Shown: positions 1 to 64,000 of the stretch, piece by piece | Numbering within the stretch: the first letter of the stretch is position 1 | Layout: the number at the start of each line of letters is the position of its first letter | Source: Rhyzopertha dominica | Lineage: Eukaryota; Arthropoda; Insecta; Coleoptera; Bostrichidae | Length of the DNA: 64,000 bases | Direction: 5' to 3' | Assembly: GCA_025024175.1 (NCBI GenBank) | Contig: QCXZ01000064.1 | Coordinates: 49,745,325-49,809,324, forward strand | Translations under genes and position numbers: made by a program | The notes under the pieces: model-generated | Told to the model about the DNA's origin: nothing | The model's database searches: none | The model's input: the letters and a program-made list of their open reading frames with translations, nothing else

Positions 1-149
1 CAAATTAACGAACTTTTCAAAGAGAATATTTTATAAAAAATATTTACATCTCTGGATTTTTATAATATTGCATTATATTATACTTATATAACCGAATGAA
101 CTCATTTTGAGGTATTTACATATATATTTCTTATAATCATATATATGTA

Positions 150-300
150 TATTTTAATGTTTTAGAAACCTTCGAGTGTATTATAATAAATGTTGAAAAA
201 GGCCCAACCCAGGCCCGAAACGTTCATAAGATAAAGCAGCATATTTAATTAAGGAACCGAATCCCAATAAAAATAATCACAACATACATTTTAAGGTTTA
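150..300 (+). mobile_element. Solo terminal relic of a Penelope-like element
   Basis: A short block reads TTGAAAAAG, then GGCC-loop-GGCC, then CGAAACGTTC, followed about 45 bases later by a stretch resembling the tail of the full PLE near 44690 (aaggaaCCgaatCC against aaggagCCagaaCC). The same arrangement of a small GC hairpin before GAAACGT recurs at the ends of the other PLE copies here. No coding sequence is attached, so I read it as a leftover PLE terminus. Similarity was judged by eye. Confidence 0.45.
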
Positions 301-2182
301 ATAACTACTACAATACTATAATTCGTACCTACACTGTTCTTTTTATAAATTACTAATGAAACTATTATTTTAGACTCCGAATCTGCAAAGGGTAGGTGCA
401 ATAGAAAATAAGTCATATCTAAACTATGTTTCATATGTTAATTCCCTATAAATGATTATTGACTTCAATGTGTAAAAGTGCCGCCATATCCTAATTATAC
501 ATATGCGTTGGTATTGTGCTGGCTTATTGGACAGCTCATGAAAACGCCGCACAGTAGACTAGAATTCGAAATTCCTGGTGGAAACCCGCAAAGTAAATAT
601 TTTTATACGAAATTTCATACCCGAGGGTTTCTGAGGTTGCTGATTGAGAAAATGAAACTAAAAAAATCAGAATTCAAAATAGCGGACCTTTTCAGAATGA
701 AATTGATGTTTTTGCTCTAATCTCATGTGCCAGGGGATTTTGAGGTGGCTTATTACGAAAATGACCCTAAAATTTGTGTTTTAGTGTAAAATCGAAAACC
801 AATCAGTTTTTTTTGTGATTGCTTATCATAATAATATATTTTGTTATAAGGATTTTAAATAATCATATGCACAATTGTTGTATAAATAAGTTTATTGTGT
901 TCACATTGTGATACCTTTTATAAATTTTCTCACGCAGTAGGTACATCAGTTGTTGTCATTTTTATCATTAGTAGTACAGTACTNCTTTATTAGTTGAATT
1001 GTTATATATAATTCTTTATTATTTTTACCACAAAAATTGTATCGAATAATATTACTAACGAACTTTTAGCATTGTGGAAGTACTCAACCAGTGCTCCTGA
1101 TTTTTTCTAGATTTCGTTTTTCCATATACATAGTAGACCACCTTGCATTTCATTTTCAGGGAGCACCAAATCTTCGGAACCTCTCGCGAAGCTTGCGACA
1201 ATAAAAAAAATTCCGTTTTTTTTTAAATCAAGCTCTTTCAAGGTGTTTATTTGATCATGCAAGTCGATATTTAGTTTTATCTTGTCAAATAATTCACGAC
1301 AAGTTCAATTTTAGTACTTGTGCCTACAATGGCCCTAATTTGCAATTTTTTTTATTAAAAATGGAAATATAGGTTCAACCTTGGGTCAAATTATTCAATT
1401 TAATTTGAGTTTTAGAAACGTCAGTTGCATACAGTGACGCGTGAACCTCGACGCATGCGTGCTATTACCTTGCACGATATTACGTCATGATCAAGACTAA
1501 TCTACGATAATCAAATTTTAGTTGCAAAATTCTTAAGAATATGTAGAAATTTGCACCAAATTATTTAATGTTCGAGTACGTACCTACGTTTTTAACCACT
1601 ACAGATGAGCTCTGAATAAGGATTACAATTTTTGAAATGCGAGAGGTCCATTAACAAAAAAAAAGCGTCGAATTTTTTTAATTTGCCACGCGTGGTGAAT
1701 GGCCGCGGGTGCAGGCACGTAAGAGCGACGCAATTTTGTACCGCTATTTGATTTTTTATACTTCTTTTTTAGCACAGAACCCAATTTCAAGGTATGCCGG
1801 ATCTCGCCAGATCAAAAATTAATCGTTGCATGTTTCCACGTATGAACAAGAATCCTGTGCAGTTACATCTGAATAGCCTTGAAATCAATTTAGAATATTG
1901 AATCACCATTTTTGTCAAAATACAATCCCGTATGTACCTTCAGGATTATTCTCCATTTCCAGTACTTTTATTAACTAAAATGTTGTTCTGTATTCTAAGT
2001 GCACGAAAGTTTAAAAATTCGAGTTGTTCGAGTGCGTCGACAAGGTGAATTTCGAACACCACCTGTCATCGAGTATTCGAATTAAATCGCCTGTTGTTGG
2101 AGAATTAAGTAACTAACATCACCTATGCAACATTTTGTTGCACTTTACTGTGAACGATAACATTCGATTTTGCGGGTTTGGT
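301..2182. other. AT-rich DNA with no supported feature
   Basis: Several short open frames occur (one of 80 codons at 478-720) but none shows a recognisable domain, codon bias or convincing splice sites. A locally GC-richer patch lies near 1690-1730. Nothing could be assigned. Confidence 0.5.
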
Positions 2183-2645
2183 TCAGAAACTTCCAATCCC
2201 AGCCCAATGTGCGGCGTCCAGGCGGATCGAATTCACACAAAAATCCAAACGTATTATTAACTGATAAGCCGGCTTTAGAGCAGAAGGAATTTTTAACATG
2301 CATAATACGCGCGGCTGATAGAAACCCCCATGTGCATTTTTAGCAGCAATTTTCGCTAAATGCTCTTTAAGCTGGAATAATCGGACTTTACGTAGTGCCA
2401 CATGGATTAAATGGACAACAGAATTCAAATTTTTTGAATAATGTAATTTTTTAACTACTTGAAGATTTAGAGCTAGATATTCGGGAAAATACGTGATATC
2501 TGCACGGTGAGGCGCCATTCCATAATGCAAACATTCCACGAGATTGACTAAATGCAAATTGTCCTGCACGCTTGTTGTGGATCTCCGACCTCAACCTGTG
2601 TGATGTTTTCTTGTGAGGGATACATGTAAAGTTTTGTTTATTCAA
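2183..2645 (-). pseudogene. Possible decayed coding relic, unassigned
   Basis: An open frame of 128 codons at 2569-2183 overlaps a second frame that continues upstream to 2645, which looks like a frameshifted relic of a longer coding sequence. Its composition is more balanced than the surrounding AT-rich DNA, with pieces such as ALRKVRLFQLKEHLAKIAAK. I do not recognise the family. It could be a transposon relic or a chance frame. Confidence 0.22.
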
Positions 2646-3064
2646 TCGGAGTTAAAACAAGTAAAGTTTTGCAGAAGCGGTGGAAAACGCAGCTGCAGCG
2701 ATATGTACCAAACCAGTGATGTTAGAGAACGTATCATTTTATCTTCAAATTTCTTTAAACAATAACCACGATCATTTTGAACCGTTATTATTACAATTAT
2801 TAATTTATAACCTATAATAATAAATTTCGGCATTTTTTTTCAATAAACGGTGGCTTATAGGAAATTTCTAATGCATAATTATTAGGTTTGTTCTTCACAT
2901 TTTTGTATTGTAAAGTGTGTGAACACAGAACTTCTTCAAAATATTTAACAACACAAAAACTAATATCCACTGTGTGGTTTTGTTGAAATAGTAGTTAAAT
3001 GGCACTTTCTTTATAGGTAAACAATTGAAATTATGTTATTGCTGAAATAACACTTGTTACACAA
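2646..3064. other. AT-rich spacer, nothing seen
   Basis: No open frame, repeat or RNA feature stands out. It ends at the 13-bp direct repeat flanking the hammerhead array. Confidence 0.5.
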
Positions 3065-3103
3065 CATACAAATTAGACAAGATGAAACTATTTCATTCGC
3101 CTG

Positions 3104-3158
3104 GGTCAATCTACTCTGACCCTCCGACTGGTTTCGCCCTGTTGCGGTTCATCAGTTA
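3104..3158 (-). ncRNA. Hammerhead ribozyme, copy 1 (degenerate)
   Basis: On the minus strand CUGAUGA (3155-3149) is followed by a poorly paired stem II (ACCGCAACAGGGC), GAAA, a short stem III region and GUC. Relative to copies 2 and 3, about 30 nt that should form the upstream strand of stem I are deleted. The core residues survive but folding should be poor, so it is probably inactive. Confidence 0.6.
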
Positions 3159-3347
3159 GTTCGCCTTAACCGCGGTGTGCGGAATGGGTATGCAAGAAAG
3201 CTAATGCCCTCAGTGCTGCCATCTAAGCGGAACTCTGAGCTAGGCGGTCTATAACTGCGATAGACGACGACCTGGTGCAGGTTCCTGTCGATGGCATCGG
3301 AGCAAATCTACATATTTTAATCAAGATGAAATTATTTCATCTGTCCC

Positions 3348-3422
3348 GGTCAATCCACTCTGATCCTACGACTAGTTTCGCCCAGATGGGGCTCATCAGG
3401 TAGGGGTACAGAGTAAATTAAC
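3348..3422 (-). ncRNA. Type I hammerhead ribozyme, copy 2 (best preserved)
   Basis: All core elements are visible on the minus strand: CUGAUGA, stem II GCCC-CAUCU-GGGC, GAAA, a minimal self-complementary stem III CUAG, then the cleavage triplet GUC. Stem I pairs CCUAC with GUAGG next to the core. After a small internal loop it continues with CUCUG against CAGAG and an outer AU-rich helix ending GGUC-type. The internal loop in stem I opposite loop II is where tertiary contacts occur in natural type I hammerheads. Predicted cleavage is between 3369 and 3370. The palindromic stem III suggests activity is favoured in dimeric or multimeric transcripts, as expected for tandem units. Confidence 0.88.
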
Positions 3423-3603
3423 AAAAGCAGATTGTCCGCGACTGGCGGAATGGGTTTGAAAGAGAGCTAATGCCATCTAAGCGGAACCCTGCGAGCTAGG
3501 CGGTCTATAAGTGTGACAGACAACGACCCAGTGCAGGTTCCTATCGATGACATCGGAGAAAATCTACATATTTTAAGCAAGATGAAATTATTTCATCTGC
3601 CCC

Positions 3604-3678
3604 GGTCCTTCCACTCTTACTCTACGACTAGTTTCGCCCTGTTGGGGCTCATCAGGTAGGGGTGCAGAGTAAATTGAC
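3604..3678 (-). ncRNA. Type I hammerhead ribozyme, copy 3
   Basis: The core is intact: CUGAUGA, stem II GCCC-CAACA-GGGC, GAAA, CUAG, GUC. Stem I begins CUAC/GUAG and extends outward through CUCU/AGAG-type pairing with some mismatches. Predicted cleavage is between 3625 and 3626, 256 nt from the copy 2 site, which defines the monomer length. Confidence 0.86.
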
Positions 3679-3827
3679 CAAAGCAGACTGTCCACCTTAA
3701 TCGCGACGTGCGGAATGGGTATGCAAGAAAGCTAATGCCCTCAGTGCCATATAAGCGAAGCTCTGTGAGCTAGGCGGTCTGTAACTATATATAGATAGAC
3801 CCAGTGCAGGCAGGCTTTGTCTGCTTT

Positions 3828-3903
3828 GATCAATTTACTCTGTTCCTCAACCTGATGAGCCCCAACAGGGGGAAACTAGTCGTAGGAGCAGTGTGAATTA
3901 ACC
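3828..3903 (+). ncRNA. Type I hammerhead ribozyme, inverted copy 4
   Basis: The core is on the plus strand: CTGATGA at 3852-3858, stem II CCC(C)-AACA-GGGG, GAAA at 3872-3875, CTAG, GTC, with predicted cleavage between 3881 and 3882. The stem II closing pair is mismatched (G-G) and the first pairs of stem I (CTCAAC against GTAGGAG) are imperfect, so activity is likely reduced. Its opposite orientation makes the array end in an inverted repeat. Confidence 0.78.
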
Positions 3904-4070
3904 GGGGCAGATGAAATAATTTCATCTTGCCTAATATATGGAGAGTTTCTCCGATGCCATCGAGAGGAATCTGCACTAGGTCGTCTTCTATCGTAGTCAT
4001 ATATCGCCTAGTGCGCAGAGTTCCGCTTAGATTGCACTGAGAGCATTAGCTCTCCTGCATACAAATTAGA

Positions 4071-4393
4071 GTTTGAGAGCTGTTATTCGTAACAATAAAA
4101 GACGACTTTTTTATTTCAAATGAAAGTCAACTTCTTTTGCATACGATTTTCTTTAGTCGCCTCTTTTTGATCTACAGCAACTTGTCTCGTTATTTACTGA
4201 ATGGCTCCACGGCAGAATCACAGTTAAGGGAGTTAACTCCTTTCCTTNTTCTCCCGGGGTTCCCTGACGTTGGACAGGTACTCATAGATGTTGCTTAATT
4301 AGTACTTCAACTTTGCCTGAACATCTTGCGGCGTTGTTAACCTCCCTATAAGTTCAAGTACTTTATGAAGGAATCTTAAAACAAACCAACAGG
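4071..4393. other. Spacer between retrozyme array and gene 3' end
   Basis: No gene is seen. It separates the right target-site duplication of the hammerhead array from the poly(A) signal of the minus-strand gene. Confidence 0.5.
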
Positions 4394-4399
4394 TTTATT
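4394..4399 (-). terminator. Probable polyadenylation signal AATAAA
   Basis: AATAAA on the minus strand lies about 100 nt beyond the stop codon at 4501-4499, a normal distance for a short 3' UTR. It supports a real transcript end here. Confidence 0.55.
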
Positions 4400-4498
4400 A
4401 TGGACAGCAGATGAAGCTAATTTCAGATATAAAAAAACACAGTATATTTTGATATTGGATGTGATACGATTACATAATTTTCGAAGTTGATAGGCCAA

Positions 4499-4660
4499 TT
4501 ACTGCGGTTCTGTCTCTTCTACTTTCATGACACCCCTCCTTCTGTAGAAATTAGCGATCTCCCTTTGCCTGTTGTAGCCCCTCTCGGCGAAATCGTAGAA
4601 TTTGCGGCAGGGTCGTCCGTAATTATGAGATGTTAGTGCTGGCACGGCTTTGTGCTCACC
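4499..4660 (-). CDS. Terminal coding exon of an unrecognised gene
   Basis: A splice acceptor (CTTTTTCCAG) at 4661 precedes 53 codons and a TAA, read in phase 0: GEHKAVPALTSHNYGRPCRK continues to FYRRRGV..EETEPQ. Codon use is GC-balanced, unlike the surrounding DNA, and the exon lacks a start codon, as expected for a last exon. The peptide is basic and rich in Arg, Tyr and Asn, with no transmembrane segment. An AATAAA follows. I do not recognise the protein; short proteins of this style include axonemal microtubule inner proteins, but that is only an impression. It may be the end of the gene starting at 21984 (same strand), although the phase of the exon at 10942-10848 would need at least one more exon between them. 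Confidence 0.6.
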   Translation of the reverse strand, partial: GEHKAVPALTSHNYGRPCRKFYDFAERGYNRQREIANFYRRRGVMKVEETEPQ

Positions 4661-5059
4661 CTGGAAAAAGCGCGTTTTTTACTCCAAACGAGATGTGCGC
4701 GGTGGAGGCCTGCTCATAAGTTGAGCACCATTGTTTCCTAGTATAAAGGAGCTCCGCGTGCTGTTAAAAGTTTGGGTTTCGCAACCGCCGCTGAAAAAGC
4801 TTTGAGGTTGTACGAGGAAGCGGCTGCGGGCTGATCGATTTGGCTTTAGGGCTTTTTTCGACGCTCATTTGTCAAAGTGCTTGTATTCGAATATTACATG
4901 TTGCCATTCGATTTTCGAGTTGTTACATATAAGCATGTGGAGGACAATCGTTGAAGAACTATTGTCCTCTAAGAAAACACTCTTTAAAATTACTTGCTTG
5001 CACAGAAGTTTAAATTTATACGGATAAATACTACTTAAAAAAAAAGATTAAAATGTAGA
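4661..5059. other. Intron-like sequence upstream of the terminal exon
   Basis: The part near 4690-4870 is relatively GC-rich but has no clear frame. No other feature is seen. Confidence 0.4.
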
Positions 5060-5300
5060 CTGCTATTTCTAAGAGTAATAATCCAACAAAAGATGACTAT
5101 GCACGCAATTCCTTGAACAAATGTAAAACTATGTGGGATATCATGGAAGACAGATACAATGGTCGGTCTTATATTTCCCACATCGATGTTGATACTTTCA
5201 ATTCCTCTTTCACCACATTTGCATCCAAAAGCACTAGTGTACCTAATACAGCGGTTCTCAAACTTTTATATTTGGCACCTAATTTTAAACTCAAATAATT
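5060..5300 (+). pseudogene. LINE fragment (linker before RT, CR1/jockey type)
   Basis: The frame reads NNPTKDDYARNSLNKCKTMW, then DIMEDRY..ISHIDVDTFNSSF. This matches the pattern NKSKTxWxII..I..D.FN.YF that lies between the endonuclease and reverse transcriptase in CR1/jockey-like LINEs. It lacks the RT itself and is a short relic. The same pattern occurs at 63330-63003 on the minus strand. Confidence 0.5.
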
Positions 5301-5942
5301 TCTCCTCCCCTCATTCAGTGGCGTAAGTTAAGAAATAACCCGCAACAATTCAAATTGGGTAATAGGGAATGTTCATGATTTCTTTTACTATATTGCGTAA
5401 AATTTTTTTGTAAAGAGCAAAAAATAGTATTTCCTGATTACTCTTCTGTGCTAGTAACAACCTGTGACGTCAAAAGTTATTTCATGTCACGGGAATGGGT
5501 GATCCTATGAACGCCCGATTTAAGGAACAACCAAGGCATCCCTGCCAGAAACACCCAAATAGAGGAACAGAAATCAAGGACATAGTAAAAAGAATCTTGT
5601 TTGTGTTGGTCGTGAAATTACAGTTGATACCACTGAAAACTTGCGTGCCATTTTCGCAAAAATATTAGCGCCTAAACAAAACACACAATATTACTTGTCT
5701 ACCTTGTTTATTGCACTTGTTGCGTTTTAATTAATTATTTTGATACATGCTTGTGCATATGCTTATAATATGACACTTTCGACTTGAACGGTCAACCATG
5801 TGCCTTTGTTCTTTCGCTAGCGTAGAAGTGAATGCAAAAGTAACTCAATAATGACATATACATGACACCAGTAATCTTCCACTTTTGATCGTAATTAATA
5901 TTGAAGTCGACGCAAATCAGTTCAGTGATATATGCCGTTATA
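5301..5942. other. AT-rich DNA, nothing seen
   Basis: No coding, repeat or RNA signal could be supported. Confidence 0.45.
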
Positions 5943-6110
5943 CAAGGTTTCTATAAATGATTCGTGCAACGCGGGCATGGTTGATTTCTGAATTCTTTGT
6001 GCCACCTTTTTGTAACTACTGTCAATCTACAATAAGCACGGCGATAGTACTGAAGGTTGCAGATCACGAAATTGATGGCTTTATAAAGATTTTTCAACAA
6101 CTTACGGTTT
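5943..6110 (+). repeat. MITE family copy 1 (left end)
   Basis: It begins TA-CAAGGTTTCTATAAATGATT, the inverted form of the right end of the copy at 40788, and shares the internal TTTTTGTAACT..AGCTACAAT-like and GAAGGTTGCAGATCA segments with the copies at 14562 and 40458. The end of this copy is unclear; homology to the copy at 51617 continues to about 6110. Confidence 0.5.
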
Positions 6111-7309
6111 CTGAAGATTTATTACTGTTTACAATACTTCACGTCATCAATTTGATTTCGGAAAATAACACATTACAATACCAGGCTGGAAAGTGTTGCC
6201 TAGCAATATTTCCCATAGCCCATACACAGGTCGTCCAGTAACAAATGGGCCATACGTTAACAGTATCNTCCTTGGGTCAAAATAAACCAAGTTAGAGCAG
6301 CTTTGTATCCTTACCAAGTTATGGCATTTTATTATTTTTGTTTACCCAGTTACTGTGGTGTATGTATCTATTCAGTATAAAGTAAGACAGTATACTTACA
6401 ATTTGAATAAGCCACAGAGGACGCTCAGGATTAAAATGTATTTACTTCTAATCTAGTAAGCGTATTTCATTATTTGATAGTCTAATTCATGCTAACTAAA
6501 TAAAACACGTCATAAAATATAATATGAAGAACATTAATTAAGAATTAAATTAATGAATCATTTCTTTTAAGGTACTTAGAAGCAATGTGTTCCATATAGG
6601 TAGTTAACAAAACATGTAAAAAGAACTAAGGTTTAATTGACTTTCTTTTTGTGGGTAAGTTATAAATATGTTAAGTTCTGAAGGGGAGGGAAATACGCGC
6701 TATAATTTTTGGAGTATTTTCGCTGACGGAAGCAATTTTATATGTTTGCTTTATTAGCTTACAAAACTTGATCATTTGCATGGTGTTTTTATACTGGTAG
6801 GTCACGAATGCTACCGGAAGTCAGCAACTATTAAACGTGCAATCATAACTTTCTCAGGAAACTACAAATATGTATATAACATTCTGGCATAACGCTTCTT
6901 CGTGATGTAATAGGAGTTGTAAGCAATACTTTCTAATACAGATCTATTAATTTTATCAGATTTGTTAATTGAGATTATTCTGATACTAATGATAAATTTT
7001 GTATTATTATTCGTTTAATTTCATACACAATTTTTATTAAGTTAAGTTTGGTTCCAAACATGTATGGTTTGAGTAAAATCACCTATATTAGAACTGCATT
7101 GAGACACAAAACTTATTACACGAATTCGTACGGGACGTAACATTGCAAATAATATACATTCGTCTTCTTTTAATGAGTTGCAATCTGAATGTATTTATAT
7201 AGTATTTTGTCGTTCATTAACAGCTTCACAATTAATAATTATAACGAAACAGTAGTAACGGCTTGTGTCAACCATAACAACTGTTTGTAAGGTTATCGTA
7301 GGTAATTAC
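6111..7309. other. AT-rich DNA, nothing seen
   Basis: Only short chance frames are present. No feature could be supported. Confidence 0.45.
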
Positions 7310-8975
7310 TGGGTCTCTCACACGATTAATCGATAAAATATCGATATATTGGTCATCGATCTTTTTTTGACCTGTAAAAAAATCGATTAATCGAATTATT
7401 GATTTAAAAATAATATTAATAATATAAATTTATTTGTGGTAGCGGTCAACATAATACTTTACATTCCGATAGATTACATATTACACTAAGGCATATAGTT
7501 GGCGCTACTACAAAAAGGACTAAGAAGGCAGGAAAGCTGATTTCTAATCTTAGTCCAAAAGAAACAATCAAATTACAGAATACCCAAAATGCTGGTCTCT
7601 CCGACCGCGCTATTAGAAAAGGAATAAACTATTTATAGACGGGGCATAATTACAAGGAAAACGCAATGCAAGAAAGCAATGGGTTCAATGCAAAGCTGAT
7701 AAATATAAATATGAGGATGCTGGATTCACGAGAACTGGCGACACATCAAAAGAGTGCGATACTCTGATCTAAATTTAAGAGATTTACACTCTTTTATCTG
7801 AATTGAAATACTACTAAATATTTTGTAGATGTTGTAAGTAAAAGACCAAGTGAATAAAGCAGTGTAAAAGTAAAAGTACGCCGCATGTAACTCACGTCTA
7901 TGAGCCATGTTCAGCCATCCTGCAGAAATCAACTTGTGTGAAATCCGTGAAAATTTTCGAATTCCGTAAATAAATCTCAAACAAGACTTTTGCAAACGCT
8001 CAATGCGGTTTACATCTGCCCTGGTTAAGCATGGGCCATACAAGACATCGCAATAGTTCATGTGACATAAGACCGTTGCATGCGTTAACTTTATTTTTAA
8101 GTTAATGGGTAGTTTTTTCAAGCTAATGTATGCAACATTCAATTTTTTAGTAATGAAATTACTAAAACGTAGTTCCGTGTCAACACTCAAATTTTTCGCT
8201 ACTTTAGAGCACTGTAAAATACTATTACGAACTTTAATCTTTAACAATACTTCTGCTAGTTCTTTGTTTTTACCGAATACTAGTACAGAGATCTTTAAAT
8301 CGTTCAAACTATGTTGATGTGGCAAAGAAGTTTGTTGCAATTGCTTTAAATCTTCATTAATCATTCTATTTGCGAAATGTATATTACTGAAGGGAAACGA
8401 ATAACGGACCTGGGTGTCATCAGTATATACGTACGAAGTACAGTACTGAACACAAGACAACAAGTTACATGTATATATAAACAGAATAAAATAGGTCCAA
8501 GCACAGATTCCTGAGGCACTATAGACGTAATAACTCCCTCTTCAGATGCACCGAAATCCGTCACAATATGTTGTTTACGGTTAGTAAGATAACATTCAAT
8601 AAGAATTAATGAATTCTGCGAAAATCCGACATTTCGGTTTTATATTTTCTATAATTCGATGAGATTGATTATCGACTTTGGATGATCAAATATGACGATT
8701 AATGCTATATTTTTATTGAGCTTTAATAACACGTATACTCTCCATTCTCTGGGGAGCGTGGTTTAATTCGTTTACTTTATCACCTCCTCCATGAGATGAA
8801 CATACCCAATACTGCTGAAATATTTTCGGGAAAAGATAAATGTTGTAAAACGATTATTGATGTATGGATTACCAATAAATGGATTATAGATAAGCGATTA
8901 TCGATAAAATATCGATTATTGAGATTTCGATTATTTTTTTTATAATCAATAATCAGTGATATCACCCTGCTCTAG
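7310..8975. mobile_element. Candidate hAT-type element with terminal inverted repeats, carrying a LINE insertion
   Basis: The left end (CTGGGTCTCTCACACGATTA, followed by ATCGATAAAATATCGAT) and the right end (inverted CAGGGTGATATCACTGATTA, with a nearby ATCGATATTTTATCGAT) form an imperfect terminal inverted repeat typical of hAT-like elements. I found no convincing 8-bp target-site duplication. The interior holds a minus-strand LINE relic (8770-7726), so the outer element is older than that insertion. Confidence 0.4.
7726..8770 (-). pseudogene. Decayed CR1/jockey-like LINE reverse transcriptase
   Basis: Going down the minus strand, VPQESVLGPILFCLYI (8520-8470) corresponds to the RT motif VPQGSVLGPxLFxxYI. 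YTDDTQ follows near 8410, matching the catalytic YADDTQ. Further on are VLCHMNYCDVLYGPC and RIERLQKSCLRFIYGIR, the usual post-RT segment of CR1/L2/jockey elements. A frame change separates the VPQ and YTDD segments, and the first part of RT and the endonuclease are missing, so it is not functional. Confidence 0.8.
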
Positions 8976-10847
8976 TCCAAATGCCGACCAATGTTTTCCC
9001 CCACGAAAAATGGTTGAGGATAGGTGGATTTATCTGCGAGATGTTTTGAATAAAATGTAAAAGCTTCAGCTCTACCTTTTTGTCACCTATGACCAGCATA
9101 TCGTTCAAGCGCTTTATATAGGGTTAATTATTAAGCTTCTGCCATAAACAATCAAATTCCCCAAGCCATTTCTTATTGCAATTTATTCTTTTATTGTAAA
9201 TAGTGCGATTATGTTTTCTGCTATAATGCTGAATTTTAGCGTAGACATTTTTCTGTTTTAAACTAGAATTGCAAAATACCGAACGTACACGTGTGATAAT
9301 ATTTCGCATTTCAACAATTTTTGATTTATTTTGAAAGTGTGGGACAAAAACAAAAATACGTTTATCTTATTTCTATAAACGGTAATTCTGCAATTATTAT
9401 GCATTTGCCCTTCTTACATCTATACTCCTAAAGTGTTTCTTTAGAAGTACCGTCCTACTCCTTAACAGATGTTTGCAGTCTCGTCGATTCTATGGTGCGA
9501 GATGAAGAATTATTTGCAGGCAATATGCAAATAAAAATTAGAATTAAAAAAAATAAACAATTTGAAAAATATTGACTGTTTAAAATTGCGATTCAAGCAT
9601 TACGTTACGTAAAATTAGTCCATGCTCGCGCTACACATATTGGTGCTTGCACGCATGAATACACCAACTGCAACTAGCAGTAATTACTGGTGTGTGACCG
9701 GTGCATGATTGTGGATATACATTTGCGATTAACGTTGCAACGGAGTATTTGGGAATGAGATACTCGTACCTTCCCCATGAGGGTTAATTTCAATGCCAAT
9801 GTGACCTTGACATTAGCTCGCCGACACACATAATATGTCGACTTTCCAGTGTAATTGGTAAGACAATTCTTTCTTAAATGAATTAGCAAATTAGCGTAGT
9901 CATAAGCAACTTTTTTATGCATTAAAAATTAGGCACGCAATATGTAAATATTAATTAACCTTGTGAGTATTAAAATTTATTTTATTAATTATAATATATA
10001 ATTTTTGCCAATTAAAATAACGCTTTTAGGCGTTATACGTTATATTTTTATATTTCATTACAAAAACAAAGTAGTGATAATTCAAAAATGCACATAACAG
10101 ATGCTAGCCTTTGCTAACAGATGGTAACAAAAATCATATACATAACCAAAAAAAAGGTACACTATATTCACCCACAACATCTGTATTACTCAAACTTAAC
10201 AAGGGCCATATTGGTATTTTACATTAAATAAAATTTCATACAGAGGTCGCAGAAAATAGAACCGCGAAGGTCGCCAGTCGTAATAGCACAAAAGGTCTTA
10301 AAAACTAAATTAATTCAAATTCTCGTTGTTTGTCACCTGTTGCTTACTGAAAATAAAAATCTTGGTTAATCAATTTTATGAGTTTTTTTTTTAATTTTTA
10401 TTGGTGCTAAAGGTAACAGATTGTTCGTATTTTAGTCCAGGAGAACAGACGGACACCGCANGTAGAAGACCAAAATGTTACAAACTGNCAGCAATCACCA
10501 CCAGCGCATGTATCTAGGGCTAGAGTACCNAGCTAGCAAAAATAAGCAGCATTGACCTATGCCAGTGGCTGGGTACAGTGAATTGAATTCTGTTATTTTC
10601 GGTAGAAGCTGATTTTTTCACTCCAACTTCTACACTTATTACTTATGTCCGGTAGTTTACGGGTCATGTCAGATATCGTAAAAATGGTGGTCCTTCGTTT
10701 TTGCTAATATGAGCCAAATGCTAAGTTACGTATCCTAGCTTTTCTCATCTAAGATTCGTACTAATATTAGCTACCTACATTGTGCAACAATAATTTTTCG
10801 TTATACTTCTATGAATTTGAGATGTGTAATACACTAAATATACTTAC
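8976..10847. other. AT-rich DNA, no supported gene
   Basis: Short minus-strand frames at 9309-9124 (61 codons) and 9922-9674 (82 codons) show no recognisable domain and no good splice sites. Three ambiguous bases lie near 10460-10530. Confidence 0.45.
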
Positions 10848-10942
10848 TGCGGGTAGGTATTTGATGAATACTTAGGATTAGTAAAAGTATAAATTTTGTA
10901 CATCTTGTTTAATCGACGCATAATGGGGTATAAGACACTTTT
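10848..10942 (-). CDS. Candidate internal exon, possibly of the 21984 gene
   Basis: A strong acceptor (ATATTTTTCCAG) at 10943 and a strong donor (GTAAGTA) after 10848 bracket 95 nt that read openly in phase 0 as SVLYPIMRRLNKMYKIYTFT, continuing NPKYSSNTYP. It shares strand, entry phase (0) and residue style (Tyr-, Asn- and Lys-rich) with the exon pair at 21990-21666 that ends in phase 0, so it may be their third exon across an intron of about 10.7 kb. It ends in phase 2, which does not match the phase-0 start of the exon at 4660. At least one further exon would be needed, and I did not find it. Confidence 0.4.
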
Positions 10943-11685
10943 CTGGAAAAATATGTTTTGTGAAGCTAAAGGTATGCTAATGCTAATTCCAAAATATTTC
11001 TTTCGTCTGTGGAGTTTTAATGCCCTAAAAAAATTATTGTAAATTGGCGGGAGACAACGCCCCTTTTTAAACTCGGCCAGTACATACGTCATCATGACGT
11101 ATGTACTGGTCGAACATTTGACAACAGAGAAAGGCAATCAGCTGACGGACATGCCCGTAACCAATGACAAATGGCAGCATGACAGGGAAAGACGAAAGTG
11201 CACGTGTTTGTGTTTGGTTATGTATAGTACTCGCAGATTTGGCTATTTGTTATTTGATGTTGTGATCAATACGCGATAAGCTGCTCGAATCAGTCTTTAT
11301 GCTTCCTGATGATATTTTGCCTACAAACTGAGAAATGGTATTAATACACCCAGTTTTCGACAACTCTAAAGTACCCATTAGTTTAGGTTATGTTTACATA
11401 AACATATGATCATGTAAATAAACTTGGCAAGGACATACAATGATGCCAAGTGTGCAACAGACTGAATACGATTGGCTGGAAAGAAGCGCGAATTCGGCAA
11501 GTCATTGAAACCAGGACGAACGGACCCTTCAGATTTGTAATTGTTGTAAACTATTCGTATGTAATTTTTTTAAATAACTGATGGTTGTATTAGGATAGTA
11601 GAGCAAAATAGAAACATTGTAAGTGATTGTCTTGTTCAGTTTCAATAGTTGTCTTATACCCCATTCACCAAATCTATCTTGGTGG
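10943..11685. other. Intron-like DNA with one notable palindrome
   Basis: Apart from the 33-bp palindrome at 11077-11109, no coding or mobile feature is supported. Confidence 0.45.
11077..11109. repeat. Perfect 16-bp inverted repeat with 1-nt centre
   Basis: CCAGTACATACGTCAT, a single C, then the exact reverse complement. Each arm contains a TGACGT/ACGTCA half, the core of a cAMP-response-type bZIP site. It could be a dimeric transcription-factor site or a cruciform left by a transposon. Confidence 0.6.
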
Positions 11686-12198
11686 CATAGGCGTAGCTAA
11701 CATAATATTTTAGGGGGGGGCTTAAGTCTCTCGACTAGAAATAATAGTTATTTACGATAGGTAATAAATATTGAATATTGTAAAAAACTTATTTATTGCT
11801 AATTTGGCCATTAATAGTTTGATTTCAGAAGTTATTTAAGTTTTTCTCCGGTCCTTAGATTTTACCCAAAAATAACCTGAAAAAGATTTATTGTAAAGTA
11901 TAATTTAGACTGTGAAAAATTATTTATAGAATTATTAAAAGTTTAAAATTATTTTTTTGTTGCACCATTTCACACATGCATTTAAAATATCTTCTGGGTT
12001 TAGCTTTGCAGCTAAGCTACTTCCGATATTTATTATAGCCAGGTTGGTAAATGTTTGTTGTACCATATTACTTGTTAATCTACAAATGTTTAACTCTTAA
12101 GAAATGACCAGTACTTATTATGAAAAGTGATTTAAGGGAAGCTAATTCCGAATTTACCACCTTGATCAATTGTTACAGACATCGCACCATATCACAAT

Positions 12199-12199
<1 letters not shown>

Positions 12200-12236
<37 letters not shown>
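12200..12236. repeat. (TAA)n microsatellite, LINE 3' tail
   Basis: About twelve TAA units lie downstream (minus strand) of the LINE coding relic, where CR1/L2-type LINEs commonly end in a short tandem repeat. Confidence 0.75.
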
Positions 12237-12238
<2 letters not shown>

Positions 12239-12599
12239 CGTCTTTAATTGCCCGCTACATTGATGTAAGTAACAGTATTGTTATGACTCTGAACAGTAGG
12301 AGTTGTTGCATAGCAAAACGGTGAAGTTCAGTGGTAAATGACACTAATGATTAGTGGCATCGTCCCTGCTCTTTCACTCAACAATAAAAGTAAAACGAAA
12401 ACAAAAAAAACAAACTTAGAATTTTACGCATACCAGTTTATTAAATTGTTATTGATGAGAGCCATGGAGGTGAGAAACAATAAAAAACGAAAGAGAAAAA
12501 ATATCCATTAATTAATTTTTTTATCAAAAGGCAGTTATCTCAAATTTAAACGAACGATGTATAGGTGGAAAAATATATAAAGCAAGAATTAGTAAATGT

Positions 12600-13145
12600 C
12601 AATCAAAACTATTCAGTTTTTTTTTAAATAGATTATCGTTAAGTTTTATTTTAAATGAGCTTAGTCTCATATTTCTTAGCTCTACAGGGAGTGAGTTGTA
12701 GATCTGGCATATTCTGTATGAAAAACTGCGAATAAAAAAATTATGATTATGTTTTGGAACAGTAATAGCGTTTTTGCATCTAATGTTTATATTATGGATA
12801 TCTGTGCTAAATCTGATATTGTCTAAAAGATATGGAGGACATTTATTATAATTATTTTATGGAATACACATGTATATGTAAATATTGCCTTGATTCCATA
12901 TTTAACCATGGTATTGCATCCAATTTAAAAGTAACTCTTTGCTTACGTCTTATCCCAGAAATAAGCCTCACACAACAATGTTGAACTAGCTGTATTCTAC
13001 GCTTGGTAGTATAATCAAGACACACACTGTAGACACAATCTGCATAATTAAAATGAGATAGCACCAGCGAATCGCATAAAAGAATTTTGGCCTTATATGT
13101 AAGAAACTTTCTAATGCTTATCAGGATGCTATATGCAACTTCCAA
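12600..13145 (-). pseudogene. C-terminal part of a CR1/jockey-like LINE
   Basis: The frame at 13145-12852 reads LLCDSLVLSHFNYADCVYS and RRIQLVQHCCVRLISGIRRK, the post-RT region of CR1/jockey-like polymerases, equivalent to that in the relic at 8463-7726. Downstream on the same strand, 12730-12640 retains decayed pieces of the C-terminal tail (SYRICQIYNSLP-like). It is truncated at the 5' side and inserted inside the element 11686-13497. Confidence 0.75.
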
Positions 13146-13497
13146 TAGCTCGAGATAATTGGCAAATAAATTCTATTCGTCATTGTTATTACATGTTTTT
13201 GGTAAGTTTTTTAACACTATCATGCTTTATGTAGTACAAATGCAGATTTGTCAAACTTTACACAAAAATGCATTAACCCACGGACCACTAGTGGCTTTTT
13301 GCTTATGTGGTTTGGACCTGTGCTGGTAGTACAGATCCAGATTCGAAACCCTGTGCTAACTTAGTGGTGGTCGGAAAAGAGCAATTTTTTCGCGCTTGTT
13401 TTGTTTTTTTAACATCTTATAAACTACAGTTCTAAACTAAAGTTCTGGGAGGGCTTAGCCCCCCAAGCCACCCCCGCCCCCGCCAGCTACGCCCATG

Positions 13498-14561
13498 CTT
13501 GGTGGTTTATTGAGAGCCCGTAACTGTTTCAATGTTGGCGAGTTAAGATAGCAAAGTCAAAGCTAGTTGGTTATCGAAGTCTATGTCGTGGTTGGTTAGT
13601 TTGCCGTTCTTTCAAATTTTCATGCCTCTGGCTTTAATGTCCTTTGGACCACGACAACAGTGCGTCAGAAGTAAACTATTTGTCCGTGTTTGCTACTCCG
13701 AAGCGCATATCCATGATTCCAATTACCTACATAGCTGCAATGGAAAACCCAGGAAATGGGATATCACGTATAATTACTCAAATTATCTACCATTTTAATT
13801 ATTCAAACATCAGTTTGACCTTTCAACATTCACAACTCATTCTGCAACCAACCAATTTGGTATTTTAAAATTAGGTAATGTCATAAAGCGAATGTTTACA
13901 TCTATATAATTTTGTTTATTTTTATTGCCTTTCAGTCCATATCAGATATACATGGCGTGCTAGAAGTACTTCCGTGGTTTTGGAAACTAATGAAATTCAA
14001 ACTAAATACGTTAGAAAACAAAAAGTTTTAAATTCCAATTAGTGCATATAATTAAGTTTTACGGCAGTAGGTTACAAATGCTGATCCCCATTAATGATGC
14101 CTCTTAATAATTTTCCATTACCTTGTAATTTCTAGACCAATTACAGTGGCATACCGAGCAATCGCCTCTTTAAGCGAAGTTAATATAGACAACGATATAC
14201 GAGGATAGTCCTCAAATTTTGGAAGCCTTAAGGCTTGCAGGATCAAATTACAGCAAGGAAGAGACACAGCCCATCAATAGCTGGAGTCATCAGTTAAACA
14301 ATGTAATCTCCCAAATAGGGAAGTTATTTCTACGCACACATAGTAGTAGCAACAAGGACACTTTTTAAAGTAACAATAATTACGTCGACAGTTATGTATT
14401 TAGAAGCAGTTATATGATTACCCTTCGTTCCAAGTGATCCAATAATACCTTTTCATTAAAAAAGAAAAAGTACGTTTTTATTAACTATAATACAAGTTAT
14501 TAAATCGGATTGTAGCGAGTCTATTGTATTATGTCTCTTACGTAAGGAAATATTGTCAATA
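13498..14561. other. No supported gene
   Basis: Two overlapping plus-strand frames at 13583-13868 have no recognisable domain. A good acceptor-like tract (TTTTTATTGCCTTTCAG) at 13919-13935 is followed by about 30 open codons but lacks a donor, so I left it uncalled. CAGTGGCATACC near 14153 resembles a solo hAT end. Confidence 0.35.
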
Positions 14562-14925
14562 TACCAAAGGGTTGCGAACAAAAACTATTGTGTCTGCGTT
14601 TACATATGCATGTGCCTCCTTTTTGCAACTGCTGCCAAGCTACAATATGTACGGCGATAGTAGTTGAAGGTTGCAGATCAATGTCACACCACAGCTCCGA
14701 AATATGAGCTTTCTGTAACCTTAAAGTTAATTATCCGACAAAACACTGCAGAGTATGTTGAAAATACACACTTCCAGGCGTTTTCTCGTATTAAAATATA
14801 TCAAATAATTAAAAAATCGACAGATGACAAATATACGTCACTTTCCTGAGAGGCGGCAAATTGATTTAATCGATAATTTCCATAAGCACGTTGGATGCAT
14901 GAATCATTTATAGGAATCCTGTACC
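14562..14925. repeat. MITE family copy 2
   Basis: The interior is colinear with the copy at 40458-40788 (AGCTACAATATGTACGGCGA, GAAGGTTGCAGATCAATGTC, AAATATATCAAATAATT, GAGGCGGCAAATTGATTTAA). The right end GAATCATTTATAGGAATCCTGTA is the family terminal repeat. The left terminus is decayed. Confidence 0.65.
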
Positions 14926-17904
14926 ACTGAGGCGTACTTATAAGGCTTTTACTCAATAATAAATCCATTAGGAAATGAATATTAACTAAATTTAATTGAA
15001 AATATAAAATTAAGTAATGAATAATTGAAATTAGTGACATGGTAAAGACTACTCCTGTCTTAATCACCAAGCCGGACCCCGTGACTCATAAGTTTTATCG
15101 TTTTTTTTCCAGCTCATCAGTTGGATAACTTGATAACCAACACAGACAGTCCACTCTAAGTACTAAATCATACAAGCCGTGAAAGTAATAAAACAATAAT
15201 TAAAAAGTAAAGAGGGTAATTCATCGAACACACTGCAAAATAGAGCCACGAGCTAGTTTCTTCAATGTATATCGTTTTATACAAGTTCTTTTGAAGTGCC
15301 TCAGATGATATCGCAAGTTCCTTTTGGCAACTCTTTCAAAGTGTGTACTAACTGACTGAAAGCCTAGTGAAATCCTGTTCATTGTTGCGTGATATAGTTC
15401 GCATACCAGCTAAATATTTTCATTTGTAGTACAACGAAGCAAAGCCGCATTTTTTATCGATTGCATAGCTCGGGTAAATACGGAGCAGCAACCTTGTAGA
15501 CATCTCACATTTTGCACAATATATAACTAATTAACTGTCCACAGTTGTCATGGAAGTGTAAATGCATAGACAACCTATTGACGTGTCCCTCACCGTCGAT
15601 TAAAAATTTGTACTGGTAAGTCAACTAAGCTTTAGCACAGTATTAGTATTTAGCTATGGTTTGAAAATACCACTTCGTCACCTAGGAACGAGTTTACCTT
15701 TTCAACATATTTTAGGCAAATAATGTGATATTTTTTGTCACATGTATCTTAAAAACTTCTTTTAATTGTCCATTGTTTTTAACCTTTAGTAATTATCCCC
15801 ATTCTTATGTTTAGTTATGATATAGTTTGACGTATTGAATTATTTACTAATAAAACCATGAACTTCTATTATAACGAGGTATACCTACACTATATAACTA
15901 CAAAACAATTAAAATCACTGCCCTTGACTGTTTCAGATGCACCTACCTTACTGTGCTGATATCAAAACCTAATAATGTGACGGCCCTTAAAATAACTACA
16001 AGTAAGAAGTATGTGTGAAATTATTGTATGAATATATCTTTATAAAGGAAAACGAGCTATTGTAACCGCACTTTTAACGTAAATTAAAAGCAATTATTGT
16101 TTCCATTGCTTACCTACGAGATAACGATCAGCTTGCCTGTATAAAACGTAATTACGGCAACAATATGCTACATTCATTCATTTGTTAGTTGTGCGTGTTA
16201 ACTTAATATTAACGCTACTATACGCATTTCAATATTAAGTACTCTTGTACACATCAGCACATATGTGCAGATTCTCGAAATACATTCAGGTCTTACTTTG
16301 TTAAATCAGCCGATAAGTAACGGTTGGTCCTATACCACGCAATAGCTTGTAATGTATCACTATACTGCGATCTCGAACTAATTTATTATTTTTATTCGGC
16401 GACCTACATAGAAAATAAATAGAATGAAGATTAAGAACTGTGTTTTTGTATCACCGTAATTCAAATACTGTAATCCTTTAAAACTGGTTTTACCAACAAT
16501 TACTACCACAGCATCTACAATGATTATTATTTTAAATAGAAAAGATAAGCTATTACTCTGAAATGCATAATAGGAAACGGACGACATAAACAAAAATGAA
16601 CTGATATTTGAGATGGTAAAGTGTGTAGGTTATAAAAATGCAAACAGTACCGAATGCATGAAACAGAAGAGAAAATAGTCAATGCTTATACATTTATCAC
16701 CAAAATAACGGATTCTGAATCCTATCTGATCAAAAATATAAAATGAAAACCATCTTGACTGCGAACTTTCGTTTTTGCGTACCATGTTTTGTGTGACCTA
16801 CCAGTCACATGCCTAACACTTCTGTAATTTCGAGAAGAAGAAACTAAATTTTTCACAATAATTACACTTATTTTATTGAAAGTGGTTTCTAAACCGGCTG
16901 AAAACTTATTTAATTAGGAGAGCTTGCTGTTCAAGAGGTGTGCTAAATAGTTTTCATCAAATTAGTTAACAAAATGCTGGATGACATACTCTTCCGAATA
17001 CAAGTGGGAGCTAAGACATTTACATTTTTTACACAAAATTCAAACATAACTCACCATGAAGTTATCATTACTCAAGACCACTCAATAATCAAAAAATATC
17101 TAACAATAATGAGCCTGAAAGCGCAACATATCTACGCTGCATGCTCAGACAGTATAATGAAACATAAATTTTACCCGAAGCATTTAGGGATCCTTGACAT
17201 ATATAAAACACTCTCAAATGCTGCTAGCAAGGATCGATATTGTCCTAGAACTTGCAAGTTCGAGTGACGCGAAACTTATAAAATGAGTGTGACTGCGTTA
17301 GTTTACTCCACTATTGAATATTGTTCATCAGTATAACAGTCAGCATACTAATCTTACAGATATGTAGTTGAATCAGGTTATGCGGATTTCAACAAGCATC
17401 TTCAGATTAACATCAGCATTATACTTAGCGATATCCGCCTACGCAAAACAGGGTACTAGGGAAAATGTCGAGAGTCTTACGAGCCTTGAGCTGCTTCACG
17501 TTACATCATACAAGTGGCCGATGTCGTATAGCAGTAAATACTTGTTAGGATAATTTGAGCACTTATGTCTATCCTTAAAAACCGTGCGAAAAAACGTTCT
17601 TAAACAAAAATGTGGAAAATAAAATACACACAACTGCATTCGTTTAGGCATCGCGTGATGTTCAAAATGATGCAGCTTTTAGACACGATCGTAGTTCAGT
17701 AATAAAAATAATTTACCGAAATATATCCAAGTGTTACAGTATATTTACCGTATCATAACATTGTGAAAATAGTAATATATGCTAGTAAAAGCTTTTAGTG
17801 TTTCATTTTGTCAAATGAAAACGCCGGTACCGATTTATAATTTAATCATAACAATCTAAATTTTTATACAAAAATAAAAAAAAAGTTAATTATTGTCTGA
17901 AATT
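14926..17904. other. AT-rich DNA, no supported feature
   Basis: A 97-codon plus-strand frame at 16974-17267 has no domain, splice context or codon signal that distinguishes it from chance. Nothing else was seen. Confidence 0.45.
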
Positions 17905-17970
17905 TGTTTTTAATTAACGTTGATGATATTTTAATGGGTTAACAGGCATAAAAAGAAATTAAAAAGTATT

Positions 17971-18055
17971 GCCAGCCTTCACCGAGATTTGAACTCGGGG
18001 CACTAGTCAAATGCTCTACCACTGAGCTATCATAATCATAATCGAACTTTGATGT
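17971..18055 (-). repeat. tRNA-like (SINE-head) sequence, left arm
   Basis: The minus strand carries a Pol III box A-like stretch (TAGCTCAGTGGTAGAGC) and a box B-like stretch (GAGTTCAAATCTCGG), ending TGAAGGC. The anticodon arm is shortened, so it is not a functional tRNA. It is the inverted partner of 19127-19225. Confidence 0.6.
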
Positions 18056-18521
18056 ATACAGGGTCCGCCACCTAAAACTCCCCAGGCTCGTGTTTTCTTT
18101 GTTTTTTTTTTAGGTACAACCTTAAGTTATATATCAAATTGTAGGTCTTTTTTAACTCTATAACAATAGCATAGTGAGGGTCAAAAATTTTTTTTGAAGA
18201 TTGTGATATTTTGCAAATAAAGCTAATTTTTGTAAATATTTTTTAACCTTACCCCGTATAATAAATATTGCTTCATAGTTGGATGCCAATTTTTGTCTTC
18301 TTCAATTTGTGTCATTACCATGTATGCGTAATTTTTACTCCTTTTTAGTGAAAAACAAGAAAAACTAGTCGCCGTTATGTTCTGTTATAGGGCTGTTCAC
18401 AATTTTTTGTGTTAGTTTAGTAGGTTATTATGATACAAATTATGCCTACATACCCATCGCTGCACACAAAACCCCAAAATTTTGAGTAACTTTTAAATGA
18501 ATCAAGTACAAAGTTCGTTCT

Positions 18522-18523
<2 letters not shown>

Positions 18524-18560
<37 letters not shown>
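18524..18560. repeat. (GA)n microsatellite
   Basis: About 18 AG dinucleotides close to the centre of the palindrome. The right arm has no equivalent tract, so the run expanded after the arms were formed. Confidence 0.9.
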
Positions 18561-18561
<1 letters not shown>

Positions 18562-19126
18562 GCTAGAAAGCGAAACCCTGCGATGAGGTTAGTTTGGTTT
18601 TCTACATCGCATACTAGCCTCGTCACAGGGTTTCATTTCCTAACCTCTATCTCTTTAGAACGAACTTTGTACTTGATTTATTTAAAAGTTACTTAAAATC
18701 TTGNGGTTTTGTGTGCAGCGATGAGTATGTAGGCACAATTTGTACNGTAATAAGCTACTATACTAACACTCAAAAATTCCGAACGACCCTATTTTAAGAA
18801 CATGGCGGAGACCAGTTTTTCATGTTTTTCACTAAGAAGGAGTAAAAATTACGCATACATGGTAATGACACAAATGGAAGAAGACAAAAGTCGGCATTCA
18901 ACTGTGAAACAATATTTATCATACGAGGTAAGGTTAAAAAATATTTACAAAAACTAACTTTAAATACAAAACATGATAATATGCAAAAAATTTTTTGAAC
19001 ACCCACCAAGCTATCTTTAAAGAGTTTAAAAAGACCTACAATTTGACATATAACATAAAGTTCTACGTCAAAAGATAAAGAAAATACGAGCCTGGGGAGT
19101 TTTGGGTGGCGGGACCCTGTATATGC

Positions 19127-19225
19127 CACCTTGACCTCGATTATGAATACGGCTCTGATATCTCAGTGATAGAGCGTTTGACTAGTGTCCAAAAGGTCCC
19201 GAGTTCAAACCTCGGTCAAGGCTGG
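19127..19225 (+). repeat. tRNA-like (SINE-head) sequence, right arm
   Basis: Box A-like TATCTCAGTGATAGAGC and box B-like GAGTTCAAACCTCGG are followed by TCAAGGC. The 5' sequence ACCTTGA can pair with TCAAGG as an acceptor-like stem but is separated from the D arm by some 20 extra bases, which argues against a working tRNA. It is the same family as 32044-32138. Confidence 0.6.
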
Positions 19226-19672
19226 CCTGTTAACCCATTAAAATATCATCGACAAAATTAAAACAAATATGTAACGAACATTGTGCAAGTTGGATAATTT
19301 ATGCTACGGCGAGTAGTTTATTATATGGCTGTCAGCAATTTAGCTACACATTCCAGCTACATACATAGTCGCTGCTCCTAATTAGACATTATTTGTCGTA
19401 GAGTGGTACACCTTTTTTATCCTCGTAATAGAAGGCAATCGCCTGTGCGTTCAGCCAATTCTGTACGCTAGTCTGCAGCTTGTTTGTGTCCTCTTAGCTA
19501 GCGTTTCACGTGAGCATAGAGATGATAAACAGAAAGAGCCGAAGTGTTGGAAGGTGATCAAACTCTTCTCTATAAGCCTCTTGTTTTCCTTTACATCTAA
19601 TCAAGTTCTTTAATTCTCCTGTGTCCAAAAATGGAAATTTACACTTCCGGTATCGGAATCGTGGTATATGTA

Positions 19673-19827
19673 CATGGGCGTAGCTAGGAGGGGTCTTGGA
19701 AGTTCAACTTCAATATTTAATGTGTTATTACCTATCGTAAATAATAATAATAATTATTATTATTATTTCTACTCGAGGGATTTAAGCCTCCTCATCTCGC
19801 TAAAATATTATGTTAGCTACGCTTATG
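19673..19827 (-). mobile_element. 155-bp deletion derivative of the CATGGGCGTAGCT hAT-like family
   Basis: The ends read CATGGGCGTAGCT and, inverted, CATAAGCGTAGCT. The reverse complement follows the left side of the element at 11686 closely (GTAGCTAACATAATATTTTA; CTCGA.TAGAAATAAT; TTACGATAGGTAATA) and then jumps to the right terminus. Flanks TATATGTA and TATATAAT give only a partial 8-bp duplication. It contains an AAT/ATT run. Confidence 0.7.
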
Positions 19828-20026
19828 TATATATAATTTCAAATAAATTATAAAAAGTATAGATAAAGTATTCTACAGCATCGTTTACATCATCAGCCGA
19901 ACCTACCTGATCAGGCATAGTGTGAAAGACAATCATATGTGCATGAAAGTTTACCTTTCTGAAGTTGTAACAATTGCTAAGTTTGTTTAAAGGAAAATTA
20001 ATCGTATGTTAGACTTTACATCCACT

Positions 20027-20350
20027 TCAATAAAGACAGCCCGATGGAAGTCTTCAGTAAGAAGAGGATCATTTTAGTGAACAACCCTACAGGGTACATC
20101 AGAGAATAGCAAGTACAGCAGTCTGCCGTTATTGTTCTAAATATTGTGGTGTTGTAGCAGGCCTTTCACACCACCATACACCATCTTGGGTCAACAAAAT
20201 CGTTGTCTACAAATTGCGGGTATGTGGTTATTAATGGTCAGAGTATAGTGCTAAAAAATATCGAAGAACTGTATGAAGGTATTAGTTAAAGTAGATGGTG
20301 GAATATATACGACAATGCTAGTTACAGATCTTTGATCATCAAGGCTACNT
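20027..20350. repeat. Dispersed repeat, copy 1
   Basis: It shares an ordered series of segments with 26795-27130 (AATAAAGACAGCCCGATGG against AATAGAGACATAGCCGGATG; GTGGTTATTAAT; TATAGTGC; GAAGAACTGT). No frame or terminal structure identifies the family. Confidence 0.4.
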
Positions 20351-21665
20351 CGACAGCCAGCAATATCCACAGAAGGGTTGTCCCAGCAATTAAACTTATA
20401 CTTGCACAAAAGGAATATCCTCCCTGACAAGCGCATATCCTCTTCACGAGTACCTACATCCGAGACCTACCTTCCTACGTAGTCTTTGATCTTCCTATTA
20501 AAAGGAAACTACTGCAATCTACAGGTAATTTTAACTAAGGAATTTGCCCGGCGCGGAGTTAAAAAATGTCCATACGCGTGGGCGATGCGGTTTAAAAAAC
20601 CGCTGCAAATTGAATCAATACTTCCACATCCAATTGTCAAAACGACTTTTACGTTTTTATTTCTTATACTATACGATTAGTAATCAGGTTTTGAGCATTT
20701 TTTCTTTCTACACATTTCTTCTAAGGCAAACGGTCCTCGTGATATTAGCAAAAATACATCAATTTTTAAAATCCGATTTTCCAAATAACTCGTATTAACT
20801 TAACAAAAAAATTACAAGAGTGCTTTCTGATCAAAAATTTGATTTCCTTTATAATACCATTTAAAAAAATCGTACGAACAGCGACCAAAATAGGTTTTTT
20901 GGAAATATTTGGAAAATATCAAAATTTTGGATAAATTTTCTAAGACACTTTTTGTGAGAAATTTTATTTCCTATCTGATGGTATTTTCATTTTTTGAATA
21001 TATTAAATATATTCGGAGATATTTAGGAAAAAAACAGTTTTCTTTAAGTGACGCTTTTTTGCTAATATCTTCTAAACAATTTGCTGCACAGAAAATTTAG
21101 AAGGCCGAATAATACTCGCAGTTATACTACTAATCACATACTAAAACGAAAGAAAATAAAATTTTGCAGAAAGGGTATTTACCCCCCCAATTTCGCCTCC
21201 TTCCCGATACCCTACTTGCCCCAAAAACAATAAGTCGCTTTGGTTTCGAAAGTTATCATGTCCACAAACAAAACCACAGACACACAGACAAGAATTTTTT
21301 TTGCTAAAATTTTGTTTACGTTTTCGACCATTTTAAAGCGAATGAGCAAATAAAAAAAAATTTGAAAATTTTTTTCGCGATACAACACTTCTCATCCGTT
21401 GGACGTGGAAGTAATAAATTGAAACTGTTAATCCGAGTGAAATCACTTCAACTGCCAGAAATTAATTTTTAAAAGACCATAACCATAAAGCAGCCCTCGG
21501 TATTCGTGGTTCTCCACAATTTTGCTTTGTGGTTCAATTATCTACACGTTAACTATTGATGAAGAGTTTTAACACTCGAGAGACGAGCTTTGTAAGCAAA
21601 TTTGCTTACAGACCAACTAAGAAACTCTGACGTAAATGTGCAAAGCAACAGCGGTATTTACTTAC
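20351..21665. other. Intron-like DNA, nothing supported
   Basis: T-rich sequence with short chance frames. A run of CCCCCCAATTTCGCC near 21182 resembles intergenic repeat DNA. No exon could be defined. Confidence 0.4.
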
Positions 21666-21845
21666 TTGCCGAAATATGTTCTCGTGTATATCTGGCAAAT
21701 ATCGTCTGTTTTCTCTTGGCTTACGTTGGTCGTACAGCGGTAGGCGCTTGGTAAACGAAAAGTAAAGATCGTATTCCTTCATGCGCTTGAAAGACACCGG
21801 GTTGTTGAAATAAGTTATATCCTTCTCAAGATCTATGCTTTCATC
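21666..21845 (-). CDS. Second exon of an unrecognised gene
   Basis: An acceptor (CGGCGTTACAG) at 21846 and a consensus donor (GTAAGTAAAT) after 21666 enclose exactly 60 open codons, phase 0 at both sides: DESIDLEKDITYFNNPVSFK, then RMKEYDLYFSFTKRLPLYDQ and RKPRENRRYLPDIHENIFRQ. It is highly charged, rich in Tyr and Phe, with no transmembrane segment or signal. The upstream exon 21990-21898 also ends in phase 0 and is separated by a 52-bp intron. I do not recognise the protein. The clean phases, strong splice sites and normal codon use make a real gene likely. Confidence 0.65.
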
Positions 21846-21897
21846 CTGTAACGCCGACGTTTGTTAATAAACGCTAGGCGGCTCGTTATTTTCTTAC

Positions 21898-21990
21898 CCT
21901 TTCGCAAAGTTCCAGTTTGGCCCATACCGACTGTTTGCACTTTATCACATTGATGGGTGTGTGCCATTCTGCTTTTCCAGACATAGCGCG
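21898..21990 (-). CDS. First coding exon of the same unrecognised gene
   Basis: An acceptor (CATCCCCCTTAG) at 21991 and a donor (GTAAGAAAAT) after 21898 bound 93 nt. The start codon is taken at 21984, giving MSGKAEWHTPINVIKCKQSV, then WAKLELCER and joining in phase to DESIDLEK of the next exon. In the frame of this ATG the preceding sequence across a short candidate intron (donor GTAAGT at 22047) runs straight into a TGA, so the exon's first six bases are 5' UTR. The 89 residues visible in the two exons look cytosolic; the function is unknown. Confidence 0.6.
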
Positions 21991-22675
21991 CTAAGGGGGA
22001 TGTTAAACACGCCTTGACTAAGCTAAAGGGCTCCAAGTAAAACTTACGGATTGAGCTCAACTTCTTGTTTGATTACACAACTGACATATTGAATTCAGTT
22101 GTTTCAGCGGGTTACAAGCTTGCTTTACCTTCCATAACGTTCCATCGTTTCTGATAACACCCATAGCTTGGCTGTATTGATCATGATTTGTAAACTACAC
22201 GAGGTTTTATTATGCAATATCTGCTAATATTCTTTGGAGGCGTATGCAAAAAGTTTCACTACGATACCGTCAACCCCTACAGCTTGTTACGAAATAAATT
22301 CTTCTTTTATTGTGACTGGTTAAGAGAAGGTCTCTCCTTTTAATATGTAATTTTAAATTTAATACATTTCAATATGATATGACAAAGGTAAGAGCTGCTT
22401 AATGTTTATTTGTGTCGTTTGTATGAGTCCGTCTCATGGCAGCCCGAATGGATTTCTGCTGGAAATTGAACGACTTGGTGGTTACTGCCGGAAGATGAAA
22501 TTACTGTTTGCCTGGATGACCTTATTAATGTAGATCTGCTAAACATAAATTTACCTATAGCTCAACGATATATTGCACTTTCAGAAAGTTACAATTTACA
22601 TCAACTGGTACAGTAACTTGCGATAATTGCAGCGACATCAGAGATTCTCATTGATTACATTATTTTCTAGGGCCT
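21991..22675. other. Candidate 5' UTR and promoter region of the 21984 gene
   Basis: A consensus donor at 22047-22042 would create a 57-bp intron before the coding start, with a non-coding exon above 22048. Further up I see no TATA or other element I could call. Nothing else is supported. Confidence 0.35.
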
Positions 22676-23208
22676 GGGCCCTAAGGGGGGCAAGAGCCCT
22701 TACGTACTTATCTCATAAAAATATTTCATAATTTTGTTTATTTTTGTTCTAATTGACGATTTAACGTACAGCCCGCTGTGACCGAAAGTTTCTCTGTCCA
22801 CTCACCTGAAAATTACATTTTTTGAAACTATTGGTTTGCAAATATTAACATTAAAAGAATGTTTAAAAAATGACTTGTGACAGTAGCTTCGGCGGAAAGA
22901 ACTTCAAACATAATTTAATAAAAAATTGTTTATGAAACTCGGTGTCTTAAAAAGAAGATTTTCTTCAGTGGCTGTTATTTCTATCGAAGAGGAAATTGCA
23001 AAGGATCTATAGCTTATGCTACAGAAATGCAATAAATAGAATGTAAATGTAGGTAATCCCTTTATGGGCGCATGTTGTTGCTTTTTGTGTGGTATTTTTT
23101 ATTTTATTTTTTTAAATTAATTTAATCATTGATTTTTTATGCTTACCCATTTTTTACTTAACCGCCGCCCCTTTGTTATGCCCGGCGCCCCTGGCTCCTG
23201 GCTTTAAG
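22676..23208 (+). pseudogene. hAT transposase relic (C-terminal dimerisation region)
   Basis: At 22874 the frame reads LVTVASAERTSN, matching the VTVASAERSFS signature of hAT dimerisation domains. After a frameshift, RRFSSVAVISIEEEIAKDL and a stop (22952-23012) match the terminal LSSLAVLSIE.EIA signature. The flanks carry GC-rich segments (AGGGCCTGGGCCC on the left; inverted CAGGGGCGCCGGGC on the right) that may be the terminal repeats. It is truncated and frameshifted. Confidence 0.75.
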
Positions 23209-23384
23209 TTCTGATAGTAGGCTGTGAGAAAAAATGTGTAAGCCGTATTTGTGAAACTGACCTAATTTATTAGTTTCTGTTNTATTTGTCCGTTTTGTAT
23301 TGCGTTGTTACTACTTCTTTTGACTAGCTTAAATTATGAACTCGTGTTTATTTTTGCAGGTTTAGGATCCTAATTGTTTAAATT

Positions 23385-25075
23385 AAACAAGCTTTGTGGT
23401 CATATAACGTTTCGATCTTCTATTTAGATCTTTTTCAAATATTATAGTTTTATATTATAACTGATCAATTGACATTAAATTTACAATAATATAAAATGTA
23501 CCTTGGAGTTTGTTCCATCGCCATCGCTATAATTACTTAAATAGCAAATGTTAAAGTATGAGTGTTTGTTATTGTGATATTGTGTTTGTATGTTTCAATG
23601 ATAGTGTTGTAGGTGTTACTCAGTCATTGTACTTCTGTACTGTCGTTTATAAATGTGCTTATGTTTTTAATATATGCATCATTTCCAAAAATTGTCTTTT
23701 ACGTTTATGTGGTTCTGTAGCAATAATTTTGGTGTTTTCGAAGTGTGATTAGTTAGTTGTTCATGTTTTTTCAAAGCAGTTTACTTGTTATTATTTTAAT
23801 GTTGTAGTATCCTGTTTTTTTAGGTATTGTCCCATTTGTCCGATATATTGTTTGTTGAAAGGTTAATTTTTGTGTTTATTGTTTTAGTATGTTTTTTTAT
23901 TTTTTTTGTGTATGTAAGGGGTGAAATGTATGGTAGGGATAAGATATTGCATGATGTACAGTTTTTCTGTTTGTTGTTGTAGGGTAATTGTTATTTATTC
24001 GTATTTTAGTTATTATGTGCAAACTTTCATTTCTAATTTCTGGACTAATTAATTTTATTACTCGGTGTATTGTATTGTTAAAGATAGCTAGTTTTTGTTT
24101 GTAGGGGTGGTCAGACTGATAATTTAAGAATCTTCCTGATGCCGTTGGTTTTGAATACCATCTTGTGATAATTTTGCTATTCTTTTTAATCAGTGTGAGG
24201 TCAATATAGTTAATTTTGTTGTTCTTCTCTGTTTCTATGATATTCTGGTATTATTAAAAACAGATCATCTACATATGTTGTATATAGCTTTATGCAATTT
24301 ACCTTGTTTGTTACTGTTGTTTCTAAATCTTCCATTATCAATTGCGCTGTGCTGCTTGAGATCTGTTTTATCTGTTTATAGAAGTTATTTTAAAATTGAA
24401 AAACAATTTGTAGGTAAATAATGTGAAGTTTAATGCTTTTATAAATTCTGTTTTCAAGATATTTGTATATTGTTATAATTTATGCCAATTTTTTGCGGTA
24501 ATAGGTTCTATCAATGTTATTGATATGCTTGTGTAAAGAGAAATTACGTTCTTAGAAATCATTAATTGGTTATGTATAAATATTGGAAATTTTGTTTAAA
24601 AATTCAAGAGTTAAATTGTTTGCCAGGTTGTATGTTGGTGTTTGTATATTATTTATTATAAATCCAAGAGGGAGGTTGGGTTTGTGTATCTTCGGCTGTT
24701 CGTAAATTTTGGGTGGTAAAGCGTTATTTATTATAAGCCTATATGATGTTTCGTTTGATATATATTGTTGCTTTTTCAAATTTTGTGTCGTTTTTACGAT
24801 GTGTGGCGTTTGCAATGTTGTTTTTTATTATATTGTATGTTGTTTTGTCATTTAATAGATCATACCTTTTCTGTTCATATGATTTTCTGTCCATAACTAA
24901 TGTCATGTCGGATTTATCAAGTATTAGTGTAGTGATTTGAGGGTTGGTTTTGATAAAAGTTTTAGTTGTTTTATATTATATTGTTGGCTTCTTAGTCTGA
25001 TGGCTGTTCTTGTTCTGCTTTATTTTGTTTTTGTAAGCTGTTAAAGTGCACGTTTGAAGTTATGGATCTGCATCT
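23385..25075 (-). pseudogene. Decayed Penelope-like element
   Basis: It is colinear with the full PLE at 42241-44773. From high to low coordinates: NNALPPKIYEQPKIHKP near 24725-24680 (RT), a degraded YVDD region near 24270, and NKQYIGQMGQYL near 23860-23820 (the GIY-YIG endonuclease). At 23403-23440 there is the terminal motif GAAAAAGATCT..AGATCGAAACGTTA. Frameshifts and deletions are scattered throughout, including loss around the palm region. It is older than the copy at 42241. Confidence 0.85.
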
Positions 25076-26794
25076 CATACTGGGTAAAACTGACATGAAT
25101 TGTGCGCTGCAACACGTGAAATACTATCCGAGCCGACCGTCATAAAATTGTTAGTATCTATTTATAGAAGATTTAGAGAACATGCCACTTTGAGGAAAAG
25201 TTCTGGTAATGTGGGGTGTTCGTACTGGAAGAAGTCATGAATATTGTCGTAGTTTCTGAATAGCTTATTGTTATATACGTCTTTATTATTTGAAAACCAT
25301 ACTTAATATTATCAGTTATTCAATTTATATTACAACACAAGAACTCTAGATACATTTATTAAGGATAAGACAATATTAATAAGAAGGCAGAAATTTTTCT
25401 AACAAATTGTATAAGGGGGTAGTGTGGGGGAAGGTCGTGAATTATACGGAACTCTTAGTTATCTCGGTTAACGATAGGTTTGCCTGGATCGCCAGTTCCA
25501 CCAAGATTCTAAGGGATTTGCAGTATTTCACTCATTCCAAATGAAATTGGTTCAGTTTCAGGGCAATTACCTAATATGTGTTAGCTTCCTTATAAGGTTC
25601 CAAAATAACGTCATTAAGAACTGCTTAGCGCTGAACCTGTTATTAAATTTGGGGAACTCGGCGTAACGAGCGCATCTTGTGAAAACTGGTAGTGCCACAG
25701 CAACCGTTTGAAGAATCAAACCACTTTTCAGAATTCTTTCTTTGGAAAAGTTTTAAGTCAATATTCACATATGCATGTAGCTCCATACTTTCTAAACTAT
25801 TAGTTTAACTGCGCCTCTTGCGGAGATACATATTCAAGGATAATTCTTAGAGTGATAATCATATACAATTATTCAGGCTTTCACGGCCAGCGTCGATACC
25901 AGTAAAGACATTTATGGGTTCAAACTTACGAATTGGTATTGAACAAATTAAGCTAAATGTCCATAATGAGTTCTAATTATCGCACGTATTTTTACCCATT
26001 TATATTTACTGCTGTTGCCTCGTATGGCAATATCATAAATGATTCGTCGGTACCGAGTTTTATTTTAGTCGCTCTTCGATTTTCGAGGAGACTTTCGTGT
26101 ATTGTACCCGTAAGTTAACCATGTGATCGACCAAAATAATCGCGATATGAAGTAATGCACATATTAAAGAGTTATGAATGCTACTGAAGTATGTTTTATC
26201 ATGTTCAAAAAAGGAAGCTATGTTTTATGGTTATACATTGTGCTGATATGTTCAATACTTGAATTAAATTATAGAGCAAGTTAATAAAAGTGTAACATTA
26301 TCATAAGGGGTATAATAAGTATGATTAAAGTACTACTGATATGTTCACCCAAGTTTTAGCAGTGCCGATAGCTAATCCGCGACATTCAACATCCCTATAG
26401 TGTGTTAAAGTTAACTAGTAATTAATACCTAATAAATTAATTATATATACCTCATCGTGCATAGTATCAGTTTACAAGATCAATATGCGGAACTCTTTCT
26501 AATTTTAATAACTCTTTCCTCTCATGGGCGGTATACTTAAACAAAGAAGAAATAACGTCGCTAATAGGAACACTTATTTTATAAGAAAATACCTTTCATA
26601 TTAGTTAAGTGAAAGAACGAATAAAGCAAGAAATTACAGGATTTTATTGATAAAAATTGGCTTTCCAGCCCCATCTGGGATGAATTTCAACTAAAAAATA
26701 CAATACCCCCTGCATTTAGATGAATTAGGTCAAATTTTGCAATTTTCGAAATACTGAATGTTCAGCCAGCATCAGCTGGACTGCATCTATTCAC
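25076..26794. other. No supported feature
   Basis: AT-rich DNA beyond the decayed PLE. No coding, RNA or terminal-repeat signal was found. Confidence 0.45.
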
Positions 26795-27130
26795 CTTTTT
26801 AATCAACTTTAATAGAGACATAGCCGGATGGTGGGAGTTTTCAGCAACAAGAGGCTCGTTGTCATCAACGACCTTACATGGCACGTCAGAAGATAAAAAA
26901 TCTGTTAATGTTCAAACCAACGTTCAAACCAATATTAGATCGTAATAGGTATGTAACTGTTGGAAAAATTAATAACAGCAGAAATTCATAGGTGTCCTAA
27001 ATCACTAGCAACAAATTTCGGAACTGTAATGTTTCCAATTTAAGTGGTTATTAATATTTCGGATATAGTGCCCCAAAAACGTGGAAGAACTGTTATAAGA
27101 AGGTGCCGGATGAAGGAGATTTTGAAAAAT
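26795..27130. repeat. Dispersed repeat, copy 2
   Basis: Ordered similarity to 20027-20350 in the same orientation. Family not identified. Confidence 0.4.
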
Positions 27131-27436
27131 TTATGACAAGAAGAATCAACAGGTTTATGATCTCCAAGCTTTCATTCATATTCTTATTATTTCACTAATC
27201 GACAATAGTTAATCTGATACAAGATTAGTTTTGGTACATAAGTACTGTAATCAAATAAATATAATACAATAACATTGTTATTTAGTAAAGAAGTTTGGCA
27301 AACACTCATTTGACAACAAAAAATATTTCATTCATTTATTCGCCTACATTGTGCTGACCTTTCAAAGCTTCCTACTTTGGTTATTATACTTCTTCAGTGC
27401 CTTACCCCTTATTTATATCGTTTTCTTTTTCAAAGC

Positions 27437-27664
27437 TCATTCCACAATCACATCCAACTCGCCCGCTAAATAATTCGCGAACTTATCCGGAGCACATTTG
27501 TGCAACTCAGGAGGAACCATCAATGTTTTAGAGGGGTCAGAAGGGTAATAACCGTTACAAGGGTATCCCTGCCATAGATACGAATAACACCTATTGCCAT
27601 ATACTGAAATGGCTTTAGGGTTACCGCTGGGACTACACGCGAACAAGACAAGAACTTCTCGCAT
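27437..27664 (-). CDS. Possible small cysteine-containing protein or single exon
   Basis: The 75-codon frame has balanced codon use and four cysteines (positions about 10, 26, 36 and 57) with Tyr- and Pro-rich spacing: NRCYSYLWQGYPCNGYYPSD, then VPPELHKCAPDKFANYLAGE. The start is at 27664; a stop lies eight codons upstream in frame, so either this ATG starts the protein or a splice acceptor lies just before it. There is no convincing signal peptide. It could be a short secreted protein, a last exon, or a chance frame; I do not recognise the family. Confidence 0.4.
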   Translation of the reverse strand: MREVLVLFACSPSGNPKAISVYGNRCYSYLWQGYPCNGYYPSDPSKTLMVPPELHKCAPDKFANYLAGELDVIVE

Positions 27665-28305
27665 TGTTGCGGTGACTATTCACTCATCATTAATCAAGTA
27701 GTGTGTCGTAATCATTTGGGATTAATTACCCCGTGATGGATTTCTATATCTGTTGATGATTATGAATGGAACATCTTGGATACAATATTTTTAGGCTAGC
27801 GTTCAACTTGTCTAATTCTGTAACTCTACATTATTTAAAACACTATTAGACATAAGGTGGTTGTGCTTTAGAAATCTACCGCAAACAATAATAGCCTGCT
27901 AAGCTTCCGCAGTTGTTAACTACAAATATGGATTAATGAAGACGGACACGGTAATATTCGTGAATCCGACAATTCAGCACTTAAGCCGGACTTTATTCTA
28001 TGGATCAGTTCAGTAAATAAATAAACAAACTGATGACAGGTATGCAAAATTTATTTTTTTATGAATTATGGAATGATGATCGTTAGCTTGCTTTTCAGCT
28101 CTTTTTAATTATTGAGATCATCATTTCTTCCACTACTAGTTATATTAAGATTTTTATGACTAGTGGTGTTCTCTATATTCTGTATTTTACAATGCGGAAA
28201 TAATTCAAATATTTTAAATCTCTCACTAGCATTGCAAAGTGTCAAGCAAGTTTGCATAAGATCTAAGCTTTATTGAATGTAAAAGGACTGATAAGGGCAT
28301 AACAT
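27665..28305. other. No supported feature
   Basis: AT-rich sequence ending at the left duplication of the hAT element. Confidence 0.45.
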
Positions 28306-29536
28306 CAGTGATGGGCGTTTACGCGTAAATTATAATTTTCTACGTTACATGCGTAGAAAATGTAGATAAAGCACTTTGGCGTAGATTTTAAGTAGAAAAT
28401 ATAAAACGAGTATATTATGGCTAAAATGTATTAAGTACATACTAAAACAAAATGAAATTAGTTTGATTCTAATTTCCCTGGTTTGTTGACTTCTCCATGA
28501 GTCAAATTTCTTAAAATTTTATAGTTTTTTCTAATACGCTAAATAGACACAGCCGTTGCTTTTTATTATATTAAGGTCTTCGCAAATAAGTAGAAATCGA
28601 CTTCTTATGTTAAAATAGTGTTTACTCTTCTTTCTTTGCCAAGCTTACGATTTTTATTTCAAATCTTCATCAGGGCTTCTATAAACATTTACAATGGTAC
28701 ATAAGTATAACAACATGTAGTTGAACCTTACTGAAAATGCGGTTTATAATAAGGGGCCAACTAAAGCATGCAAAATACGATCCATTTATGTATAATGTTA
28801 TTTGGTATTTGAAGTTTTGATTTTAGACAGATTAATGACAAAATCTGAAAGTTGCAACATAGCTATCACATTTTTTATAAATAACTGCACGGTTTACTAA
28901 ACATTTTTATTTTCTTAACTTATGATTTTAATATGTCTGAGACAATAAATAGGTGTAAATGTAAATATTATATTACAAACTTGCATATCATGTTTCAGTA
29001 AGTAGTCAGTGTATACAAACGGTTTTTTTACTTCTTTGAAACACAAAAGACAAAGCATATGTTTACGACATCTTTCCTTCCACAACTATATTAAGTTGTT
29101 TTCCTAACACACTATCAAATTTGGTACCGCAGTTACAAGTTGATTTTTTTCCAAAGAATTTTATTACTACAACACAACTAGTTGGTCATAGTTAGTTGCT
29201 TCTTTAGATCAATGTATCTAGTTCAGCAACAAGAACTGCTTGTGTACCCTGTTGATCTGCTTTCAAAGAATTTGCGATAAAAGAACATGAGTAGCTTATG
29301 AAATTTCTGTACAGTTTACAGTCATTAAGAAGTCCATTTGACCGACTGAGGGCTTCAAAGTGCTTTTCACAGCACGCTTGTCGGTAATAGACACCATTAA
29401 ATAACTAAATATTTCTAAATTTCTGATTATCTACACAATGCTATTTTCTACAGTAGAATTTCAAAGTAGAATATTACATAGTTTACGCGTAGAAAACAGC
29501 GTAATCTACATGGCGTATTCTACGCGCCCTTCACTG
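28306..29536. mobile_element. Non-autonomous hAT element
   Basis: Terminal repeats CAGTGATGGGCG and inverted CAGTGAAGGGCG enclose 1,231 bp. The 8-bp flanks CATAACAT and CATAAAAT match at 7 of 8 positions, as expected for an ageing hAT duplication. Subterminal copies of the TTTACGCGTA / GTAGAAAA motif occur in inverted orientation at both ends and are likely transposase-binding repeats. Inside I found only decayed short frames, so transposition would need a transposase supplied in trans. Confidence 0.8.
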
Positions 29537-32043
29537 CATAAAATATATACTATTCGTGGAACCAGAATGGAGCTTGCATATGGCTGACTACTGTTTTCGC
29601 TTTGGCAATGGCGTAGGGCAGTATGTTTGAGACAATTAATTATTGTATAGAATATATTTACCATTCTTTAAATTAGTAAAGAATTATATAAGTCAATCAG
29701 AGTACAGCTGTGAAAACGTCTAGAAGGGTACATTATATGGGGTTTTAGCGAAAACAAACTAGATCCATGTCACGTAATCGCTCATGTCAGTCAATTTTAC
29801 TGCGCCTGTGCATACATCGCGATTGTTGTATGTTGTTCATACCCATTAAAAACCCTTAAAATTTAGTATTAAAAACATTTACATATGAAACGTTACTTTC
29901 TATTTATTGGTATCAAGGAACAACCACAAGACGCGCATCTATATGTGTTGGACCGTTTAGATATAAAACTGATGTTTAAGCTTATGACAATGGCAGCTAC
30001 GAACAATTGAAATAATGGAGTTTCAACATGGCCGTTTCTGCGTTTTCATAGGATCTAAGCATACTAGCAGTGGAATGTTAATGTTTATGTACACTTAAGA
30101 AGCATGTATGAAGGGAAAGGAAAAGGAGCACGTGCGTTTAACGAACGTGCTCTGAGCGAACCACACATTTTGCGTGCTTCGAGCGAACCAAGCGCAGGTA
30201 GTCGTATCGCACCCGTGTTGTGAGCGAACCAAATAATTAAAGAGATATGAATTCCGAATGGCATGCTAAATGCGATTCTTTAATAGGACGTATTAGTAAA
30301 ATTAATGTAAATGTATTGAAGTGCATTAAAATCACTATCACAAACTTATAAAAAAAACTGGTTAATTACCTGGTTAATTACATTTACTGCATTTACACAC
30401 AGTTTCATTTGAAATATAAATAAATAAAAAATAAATATAATGCAGATCTTATGTAAATGACAATCTGTACGTTAATAACAACACAATTAAAAATAGTGAC
30501 CCATAAGACACGATAAATCCCTCTATAGTTCTCATATGAAATCGGTAATTTAGGGATAAGTTTTGAAGTTGTCTTCTCGTTATAATTTGTATGTTATTAA
30601 TCAAATAATATAATACAAAGCACAACGATATTTTTACCAATTTATGATCAAGCATTCGTACAAAAAGGGACTTCGTAAATAAAATTCAAATACTAACACC
30701 AAATATACGTGCCTACACATATTTAGAAAGTTTGCTTTGTGTCATGTAATGGGTAAGTTATTTATTACTATATTTGTGATGACTGAGGGATATACATCTA
30801 TAACCAACAAAATGATGAAATTTAAAATTAAAGCATTCAGTGGTTCTAGAAAGTTCGGCAAAAATTTGCTCTTGAAATTAAGAAAAGAATATATTTAAAA
30901 ATGGATATTTGGACTAGCCCTAGAAAATTGGGCCAAATCTAAATATAAATAATGGTGCATTTCTTATCTAAAACCAAATATAGATGCTACTCGTAAATCG
31001 TATTTCAGCTAGTCGCTGATCAGTTTCAGCTGGATAGAACTATGTATATTTTGAAATTTATTCTCAAACAGTGACACGACAAACTACGTAAAAAACAACA
31101 CTATGTTGGCCAGCAAAACATTCACTAGAATCTACGTTGGTTTATATATAAACTTTTTTTAAACATTAATTTTATAATTATAATAATAATGTCAGAGAAA
31201 ATTTAACTGCTATGGTTTATATTAATTTATCATTTAAAAGCACATTTTAGTAGTTTTGCTCAAGTAGCAACATACGAGTGCAGTTTCAGAAGGTTAAATA
31301 GTACAGCTGTGTAAGCTTCTTTACTCTCCTTAATAGCTACCATAACGTCAACTGCAAGTTGATATTTCGTTTTGTAGTTACCATAAAAACAGCAAATCGA
31401 TAGTACAAACAAACTTATTTGCTAGTTCTCCAAATGAAACACAAGCGTGTTGTTTGACAACTGGGTACATAAATATATTTATCCATATAAGTGCAATAAT
31501 ATCAGAAAGCTTCTTTTTGGTGTTTACAATGTTTGCCGTTTTGGAAGAATCGAAAGGACGCAGAAGTGCATGTTATAGTACCTCTTAGACTCTCGTTATT
31601 CTTCCTAATTGCCATTTGTGTGTAATTAAACATGATAACGCTGGCCAGAACTTTGTATATTCATCCTGTTATTTATGTTATACCGAGTACTCATAAAATT
31701 TAAAGCATGTCATGTGAGAGACATCTTACGAAGCATATTTTGACAAAGCAGAGATACTTGTTCGTTTCGTATTCCTATTCATTCGTCGTTTATTCAAATT
31801 TAATTCGTCGATTAGCTCGTGCAGAATAGCCAAACAAAAGAGATTTATATATTGATAAACAAGGAATTAGTTTTTACATCATCTAATATATTAATGAACA
31901 TTCTCGCCAATAATAAAAGCTTCAAAGGATTTAAAAAAATTTGCTGAATCTAATCAAGGTTAATTATCGCCTGAATGAGATAATGCGCATTAGAGAAAGC
32001 AGCTTCACCTACCGGTAGTTAAATTTGATGTATAATATATGCT
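29537..32043. other. Mostly featureless AT-rich DNA with one motif cluster
   Basis: Apart from the GAGCGAACCA cluster at 30125-30231, nothing coding or repetitive could be supported. The 68-codon minus-strand frame at 30655-30449 is probably chance. Confidence 0.4.
30125..30231. repeat. Hairpin plus three GAGCGAACCA motifs
   Basis: GAGCACGT..ACGTGCTC can form an 8-bp stem (30126-30152). It is followed by GAGCGAACCA at 30154, 30181 and 30222 in the same orientation. The patch is GC-richer than its surroundings. It could be a cluster of protein-binding sites or part of an unknown repeat. Confidence 0.5.
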
Positions 32044-32138
32044 GCTTTGACCTCGAATCTGAATATGGTTTTGGTAATGGAGTAAGAGCATATTTGACTA
32101 ACAATCAAAAGGTCTCGGGTTCGATTCCCGGTCAAAGC
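32044..32138 (+). repeat. tRNA-derived SINE-like sequence
   Basis: GCTTTGACC and GGTCAAAGC form a perfect 9-bp closing stem. Inside are a D-arm-like TGGTAATGGAGTAAGAGCA, an anticodon arm TTTGA-CTAACAA-TCAAA (anticodon AAC by position) and a T arm with box B GGGTTCGATTCCC. Some 16-20 extra bases between acceptor and D arm depart from a normal tRNA. It is the best preserved of the three related copies (also 17971 and 19127). Confidence 0.6.
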
Positions 32139-32952
32139 TCTTCCGACGTCCCTGAACATCGGTTACTAAAAACACAACCCGATTAAAAAACAACGTCCTC
32201 TAAGTTTTATACAAAACTGCAAACTGTTAAATCCTAGCTACGTATTCGATTTGTAATGCGGTTCATCATAATCATACCCTAGATTGTTGATACAAATAGG
32301 TACATCACTTTGCTCCATCTTCTGAATTATTCTCTATATTTGTTTAGGCTTAGACAAAAATAGCAAAAATACATTCAGCTCTGCAAAAATCGGTTTAGCT
32401 ACAATGAGTGTCACGCAAACACATTGTACGCGAGGAAATTGGCTGATGGGAAGATTAATCTTTAATTTTTTAGTAGTAATGGAAGAAAAACTAAAAAGTG
32501 CACTGTGTTGCACTTGATTTTCTTGAAACAGTTGCATAAGCCTGACACTTTTGTAAAACCGCTCTCCTGTTCAAATAAATGAAATGTAGCATGTTAATTA
32601 GTTAAATCAATATCAAGCTAGTACAAGAAGACTACAGTCAGTCCAAATTTGTGAAAATAACCGTTACCGTGCAGACGTATAATCTGCTCTCTCATATGAT
32701 ACATTTGTAAAGCGAAAAAACCGCTAGATCCTGAATATAAACAACCTTTTTTATCGTATAGAGAAAGAATAAGGTCAGGTAATACCAAGCCTTTGGTATA
32801 TAGGCAAAACCAGTTCTATGTCGTGCTGTCTGCACTAGACCTAAACTGCACTGATGTGCTATAATGAAAGCGAAGTAGATCTATTTGCAGTTGGTTGTGG
32901 TGTACACAGCACATCATAGACATGCATTTTAAGATATTACAAGCTTAGTCTA
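32139..32952. other. No supported feature
   Basis: AT-rich DNA up to the left end of the SAM-domain element. TGTGGTGTACAC at 32887-32898 is the inverse of a sequence just at the right end of that element and may belong to it. Confidence 0.4.
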
Positions 32953-33490
32953 CACAGAGAAAAATGAATTTGTCAAATGAACACTTCTTCGTTTGTTAAC
33001 CAGTGGAATATTGGTTCAACTGCAAAACAGTCTAGGTAAACTTCAATAAGTGTTTACTTTAACAGATTTGAATTGTCACACAAAATCTCTTAGCTTAATG
33101 TGCATTGGGTTTTGAACAAAAGAGTCAACATAAAATATGATTAATTTAACTCATTACTTTATGTTGGCATGTCATTCAATTAGATGTTTTGTTTAAAAAT
33201 GTTTTGCATTTCTTTTAAAGTATTAAAGCGTTCAGACACAAGTGTAGCGAAAGTTGCTTTAAGCGTAATAGATATTTATTTGTATAATACTTTCAACGTT
33301 AGGTTAAAAACCCGTCATGTCCAACTAAACTGCTAAATACGTTATTTCAACATGTTCAAATGTTGAAATTGCCCCCACCCCTACTGTTCTTGTCGGATGT
33401 CGCTCAGTGGCATTTTCGCTCCATTTTTCCACGTACTTGCATGGTCGCATGGTACAAAGTTAAAGTTAGTGTTAGTGTTAGTTTGAGGCA

Positions 33491-33545
33491 ATGGAGAACC
33501 TCTTGAGGTATTGGGTATTTCCTCAGTACATTGATGCATTCAAAG
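33491..33545 (+). CDS. SAM-domain protein, exon 1
   Basis: The start codon at 33491 opens MENLLRYWVFPQYIDAFK, the first helices of a sterile alpha motif (W..LG..Y...F pattern). A donor GTAAG follows in phase 1, and the leftover G joins AA of exon 2 to give Glu. The upstream 150 bp are locally GC-richer and could hold the promoter. The start is preferred because it begins directly at the domain. Confidence 0.7.
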
Positions 33546-34880
33546 GTAAGTTACAATGTTTTTGTTTTAAAATGATACGATTAAAGTAGGTGCCATGTGC
33601 CATGTATGAAACGCATTTACCCATCAGAACCGGTGCGCAATTGCCAACGCGTGTCGAAGTATTAGGTATTAAATAATTATGGTTTAGTAATAATAGTATA
33701 AATTCATGATTCACCTACAAACATTTGTAACATCATTTTATTAAATATGCTCTTGTCTTAACTTTCATCAATATTCTCATTCTAACGTTCTATGTCAACT
33801 GTAAAGGCACAGACTATATATATGTAATTTTAAATCCTACAGATGCATAACTATTACTAGGTTAAATATACAAAATAAGCGGAGCAACTCATTGTATATA
33901 TACATACCAATTTATAGGTATTACTTGTACTTGTACTTAAATTCATGTGTGAATGTTTTTTAGGATTCTTACTAAAACATGAGTGCACTTTTCGCAATGA
34001 CGTAAAAGACAACAAGAGGTAGCACAAACTAGGGAGTTGGAGTAATAAAATGTGACGGCCGCCATATTGAGAAGCAACTTTCCATAATTTTTGTTCCGTC
34101 AAATTCTGTGAAGCCGTTTTGCTGGTGTCTGAAAAGTTATGTTGCATTAACAATTTTTGGAATAGGTAATATAAGTGTTTACATATTAGGTTTGAAATTG
34201 TATTCTGTTAAAAATAGATATTTTGTTCNANTAAATATATTTTATATTATTTTATCCGGTATGTTGGACAACGGTGAATTTAAAGTTATATAATGACAAC
34301 AGTTTCCCTAAGTACTTGTAGTCTTGAGGAAGCTGCTAAATAAATAAGTAGTAAAACTGTTGGCATAATATAACTCTTCACTATTGTCCAACATACCCGA
34401 TAAAATTATATAAAATATATCCAGTGGAACAATCAATCTACATGTATACATAATATAATAATAATAATCAAACCTGGAATATAAACACATATTACAAAAA
34501 TTTTAAACAAACATAACGTTTCTGATACGTGCAAAGTGGCTCACAGACTCTGACCGAACAAAAACTGAGGAAAGTGACCTCTCAAAATAATATATAATAA
34601 TTTAAAACGGTTGATGATTAAATATTATAATTTACAGTTGTAGTTTAAAATAGATTGTGTTACCTACTTTCGGTTAAAGCAAATTTACTTATAAAATGCC
34701 TTTTGTGAAGAATTCTATCTTTACATCGTGCATGATATCATTAACACAAATCACAAAAAAAACCAGTAGTAACAGCGATATGTCGTAGGCATATTCATTT
34801 TTTATCATTCAGTATAAATCAAGAAAATTAACGAAGATTTATCTTATGTAAAAATAATTGTTACTCTTTGATTTACACAG

Positions 34881-35035
34881 AACAAGATACCGATGAAGAT
34901 GCATTATTACTATTAACTGAAGAAGGGCTCAAAGAAATAATTCCAAAAGTCGGCCCTAGGATGAAATTCCTAGCCAAATTGAAAGCTTTCCAAACGTTGA
35001 ATACAATCTCATTTGTTGTGGCAGAAGAAGACAAT
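34881..35035 (+). CDS. SAM-domain protein, exon 2
   Basis: After the acceptor ATTTACACAG the frame reads (E)QDTDEDALLLLTEEGLKEI, then IPKVGPRMKFLAKL. This is the C-terminal half of the SAM domain, with the typical LLLLTEEDLKEL and GPRxKxL positions. It ends in phase 0 at a GTAAGA donor. SAM domains mediate protein self-association. The join with exon 1 is supported by matching phases and by domain continuity. Confidence 0.75.
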
Positions 35036-35100
35036 GTAAGAATATTTATTCAGTTTTGGTGATGTAATATCATCTATTTACAGATTTACTTATGTTACAG

Positions 35101-35704
35101 TTAGAAGCAAGTCCCATGACAGAGTCATCATCACCTGCCTCAACATCAACTACTTACAGCAATAACAGTCCTGATGAACTGGGTGCAGTTTTCCAACGTA
35201 GTTCTAAAAGGCATCTTGCATTTTGCAATTGCCAAGTCCATGTCATCTCATAAGAATACCTTGTATACATTAGCTTTAAAAAATCAGTTAGCGTTTAGCC
35301 ACAGAATATTGTCCAAAAGTGGTTTCAAAACAAGGTTTTGTACTGGATCAGATGATCTACAGTTTCTTGATAGAAAAGAACATGGAGTATTAAAAGCTTT
35401 CTTAAAGTGTGATATACCTGAAGAATATGTAGCAGTTACTGGAGTTAAGATTAATGGTTTACAGTACTCTTTTGGTTTGGTTGTAATAATATACTGTGTT
35501 GACTTCCGACCTATATTTGGAATAATTATTAAAGAAAGAGAAAATCTTGCATATTTTGTTATCACTAAACTAAATACACTTACATATAATGAGCATTTTA
35601 GGGCATTGAAGTCGAGCACAGTAAATTGCTACAATGTATTAAATGGAATGATTTATATTCAGTTCCACCTATTTTGTTACATGTTGTCGAAAAGAAGTTG
35701 TTAA
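35101..35704 (+). pseudogene. SAM-domain protein, exon 3 region (probably frameshifted)
   Basis: After the acceptor TTATGTTACAG the phase-0 frame starts LEASPMTESSSPASTSTTYS and runs about 44 codons before a TAA at about 35249. The long open continuation (176 codons from 35174 to a stop at 35704) is in another frame. It holds segments typical of the family's C-terminal half: GFKTRFCTGSDDLQFL, VTGVKINGLQYSFGLVV, DFRPIFGIIIKE and LNTLTYNEHFRAL. One frame break near 35175-35250, and perhaps loss of a central segment, therefore make this copy defective unless an unseen intron bridges it. Function of the family is unknown. Confidence 0.55.
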
Positions 35705-36328
35705 TTTCATATTATGATTAGACTTTTTACTTTGTATACAGTTACAGTTTAAGTTTTCTGTTGTTTATTATTAAACATTTGTTTTCTTACAGTTGTAATG
35801 AACTGTGTATTATGCAATAAAATCATTTTAGAAGAACTTGTTTTAATCAACATGTAAATATTTCCAGTTATCAGCCCTTTTAGCATTGAAACAAGCATAA
35901 CAGCTTTCTAGTATAATATGCTATATATATTGCATTAACATTCAATACATTTTAAATTAATTAATTTTGTACCGTTGCTTCAAATGGCATATCTGCTTGA
36001 GATGATGTGCAATGCAATACACGTTAACAATCTTTCAAATTTGAATGTAATACACATCTGTGTTGAGTGAATATGTTACAACATTAAAGCTAACAGAAAT
36101 AAAGTGTTAATTCAATGTTTTCAAAATATTGGAAGAAAAACTACACGTATTTGCATTAACTCAACTGTAGATGTCAAATAAACTATTAAAATGCATTGCA
36201 TTGATCACTGGTGTTTAACATTCTGAAAATGTTAGCATAAACCATTTAAACTATTGTCTGTATTTAATATGGCAAGATTGTTGAATGAAAGTTTTTTTTG
36301 TTGTTTCAACAGTTTTTTTTTCTCGGTG

Positions 36329-39300
36329 TACACCACAGTCACAGCACAAAACTACTTGTGACAGTCTAGAGCTGATTTTTGATTTTATCGTTTAGTTTTA
36401 CTTGGGTGTCAGCGCGTCGTGATTGGCTGTTGCAAATTTTTTAATAAACTTGTGTAAAAGGAAACCGATGCTTCTCGCACCAAGGCAACTAGTGATTATA
36501 AGAACATTTATAAACATAAGCAATATGGAAGGGTCTCTGACGTAAGTAGAAAACTTAACATCCGAAACCATAAGATGGGTTCAAAGTGTAGACTTGTTTT
36601 CAGTAGAGAACAGGGCTAGAACATTAAAAGACTTTAATGTGATGCAATTTGTGTATGCGCATAATTCGTATTTTGCTGGTCTCATTAGCATTCTGTATAT
36701 AATAAAAAGGATGAAGAACAAGAAAACCTGAAGATTCGGCAAGGTCAAATGAAGTACAGAATTCGAAATATTACAGATGACTTTGTGAGAGATATTCAGA
36801 TTTGTAGAAAAGCGTTTCTTTAAATTCTTGTAATAAGGAAAAGCAAATTTTATTTAAATGTATTTCATATTTATAACCAGAAGATAATGGTGGCCGATAA
36901 ACAGGTAATAGGAGCCAGCTGAAAGACAACTGCAATTAGTACAAAATCACATAAAAAATTTTTGAGGCAGAACAAGTTATTCTATATGTTATAGCTAAAT
37001 CTGTTACTCCGCCATTACATACACTAGCAAGCTATTGTATATGCTAACCAAATGACACGCTATTTTTATGGAAATCGGACTTTCTATCAAATTTATAAAT
37101 AAAATAATTAAATATTAAATAAATTAACCAGCTCGTATACGAATTGAATCGAGTGTTAATGTAAACTAATGTAACGGACTGTGGTTAATATGTCAACATT
37201 CTTTTGCAGTAACATAAAATGAATGTCTGAATGTATGTGTTGGCCTAATGTAATTAGCAGTGAGATAATGAATTTTGTAAACAGCACTGCCCCTTCCAAT
37301 CACACACAATCGTGGCCGGAAGATCATACAAATATTTTAGGTACATTGGTACATAAATGTGATGGAATATGATGAGTTCTGTAGATGAAGAACTGTACAT
37401 GGTACTGTGAAACAATTGTTTTCCAGAAAAAAATTTTATATCTTAGAGATGTAAAAAAGATACCGAGATCATATTAAGAAGTGCTGTTGAAGAATCTTAT
37501 TTGTCTGGTATGTCAGATTTCAGTGTACAAAACGCTTTATTAATAAACAATGGGATACACTTGCAATAACAAATATAATTCTCAAAGTAGTGCGAATAGA
37601 TGAAAATGATATTACTAAATATTGGTTCTATTTAACACTCATAATTTATTTTAGCCTATTGTCTGTTATAAAACCACATAAATCTACGAAAACCAATCCA
37701 CAAATGTTTCAATATGTCAGCAGGATTACCGATTTGTATGGATAATCGTCTCTAATTAAACTACTTCCAAAAATGTCACCCTTATGCTGTCAATTACCAA
37801 CATGACGTTGCTATGCTATCTCCATAAAAGTAATGATATACTTTTGATCCAAAAATTTTCTTTTACATTTGTCTCTTATTTTATTTATGTATGCAAGACG
37901 TTTATATCAAATCTCACGATGATGCACACAACAAGGGGAATTCAGGCTTTGAAATATGGACATCGATGAACTTTTCTTCCACTAGGAAGCAAAAATTCGT
38001 TGCTAATTAGAAATCAGAACCAGAAACTGCAGTGGGCGACCAATATATATTTTGTTGACATCATGGAAAGAGAAAGTCGACCATTTAATTGCATGTCGCC
38101 GCTGCAAAAATTTGGTCAGTAATAATTGTCCAAGTATGCATTTTATCGTGTGTCGCCCCAGCTGTTACAAATTATCGAAACTATTACGTCAGTGATCACG
38201 TGACCTAACGGACGCCGCTTCCGAGCTTTCAAATCGCGGATATTTTCTAGTTTAGTAATCATAAAAGAAAGTAAAAAAAAGCTTTTTCTCTAAAGTGAAC
38301 AACGCAGATTACATTTTTAACACTTTTGAAATGTTGGAATACAGCGTATTGTTGCAAAACGTTAAACAAACTTTTGAAACTAGATTGTACGCTGAGCAGC
38401 ACATATGATAGTAGGACGTATTAGACGATAATCTGCTTTATTCTCAACAATTATTCTACTACTAGCAGTAGTTTGGTTGCTTGCTCTAAAGTTATTGTTC
38501 TCCTAAGGTGTATTTATTAATTACAGATTTAGCATATGGGCAATTAAAAAGCAGATTTTGCAAATTAATTATGTCCAACCGAATAACCCATTAGGTATGG
38601 CTACATAACATCCTTGTTCAATTCGCTACGTCGCCATCGAAAAATTAATTTATTAATTACAGCGAACGCGATGTCCCCATTAATGGTGTGGGAACGTAAA
38701 CCCAGTACCTGATCGATAGGTGGGACTACAATGAATATTTAATGATCGTATATGGCCAGGCAAAGAAGGGCATGTATAATCGTTATGTGGATGGATAGGA
38801 GTTAAAACACATGCTTGTCAATGACAGCAGGCAAATACATGCAAATGTGGGCATGCAAAACACTGAGATCATCACTCACCAAAGCTTGAGCTGCAGCTTG
38901 GTGCTGGAAACAACGTCAAACATTTAGTACACTGACAGGTAAGCAGGGTTGGGTTTTGAATAAGGAAAGCGGAAACAAGCAAATATACATAAGTGCCAAC
39001 AGAGATACAAATTTTGTTGTTTTGAGGTTTTCAAGCAGAAACCTAGGAACCAACGTTTTGGTTTTCCTGAACTAATCATTGGTTGCGGATACAGATACAT
39101 ATTTACTAGAATAAAAATAAGCTTAAGATTAAGAATATATGTTCCACTATCTAATTCGACGAAATCGATAAAAAAAAAATCTGTAAGCTATGTTAAAATA
39201 TTAAGCTTAATAATTTTTCTGAATTTTTACAATTAGCTTTTTAGCTATAGTATAATGTAAGTACACACATGTGATTACCATCATTCGAGTATTTTTAAGA

Positions 39301-40457
39301 GCACATTTTTCGTAATATGCACGAATAAACGGAATAAATAAATACAACGCTTGCATAAATCCTCCCTCAAAAGAGAAGATCAGCTACTACGGTGTTGTGT
39401 GACTTTGATTTCAATAATTGGTCTTCTCCACCCTATTAAACGTATTACAGAATATGGCAAAGTGCTATATTAGCGTTAGCTGAATGATACAGGCACATTC
39501 TGTTAATGTTTTTTATAATATATTAGAAAAGCTCGTGCTTGCTTTTATTTTGGGACCAAATAAAAGTTATAGGCAGAACTACTTTTGTGTATATACAGTG
39601 TCAAAGTGAACGATGGTGCAAAAGTGAGCATCTACTGCAGACTACAGAGTATGTATTTTTGCTGACGCAGTTTTATGTACTATGAAGAAACGTTAACTAT
39701 CAGTCATTATGCATGTGACTATGATATGTTCCATTTGAGCGATACATATTTATATGCAATTTAGGGTCATATATAGATGGCCCAAATATACGTATTTCGT
39801 TCATAACTTTGTAACTGTTCAAAACATGGAAAACCGTTTTATGCCTAGGTCCTTTGGATACTCTAAAGTTATTAAAAAAAGCATGTTTATTAAATAAAGC
39901 ATCCTATTTTATATCATATCTTTAACTCTTTATAAAATTTTAATGCAATACACATTAGATCTAAATTGCACTAGTATGCAGGCTTATAATACTTACGAGA
40001 AAAGGAAGCAACTTTTACATTAAACTAGATAGGACCGTGGTGATTCGCTATGCTAGAGTGTATAAGAAAATTTATTTTGGATGCTTTAAGCGTTGGAACA
40101 TCAAACTCAAATAACTCGAGCTTTTCAAATAAAATGGTGTAAATATCTTATGCGAAATTAGATGTAAGTAGTGATAATAGTTTGTAATGACAAATTTTAT
40201 TTTTTTTTAGAAACTGGACCTCTTTAATTTTTATTCGTTTCCTAATCAGGCTTTTTATTTAAATAGGTGCTGACAAATTTTTCTTCCATTGAGTGAATTA
40301 GTCGACATAATTTTTTTTTTGGAGAGTATAAGGAGAAAGCATTTGTTTCAAGANTTTGCGAGAATCGTTTCCCAGATATAATACACTTACTCGATATTTT
40401 GTAGCTCTGGGAATGTAGAATATCAGCGATAATTTAAAAAGGAGGCAATTAAAATAC
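36329..40457. other. Long AT-rich stretch without supported genes
   Basis: Only chance-length frames occur (61 codons at 37784). A locally GC-richer patch at 38160-38240 and another at 38590-38780 have no recognisable content. No terminal repeats or RNA genes were seen. Confidence 0.4.
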
Positions 40458-40788
40458 ATGATTTATGAATTTTTTGTGTCGCTTTTTTGTAACTGCTGCT
40501 AAGCTACAATATGGACGACGATAGTACCGAAGGTTGCAGATCAATGTCACCCTACTCTGAAATGGGAGCTTTCTGCAACCTTAAAGTTAAATATCCCACA
40601 AAACACTACAGAATATGTTGAAAATATAAAACCACGCGTTTTCTCATATTAAAATATATCAAATAATTCAATAATCCAGAGATGACAAGTAAGTATAGTT
40701 ATGTTTACATTCCCGAGAGGCGGCAAATTGATTTAATCTAATTTCCATAAGCGCCCTGGATGCATGAATCATTTATAGAAACCCTGTA
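40458..40788. repeat. MITE family copy 3
   Basis: The right terminus GCATGAATCATTTATAGAAA, then CCCTG-TA, is the inverse of the left terminus of the copy at 5943. The interior matches copy 2 closely (AGCTACAATATGGACGACGA; GAAGGTTGCAGATCAATGTC; AGAGGCGGCAAATTGATTTA). TA at the border suggests a TA target, as in Tc1/mariner-related MITEs. It has no coding capacity. Confidence 0.7.
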
Positions 40789-42227
40789 TAAAGAAATGAA
40801 CTTTTAGTAGTAGAAAATTAAAAATAGGTTTAAAAAAATTTGAATACTACATAATATTAGTAAAATATCACTACTTACATGAAATATTAACAAGTTATAA
40901 CTGATGATGACTTTCAAAGCATGTTTGTGTTTCGTCAGTGGATTTTATTAAAGCAAGGATAAAAAACACTAAGAATTTTACAGAAAGTACACTGTTTTCT
41001 GACGGAACCATATTTCACCGTAATGATTACATGAATAGCCATTATTATGAGACCAATTAAAATGCCTCATATGGTTAAAGCGTTTTAATTTTTGGGAATC
41101 ATTTTCTTCAATGGTCAAGACATTGCCTTTTTTGAAACAAGATATGACTAATTGCTGATTAATATTCCAATTAGTACAAAACTTTTCATGTAGCTTTGAT
41201 AAGCTATAGTGTTAAGGATTTTTTATATCGAAATTTTTAGGTAGTCATGACGAACGTGTTAATTCGCTCCTTAATTTAACAAAAATTAAAAGTTTCTCTG
41301 TGGCTACATTAAGTATAAAGTTTACAACTCTCCAGTTACTATTAAAGACATGCTTTTGGGAAAGTTACTCCAAAAAGGTTTCAGAACATTGTGTGAAATG
41401 TTGAAGAATGGTTTGGAGCTAAAAACGAGTGTTATTTTAGATACTGATTTTCTTTTCGCACACTCATTTTTCGTTCGCTATAGTCCAAAGATATGCTTTT
41501 TAAGAAATGAAACCCATATTATTGTAACACAGTTTTTTAACATACCAGAATTGGCCCAAGAATAGATAATATCAGTTTCAAGCTGATTAAACATGATGAA
41601 AAATACCGTTACAATTTAAGTAAGGTAAAAAGCAAGGCAATATATATTTTCTGTTGAAAAGAAAGTTATTAGCACTTACCCAAAAAAATGCTTAAAAAAC
41701 AAAATTTTCCGATATTATTGGACGTAATATGCTGTCTGGAATAGCCAAAATTCCACAGTCCTGTCTCTTTTAGATTCAATTTATCACATGTGTTACAATA
41801 ATTATTGTGATTCATTTCACAAAACTGTGAATAATTTAATACTAGTGCATTTTATAATGTTCTATTAAAAAAAAGACTTATGTATAACACAGTTTTTCCT
41901 ACGTTCGTTTGAATACCCTGCATATATCTATTAAAAAAACAGTATTAGCAGTAACTTGACTTTTTATTTTATCCCTAAATATTTTACAAGATCTCTCATA
42001 AACAACAATAATAGAAACCGCATTGTTATAGGAAATATCTTGATTTACAGCTATATAAGATGATTTTCTTTGAAAGAATAGCATACCGTTAGAAATACCT
42101 TATATTATCGCAAAGAAACCTTATTTGATTTGCATTTAATAACAAAGAAATAAATGTAGTTAAAAAAATCATGTGCCATACCTTTATTATGCTAAAATTA
42201 AATTTTATCTTGACAGATCTATAAATA
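40789..42227. other. AT-rich DNA, no supported feature
   Basis: A 71-codon plus-strand frame at 41350-41565 lacks recognisable features. The stretch ends at the left duplication of the PLE. Confidence 0.4.
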
Positions 42228-42304
42228 TATACTCTATAAATTTTTCTTATAGTATTTATTTGTAGGTTCTGGCTCCTTATTTTTATAAATTAAAGACACT
42301 TTCT

Positions 42305-42350
42305 TTAATAATATGACGTTTCGACCTATAATTTAGGTCTTTGTCGANTA
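42305..42350 (-). ncRNA. Hammerhead-like motif at the PLE 3' end (degenerate)
   Basis: The minus strand reads TCGACAAA, a perfect stem GACCTA-AATTA-TAGGTC, GAAAC, then GTC. Stem II, GAAA and the GUC cleavage triplet match a hammerhead, but the CUGANGA box is replaced by a CGACAAA-like sequence and one base is ambiguous. It is probably inactive or a derived form of the hammerhead known from PLE termini. The inverted 5' copy at 44641 lacks the upstream half. Confidence 0.4.
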
Positions 42351-42378
42351 TTTTATTTAGTAGATCGAGAGGGTGTGT

Positions 42379-44052
42379 TTANATGACGGTGTAGTAGGTA
42401 TTACTTNGTCCTTGTATGTCAGTCCTGTCGTTTACACATGTGTTTAGGTTTTTTTGAATATGTNTCATTTCTAAAAATTGTCTTTTTTGTTTATGTTGTT
42501 CCGTAGTAATAATTTTGGTATTATCAAAGTCAAAAGAGTGGTCAGTTTGTTCTTGATGTTTTTTTAAAGCTGTGTAGTTGTTATTATTTTTATGTTGTTG
42601 TAGTCTGTTTTTTAAGTATTGTCCTGTCTGTCCTATATATTGTTTGTTACATTCTTTACATTTTATACTGTATATTGTGTGTGTTCTTGTTTCTTTTGGT
42701 ATTTTTGTTTTTAACGGTGTGTAGAATTGTTTAATTGTGTTAACTGGTTTATATGTGATTAGGAAGTTATGTGGTTTTAGTAGGTTTTTTATTTTTTGAG
42801 TGAGTGGTGGTATATATGGTAAGGTTAAGTATGTTATGTTTGTGTTTTTGTCTTGTTTTTCGTATTGAATACTATTGTATAATTTTTCTGTTTGTTGTTT
42901 TATTGAGTTACTTATTAATTTAGTGGGGTAGTTGTTATTTTTTAGTATTTTAGTAGTGGTATGTAAAGTTTCAATTCTAAGTTCTGGACTAGTTAATTTT
43001 ATTATTCGTTGTATAGTGTTGTTTAGGACAGCTATTTTTTGTCTGTAGGGGTGGTTAGAATGGTAATTTAGTAGTCTTCCCGATGCAGTTGGTTTTGAAT
43101 ACCATTTTGTGAGAATTTTGTTATCTTTTTTAATTAGTGTAAGGTCTAGATAGTTAATTGTGTTTTTCTTTTCTGTTTCTACGGTAAATTGTAATTTTGG
43201 ATGATAACTATTAAACAAATTTAAAATTTCGTTTACTTTGTCTCTTGGTATTATTAAGAATAGATCATCTACATATCTTGTATAAAATTGTATATAATTT
43301 ATTTTGTTTGTTATTGTTATTTCTAGATCTTCCATTATTATTTGTGCTATATTGCTTGAGATGGGTGATCCCATTGCTACCCCATCTATTTGTTTGTAAT
43401 AGTTGTTCTTAAATTGGAAATAATTTGAAAATAATGTAAAATTTAGTGCTTTTATAAATTCTGTTTTTGGGATATTTGTATATTGTTCTATTTCTTGCCA
43501 ATTTTTTGTGATAATTGATTCTATTAATGTTATTGGTATATTAGCATAAAGAGAAATTACATCTAGAGAAATCATAATGTGATTATTAGGAATATATATG
43601 TTGGATATTTTGTTTTTAAATTCGAAAGAGTTTTTAATATAAAATTGGTTTTTATTAATAATGTTTTTTAAAATACTGTTCAAGAATTTTGCCAGGTTGT
43701 ATGTTGGTGATTGTATGTTGTTTATTATAGGTCTGAGAGGGATATTTGGTTTGTGTATCTTTGGTTGTCCGTATATTTTTGGGGGTAAAGCATTATATAT
43801 TATAAGTTTATATGTTATTTCGTTAGATATATATTGCTGTTTTTTCCAATATTGTATCATTTTGTTGTTTTTACGTTGTGTGGTGTTCGTGATGTCGTTT
43901 TTAATTATGTTGTATATTGTTTTGTCATTTAATAGGTCATGCATTTTTTGTTCATATGATATTGTGTCCATAATTAGAGTCATGTTAGATTTATCAGGTT
44001 TTAATATAGTGATTTGTGGGTTGTTTTTAATGAAAGTTTTGGTTTTTTTCAT
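42379..44052 (-). CDS. PLE polyprotein: reverse transcriptase + GIY-YIG endonuclease
   Basis: Counting from the Met at 44052: GQPKIHKPNIPLRPIINN (about 95-112), SLDVISLYANIP (162-173, palm Asp164), GVAMGSPISS (224-233) and YVDDLFLI (260-267, catalytic Asp262-Asp263) are the RT. HTIYSIKCKECNKQYIGQTG (458-477) then QYLKNRLQQHK are the GIY-YIG endonuclease with the Cys pair typical of Penelope proteins. The stop TAA is at 42381-42379. The same frame stays open upstream without any ATG to about 44667, adding about 205 codons of Asn/Lys-rich N-terminus. The true protein is therefore probably about 760 residues, and either begins at a non-AUG codon or the original start is lost. Two ambiguous bases fall near the C-terminus. 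The frame is otherwise intact. Confidence 0.9.
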   Translation of the reverse strand: MKKTKTFIKNNPQITILKPDKSNMTLIMDTISYEQKMHDLLNDKTIYNIIKNDITNTTQRKNNKMIQYWKKQQYISNEITYKLIIYNALPPKIYGQPKIHKPNIPLRPIINNIQSPTYNLAKFLNSILKNIINKNQFYIKNSFEFKNKISNIYIPNNHIMISLDVISLYANIPITLIESIITKNWQEIEQYTNIPKTEFIKALNFTLFSNYFQFKNNYYKQIDGVAMGSPISSNIAQIIMEDLEITITNKINYIQFYTRYVDDLFLIIPRDKVNEILNLFNSYHPKLQFTVETEKKNTINYLDLTLIKKDNKILTKWYSKPTASGRLLNYHSNHPYRQKIAVLNNTIQRIIKLTSPELRIETLHTTTKILKNNNYPTKLISNSIKQQTEKLYNSIQYEKQDKNTNITYLTLPYIPPLTQKIKNLLKPHNFLITYKPVNTIKQFYTPLKTKIPKETRTHTIYSIKCKECNKQYIGQTGQYLKNRLQQHKNNNNYTALKKHQEQTDHSFDFDNTKIITTEQHKQKRQFLEMXHIQKNLNTCVNDRTDIQGXSNTYYTVX

Positions 44053-44786
44053 TATATTGTTTATTGCCTTTGTCTTATGACTGTTCTGGTTTTGTTTTAT
44101 TTTGTTTTTGAAAGTTGTTAATGTGTATGTTAGTTTGTTGCGTATTGTATTAGTTTGTTCTGTCGGGAGGTGTTGTATTTGGTTTTCTATGTTAGCTATA
44201 ATATTGTGTATTGGAATTTGATGTGTTTGTGTAATAGGGATTGCATGTTTATGTCCTAGTGATAGTGTTTGTATAATGTCATTAGGTATTATTGTGTTAG
44301 ATATGTTTTTGATCCATTTATTAGTATCGTTTTTGGGATGATTGTTATTGTTTAGTTTTTCTTTTTGGTTTATAATTTTGTTTATTTTTTTGATATTTTT
44401 TGTTTTTATATTATTAAAGTGTTTTTTTAGTCCATTTATTTGGGTTTTGAAGAATGTGTCTAATTCATTTTTATTTATTGTTGTTTGAAGGATGTTTGTT
44501 ATGTAATTTAGTTCTTTTGTGTTGTTTTTTAATTGGAAGATGGTGTCCGTTATAAGTAAATTGATTATGGTATGGATGAATTTATTTGTATAGCGTTGGA
44601 ATTTTACTTTTAGGTACTTACAATTGAAAATTAGGTGTTCTAAATTATAGGTCGAAACGTCATATTATTAAAGAAAGTGTCTTTAATTTATAAAAATAAG
44701 GAGCCAGAACCTACAAATAAATACTATAAGAAAAATTAACACAAAAGGACTCCACAAAATAAACACCAACAACTATACTCTATAAA

Positions 44787-46406
44787 GGTTTGAAAACCAC
44801 ACTTTCTTGTCTTTTAGCTAACTCCTTCTCAAAAAATAGAACGATGAAGTTTGCTAACCTTGTTACCTTGTATTTTAAGGTGGAAACCAAAAATGTAACA
44901 ATAAATGCACCTAGTTTTAATCTTGGGACAAGAAGTATTTTAAATAGCAACTTTATTCCTACCTCAATAATAAACAAGTTATTTGCGGACCCTGCATAAT
45001 TTATTTTTTCACCCGAACAAACGTTAGGAATGCTGGTTAATTACACTTTTGCTCTGTACTACAAAGTAGCAATACAGAGAAAACAATTATATGAAATGCA
45101 GACGCCTTCAAAAAATTTCATTATACTGCGGACCTGCAGTAAAACTACGTCGATCTTCGTTATCGAATCTTAAGCTATTAACCACGTCCGTATACCCGCT
45201 GCTAATGAAACACTTTGACGAAAGGTAATTTGGGTTAAAATCTTACATCCTTACCTTGCAGGCAACATGATAGATGGATAACCGCGAACAAAACGGCAAT
45301 AATTTACTGCATTCCCGCGCTAGCAGGTAATTAATGAGGTTCCTTGCCAGCAAAACTCAAAACAAGCCTGAAGCAACATTAATTTGAAGCGAACGCGTTT
45401 AGGAGCATACAGAAGAGCAAAATCAGCGCGAAAGCCGTTACACAAAGGTTCCCGGTTAATCTCGACGTATATTTTAAATGGGAACGAATGATGTATCACT
45501 CAGAGCCCCGCACATTTTCCACCTCGGGTCTTACCTTTAATGAATCAGATAATCTCGTGCTTTACCCGTTATTGCTACCGCTGGCTGATTCCTGTGTGGC
45601 GACGTGTACCGTCACGTTGGTATTGTGAGCTTGAAACACACAGCAGCTAGCTAGCGTTATTGTGGAAAGGATGGTTTCCCTTTCCATTACATCCTTTGTG
45701 TGATGATTGCCTCAGCTATTTTATTATCACTTTTCTTTACTGTTTACCACTTCTGTTCATTTCTGTACATTGTAGGAAGCACCGAAGTAGAAATACTGCA
45801 GTTTCCATTGGCAATATTTGCTTCATTAACATGGTAAATTTCCGGCGCCTCCACCATAATTGAATAATAGGTTTTGATTTAGTGCGGTTTTGTATTTATT
45901 TGTCTCCGGTATTAATCGCATTCGTTTATTTTATGTTAAAGCACAAAACTTACCGCTATACAGGCCATTTTGTCTGACACAGTGTCCCTTAAAATGTAGG
46001 TACAACGGAAAATTATCCAAAATAAAATGCACAACAAACATTTACAAAGACGGCAGACTTCCGGAAGCACATACCAACTTCGTTATTTTAAATGGAACAC
46101 CGTGTATATTATTTTTTGACTTGACGTAAAAATAAATAAAACTGAAGCCTAACATAATTGTTAGGCTTCCGTCTCACAGTTCAACAATTGATGACATTTT
46201 TTGAAAATCACGACGCCTCAAGTTTGTTGCGCCATTTTGAATTCACAAGTGTATGTGGTGAAAACGTTGATTGACTATAGTTTTATAGTTAATGTAAGGC
46301 GACTAGGAAAGTAAAACAACTATTTNCCAAATAAAAACTAATAAATAATTTTTCCTTTGGTAGGCACTAGGTACATGCTATCAATCTCTACGATCAGTGC
46401 ATTTAC
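44787..46406. other. No supported gene
   Basis: A GC-richer stretch at 45250-45660 with several CpGs might be conserved non-coding or promoter DNA, but no exon or start could be assigned. Short plus-strand frames at 45660 and 45890 are uncharacterised. Confidence 0.35.
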
Positions 46407-46493
46407 CAGTTTGAAAATTTCGTAAGATTTGCAACAATGCTTAAAGATCGTAAACCGAGATCTTTTGACATTAAACAACAAATAACTAAACAA
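46407..46493 (-). CDS. Weak candidate second exon of the 47487 gene
   Basis: An acceptor (CTTGTTTCAG) at 46494 and a donor (GTAAATG) after 46407 enclose 87 nt, open in phase 0 (LFSYLLFNVKRSRFTIFKHC, then CKSYEIFKL). The phase matches the end of the exon at 47487-47299. The peptide is not recognisable and another frame is also open (MSKDLGLRSLSIVANLTKFS), so the call is tentative. Confidence 0.22.
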
Positions 46494-47177
46494 CTGAAAC
46501 AAGTACAGGCTGTGCCATTTCCGTTGTAATTGCAGGGTATTTTTGTAACTATTAATACTAGACAGTTGCGGTTTGCATGCCATACTTTTATTATTGCGAT
46601 TTGTACCATCGCCATTTTAATATCGTCTTTTGCTTTAGCTTTAAACTATAGCCAACTTTTGAATAATGTAACATTTCTTCAATTCTCAATAAATCGCTGG
46701 GGTGTGCAGATACAAAAAATGTGATATTTTTTCTTTTATTCCAGTGGCGTATTCAGAATTTTTTAGGGGGTCGTATATTTGAGACGTAATAAAAACTTGC
46801 ATTTTTTTATGAAAACCATAGTGAGCTTTGCTATTGTTCAATTTCTGACTAAGGAAATAAACACACTGTTTAGTTTACGTTTTTTAATTTTTATATTATT
46901 CAAATTTTTTAATGAAGCTTTACATTTTTTGTCAAAATGGAAGTAAATAATGTGATAGTAAACAATGCAGAGGTACTCATCTCTAAATGCTTGATTACCG
47001 ATAAAAGAACTGCAGGAGCACCTTTACGAGTCTTACGTATTACGTATTCAATTAGGCACAATTTTCTTTTAATGGATTGAAATTATCACTTAACTATAAC
47101 AATTTAAGAAGCCTCTGGTAAAATTATTTAAAAATTGATTAATAGAAAAGTGAGTATCTTAAATAACAAAGGTTTGC

Positions 47178-47271
47178 GCTGTGTTGTCTACATCAGAACA
47201 ATTCGAGGACAGCTGTTTCGATCTATTAGATCTCTTCAGCTCGGCTATAGTTCCAATGTAGACAACACAGC
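47178..47271 (-). ncRNA. Hammerhead ribozyme in a long hairpin, inside intron 1 of the 47487 gene
   Basis: Minus strand, outside to inside: a perfect 16-bp outer stem (47271-47256 with 47193-47178), an asymmetric internal loop, CGAG/CUCG next to the core, CUGAAGA, stem II GAUCU-AAU-AGAUC, GAAA, self-complementary stem III CAGCUG, then UC. Every invariant hammerhead position (CUGANGA, GAAA, UH) is present. Predicted cleavage is 3' of GUC, between 47208 and 47207. Stem I is open-ended, so it is type I. The stem I internal loop facing loop II is placed for the usual tertiary contact. It lies about 27 bp downstream of the donor of the exon 47487-47299 and in the same orientation, so it would be transcribed in the pre-mRNA. 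It could instead be a remnant of a retrozyme or PLE. Confidence 0.85.
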
Positions 47272-47298
47272 ACAGAAGATTGTTTGTTATTTATTTAC

Positions 47299-47487
47299 AT
47301 GGGTGCTGGACCTATGCAGTATAGTGTCATTGGGAACTGCCGGCAAGGTAGTGTTCGTTTGAAACACCTTATCAATGGGGTTCTCTTCTAGACGCTCTAG
47401 CAATCCCAGACGTTTCGTTGGGGCGGCGTTCATGGGCTTGCCGGTGAATGTCGCTCCCTGAGATTGTTTGGATTTGCCTACTGACAT
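47299..47487 (-). CDS. First coding exon of an unrecognised gene
   Basis: The ATG at 47487 begins 63 codons in balanced codon use, MSVGKSKQSQGATFTGKPMN, then RLGLLERLEENPIDKVFQTN and ending HRSSTH, before a GTAAAT donor in phase 0. An in-frame stop follows shortly in the intron. Upstream on the same strand are AATGGCGG and a CCAAT box (AACCAATCAA) within about 40 bp, consistent with a promoter. The peptide is soluble with no signal sequence. I do not recognise it. Its intron contains the hammerhead at 47271-47178. Confidence 0.6.
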
Positions 47488-49378
47488 TATGAGAGTATCT
47501 TAGTTTTGATTGGTTCCGCCATTAAGTGTCAAGGTGTCAAGTTTGACATTGTTTAAAATGGGTATGTTGTAACATTTCGAGTTTGGAACTGTTTAGTCGC
47601 GGTTTAGTGTATTAAAATCTAATTTTGTTTATGTAATTTTGAGTTTTGATTATCACTGTAAAGGACAGATTGTGGTTCAAAGTGTGTATTTAAAGGTGAG
47701 TTTCATAAAACGTTATGTACTAGAGAGCAAAATAATCGACTTAGCAACATGCTCAAGCTTGGATAAAATGTGTGTCCACTCCAAGTAAAGTTCAATGCAG
47801 TGTTTGAATGGTTTTTTGTACCAATCACATAACCCAATTTAAGATGTTGTAATAGTTACTGGGTTGATTTTAGCCAACATCAACTTTAACAAAGGGAATG
47901 GGAGCCGACCCTTTGTATTTTTAGTTGGGGAATTTAATAACCAAAAACCGCATTCCTCTTAGATCAATTAGATAAATGATTGTATATAAAGTTTTCACGC
48001 CATCCTCAGTAATGACTAAAGCCAACAAAGCGGCTTATCAAGAAACTGTACCTATTTGTTTTGTTTTTTGACACTTTTAACTTAGACGCTTATTACAGAC
48101 CGCTATACATTTTGGGGGTATAAGTTAGACAAAATGACTAGCTGACTAGATGGCACTGAGGGCACCTGTCCTCCTATTCTCCTTTGCAAAATGACTAGAA
48201 TTCAACCAGTGTTCAATTTAAAATAAAGAAGTAGGTGTTCACTTCCAGTATAACCCGAAGTGCGCCGTGTTCAAAAATATTTTTAGGATATCTAGCACAA
48301 AAACCTGGATAACTTTATTGTATTTTCAACGCATATTGAGTTATGGAAGAAATGCATTAACTTGGCCCACCTTGTATAATAAAAAGGGGTAAGTGATAAA
48401 ACTGCTTAAATCTTAACTGGCATAAAAAAAGGCATTCATATGTTATTTACCTATAGCTCACACAATTCTTATTGTGAATACAATACAATAAGTAAGTGAC
48501 ATTTGAAAAGAGAGGTTTAGCATCTACTTGTTAAAGAACTTGAAATCTGGAAAAATTATAAGATTATATGAAATACAAAGATAGATGACTACCATAAATA
48601 CTAAAAACCCAAAATTAGCTTTCCATAAACTTTAGTTAGTGAACACAGACTACGTATTTTCAAATTGACAGAAAAAAAACAACTTATCGTAATAAAGCTG
48701 ACGGTAGCCAAAAATATCAAAATCTAACAAGCTGGAAAAGCGTAATCAATACGGAGATATAATATTTATGTGTACTGGAAACAAACTCCAAAAAGTTTCT
48801 TACCCAAACAAATCGCGATGAAAGGAATGCATTAATATTTTCCTCGTGCCTATACAGAAAGCAAGAGAGCTTTTGTTTGACCAAAACCCCAGAGATCGCG
48901 GAAGTTAGGCAGCAATACATAATAGAGTGTTACGGGAATGATTGCTGTAGGATAAATCCGGGACATAACAACAATTTCTGAAACGGCAAAGCAGCGNTTG
49001 CTAATGGAATGGTTTAAATCGCCTCTGTNNGCCTGCACGATTNTTTTCGTGGAACTCGAGAACTTTTAGGACGATTACTCAAACTTGTTTTGTTCTTGCA
49101 CAGCTNTTTGTGGATGTCGACATGTGCGGTTCTGTTGGTTGGTGAGATTCAGGATAAAACATTTTCACAGAGCCTTGTTTTGGTAGCAAGTAAAAAAAGT
49201 AGACGTAGAAGTAGAAGCCGTTTGTGGCGCTGTAATTAAGAAACGAAGTTGTGAGCATAAAAAGAGCAAAGCTTAAAAAATGCGATCCACTTGCATTTCA
49301 GGTGATAAGAGGGTCAGTAAATTTTTAATCGTCGCTAGGGTATTTATCAAACCCACAGTTATATTGCTTTAAAATAAA
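47488..49378. other. Promoter-side region and a DNA-transposon end
   Basis: The first 50 bp may be the promoter of the 47487 gene. At 48240-48385 a block ending (inverted) TATACAAGGTGGGCCAAGTT resembles one end of an insect MITE or DNA transposon whose partner end I did not find. Clusters of ambiguous bases lie near 48990-49110. No gene is supported. Confidence 0.35.
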
Positions 49379-49386
49379 GTTTCTAA

Positions 49387-50600
49387 CAGTGGCGGATCGT
49401 GATAAATTCTTTTGGGTCGGCAGTAGAAACTTTGGTCCACTCTAGTTGGTCAATATTATTTATTTATAAATTAGTAAATAATTTTGTATATACTCGTAGT
49501 TGTTGTTGTTTTTTACTTGCTACTTCTGTAAATGTTCATATCGCCGCATGTTAAAAAGATAGTTCATTTGGTAACAAATAGCCTAATCTGGCAACTAGCT
49601 TCATAATTTCAACGTTAAGCGTGCACCTGTACTGCGCCGGAGAGGAGAAGCCGATATATGTCGAGCCCAATCCGAAGATGTATTCGGAAGTCCGGCATTA
49701 AGCGATTATATGGGTATTGGTGCTTGCTTATTATGTTATTTTCTTTTTGTGTCAGATTCTTCAATGATTTCAGATTGACTAAATTTATAAGATGTATTTA
49801 ATTAATTCTGTTAAATGTTTGAAGGTATCTGCTTAAAATTGTTTATTTAAGAGGATAGCTCTTACAATAACCTTGGGAAAATAAAAAATTTCGAACATTC
49901 GGGTAGTTTTTCGTGATTGAAGTATTGAACTATATATATAATTGTTGTTCAATGTACATGTCAAAATTAATTTTCGGAATCCGACGATTATGAATGCCGG
50001 GCCTCCTTTATTAACTTCAATAAAAACATACATACGTAAAATTAAATTATGATTATAAAAAAAAACTGTAAGCATGTAAAGGGTGTCAATCAGATAATTT
50101 GTAATACTCAGTAGAAAACAGAACTATAATTGGTTGATTAAAAAAAAACTTGAAATAATTGAAATAAATGATGAAGTCCGTTTTAACGTTTTATGCTGTC
50201 TGCCGGACCCAAGCATATCCGAGTCTCGATTTTTGCCTAAGGATTCAATATGCGCGCAGGGTTGCGTCTTTGTTCAGCTCATAGGAAAACGATGCTATTG
50301 CTTCCTTATACGATGCGGTCTGCCGACCCAGCGCTTGGATCACGGACTTGGAGATGACAAACACATACACGGCCCAGCCACGGTTGCCGAGTAGCGTACA
50401 TTTTTCGGGATANCCCATAAAAATGTGATTTTGGCTAATTATTAACTTCATGGTAATGTAAAAAATACGCTCCAACTGTTTCAAGATATCTGAACATAAT
50501 AAAACAAAATATACATAAAAATACGAAAAAAAAATAATTTCTTCGATCAAAATTCTGGGTCGGCAGTGCCGACCCTGCCGACCCGGACGAGCCGCCACTG
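49387..50600. mobile_element. Non-autonomous hAT element with perfect 8-bp duplication
   Basis: The target-site duplication GTTTCTAA is exact at 49379-49386 and 50601-50608. Terminal repeats start CAGTGGCGGATCG and, inverted, CAGTGGCGGCTCG, with the shared subterminal GGGTCGGCAG. The 1,214-bp interior includes a GC-richer patch (50200-50400) with open frames on both strands but no transposase signature. Clean duplications suggest a moderately recent insertion, mobilised in trans. Confidence 0.88.
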
Positions 50601-50608
50601 GTTTCTAA

Positions 50609-51616
50609 TGTAGTTACACACAATGGTCATTTTAAAGTGTTACAAGGTAATATTTATGAACCTACTAACTTATACAAAGATTGTAATTTTGGGTGAAGTA
50701 ACAATACTGAATATCTATATTTCATATTATAAATAACCTCCTAATTATTACATCTTCTACAGGTGAGAGTAACTTTTAAATGTTAAATGTAAAGACGCAA
50801 TTTCCTTTTCAGAACTGAAATCTGCAGAGAAAAACACCTTGATGAACAAAACATAATTTAATGCCAATGTTAAATAGGAAGTTCGGTACCGATCATCGTG
50901 GTGAACGCACGTAACCAAGCTGTGCTCCGAGTTTTACACTTTTATTTCTGTGAAAAGTAAATCACCAACCTATATACCTAGTCAATACTGCACTGCCTTG
51001 TGTCAATGAACAGGTGTACACGCCCCCATTTACTCCGAGCGCAGCAACTAGTATTTGTTATACTGTAACAAAATCATAATCAGATAATAATTACGCAATA
51101 GTTTTTCCGGTGCAATTGAAATTGGCATCAAATTAAATAAACAGCACAGCTAGCGTAAATTTAAAACCAAACTTGTGCCGTAAAGCGAGCAGGTTTACCC
51201 AAGCTAGAAAAGACTTTGAAAATAAACATAAATCAGTATCCGAAATACATCGGTAGTTCTTAAAGTGAATAGGTCAACTGAAATAAGATTGAACGTCACA
51301 CCTCAAAAAGGCAGTAAAACAAGAACTTAGGTCAATTACAGTCTACATCGTTACAAAAAAATGAAAAACCATCCTTTATTTGTTTTCACCATTTCTTACG
51401 CTGTAGATTTGGTCACCCGTTTAAGCGCAACAGTGAGTCACTAAATAAGTGAAGCACTAGTAACACTAGTAAAACCCTAAGCATTCAGGACACCAAATGT
51501 ACCTAAATACCAATACTAATGGCACAATAGCGCAAAAACCTTATAAGAGAAAGAAGAAAATAAAAGTTCAAAGGTAGCTTGAAAGAAATTGTTCATGAGA
51601 CTGCGACAAAAAAAAT
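50609..51616. other. AT-rich DNA, nothing supported
   Basis: No coding or structural feature seen. Confidence 0.45.
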
Positions 51617-51770
51617 ACAGTGTTTCTATAGGTAATTCATGCAACGAGGGCGGCAGCGGCAATGATTTCTGAATTCACAGTATACTGTCAGCTGTCTTGT
51701 ACTGTACTGAAGATTACAGATAATAAAATTGATGGTTTTATAAAGATTTTCTAGCAATTTACAGCTATAT
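51617..51770 (+). repeat. MITE family copy 4 (left end)
   Basis: ACAGTGTTTCTATAGGTAATTCATGCAAC corresponds to the family terminus, in two blocks, and the following sequence parallels the copy at 5943 up to TTGATGG(T/C)TTTATAAAGATTTT. Its right end was not found. Confidence 0.45.
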
Positions 51771-53229
51771 TTCCCTTTCAAAGGTAAGTAATAACAATAA
51801 TTTGACTGTACGCAGCTACACAACATTAACATTACTTTAATATACACAAAAAGGTCCGTCATAAGCCTCTTTTGTGGTGGTCACCTCCTTTCAGACATGG
51901 CTTTATAAATTTAACTATTTTCCATAAATTTGAAAGCCTACGCAGTCAACCTCAGTCTTTTTCCCTATCTTTCCACTTCTTTTGTAACTAGCGTTGCACC
52001 TAACCTACGTCAAGAATTGTTTGAACAAGTGGATTTTGTCATTAGCTTCAACAATAGGTTACTGAAAACAATTAAGTAGAAAACATTTTTTTTCTAGCAA
52101 AGCTAATTTTACAAACCAATAACATATGTACAAAGGATTGTAATTAAAATGATACATAACAAACTAGTAATTTTAAAAAATAACTGATTATCATGGCGGT
52201 CTGTTATAAATAACACATGTTATTGTTAATCTCTTTAAACGTTCAATCATTCAGCTTATTATTGTGAAAGAACTTTGGTAAATTTGCCATCAGGCTGGAT
52301 ACACATTCAATATAGCCAATCACAAACCTAAAAAAGCACCACAGACATTTAGAAATACGGCAGCAGCTTTTAACGTTCAAAACATTAATTTCGATTTAAA
52401 AAAAAAGCTCGAGTCGCGCAATCAACAGCGTGGCAAAACCGCCCCAGAGACAAAGCAAAGGCGCGTCGCGTTTATTCATAAATGAACTTAAATGACCAGA
52501 ATGTTTGGTCTGCAGCACAGAGGTATTAAAACAATTAAACTAGTTTGAGCTTCATGTTGCAGTTTAATGCATGCAGGTGCTCTCCTTAACGAGTCATGTC
52601 ATTTTTAACGCTAACGATTATATATAACTAGAAAAACACTAACAAATTGACTCTACCATAGATTAATTAAGATTAATTTATCTATGACTCTACTAAGCAC
52701 AGAAGTTGATTAGAACGTGGACAAGGTCAACCCTAATTTATTAAAATCATGTACTGGGCTGTTGAACCGACAATAAAATCAAGTACAATAGTGTGTTCTT
52801 AATCTTAGTAGCATAGTTTTAGCGGGAGTTAAGTAATTTTACATAAGATACACGATGTGTTGTTCTGAGGAAAAAATAACTACATTCTGCAGCCTCATTT
52901 TCACTTTTTCAACTCTTCTCTGCATGTACTGAATAAACTTTATTTTGCCTTGTACCTAAAAAATAAAATTCAAACATAGTAAGTTTAAAATTGACAAAAG
53001 CTTATTGCAATCACAACGAACGTTACTTTCCGTTATTCGCTTTCGTATAGTAGCACATTATCATCAATTGGGCATTTGAATTCATGTTAAAATGTACATG
53101 TGGAGAACCCTTGTTGCGTTTTCTACGCTTTCAAATAATCTAGTAATCCTACCATACCAATTTTCGAATATTATACCAAAAGCCAGAGTGACACCTTGAC
53201 ATCCATTTGGTATATGTGGAACTTATGAT
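51771..53229. other. AT-rich DNA, nothing supported
   Basis: A slightly GC-rich patch near 52410-52470 contains no frame. No RNA or repeat structure was seen. Confidence 0.4.
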
Positions 53230-53710
53230 TGGTGAAAAGGGTAGATGAAAAAGAACTGATATACTTCTCTACCAATGCTGTACATTTGGAGGAAGCATTG
53301 CTAGCATACCTCAAAAGATTTTTAGTCCACAGGGGTTTATGTTTCATGATGTTTACACAAATGGAAGCCATTCTCAAATCTAGACCAATAATCTTCCTAT
53401 TCCACCGTCTATTATAACTTCCTTATTCCAGGTCATTTCAGAATAGGTCTAGTCCAAGCGCTACACTACCAGTGAATTATCTAAGGCGTTTTGGTTTAAT
53501 GGAGCAACTACGAAAGCTATTTTGGGAAAAATTTCGTATTAACTTCATCTGGGCCAGTTGCCAGTTGGTTGTAATGCAACATTACACACCACCTACAACG
53601 TGGCGAAATTGCTGAAACCCATCCCGGAAATAATGGAATTGTTACAGTAGAGTATATGAAAACATCCCCGGGTCATTAAAGCAACAATACACGGATGCGT
53701 TTAAAGTCTT
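53230..53710 (+). pseudogene. BEL/Pao retrotransposon integrase relic
   Basis: STNAVHLEEALLAYLKRFLV then HRG matches the BEL/Pao integrase pattern T.AVHLE..........ALRRF..RRG. After a deletion, FTQMEAILKSRPI matches the later L.Q.EA.LNSRPL segment. LRKLFWEKF corresponds to the Q.FW.RW region, and GEIAETHPGNNGIVTVEYMK to the G.I.E.HPG.DG.VR..... C-terminal segment. These pieces are in different frames, so the copy is dead. No LTRs or other pol domains are present. Confidence 0.7.
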
Positions 53711-53779
53711 GTTTGCTGAGGAATATTACACCTCTTGTATTCTGATTCTTCACAAAGTCTTATGATTTATTGTTTTCCA

Positions 53780-54420
53780 CTCCGGCTTTCCAGTCAGATA
53801 TTCCTAGTCTTCTAATGTCTTTATCTGTCCACCCCATGATTTTTTCGCTCTTCCATTCCTCCATGGCCAGAGTGTCATCTATTGCCTTATTATTTTTACA
53901 ATTTTCGTTGAATGTTTGTTCTTAACCTGTCCTGTTTATTTCAGATGTTAGTTGTGATTTTAGAACCTTGTGACGACTTCTCAAAATTTATACTCTATGA
54001 CTGTGTTGGTTTTTAGTCATCTTTCTTCATGTTCTGCTAGGTTCAGTCTTAGTATGCGTTCTGTATATTTTACTTTCTATTTTCAGGTCTTTTCCGTCCT
54101 TTTTATTTAATACTGACTATGCGTTTTATTAGAGTTTCGTAAATCATTATCGTTGTTTCTTGACAATTTCGATGTTTTTTAAAAGGTTTCTGAGTTTCTA
54201 TGGTAGCACTGCTACCTTTTGAAGATACTTCTTTACCCCTATCTTTTCATGCTTGCCTGTTTGTCGAAAAATGAAAGACAAAACTGTTTCTAATTCGTGC
54301 TTTTGCGTGTTGTAGTGTTTCTCTATAGTATTTTCTTTTCCTCCTACTTTCATATACTAGTTCTGATTTTCATTACAAATTGTTGGCCTTCTGTCTTTAT
54401 TTTTTTGCTGTTAACCTATA
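53780..54420 (-). pseudogene. Unidentified decayed coding relic
   Basis: The minus strand has broken frames that include MEEWKSEKIMGWTDKDIRRL, then GISDWK, with balanced codon use (53870-53775) and many stops upstream. This resembles a retroelement tail, but I cannot name the family. Confidence 0.25.
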
Positions 54421-54447
54421 TGGGTTTATCTTATCTTAATAATACAT

Positions 54448-54478
54448 TATTAAATTAAATTAAATTAAATTAAATTAA
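54448..54478. repeat. (AATTA)n pentanucleotide repeat
   Basis: Six near-perfect ATTAA units in tandem. Confidence 0.85.
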
Positions 54479-56139
54479 CAAGTTCTTCATTGCTTATGAT
54501 ATTTTTTTTTCTAGATTATTTGTTTTAGGATTCATCGACCGTTTATCTGGCCTAAAACTATTCCGATATTCGCTCAAGAGATCGGGTGCCTGCAAAAATG
54601 AGAGTACCAAATGTCGGTTTCTTATGTTAAGAATTGAAACCTTACAAACAAGCTTTTTACCTTTCGTCAACGTAGGTATATAGTTAGTATGAGGTATAAT
54701 TACAGAGCCAAAATTAATACCGCCCACATTTTGCAGTAGTTCTGGAAATAGTATTCATACATAAAACTAAACGCGTACGAGGGAGCACCCTGTACATAAC
54801 TTTCATGCAGCATATCCTTGAAAGATCCTAGGGAATGCAAGGTCTTGTATATTAGACGTCAGCAACGAAGGATTCATTTATTCTCCATATCTGTCGAAGC
54901 TTCATCCGTCCGAATTTTCCTTTCCATTAGAGCATGATTTATCGTTGCAGATCTACATCTCTGCCGCTGGAAACGCGCAAAATGTATTAAAACAAATGTC
55001 GCTTGGAGAAATCATAGAGAAAAATTCTGTCGCTGGAAGAAAGGATGCTGCTGTGATAATTCTTTTTGCACATACAATCATAAGCAGTTATTCTTTGAAT
55101 AACTTTTTAATTTCTTGGTTATGGAGGTTAGTTTCATACATATTTAAGTTAATCGCTGTTTGCTGGTAGTACAAAAATATCACATTGTATTGCAAAAGCA
55201 ATTACTAATCTGTAAACTTTTATAGCCTCGGACAGGTACTACAAAACAAAAAAAAACACTTGATCATCAGAATTTCAATTTTACGACCTGAAGACTAGAA
55301 CTAGCGGTTACCTCTAGAGAACTGTTTCTGATCTAGTCTAACGCTTCAATAACGCAAGAAACTGCACTAAACTTACAAAGACGATCTTTATGCATAATGT
55401 TTGAACATATGACTAGAACTTCGATCAACTAGGTTAATTATGCCAAAGACTTTACACTTCATTCATTTAAGGAGGATCTACCCCGCAAACGAAACTCGGC
55501 TTTGAACTAAACCAAACAATTTTTAACTACGTACCAAATAAAAATGGAAAACGTCAGCGCTATCTCTGTTTCAGTCCAACTACTCAGCACTTGCTATAGG
55601 CAAATAAGCCCCAAGTGGAGCCGCTGACCTAGGAGGCTGCAGATCATATCCTTTAACTGTGTGAGATTGATTTTTTTCGTTAAAAGAACATCGAGGCCGA
55701 AATACTTGATCTTCACAAATATAATTTCATTTCCATTCTAGCTGGAGTATATTGGATTCTGAATAACAAATAACTTCATTATTGGATGAAAGCACATAGT
55801 ATGAATAGGATGGAGAGCTTTCCAATACCATTTACCTTCATTCTAAGACTTCGGGGTTACTTTCAATGGTAAAGGCTTACACATAAGTCCTTTACTTATG
55901 ATATTTCATATCAGGCAACTAAAGTCTAAATATATGGTTTTTATGTTATGCAAGTTACATTAGAATCAGAGGTACGAACATTACTGATCACTGTGGCAGA
56001 TTTAGTTAGTAATACGAATATTTTATAAAACTATTAATTACAATGCACAATTATATGTTTTCATATGACGCTTCTTCTTATAAAAATAATCGTAATTTCA
56101 TTAAAACTAGCTTGGAAGCAAAATAATTGTTTTTAATGT
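54479..56139. other. No supported feature
   Basis: A possible exon at 54952-55121 (acceptor ATCGTTGCAG, donor GTTAGT) encodes an unrecognisable peptide and was not called. The rest is AT-rich DNA. Confidence 0.35.
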
Positions 56140-56240
56140 GATTTATGATTTGTCAGATAATTCATCGTTTCGACCTAATGGCCATTCTCAAAGAGTATCA
56201 AGCGTATGCTAAGCTCAAGTGTGCAGAAGTTTGTCTACTA
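56140..56240 (-). mobile_element. Solo Penelope-like terminal motif
   Basis: The minus strand reads TTTGAGAAT, GGCC-ATTA-GGTC, GAAACGATG, the same hairpin-GAAAC pattern as the ends of the PLE copies at 150 and 23403. No coding sequence is attached. Confidence 0.4.
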
Positions 56241-56344
56241 CTTTTACAGGAGTTGTAAAATATAGTTAATTGCCATATCCCATTATCATTAACATATATA
56301 TTGTCAATAATGTTCCTATAAAAATTAGTTATAATTCCAACGAA

Positions 56345-58340
56345 TGATGGTAATGATTTGATAGTAAGTCGGCATTTAGTAAGTTCAATACGTTATCAGA
56401 CGTTATTAATACAAAATATAGCATCTAGCCGAACTATAAAATGTTTAAAGAAGGTACGTCTGAGAGAAAGTTAAATAAAACTAATTCAAGAGAGTGCAAG
56501 TCTAAGTCTTATATCTGTGAGTACATTGATTATATTTCTTAATATAACTAAAGAAAATCAACGAAGTTGCGCTCAAGCTATTTGCAGAAGCATTACATGT
56601 TTTCTGTGAACGAATAATACGATGAATAAACCCAGAAAATTCATTGGCTTAAATAGGAGAAGTTACATAACTCCATGTCTTGTATTGCTGCAGGCAGGCG
56701 AATCAAATCTATTACTCTACGATCAGTAAATACTTTGATGGTATGCTGCTCCCCTTTGATAGATGCATTTGCAGATGCATGCAGCATTTGAATAAAAACT
56801 AATGAGTATTAAAAATCTATACTTATAAGCTTGCAGAAAAAACATCAACGTATACGTAAGCAAGCTCTGGTTTCAAATACACCTGAACAAAACAGTTTAG
56901 TCCTCATCACATCTCAGATTGTACACTTTCTACGGAAGAGCATCAACATTGTTTATGTTCTTTTCCGATCAACTGCAGATCCTATCTGTAGAACCACCAG
57001 CAGTGTTTTAGTAGCATGTAGTTAATTGTCACTAAATTAGCATTTGGTATGTCAATATACATTATCACACGTTATTATTACAAAATATAGCAAGTAATAG
57101 TTCCTTGAATGAAACCGTTAGCTGCATTGATTCATATATCAATAAATGAAAACCATAACTGGATATGATCTGCAGTAAAGTGTGGTTTCGTTACTGCTCA
57201 ACGTTAAAATCATCTAAATTATAATTAGGACAAAGCAGGCAAAATGAGTGTAAACAACGTAAAATCAATATTACTAGGGAGTATCGATACCTAATTGTCC
57301 CAGAAAGTTTCTACGTTAATGAAATTGATATGGTTCATATGGTTACAGCAACCGTCTCTACAAGACCAACGGTGATTAAATATAATAGCCCAGACAACCT
57401 CAAAAAAACAATGTATTGCTGAAATTTTGCGCAGATATTCCTTGGTAATCCCATTTACAAAACTTCTACAGTTCTCACCTCTGAGGTGTTGGCGTTAATG
57501 TTTTTTTCTAATCTATATTATTTGTTAATGTGTTCCTCAAATTTGCTTTTAATACTTGGCCTTATTTTTTAATACCATCCCGAGAAAAAGTATACTAGAA
57601 CCCATCTGTGACCAACTTATATATAATGTATACATATAATATAATTGTAGTTGTAGTTGTAGTTGCACTCAAACATACAGAAGCATTACATATTTTTCTT
57701 ATAAACGTTTCTAATCTACAAATGAGACCGTAATCATCTCTTAGCAACATTGGCTGAACAGGTATCCCTACCACGCTTTGGTAATGACAATAATTTCATT
57801 CAATTTTACAGAAAAATAGCCTACAGTTGGTCCAATTCCTTTTGCATGTGAAATGCTATACTGAGTAAAACTATGGCAATTGAAGTACCGTGCAGCCTAT
57901 TTAAATAATTTATTACACTAGTTTCCAGCAAAATTAATTAGCTTAAATAACTGGATGATAATTTCTATGTTGCTGTAGCCAGACGAGCAAAATATATTTC
58001 CCCAATAAGGTCAGTAAGCACTTTTGTGGTATCTTTCGCCCTTACAGTTAAGTACGTTCAACAACTGTATTGAATGGAATAAGCCTTAAAAACCTATACT
58101 TGAAAAAGAATAAAATGTCTTTACACCAGTTCTACCTGTGTGGAAACATGATTATAGCAGTTTGATTCCTAACCCATTTCAGACGGAAGACAGTGTGACG
58201 ATTCATATCCTCCATTCAGACCAACTGCAGACCCCTGGTTTTCTGCGACTACCCTTAAGAGTAATGGTAAAGCTAACAACCTCTCGACAACCATTTCTAA
58301 AACCACCAGTAGTGTAGCAGATGTCACCAACGCTATTTCC
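56345..58340. repeat. Diverged locally repeated block
   Basis: Ordered similarities recur at about 1.28 kb (CTTAAATA..GG..; TCAGTAA(A/G)..CTTTG(A/T)(T/G)GGTAT; CCTATACTT; ATCAACTGCAGA(T/C)CC against CCAACTGCAGACCC) and a shorter one at about 660 bp (CGTTATTA.TACAAAATATAGCA). It looks like an old tandem duplication of non-coding or relic DNA. Identity is low and was judged by eye. Confidence 0.35.
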
Positions 58341-58486
58341 AAAGGATTTTAGAAATGCCAAAACGAAAATTCGGAAAAAGAAGGCAGGATAAAAGAGAAT
58401 GAGAATAACCAAAAGTACGAACTAGGAAGGTACTGATATTTAGTTCAGATCGTATATAGGCAAATTTGATACATACAGGGATGTAC

Positions 58487-59660
58487 AGGGTGAATTTTTT
58501 TTGTTTAGCATGGAGATTTCGGAAACTAGCAGAGATACAAGGAAGGTTAAATGAAGAAAGATTTGCAGTTTTATTAATTTAATTTAATAAACCTTTTGGA
58601 TTTTTTTTTAAATTGATGGGTTACTAGATATTTTGGCGATAGGTCTTATTCCTCTAAGCTCACTACTATTTTTTACTTTGCATAAAGAATAAATACAAAA
58701 GTTGTAGAAAATGATGCTCTCGAATCAGATAATGTCATTAATTCTTGAAAGCTGTTATTTTAGAGCTATGACATTAATTTTTTCCAAACAGCATGTTTAA
58801 GCTTCCCCTGATTTTAATCTAATTAGCCATGTAAAAATGAAATACTTTGGACTTAAATTTTGCAAAGAAAGACATTTCAAAAACTTTTGATGAATTGATT
58901 GAATTATGTTTTTGTACGATGCACGCATATTGCACCGTTTCAAAAAGAGTGTGTAGCTTTTCTAATAAAACGCCTGTCGATTCATATGAAAGCTCCTTCA
59001 ACGGCTTCTCTAAGGTCTCTATCTGGATAAAACGTGTTTTTTCTTAGCAGTCTTACAACGTGTGCTGTGTTGTTTGCTGTTGTTGCTTTGTTTCTGCAGC
59101 TTCATTTATGTAATTTGAAGTGTCCTTTGGTTTATTGAATGAGACATATATTCCCAAATTATCATGTAATCTCTTAAATGCAGGCAAACGTTCAAAATAT
59201 GCTGTTCAGCTTTGATAGCGTTTAAATGAAAATCGATAATATCGCGCTTTTGCAAGTTTGAGTAATTCATTCCCAAAAAAGACTTTTTTAGCTAAATGTC
59301 AAAGTATAAAGGACTGACAGATGGACATCTCCATGGCCAACTATGTTAAAATCATAATAAAACAGAAAACTGGTCATAACATTTACATTTTTTTTAATAT
59401 TCATATTAAGCTTTGCTCTATGGGAAGCTCAAAAATGCAAATCTTTGAAACCATAGCCAACTAAAAATAGCAACGCTAACAGAACGAGATGCGAGATGTG
59501 TTCACTTTTAAATATCTAGTAAACCGTTAACTTTTTCAAAACTCCAGTAAGTGCTTAAATTAGGTTCACAAAACTGGCAATCGTTTTCCATTTAACATTC
59601 CTTCTATCTCCGTTAGTTTCCCTATGCTAAACATCCAAGAAAACTCATCATGTATAGTTG
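58487..59660. mobile_element. DNA element with about 50-bp terminal inverted repeats
   Basis: The left TTTAGCATGGAGATTTCGGA, then AACTAGCAGAGATACAAGGA, and the inverted right TTTAGCATAGGGAAACTAAC, then GGAGATAGAAGGAATG, form a clear imperfect inverted repeat around about 1.15 kb. The outer ends (ACAGGGTGAATTTT on the left) resemble insect MITE termini. The interior has no recognisable transposase; frames at 58819-59047 are chance-like. Confidence 0.6.
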
Positions 59661-59915
59661 TTGTGGTTACAGTTATAATGTTCGTAGGCAGGTAAAACAA
59701 GTTTGACGTCTATAAGTTGATTAATATACAGGTGCATTATTCTTCAAAACGGCCTGTCTAAAAAAAGCGATAATAAAACATTTATCATCGAAGGGGTTAT
59801 CAAACAAGGATATTTTTGCTGATATAACTGACCTTCAGTGATCATCAAAAACCAATTTATACGACCACATTTATTTTGCCCGCAAAATAGTTATGCGAAT
59901 TGAAGAACATTATAC
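59661..59915. other. Spacer, nothing seen
   Basis: AT-rich DNA between two transposon relics. Confidence 0.45.
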
Positions 59916-60150
59916 ACTTTCAAATGACTCTTGATTTAGGTATGAGAAACCTATCAACGAATTTGAAAAACACTCCTCGAAGCTCTAAGGTGGTAACCAT
60001 AGATGAAGCTTGGGCCCACCGTTATAATCCGGAAACTAATGAGCAATCCGAAGAGTGGTTGTCTACGATCCAAAGAATTTGGACAGACACAGTTCCTGCT
60101 TCATCCTAAAACAAAGATGTGATTATTCTGGTAGATTGTTTGGAACAAAG
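59916..60150 (+). pseudogene. mariner transposase relic
   Basis: VVTIDEAWAHRYNPETNEQS, then EEW, matches the mariner catalytic-region pattern VTGDETWVHHYDPETK.QS..W, with the first catalytic Asp of the D,D34D triad retained (IDE). A stop and then DVIILVDCL, matching G.ILIDYL, follow. The N-terminal helix-turn-helix and the final catalytic Asp are missing, so it is dead. Confidence 0.75.
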
Positions 60151-60490
60151 TAAAAATATCTGATGAAGAACGAAGATGTGGTTCATAGGCTACCAAAGGG
60201 CTTACACCAGACTTTTCAAAGATCCGTCGTCAGAAAAGAATAAAGAACACAAAAAACACACAAAAAGTCGCGGAGCGAAAGTCCTTGTCAAAAAATAAAT
60301 ATTCAATATGGCAGTAGAGCAGTTAAATAGTACTTTTTTATAATTATTCCTATACTGTCTTGTATTAGGAATAGATTGGGAACGCAGAAATACTTGAGGC
60401 ATTTCACCCGGGCTTACCCTACAAGTGACACTCAAAAACTTTAAACATTGCAGTTAAGGGTACACCAAAAGCAAGTGGAACATAAAAGAG
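60151..60490. other. Start of the exchanger's first intron, nothing else seen
   Basis: This lies downstream of the donor of the exchanger exon on the minus strand. No further exon was found within the window. Confidence 0.45.
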
Positions 60491-60497
60491 CTCTTAC

Positions 60498-61244
60498 CGT
60501 TGGCATGAGCTGATCGGTGCTCCTAACCCTCGTCACCCTGTTCTTATAGACTATCTTTTTAACCAGTCTCTCCATGGGCTGATTCCACTTCATGAAACTG
60601 ACGTAAGCCACGTAAAACGAGAACAGCACGAGCGCCTCGTACCAGTGTATGTAATTGTCCCTGAAGAAAATGATCAGCGTGATAAGACTGACCGAATAGA
60701 AGAAGCAGTCTCTGAACAGCGGCCACCAGGTGAGCGTGAGCACTGTTTTGGAGAAGAGCGCGCACATCCCTATGACGAACAGGATGTTGAACACGGCCGA
60801 TCCGACGATGGTGCCGATGCCGACGTCGTCGAAGGAGACGAACACGCCGATGACGCTGGTGAAGAGTTCCGGGGCTGAGCCTCCGGCGGCCATGAAGGTC
60901 GCCCCGGCCACATCGTCCTGGATGTCGAGCTTCTCGATGATGACGTCCAGGCTCGGGACGAAGAACTCGTCGCAGACGATGGCCAGCGCGACGAACATGT
61001 AGATGACCCCCAGAATGTGCAGGATGATGGCACCATTGCGGCGCTCGTCCTCCGTGAAGAGGTCCTTGGGGAAGAGCGGATCCGCCTTGTGGAAGGTGTG
61101 GTTGTGTGGGACGACGGTGTAATTGCCGAAGGTGACATTGTGGTCGATGAAGAACGCGGTGGTGAATTCCTCGTCGTCCTGGGGGGCGACCTGGCCCGTC
61201 AGCAGGGCCAGCAGCACGCAGAGAAGCGCGGCGCGGAGGGTCAT
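60498..61244 (-). CDS. K+-dependent Na+/Ca2+ exchanger (SLC24/NCKX family), first coding exon
   Basis: NCKX proteins export Ca2+ and K+ in exchange for Na+ across the plasma membrane. The 249 codons end in phase 0 at a GTAAGAG donor. Residues 1-20 are a signal peptide ([17 protein letters not shown]). N-glycosylation sites lie in the extracellular segment (NVT 36, NYT 41, NHT 48). The first membrane helix is about 72-92, and the alpha-1 ion-binding repeat spans about 112-162, with the signature [19 protein letters not shown] and [13 protein letters not shown]. Two to three more helices follow (about 165-220) before the cytoplasmic loop begins ([11 protein letters not shown]). The alpha-2 repeat must be in later exons outside the recognised sequence. 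The start at 61244 has a good context (GCCGCTATGACC). The exon is far richer in G+C than its surroundings. Confidence 0.96.
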
Positions 61245-61264
61245 AGCGGCAATTGGTCAATCAT
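61241..61264 (-). promoter_or_regulatory. Upstream ORF overlapping the exchanger start codon
   Basis: An ATG at 61264 opens the seven-residue ORF MIDQLPL, whose TGA overlaps the exchanger's ATG as ATGA. Such an overlap usually lowers translation of the main frame or makes it depend on re-initiation or leaky scanning. Confidence 0.6.
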
Positions 61265-61364
61265 GTTCACTGCGAGGCCGGGCGCGGACTGAACCATCGC
61301 TCGATAACGCCANGGGCTGCGCATCTTTGCGCTACTGCGCCAGGCGGCGCGCGCCCTCGACCCC

Positions 61365-61415
61365 GCTGCTGCTGCTGGCTGCTGCTGCTGCTGCCTGCTT
61401 GCTGCTCCTGCTGCC
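61365..61415. repeat. Interrupted CTG/CAG trinucleotide repeat in the 5' leader or promoter
   Basis: Runs of CTG (CAG in the sense of the exchanger gene) with interruptions lie 120-170 bp upstream of the start codon in the GC-rich island. They are probably 5' UTR or promoter DNA. Confidence 0.75.
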
Positions 61416-62479
61416 GATGCTCTTCCTAATTTTACACCAGGATATCAACGACGCTCGTAAAGCTGATGTATACGCTACAGGACTTCTCGACCCATGTGGG
61501 GTCACGTCGTATATCGATCCTTGGACGAATTACCTTCGTAAAAGTCGTGGGCTGACCCTGATGTTTTGGCCGTAAATCAGACATACAACACCTGGCGTAA
61601 TAACTTCTTCATCTATTCTATAGGGCTAGTCAAAAGTGGTGGTGGGTGGTTTATTTCCGCAAGTATGAACTTTATAAAAAAATATCTTAAACAAATTTAG
61701 TGCTATCTGATTTTTTTGTGAATAATTACAATTTCAGATACCTAAACGACAAATATATTATTAAATCAGGTTCTACCGTGTATAGTTTGGTATGCTCGCC
61801 TGCTAGACGCGTTTTCGTCTAGCCCGCGCATGACATCACTCACGAGTATTTTTGACCGTCTTATAATGCTGAAGGCGTAGCAAAAGTGAAATTAATTTTA
61901 GTTTATTAAGATTTTTAGGGTGTCCTTGACCTACAATTATTATAATTTAAAAAAAGTACGTCAAATTTTGAAACCGATTTATTAAATCAGGTAAAACAAA
62001 ATTTCGATTTAAAGTTAATATAGTACTAAAAAACAGAAATAACATTATGCTTATGTACTAATTGCAATAGCAGTCCGTTGAACAGCCTATAATTGGGTGC
62101 CGTCCGCAGCTCCGCTGTTAAGTTATTGTAAATTTTTTGCCCTGTATACATTGCTGAGTTTTAAAATTATAGCATTTGGGCTTTAGTAAGCGTAGTTGCC
62201 TAGGTCACCGTTTTCATCCAGAATCTTTGCCCTGAAAACCACTCTGGATTTTAAAGAGCCACCCCAGAAGCAGATTCCATATGAAATCAACTATTGTACT
62301 TTAGCTTAGTAAAAAATCAATAATTGATCTATGGTGAGAATTCTATTGAGGTGTTTAATTTTGTAAATCGAGTGACTCGTCCAGAAGCAAACCCAGAAAT
62401 GTAGTAGTTCTGACTAGGTTAAAGTCACCTAAATTTGCCAACTGTCACGAGACCCCATTCTGTTTGTTATGAAATCATA
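61416..62479. other. Upstream region of the exchanger gene, nothing further supported
   Basis: G+C falls back to background after about 61450. No TATA element or further gene was recognised. Confidence 0.4.
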
Positions 62480-63330
62480 GGAAATATGTTTTAGATATAT
62501 TTAACTGCAATTTATTTTCATTAAAATATGTAGTGAAGTCCATCCACACTTCTGTTACCATTAACTAATTTAGTTGTATCATAGGCATACTTTACTAGAC
62601 CTTCTTCACCGTATTTATGTAACATGTCGTTAGTTTAAATTACGAATACCACGGATCCTAAAATTGTGCTCTGCGGTACGCCACACCTTATTTCGGTTTC
62701 ATCAGATTTTGTAATTATGTTTAGTGTTCTTATTTCCACAATAATAATAATATACCACATACTTTTCCAAGAACCTTGACGGCTAAATGAGTATCGCATA
62801 TTCGAAGATCTTTGAGAAGCTTGAGTTAACTGGTTGATACTGGTCGGTAATTCCCAACATTCGAGCACTTCTGCTTTGTGTATATAGCTATCTTCAGAGC
62901 ATGTGGGGAAAATGCCAGTCTCTAGATAATAGTTAATCAAATGAGTTAATGGCCTTAGGATTGCCTTAGCGACCTTTTTAGTATTAAAACCATTACATTA
63001 TTTTATCCAGAGGAGTTTTTATTTTTTAATCTACTGAATACAGAAAGCATTTGTTCTTCACTATACTGCATAAACCCCATACTGTTTTTGATAGGACTAT
63101 CATATATTTTATATTCCATCCGTGGGAGCTGTCGTTTCAAGTATTTAGCGATATTTGAAGAGAGTTCACTAAATTGGTTGCTAACTATTCTTGGATCACT
63201 CATTAACTGTCCTTCCACATCCTAAGTGACCTCTTTCTCAAATTTAAAAAAGCTGCTAGTTTTGTTTATTATATTCAATGTGGTTTTCAACTGATTACTG
63301 AAGTTAAGAATTCTTTATTGGAAAAAGTCT
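62480..63330 (-). pseudogene. Decayed jockey/CR1-like LINE reverse transcriptase
   Basis: Down the minus strand: NQLKTTLNIINKTSS (about 63300-63255, linker), FSELSSNIAKYL and LSVFSRLKNKNSSG (63170-63005, the SLKNKKSPG motif that opens the RT), MINYYLETGIFPTC (from 62940, the F...G.FP region), CGVPQSTILGSVVFVI (62680-62635, RT motif) and KYAYDTTKL (near 62560, a mutated YADDTT box). Frames are broken several times, the catalytic DD is altered and the endonuclease is absent. Confidence 0.78.
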
Positions 63331-64000
63331 TGTTTGGTTTTAGATACAAGTAAGCGACGGACGCGCTTTTTTTCAAGTAAAGTTTATTCAGTTCCGGATA
63401 TTTTTTTCTGGGAAACAGATAGTTCTGTTAACTCCATAGAAGACCTTTCCACGTTTTCTGATATAGGCGTTATTTTTTCCACAGAAAGCAACATATATTA
63501 CATGAGGTTTAATCCACGCTGCATTGTTATAATTAATTATACAAAAAAATTACTTATTTTAGTAGCTCTTTTCTAAAAAGAAATTAAGGAAAATGGTATT
63601 GAGTAAAACAATGTCTTAGAAGTAGTAATTGATAGAATTTACCTTGAAATTTTCTTTTGATGGATGTTTCGCAGCAATTTTACATGAAGTAATCAGTAAG
63701 TAAGTAACTAATACATATTTGTTGACTGTTTACTGTCACTTTCTACTAGTATAAAAATTAGCTTTCAAAGAAACATCTTTCATTATCGCATATTTCAAAA
63801 TTCCGAGAATTCACTAGAGAATTAGAATGGCTACATTGTTTTCGGTAGTAGGTTATATGATTATCAGTTCTAAGCAAAGGAATATATTTAATACATCAAA
63901 TTTTTATTAATCTATCTTACAAATTGGCTTCGTTTAGATTTAGAGGATATGTTTTTGCTAACTTCCAACTTACTAATGTGTATCTGTTTTGCAACTTTTG
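63331..64000. other. No supported feature
   Basis: The first part may be further N-terminal LINE sequence, too decayed to call. The remainder is AT-rich DNA to the window end. Confidence 0.4.

Follow-up and report, generated by a model that had tools for sequence, protein, structure and literature searches.

Head-to-head hammerhead retrozymes in Rhyzopertha dominica, probably inserted by twin priming

The window considered here is a stretch of 64,000 nucleotides of the Rhyzopertha dominica genome (contig QCXZ01000064.1, positions 49,745,325 to 49,809,324 of the forward strand), in which positions 3065-4070 are occupied by one insertion made of three head-to-tail hammerhead units on the minus strand and one inverted unit on the plus strand (Table 1). 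The array itself (3078-4057) is bracketed by an exact 13-bp target-site duplication, CATACAAATTAGA, and has a GC content of 48%, against 38% in the flanks. The predicted hammerhead cleavage sites of the minus-strand units, here called A, B and C, lie 244 and 256 nt apart, and the inverted fourth unit (218 nt) is 83% complementary to the direct ones. A first-pass annotation, made from the letters alone, had proposed a retrozyme-like insertion with a 13-bp duplication and three direct units plus an inverted one, and both proposals hold, the array, the cores, the exact repeat and the direct repeats at these spacings all being present. The strand of the "direct" units had to be corrected, as their hammerheads are on the minus strand. 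The direct units are only 72-79% identical when gaps are counted (up to 89% over 201 nt without gaps) and thus differ by 21-28% from one another, which marks the copy as old: it is a decayed member of a metazoan-type retrozyme family. All ORFs in 3065-4070 stay below 120 aa, so that none could encode a reverse transcriptase with a GIY-YIG endonuclease, and the retrozyme is non-autonomous.

Table 1. Positions in the window of the parts of the retrozyme insertion and of the two-armed Penelope-like element (PLE).
Feature	Position	Strand	Basis or remark
Left 13-bp target-site duplication	3065-3077	.	exact repeat, compared with mismatched end pairs
Unit A (244 nt), outermost direct unit	3078-3321	-	sense 3' end at 3078, an alpha-type terminus
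Hammerhead core of unit A, decayed	3126-3155	-	core pattern; outer stem I lost, by eye
Unit B (256 nt), complete	3322-3577	-	direct-repeat comparison
Hammerhead core of unit B	3370-3399	-	Hammerhead_HH9 match of 31.2 bits, below cut-off; predicted cut at 3' edge
Unit C, 5'-incomplete, end of minus arm	3578-3810	-	arm mapping
Hammerhead core of unit C	3626-3655	-	Rfam Hammerhead_1, 36.4 bits for 3620-3661
Arm junction, 8 nt outside both arms	3811-3818	.	arm mapping
Inverted unit, forming the plus arm	3819-4057	+	sense 3' end at 4057, a beta-type terminus
Hammerhead core of inverted unit, damaged	3852-3881	+	G-G clash at base of stem II, by eye
Right 13-bp target-site duplication	4058-4070	.	first bases CATAC, as in the unit beyond the beta site
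PLE copy, two-armed	42241-44773	-	minus arm with ORF 42379-44664; short inverted plus arm at about 44640-44773
PLE 13-bp target-site duplication, left	42228-42240	.	repeat at element ends
PLE 13-bp target-site duplication, right	44774-44786	.	repeat at element ends

A loose hammerhead core pattern matched the window 14 times, compared to 2.85 matches expected. The claim that each unit carries a type I hammerhead is supported as far as the four cores are concerned, but the units are unequally preserved: the gathering score of the Rfam family Hammerhead_1 (cut-off 34) was reached only in unit C, unit B and the inverted unit (23.2 bits) matched Hammerhead_HH9 well below its cut-off of 52, and unit A matched no Rfam family at E values up to 1. 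In the same line, units C and B align well to the hammerhead models, the covariance-model alignments containing no non-standard pair in unit C, two in unit B and several in the inverted unit, and damage is visible by eye in unit A and in the inverted unit. Just one full 256-nt monomer lies between two intact-looking hammerheads. The minimum-energy folds of B and C contain stems I and II with part of the core paired, so that these folds alone are no proof of a hammerhead. Elsewhere in the window, a solitary type I hammerhead-like motif on the minus strand (47202-47245; 33.1 bits for a cut-off of 34) lies within an imperfect inverted repeat with arms of 43 nt (47160-47202/47247-47289), whose pairing would give a very long stem I; the motif is absent among the window matches to the retrozyme array.

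The remainder of the window includes an exon of a Na/Ca-exchanger family gene on the minus strand (60441-61256; Pfam Na_Ca_ex, 4.2e-32), a tRNA-Val(AAC)-like sequence that is possibly a tRNA gene or the head of a SINE (32068-32140), and two palindromes. tRNA-like matches lie at both ends of the longer one (17971-19226, 1.26 kb, 78% identical to its own reverse complement), one of 42.6 bits (19152-19223) and a sub-threshold one on the opposite strand (17981-18030); the shorter one (34064-34588, 0.5 kb) is imperfect, at 71%.

Sister copies were searched for in the whole genome (479 Mb, 138 contigs). The whole array as query gave 206 matches, from the best 40 of 1283 candidate loci, and a single 277-nt unit from a young locus gave 152 matches, from the best 40 of 1196; besides, the hammerhead core with up to three mismatches was matched 695 times genome-wide (341 + 354), compared to none for a reversed-pattern control. 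Other genomic copies, as expected in the first-pass annotation, thus exist. Extraction of 40 + 19 loci yielded 58 distinct ones, including the window copy (L048, whose positions plus 675 are window positions); L024 was dropped from the counts as a repeat of L021 within a duplicated segment. With units of 244-277 nt, the family fits the description of dispersed, multi-copy, short tandem non-coding repeats of 150-450 bp. As the hairpin-rich unit makes plain nhmmer annotation mix the strands, the arms were annotated with sense-only and then with domain models.

With the domain models, 36 of the 58 loci read minus-then-plus, 17 minus only and 5 plus only, the order plus-then-minus being absent. 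The single-unit query holds one orientation only, and the sample drawn with it (the 39 distinct best loci) comprises 31 minus-then-plus, 7 minus-only, 1 plus-only and again no plus-then-minus loci. In every two-armed locus seen, the sense 3' ends point outward. Some of the loci counted as single-armed are ambiguous: L064 clearly has a very short second arm, L042 may carry one, and L014, L017, L019 and L058 have a duplication with no second arm visible. The inverted unit, which had been described as unusual, is therefore the usual structure of the family in this sample, head-to-head being the commonest form among the single-unit loci. It had also been proposed that a second, inverted insertion could account for it. 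Two independent insertions, an inversion through genomic recombination or a fold-back artefact of the assembly can indeed generate inverted repeats, and two loci of contig C14 (L033 and L045) look rearranged. However, such origins conflict with the polarity of 36 to 0, with outer ends that are fixed across many contigs, and with the single duplication that encloses both arms in the mapped loci where one was found, and are judged extremely improbable. The view that the whole composite arrived in one event is in turn upheld by its single 13-bp duplication, as found around the mapped sister loci.

A few loci carry additional sequence. The plus arms of L050 and L051 contain about 717 bp (~2057-2773) and 469 bp (~2214-2682) foreign to the unit model, at whose borders positions of the model recur, and these stretches look like later nested insertions. 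In the two-armed L033 (1546-2893), whose contig appears rearranged, the unit gives way in both arms, close to where the hammerhead would cut, to 284 nt of other sequence, which looks as though the end of a cleaved RNA had been joined by ligation to a second RNA prior to insertion; among the sequences extracted, this 284-nt stretch matches only its own contig.

The outer ends of the two-armed loci fall at two positions of the unit. The alpha site is at position 277/0 of the 277-nt unit, in ...CAGATTATTTATTTA, with ends observed from -4 to +6, and the beta site is at about 139, in ...CCTATTCTCCTTT, with ends observed from 130 to 146 (exactly 139 in 13 of 24), so that the two sites split the 277-nt circle into 139 + 138. 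One alpha and one beta outer end were found in all 24 loci mapped in detail, beta being on the left in 14 and alpha in 10, a result that independent 50:50 choices at the ends would yield with a probability of 0.5^24. These loci, L064 among them, were selected because they have two arms and a duplication, and where an end had more than three unaligned bases, its last 33 nt were aligned anew. The set accordingly omits loci without a duplication and one-armed loci other than L064. Two more were set aside because their second arm is tiny or unclear (L042, L044), one for its age (L048), one because its 8-bp repeat is displaced by 34 nt (L033), and two for a gap in the plus arm (L050, L051); of those omitted, L042, L048, L050 and L051 also read alpha plus beta, L042 weakly, and the window copy (L048) has alpha on the left and beta on the right. 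When all 36 two-armed loci are considered, 31 are alpha plus beta, L050 and L051 being counted among them only if the gap resembling a later insertion is bridged. The five exceptions are L022, with alpha at both ends and without a duplication; L033, from a messy contig, where the two ends coincide with the hammerhead cleavage site; and L045, L049 and L063, with one non-canonical end each.

The duplications were evaluated against mismatched end pairs. Under one uniform wide search rule, exact end repeats of at least 10 bp were found in 29 of 58 loci compared to 11 of 1200 mismatched pairs, and repeats of 13 bp in 22 of 58 compared to 7 of 1200; no repeat of 8 bp or more was found by this rule in 26 of the 58 loci. 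With the ends fixed within 4 nt, which is stricter than the search that found the duplications, none of 870 mismatched pairs reached 10 bp. The duplications measure 8-15 bp with a mode of 13 (30 loci), those of L036 and L066, both among the 24 mapped loci, being only 8 and 9 bp long and possibly due to chance. At ends without unaligned bases, the target matches the RNA beyond the alpha end over a mean of 1.76 nt (17 of 24 ends) compared to 0.29 when crossed with beta, and beyond the beta end over 0.92 nt (13 of 24 ends) compared to 0.35 when crossed; the window copy offers an example at its right duplication (Table 1). Such short matches are the expected trace of target priming with little pairing. 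In this context, the alpha and beta ends would correspond to the start sites of reverse transcription, one for each side of the insertion.

The junctions between the arms bear on another possible origin of the inverted arm, namely self-priming or template switching, in which the reverse transcriptase would fold back onto its own cDNA, or self-prime on antisense RNA, and copy in reverse. This process likewise predicts the head-to-head polarity, the units are hairpin-rich, and it has been proposed for the PLEs of the rotifer Adineta vaga on account of their palindromic junctions (PMC3846280). Here, however, the overlap between the two arms ranges from -22 to +9 nt in 20 of 22 loci, the outliers being L009 (81-nt gap) and L013 (91-nt overlap, with a hammerhead hairpin matching both strands), and their breakpoints fall at apparently unrelated positions of the unit (Kolmogorov-Smirnov test against uniform phases, p = 0.18, a low-power test on 21 of the 22 junction loci, L013 being left out and none of L049-L067 included). 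Fold-back copying predicts neighbouring breakpoints and should return to the site from which it started, whereas same-site ends were found in none of the 24 mapped loci, the far end lying at the second fixed site, beside the duplication. Self-priming could fit L022, with its two alpha ends, and the two-strand overlap of L013, but is considered quite unlikely for the family, and the template switching that had been suggested for the inverted unit is disfavoured by the scattered, non-palindromic junctions of the sister copies and by their single polarity.

The RNA that served as template would be dumbbell-shaped and perhaps circular. The young 277-nt unit (55% GC) folds as a circle at -115.8 kcal/mol, compared to -85.0 (sd 5.4) for shuffled sequences, into two large hairpin domains, one of which contains the hammerhead, separated by unpaired stretches or small hairpins; for unit B of the window (47% GC), the values are -80.6 and -60.1 (sd 4.4). 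Besides, the units of a locus resemble one another: the nearest relative lay in the same locus for 21.8 of 45 units (ties shared), compared to a mean of 0.78 and a maximum of 5.0 in 500 label shuffles, and a unit of the opposite arm was on average closer than 87% of the units of other loci (15 units, 7 loci), with the exception of L063, whose opposite arm is less similar than most units of other loci (32-37%). Counting against the insertion model given below, as does L063, private variants common to both arms are few, being found in three of the eight two-armed loci listed (one each in L029, L033 and L048) and in none of the ten other listed loci, five of which are single-armed. The similarity within loci fits a single RNA as template, such as a circle would provide, or several closely similar ones. 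A serious, if rather doubtful, alternative is that a genomic array was transcribed into a linear multimer which then served as template, a variant also compatible with twin priming. The transcript of the Anolis PLE is thought to be multimeric, with hammerhead cleavage dispensable in vitro (PMC11167929), and the divergence among the direct units of the window copy would suit such a template. Against it stand the greater similarity of units within than between loci, although a homogeneous array would look the same, and the accumulation of metazoan retrozymes as circles (PMC7229834).

The window also contains a two-armed PLE copy with a duplication of the same length (Table 1) and a 98-bp perfect inverted end, one side of which is 36 nt longer. 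Its ORF resembles PLE proteins, including an 857-aa protein of Drosophila virilis (34% identity over 94%), and some of the related PLE proteins carry PF01541; the ORF itself had no Pfam match at 0.001, and a PDB sequence search gave nothing useful. A genome search with the PLE gave 181 matches from the best 40 of 1054 candidate loci, several copies being visibly head-to-head among the matches listed. In all ten loci examined, which are no unbiased sample as seven were picked after the listing had revealed both kinds of ends, one side reaches the "tail" end whereas the opposite side is shorter by 22-35 nt, compared to 36 nt in the window copy; the duplications are 10-15 bp long in nine of them (by script) and 12-14 bp in the tenth (by eye). 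The examined PLE copies of this genome therefore have the same pattern as the retrozymes. Given this common head-to-head form and the rule of one start per side, PLEs are the likely source of the enzyme that inserts the retrozymes. No sequence common to PLE and retrozyme ends was seen. The 20 PLE ends examined (L068-L087) carry a GAAACGTC stretch preceded by a stem II-like hairpin, and as no CUGANGA core was seen by eye in them, a canonical hammerhead may be missing from the ends of this PLE family. A second PLE-like copy on the minus strand of the window (~23353-25054) is more diverged and apparently 5'-truncated, and no convincing target-site duplication was found around it.

Taken together, these data suggest that the feature at 3065-4070 is a non-autonomous retrozyme that was probably inserted by twin priming, likely through the reverse transcriptase and GIY-YIG endonuclease of a PLE. 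According to this model, the endonuclease would nick the target twice, about 13 nt apart, and each exposed 3' end would serve as primer for a cDNA copied from the retrozyme RNA, starting in one case at linker alpha, immediately past the hammerhead domain, and in the other at linker beta, immediately past the second hairpin domain. The RNA being a circle or a multimer, the two cDNAs could each reach up to several units, and they would then meet and be joined at an arbitrary point, leaving head-to-head arms with outward sense 3' ends and one duplication around the whole. In a more general form of the model, whose likelihood we consider evenly balanced, Penelope-type enzymes would insert retrozymes by an obligatory dual-site twin priming, in which a reverse transcriptase-endonuclease dimer would hold both linkers of a dumbbell-shaped circle and use one of its two start sites, half a circle apart, for each target strand, and head-to-head multimers would arise as a rule. 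Published data on PLEs point both ways. The purified Anolis enzyme (PAc), a predicted dimer, cuts both strands and extends them, with two internal start sites that delimit the tail; counting against the model, its start sites in vitro are the same for both strands and hammerhead cleavage is unnecessary for insertion (PMC11167929).

The same twin priming could also be driven by a LINE-type (non-LTR) retrotransposon instead of a PLE. In human L1, 18-22% of insertions have a 5' inversion, which is ascribed to twin priming, both target strands being thought to act as primers and the inverted 5' part lying, as here, inside one duplication (PMC12016303). The length of the duplication does not discriminate between the two enzymes, as the median in human L1 is likewise 13 bp (PMC12016303). 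Nevertheless, one L1 cDNA starts from poly(A) and the other has breakpoints distributed, with peaks, over the 3' part of the element (PMC12016303), whereas the retrozymes lack poly(A) at either end, both of their sites are fixed, and the two-armed form is in the majority (31 of 39 single-unit loci), as the PLE copies suggest for PLEs. A LINE is thus regarded as an unlikely driver.

If true, dual-site twin priming would explain both the mobility of animal retrozymes and the puzzling inverted pLTR and "tail" of PLEs, whose head-to-head structure, earlier ascribed to self-priming, finds in twin priming a simple reading. The dozens of copies with precise ends, duplications and two fixed start sites make the mechanism directly testable and tie it to PLEs. 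In the open-licence literature, no paper was found that combines retrozymes with head-to-head structures, and none was by its title on Penelope and twin priming, although the idea may be in print elsewhere; retrozyme and inverted repeat do co-occur in papers of that literature.

Compared to known systems, the family resembles the metazoan non-LTR retrozymes in its non-coding tandem units (~170-400 nt there), type I hammerhead, multiple copies, duplications longer than 4 bp when present (at least 10 bp in half of the loci here) and co-existence with PLEs, which are named there merely as a strong candidate for retrozyme mobilisation (PMC7229834, Cervera and de la Peña 2020). It departs from that account, whose main text does not contain the word "inverted", in the head-to-head arrangement with two fixed ends that prevails in the single-unit sample. 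The GC content of the young unit (55%) exceeds the <45-50% given for metazoan retrozymes (PMC7229834), and that of unit B (47%) falls between these two limits. The plant LTR retrozymes are more distant, with LTRs, PBS, PPT, a type III hammerhead and a 4-bp duplication, in contrast to the unit-length repeats, type I hammerhead and 13-bp duplication of the present copy. A structural parallel is with PLEs, for which an inverted pLTR, a mostly head-to-head arrangement and an optional tail are described as typical (PMC3846280): the retrozymes and the PLEs of A. vaga and Anolis (PMC3846280, PMC11167929) have in common direct repeats with an adjacent inverted one, mostly head-to-head, a short duplication, a "tail" on one inverted end and two start sites of reverse transcription. 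The retrozymes differ from them by units of ~277 nt without an RT/GIY-YIG ORF and by ends that are half a unit apart, compared to about 30-40 nt in PLEs.
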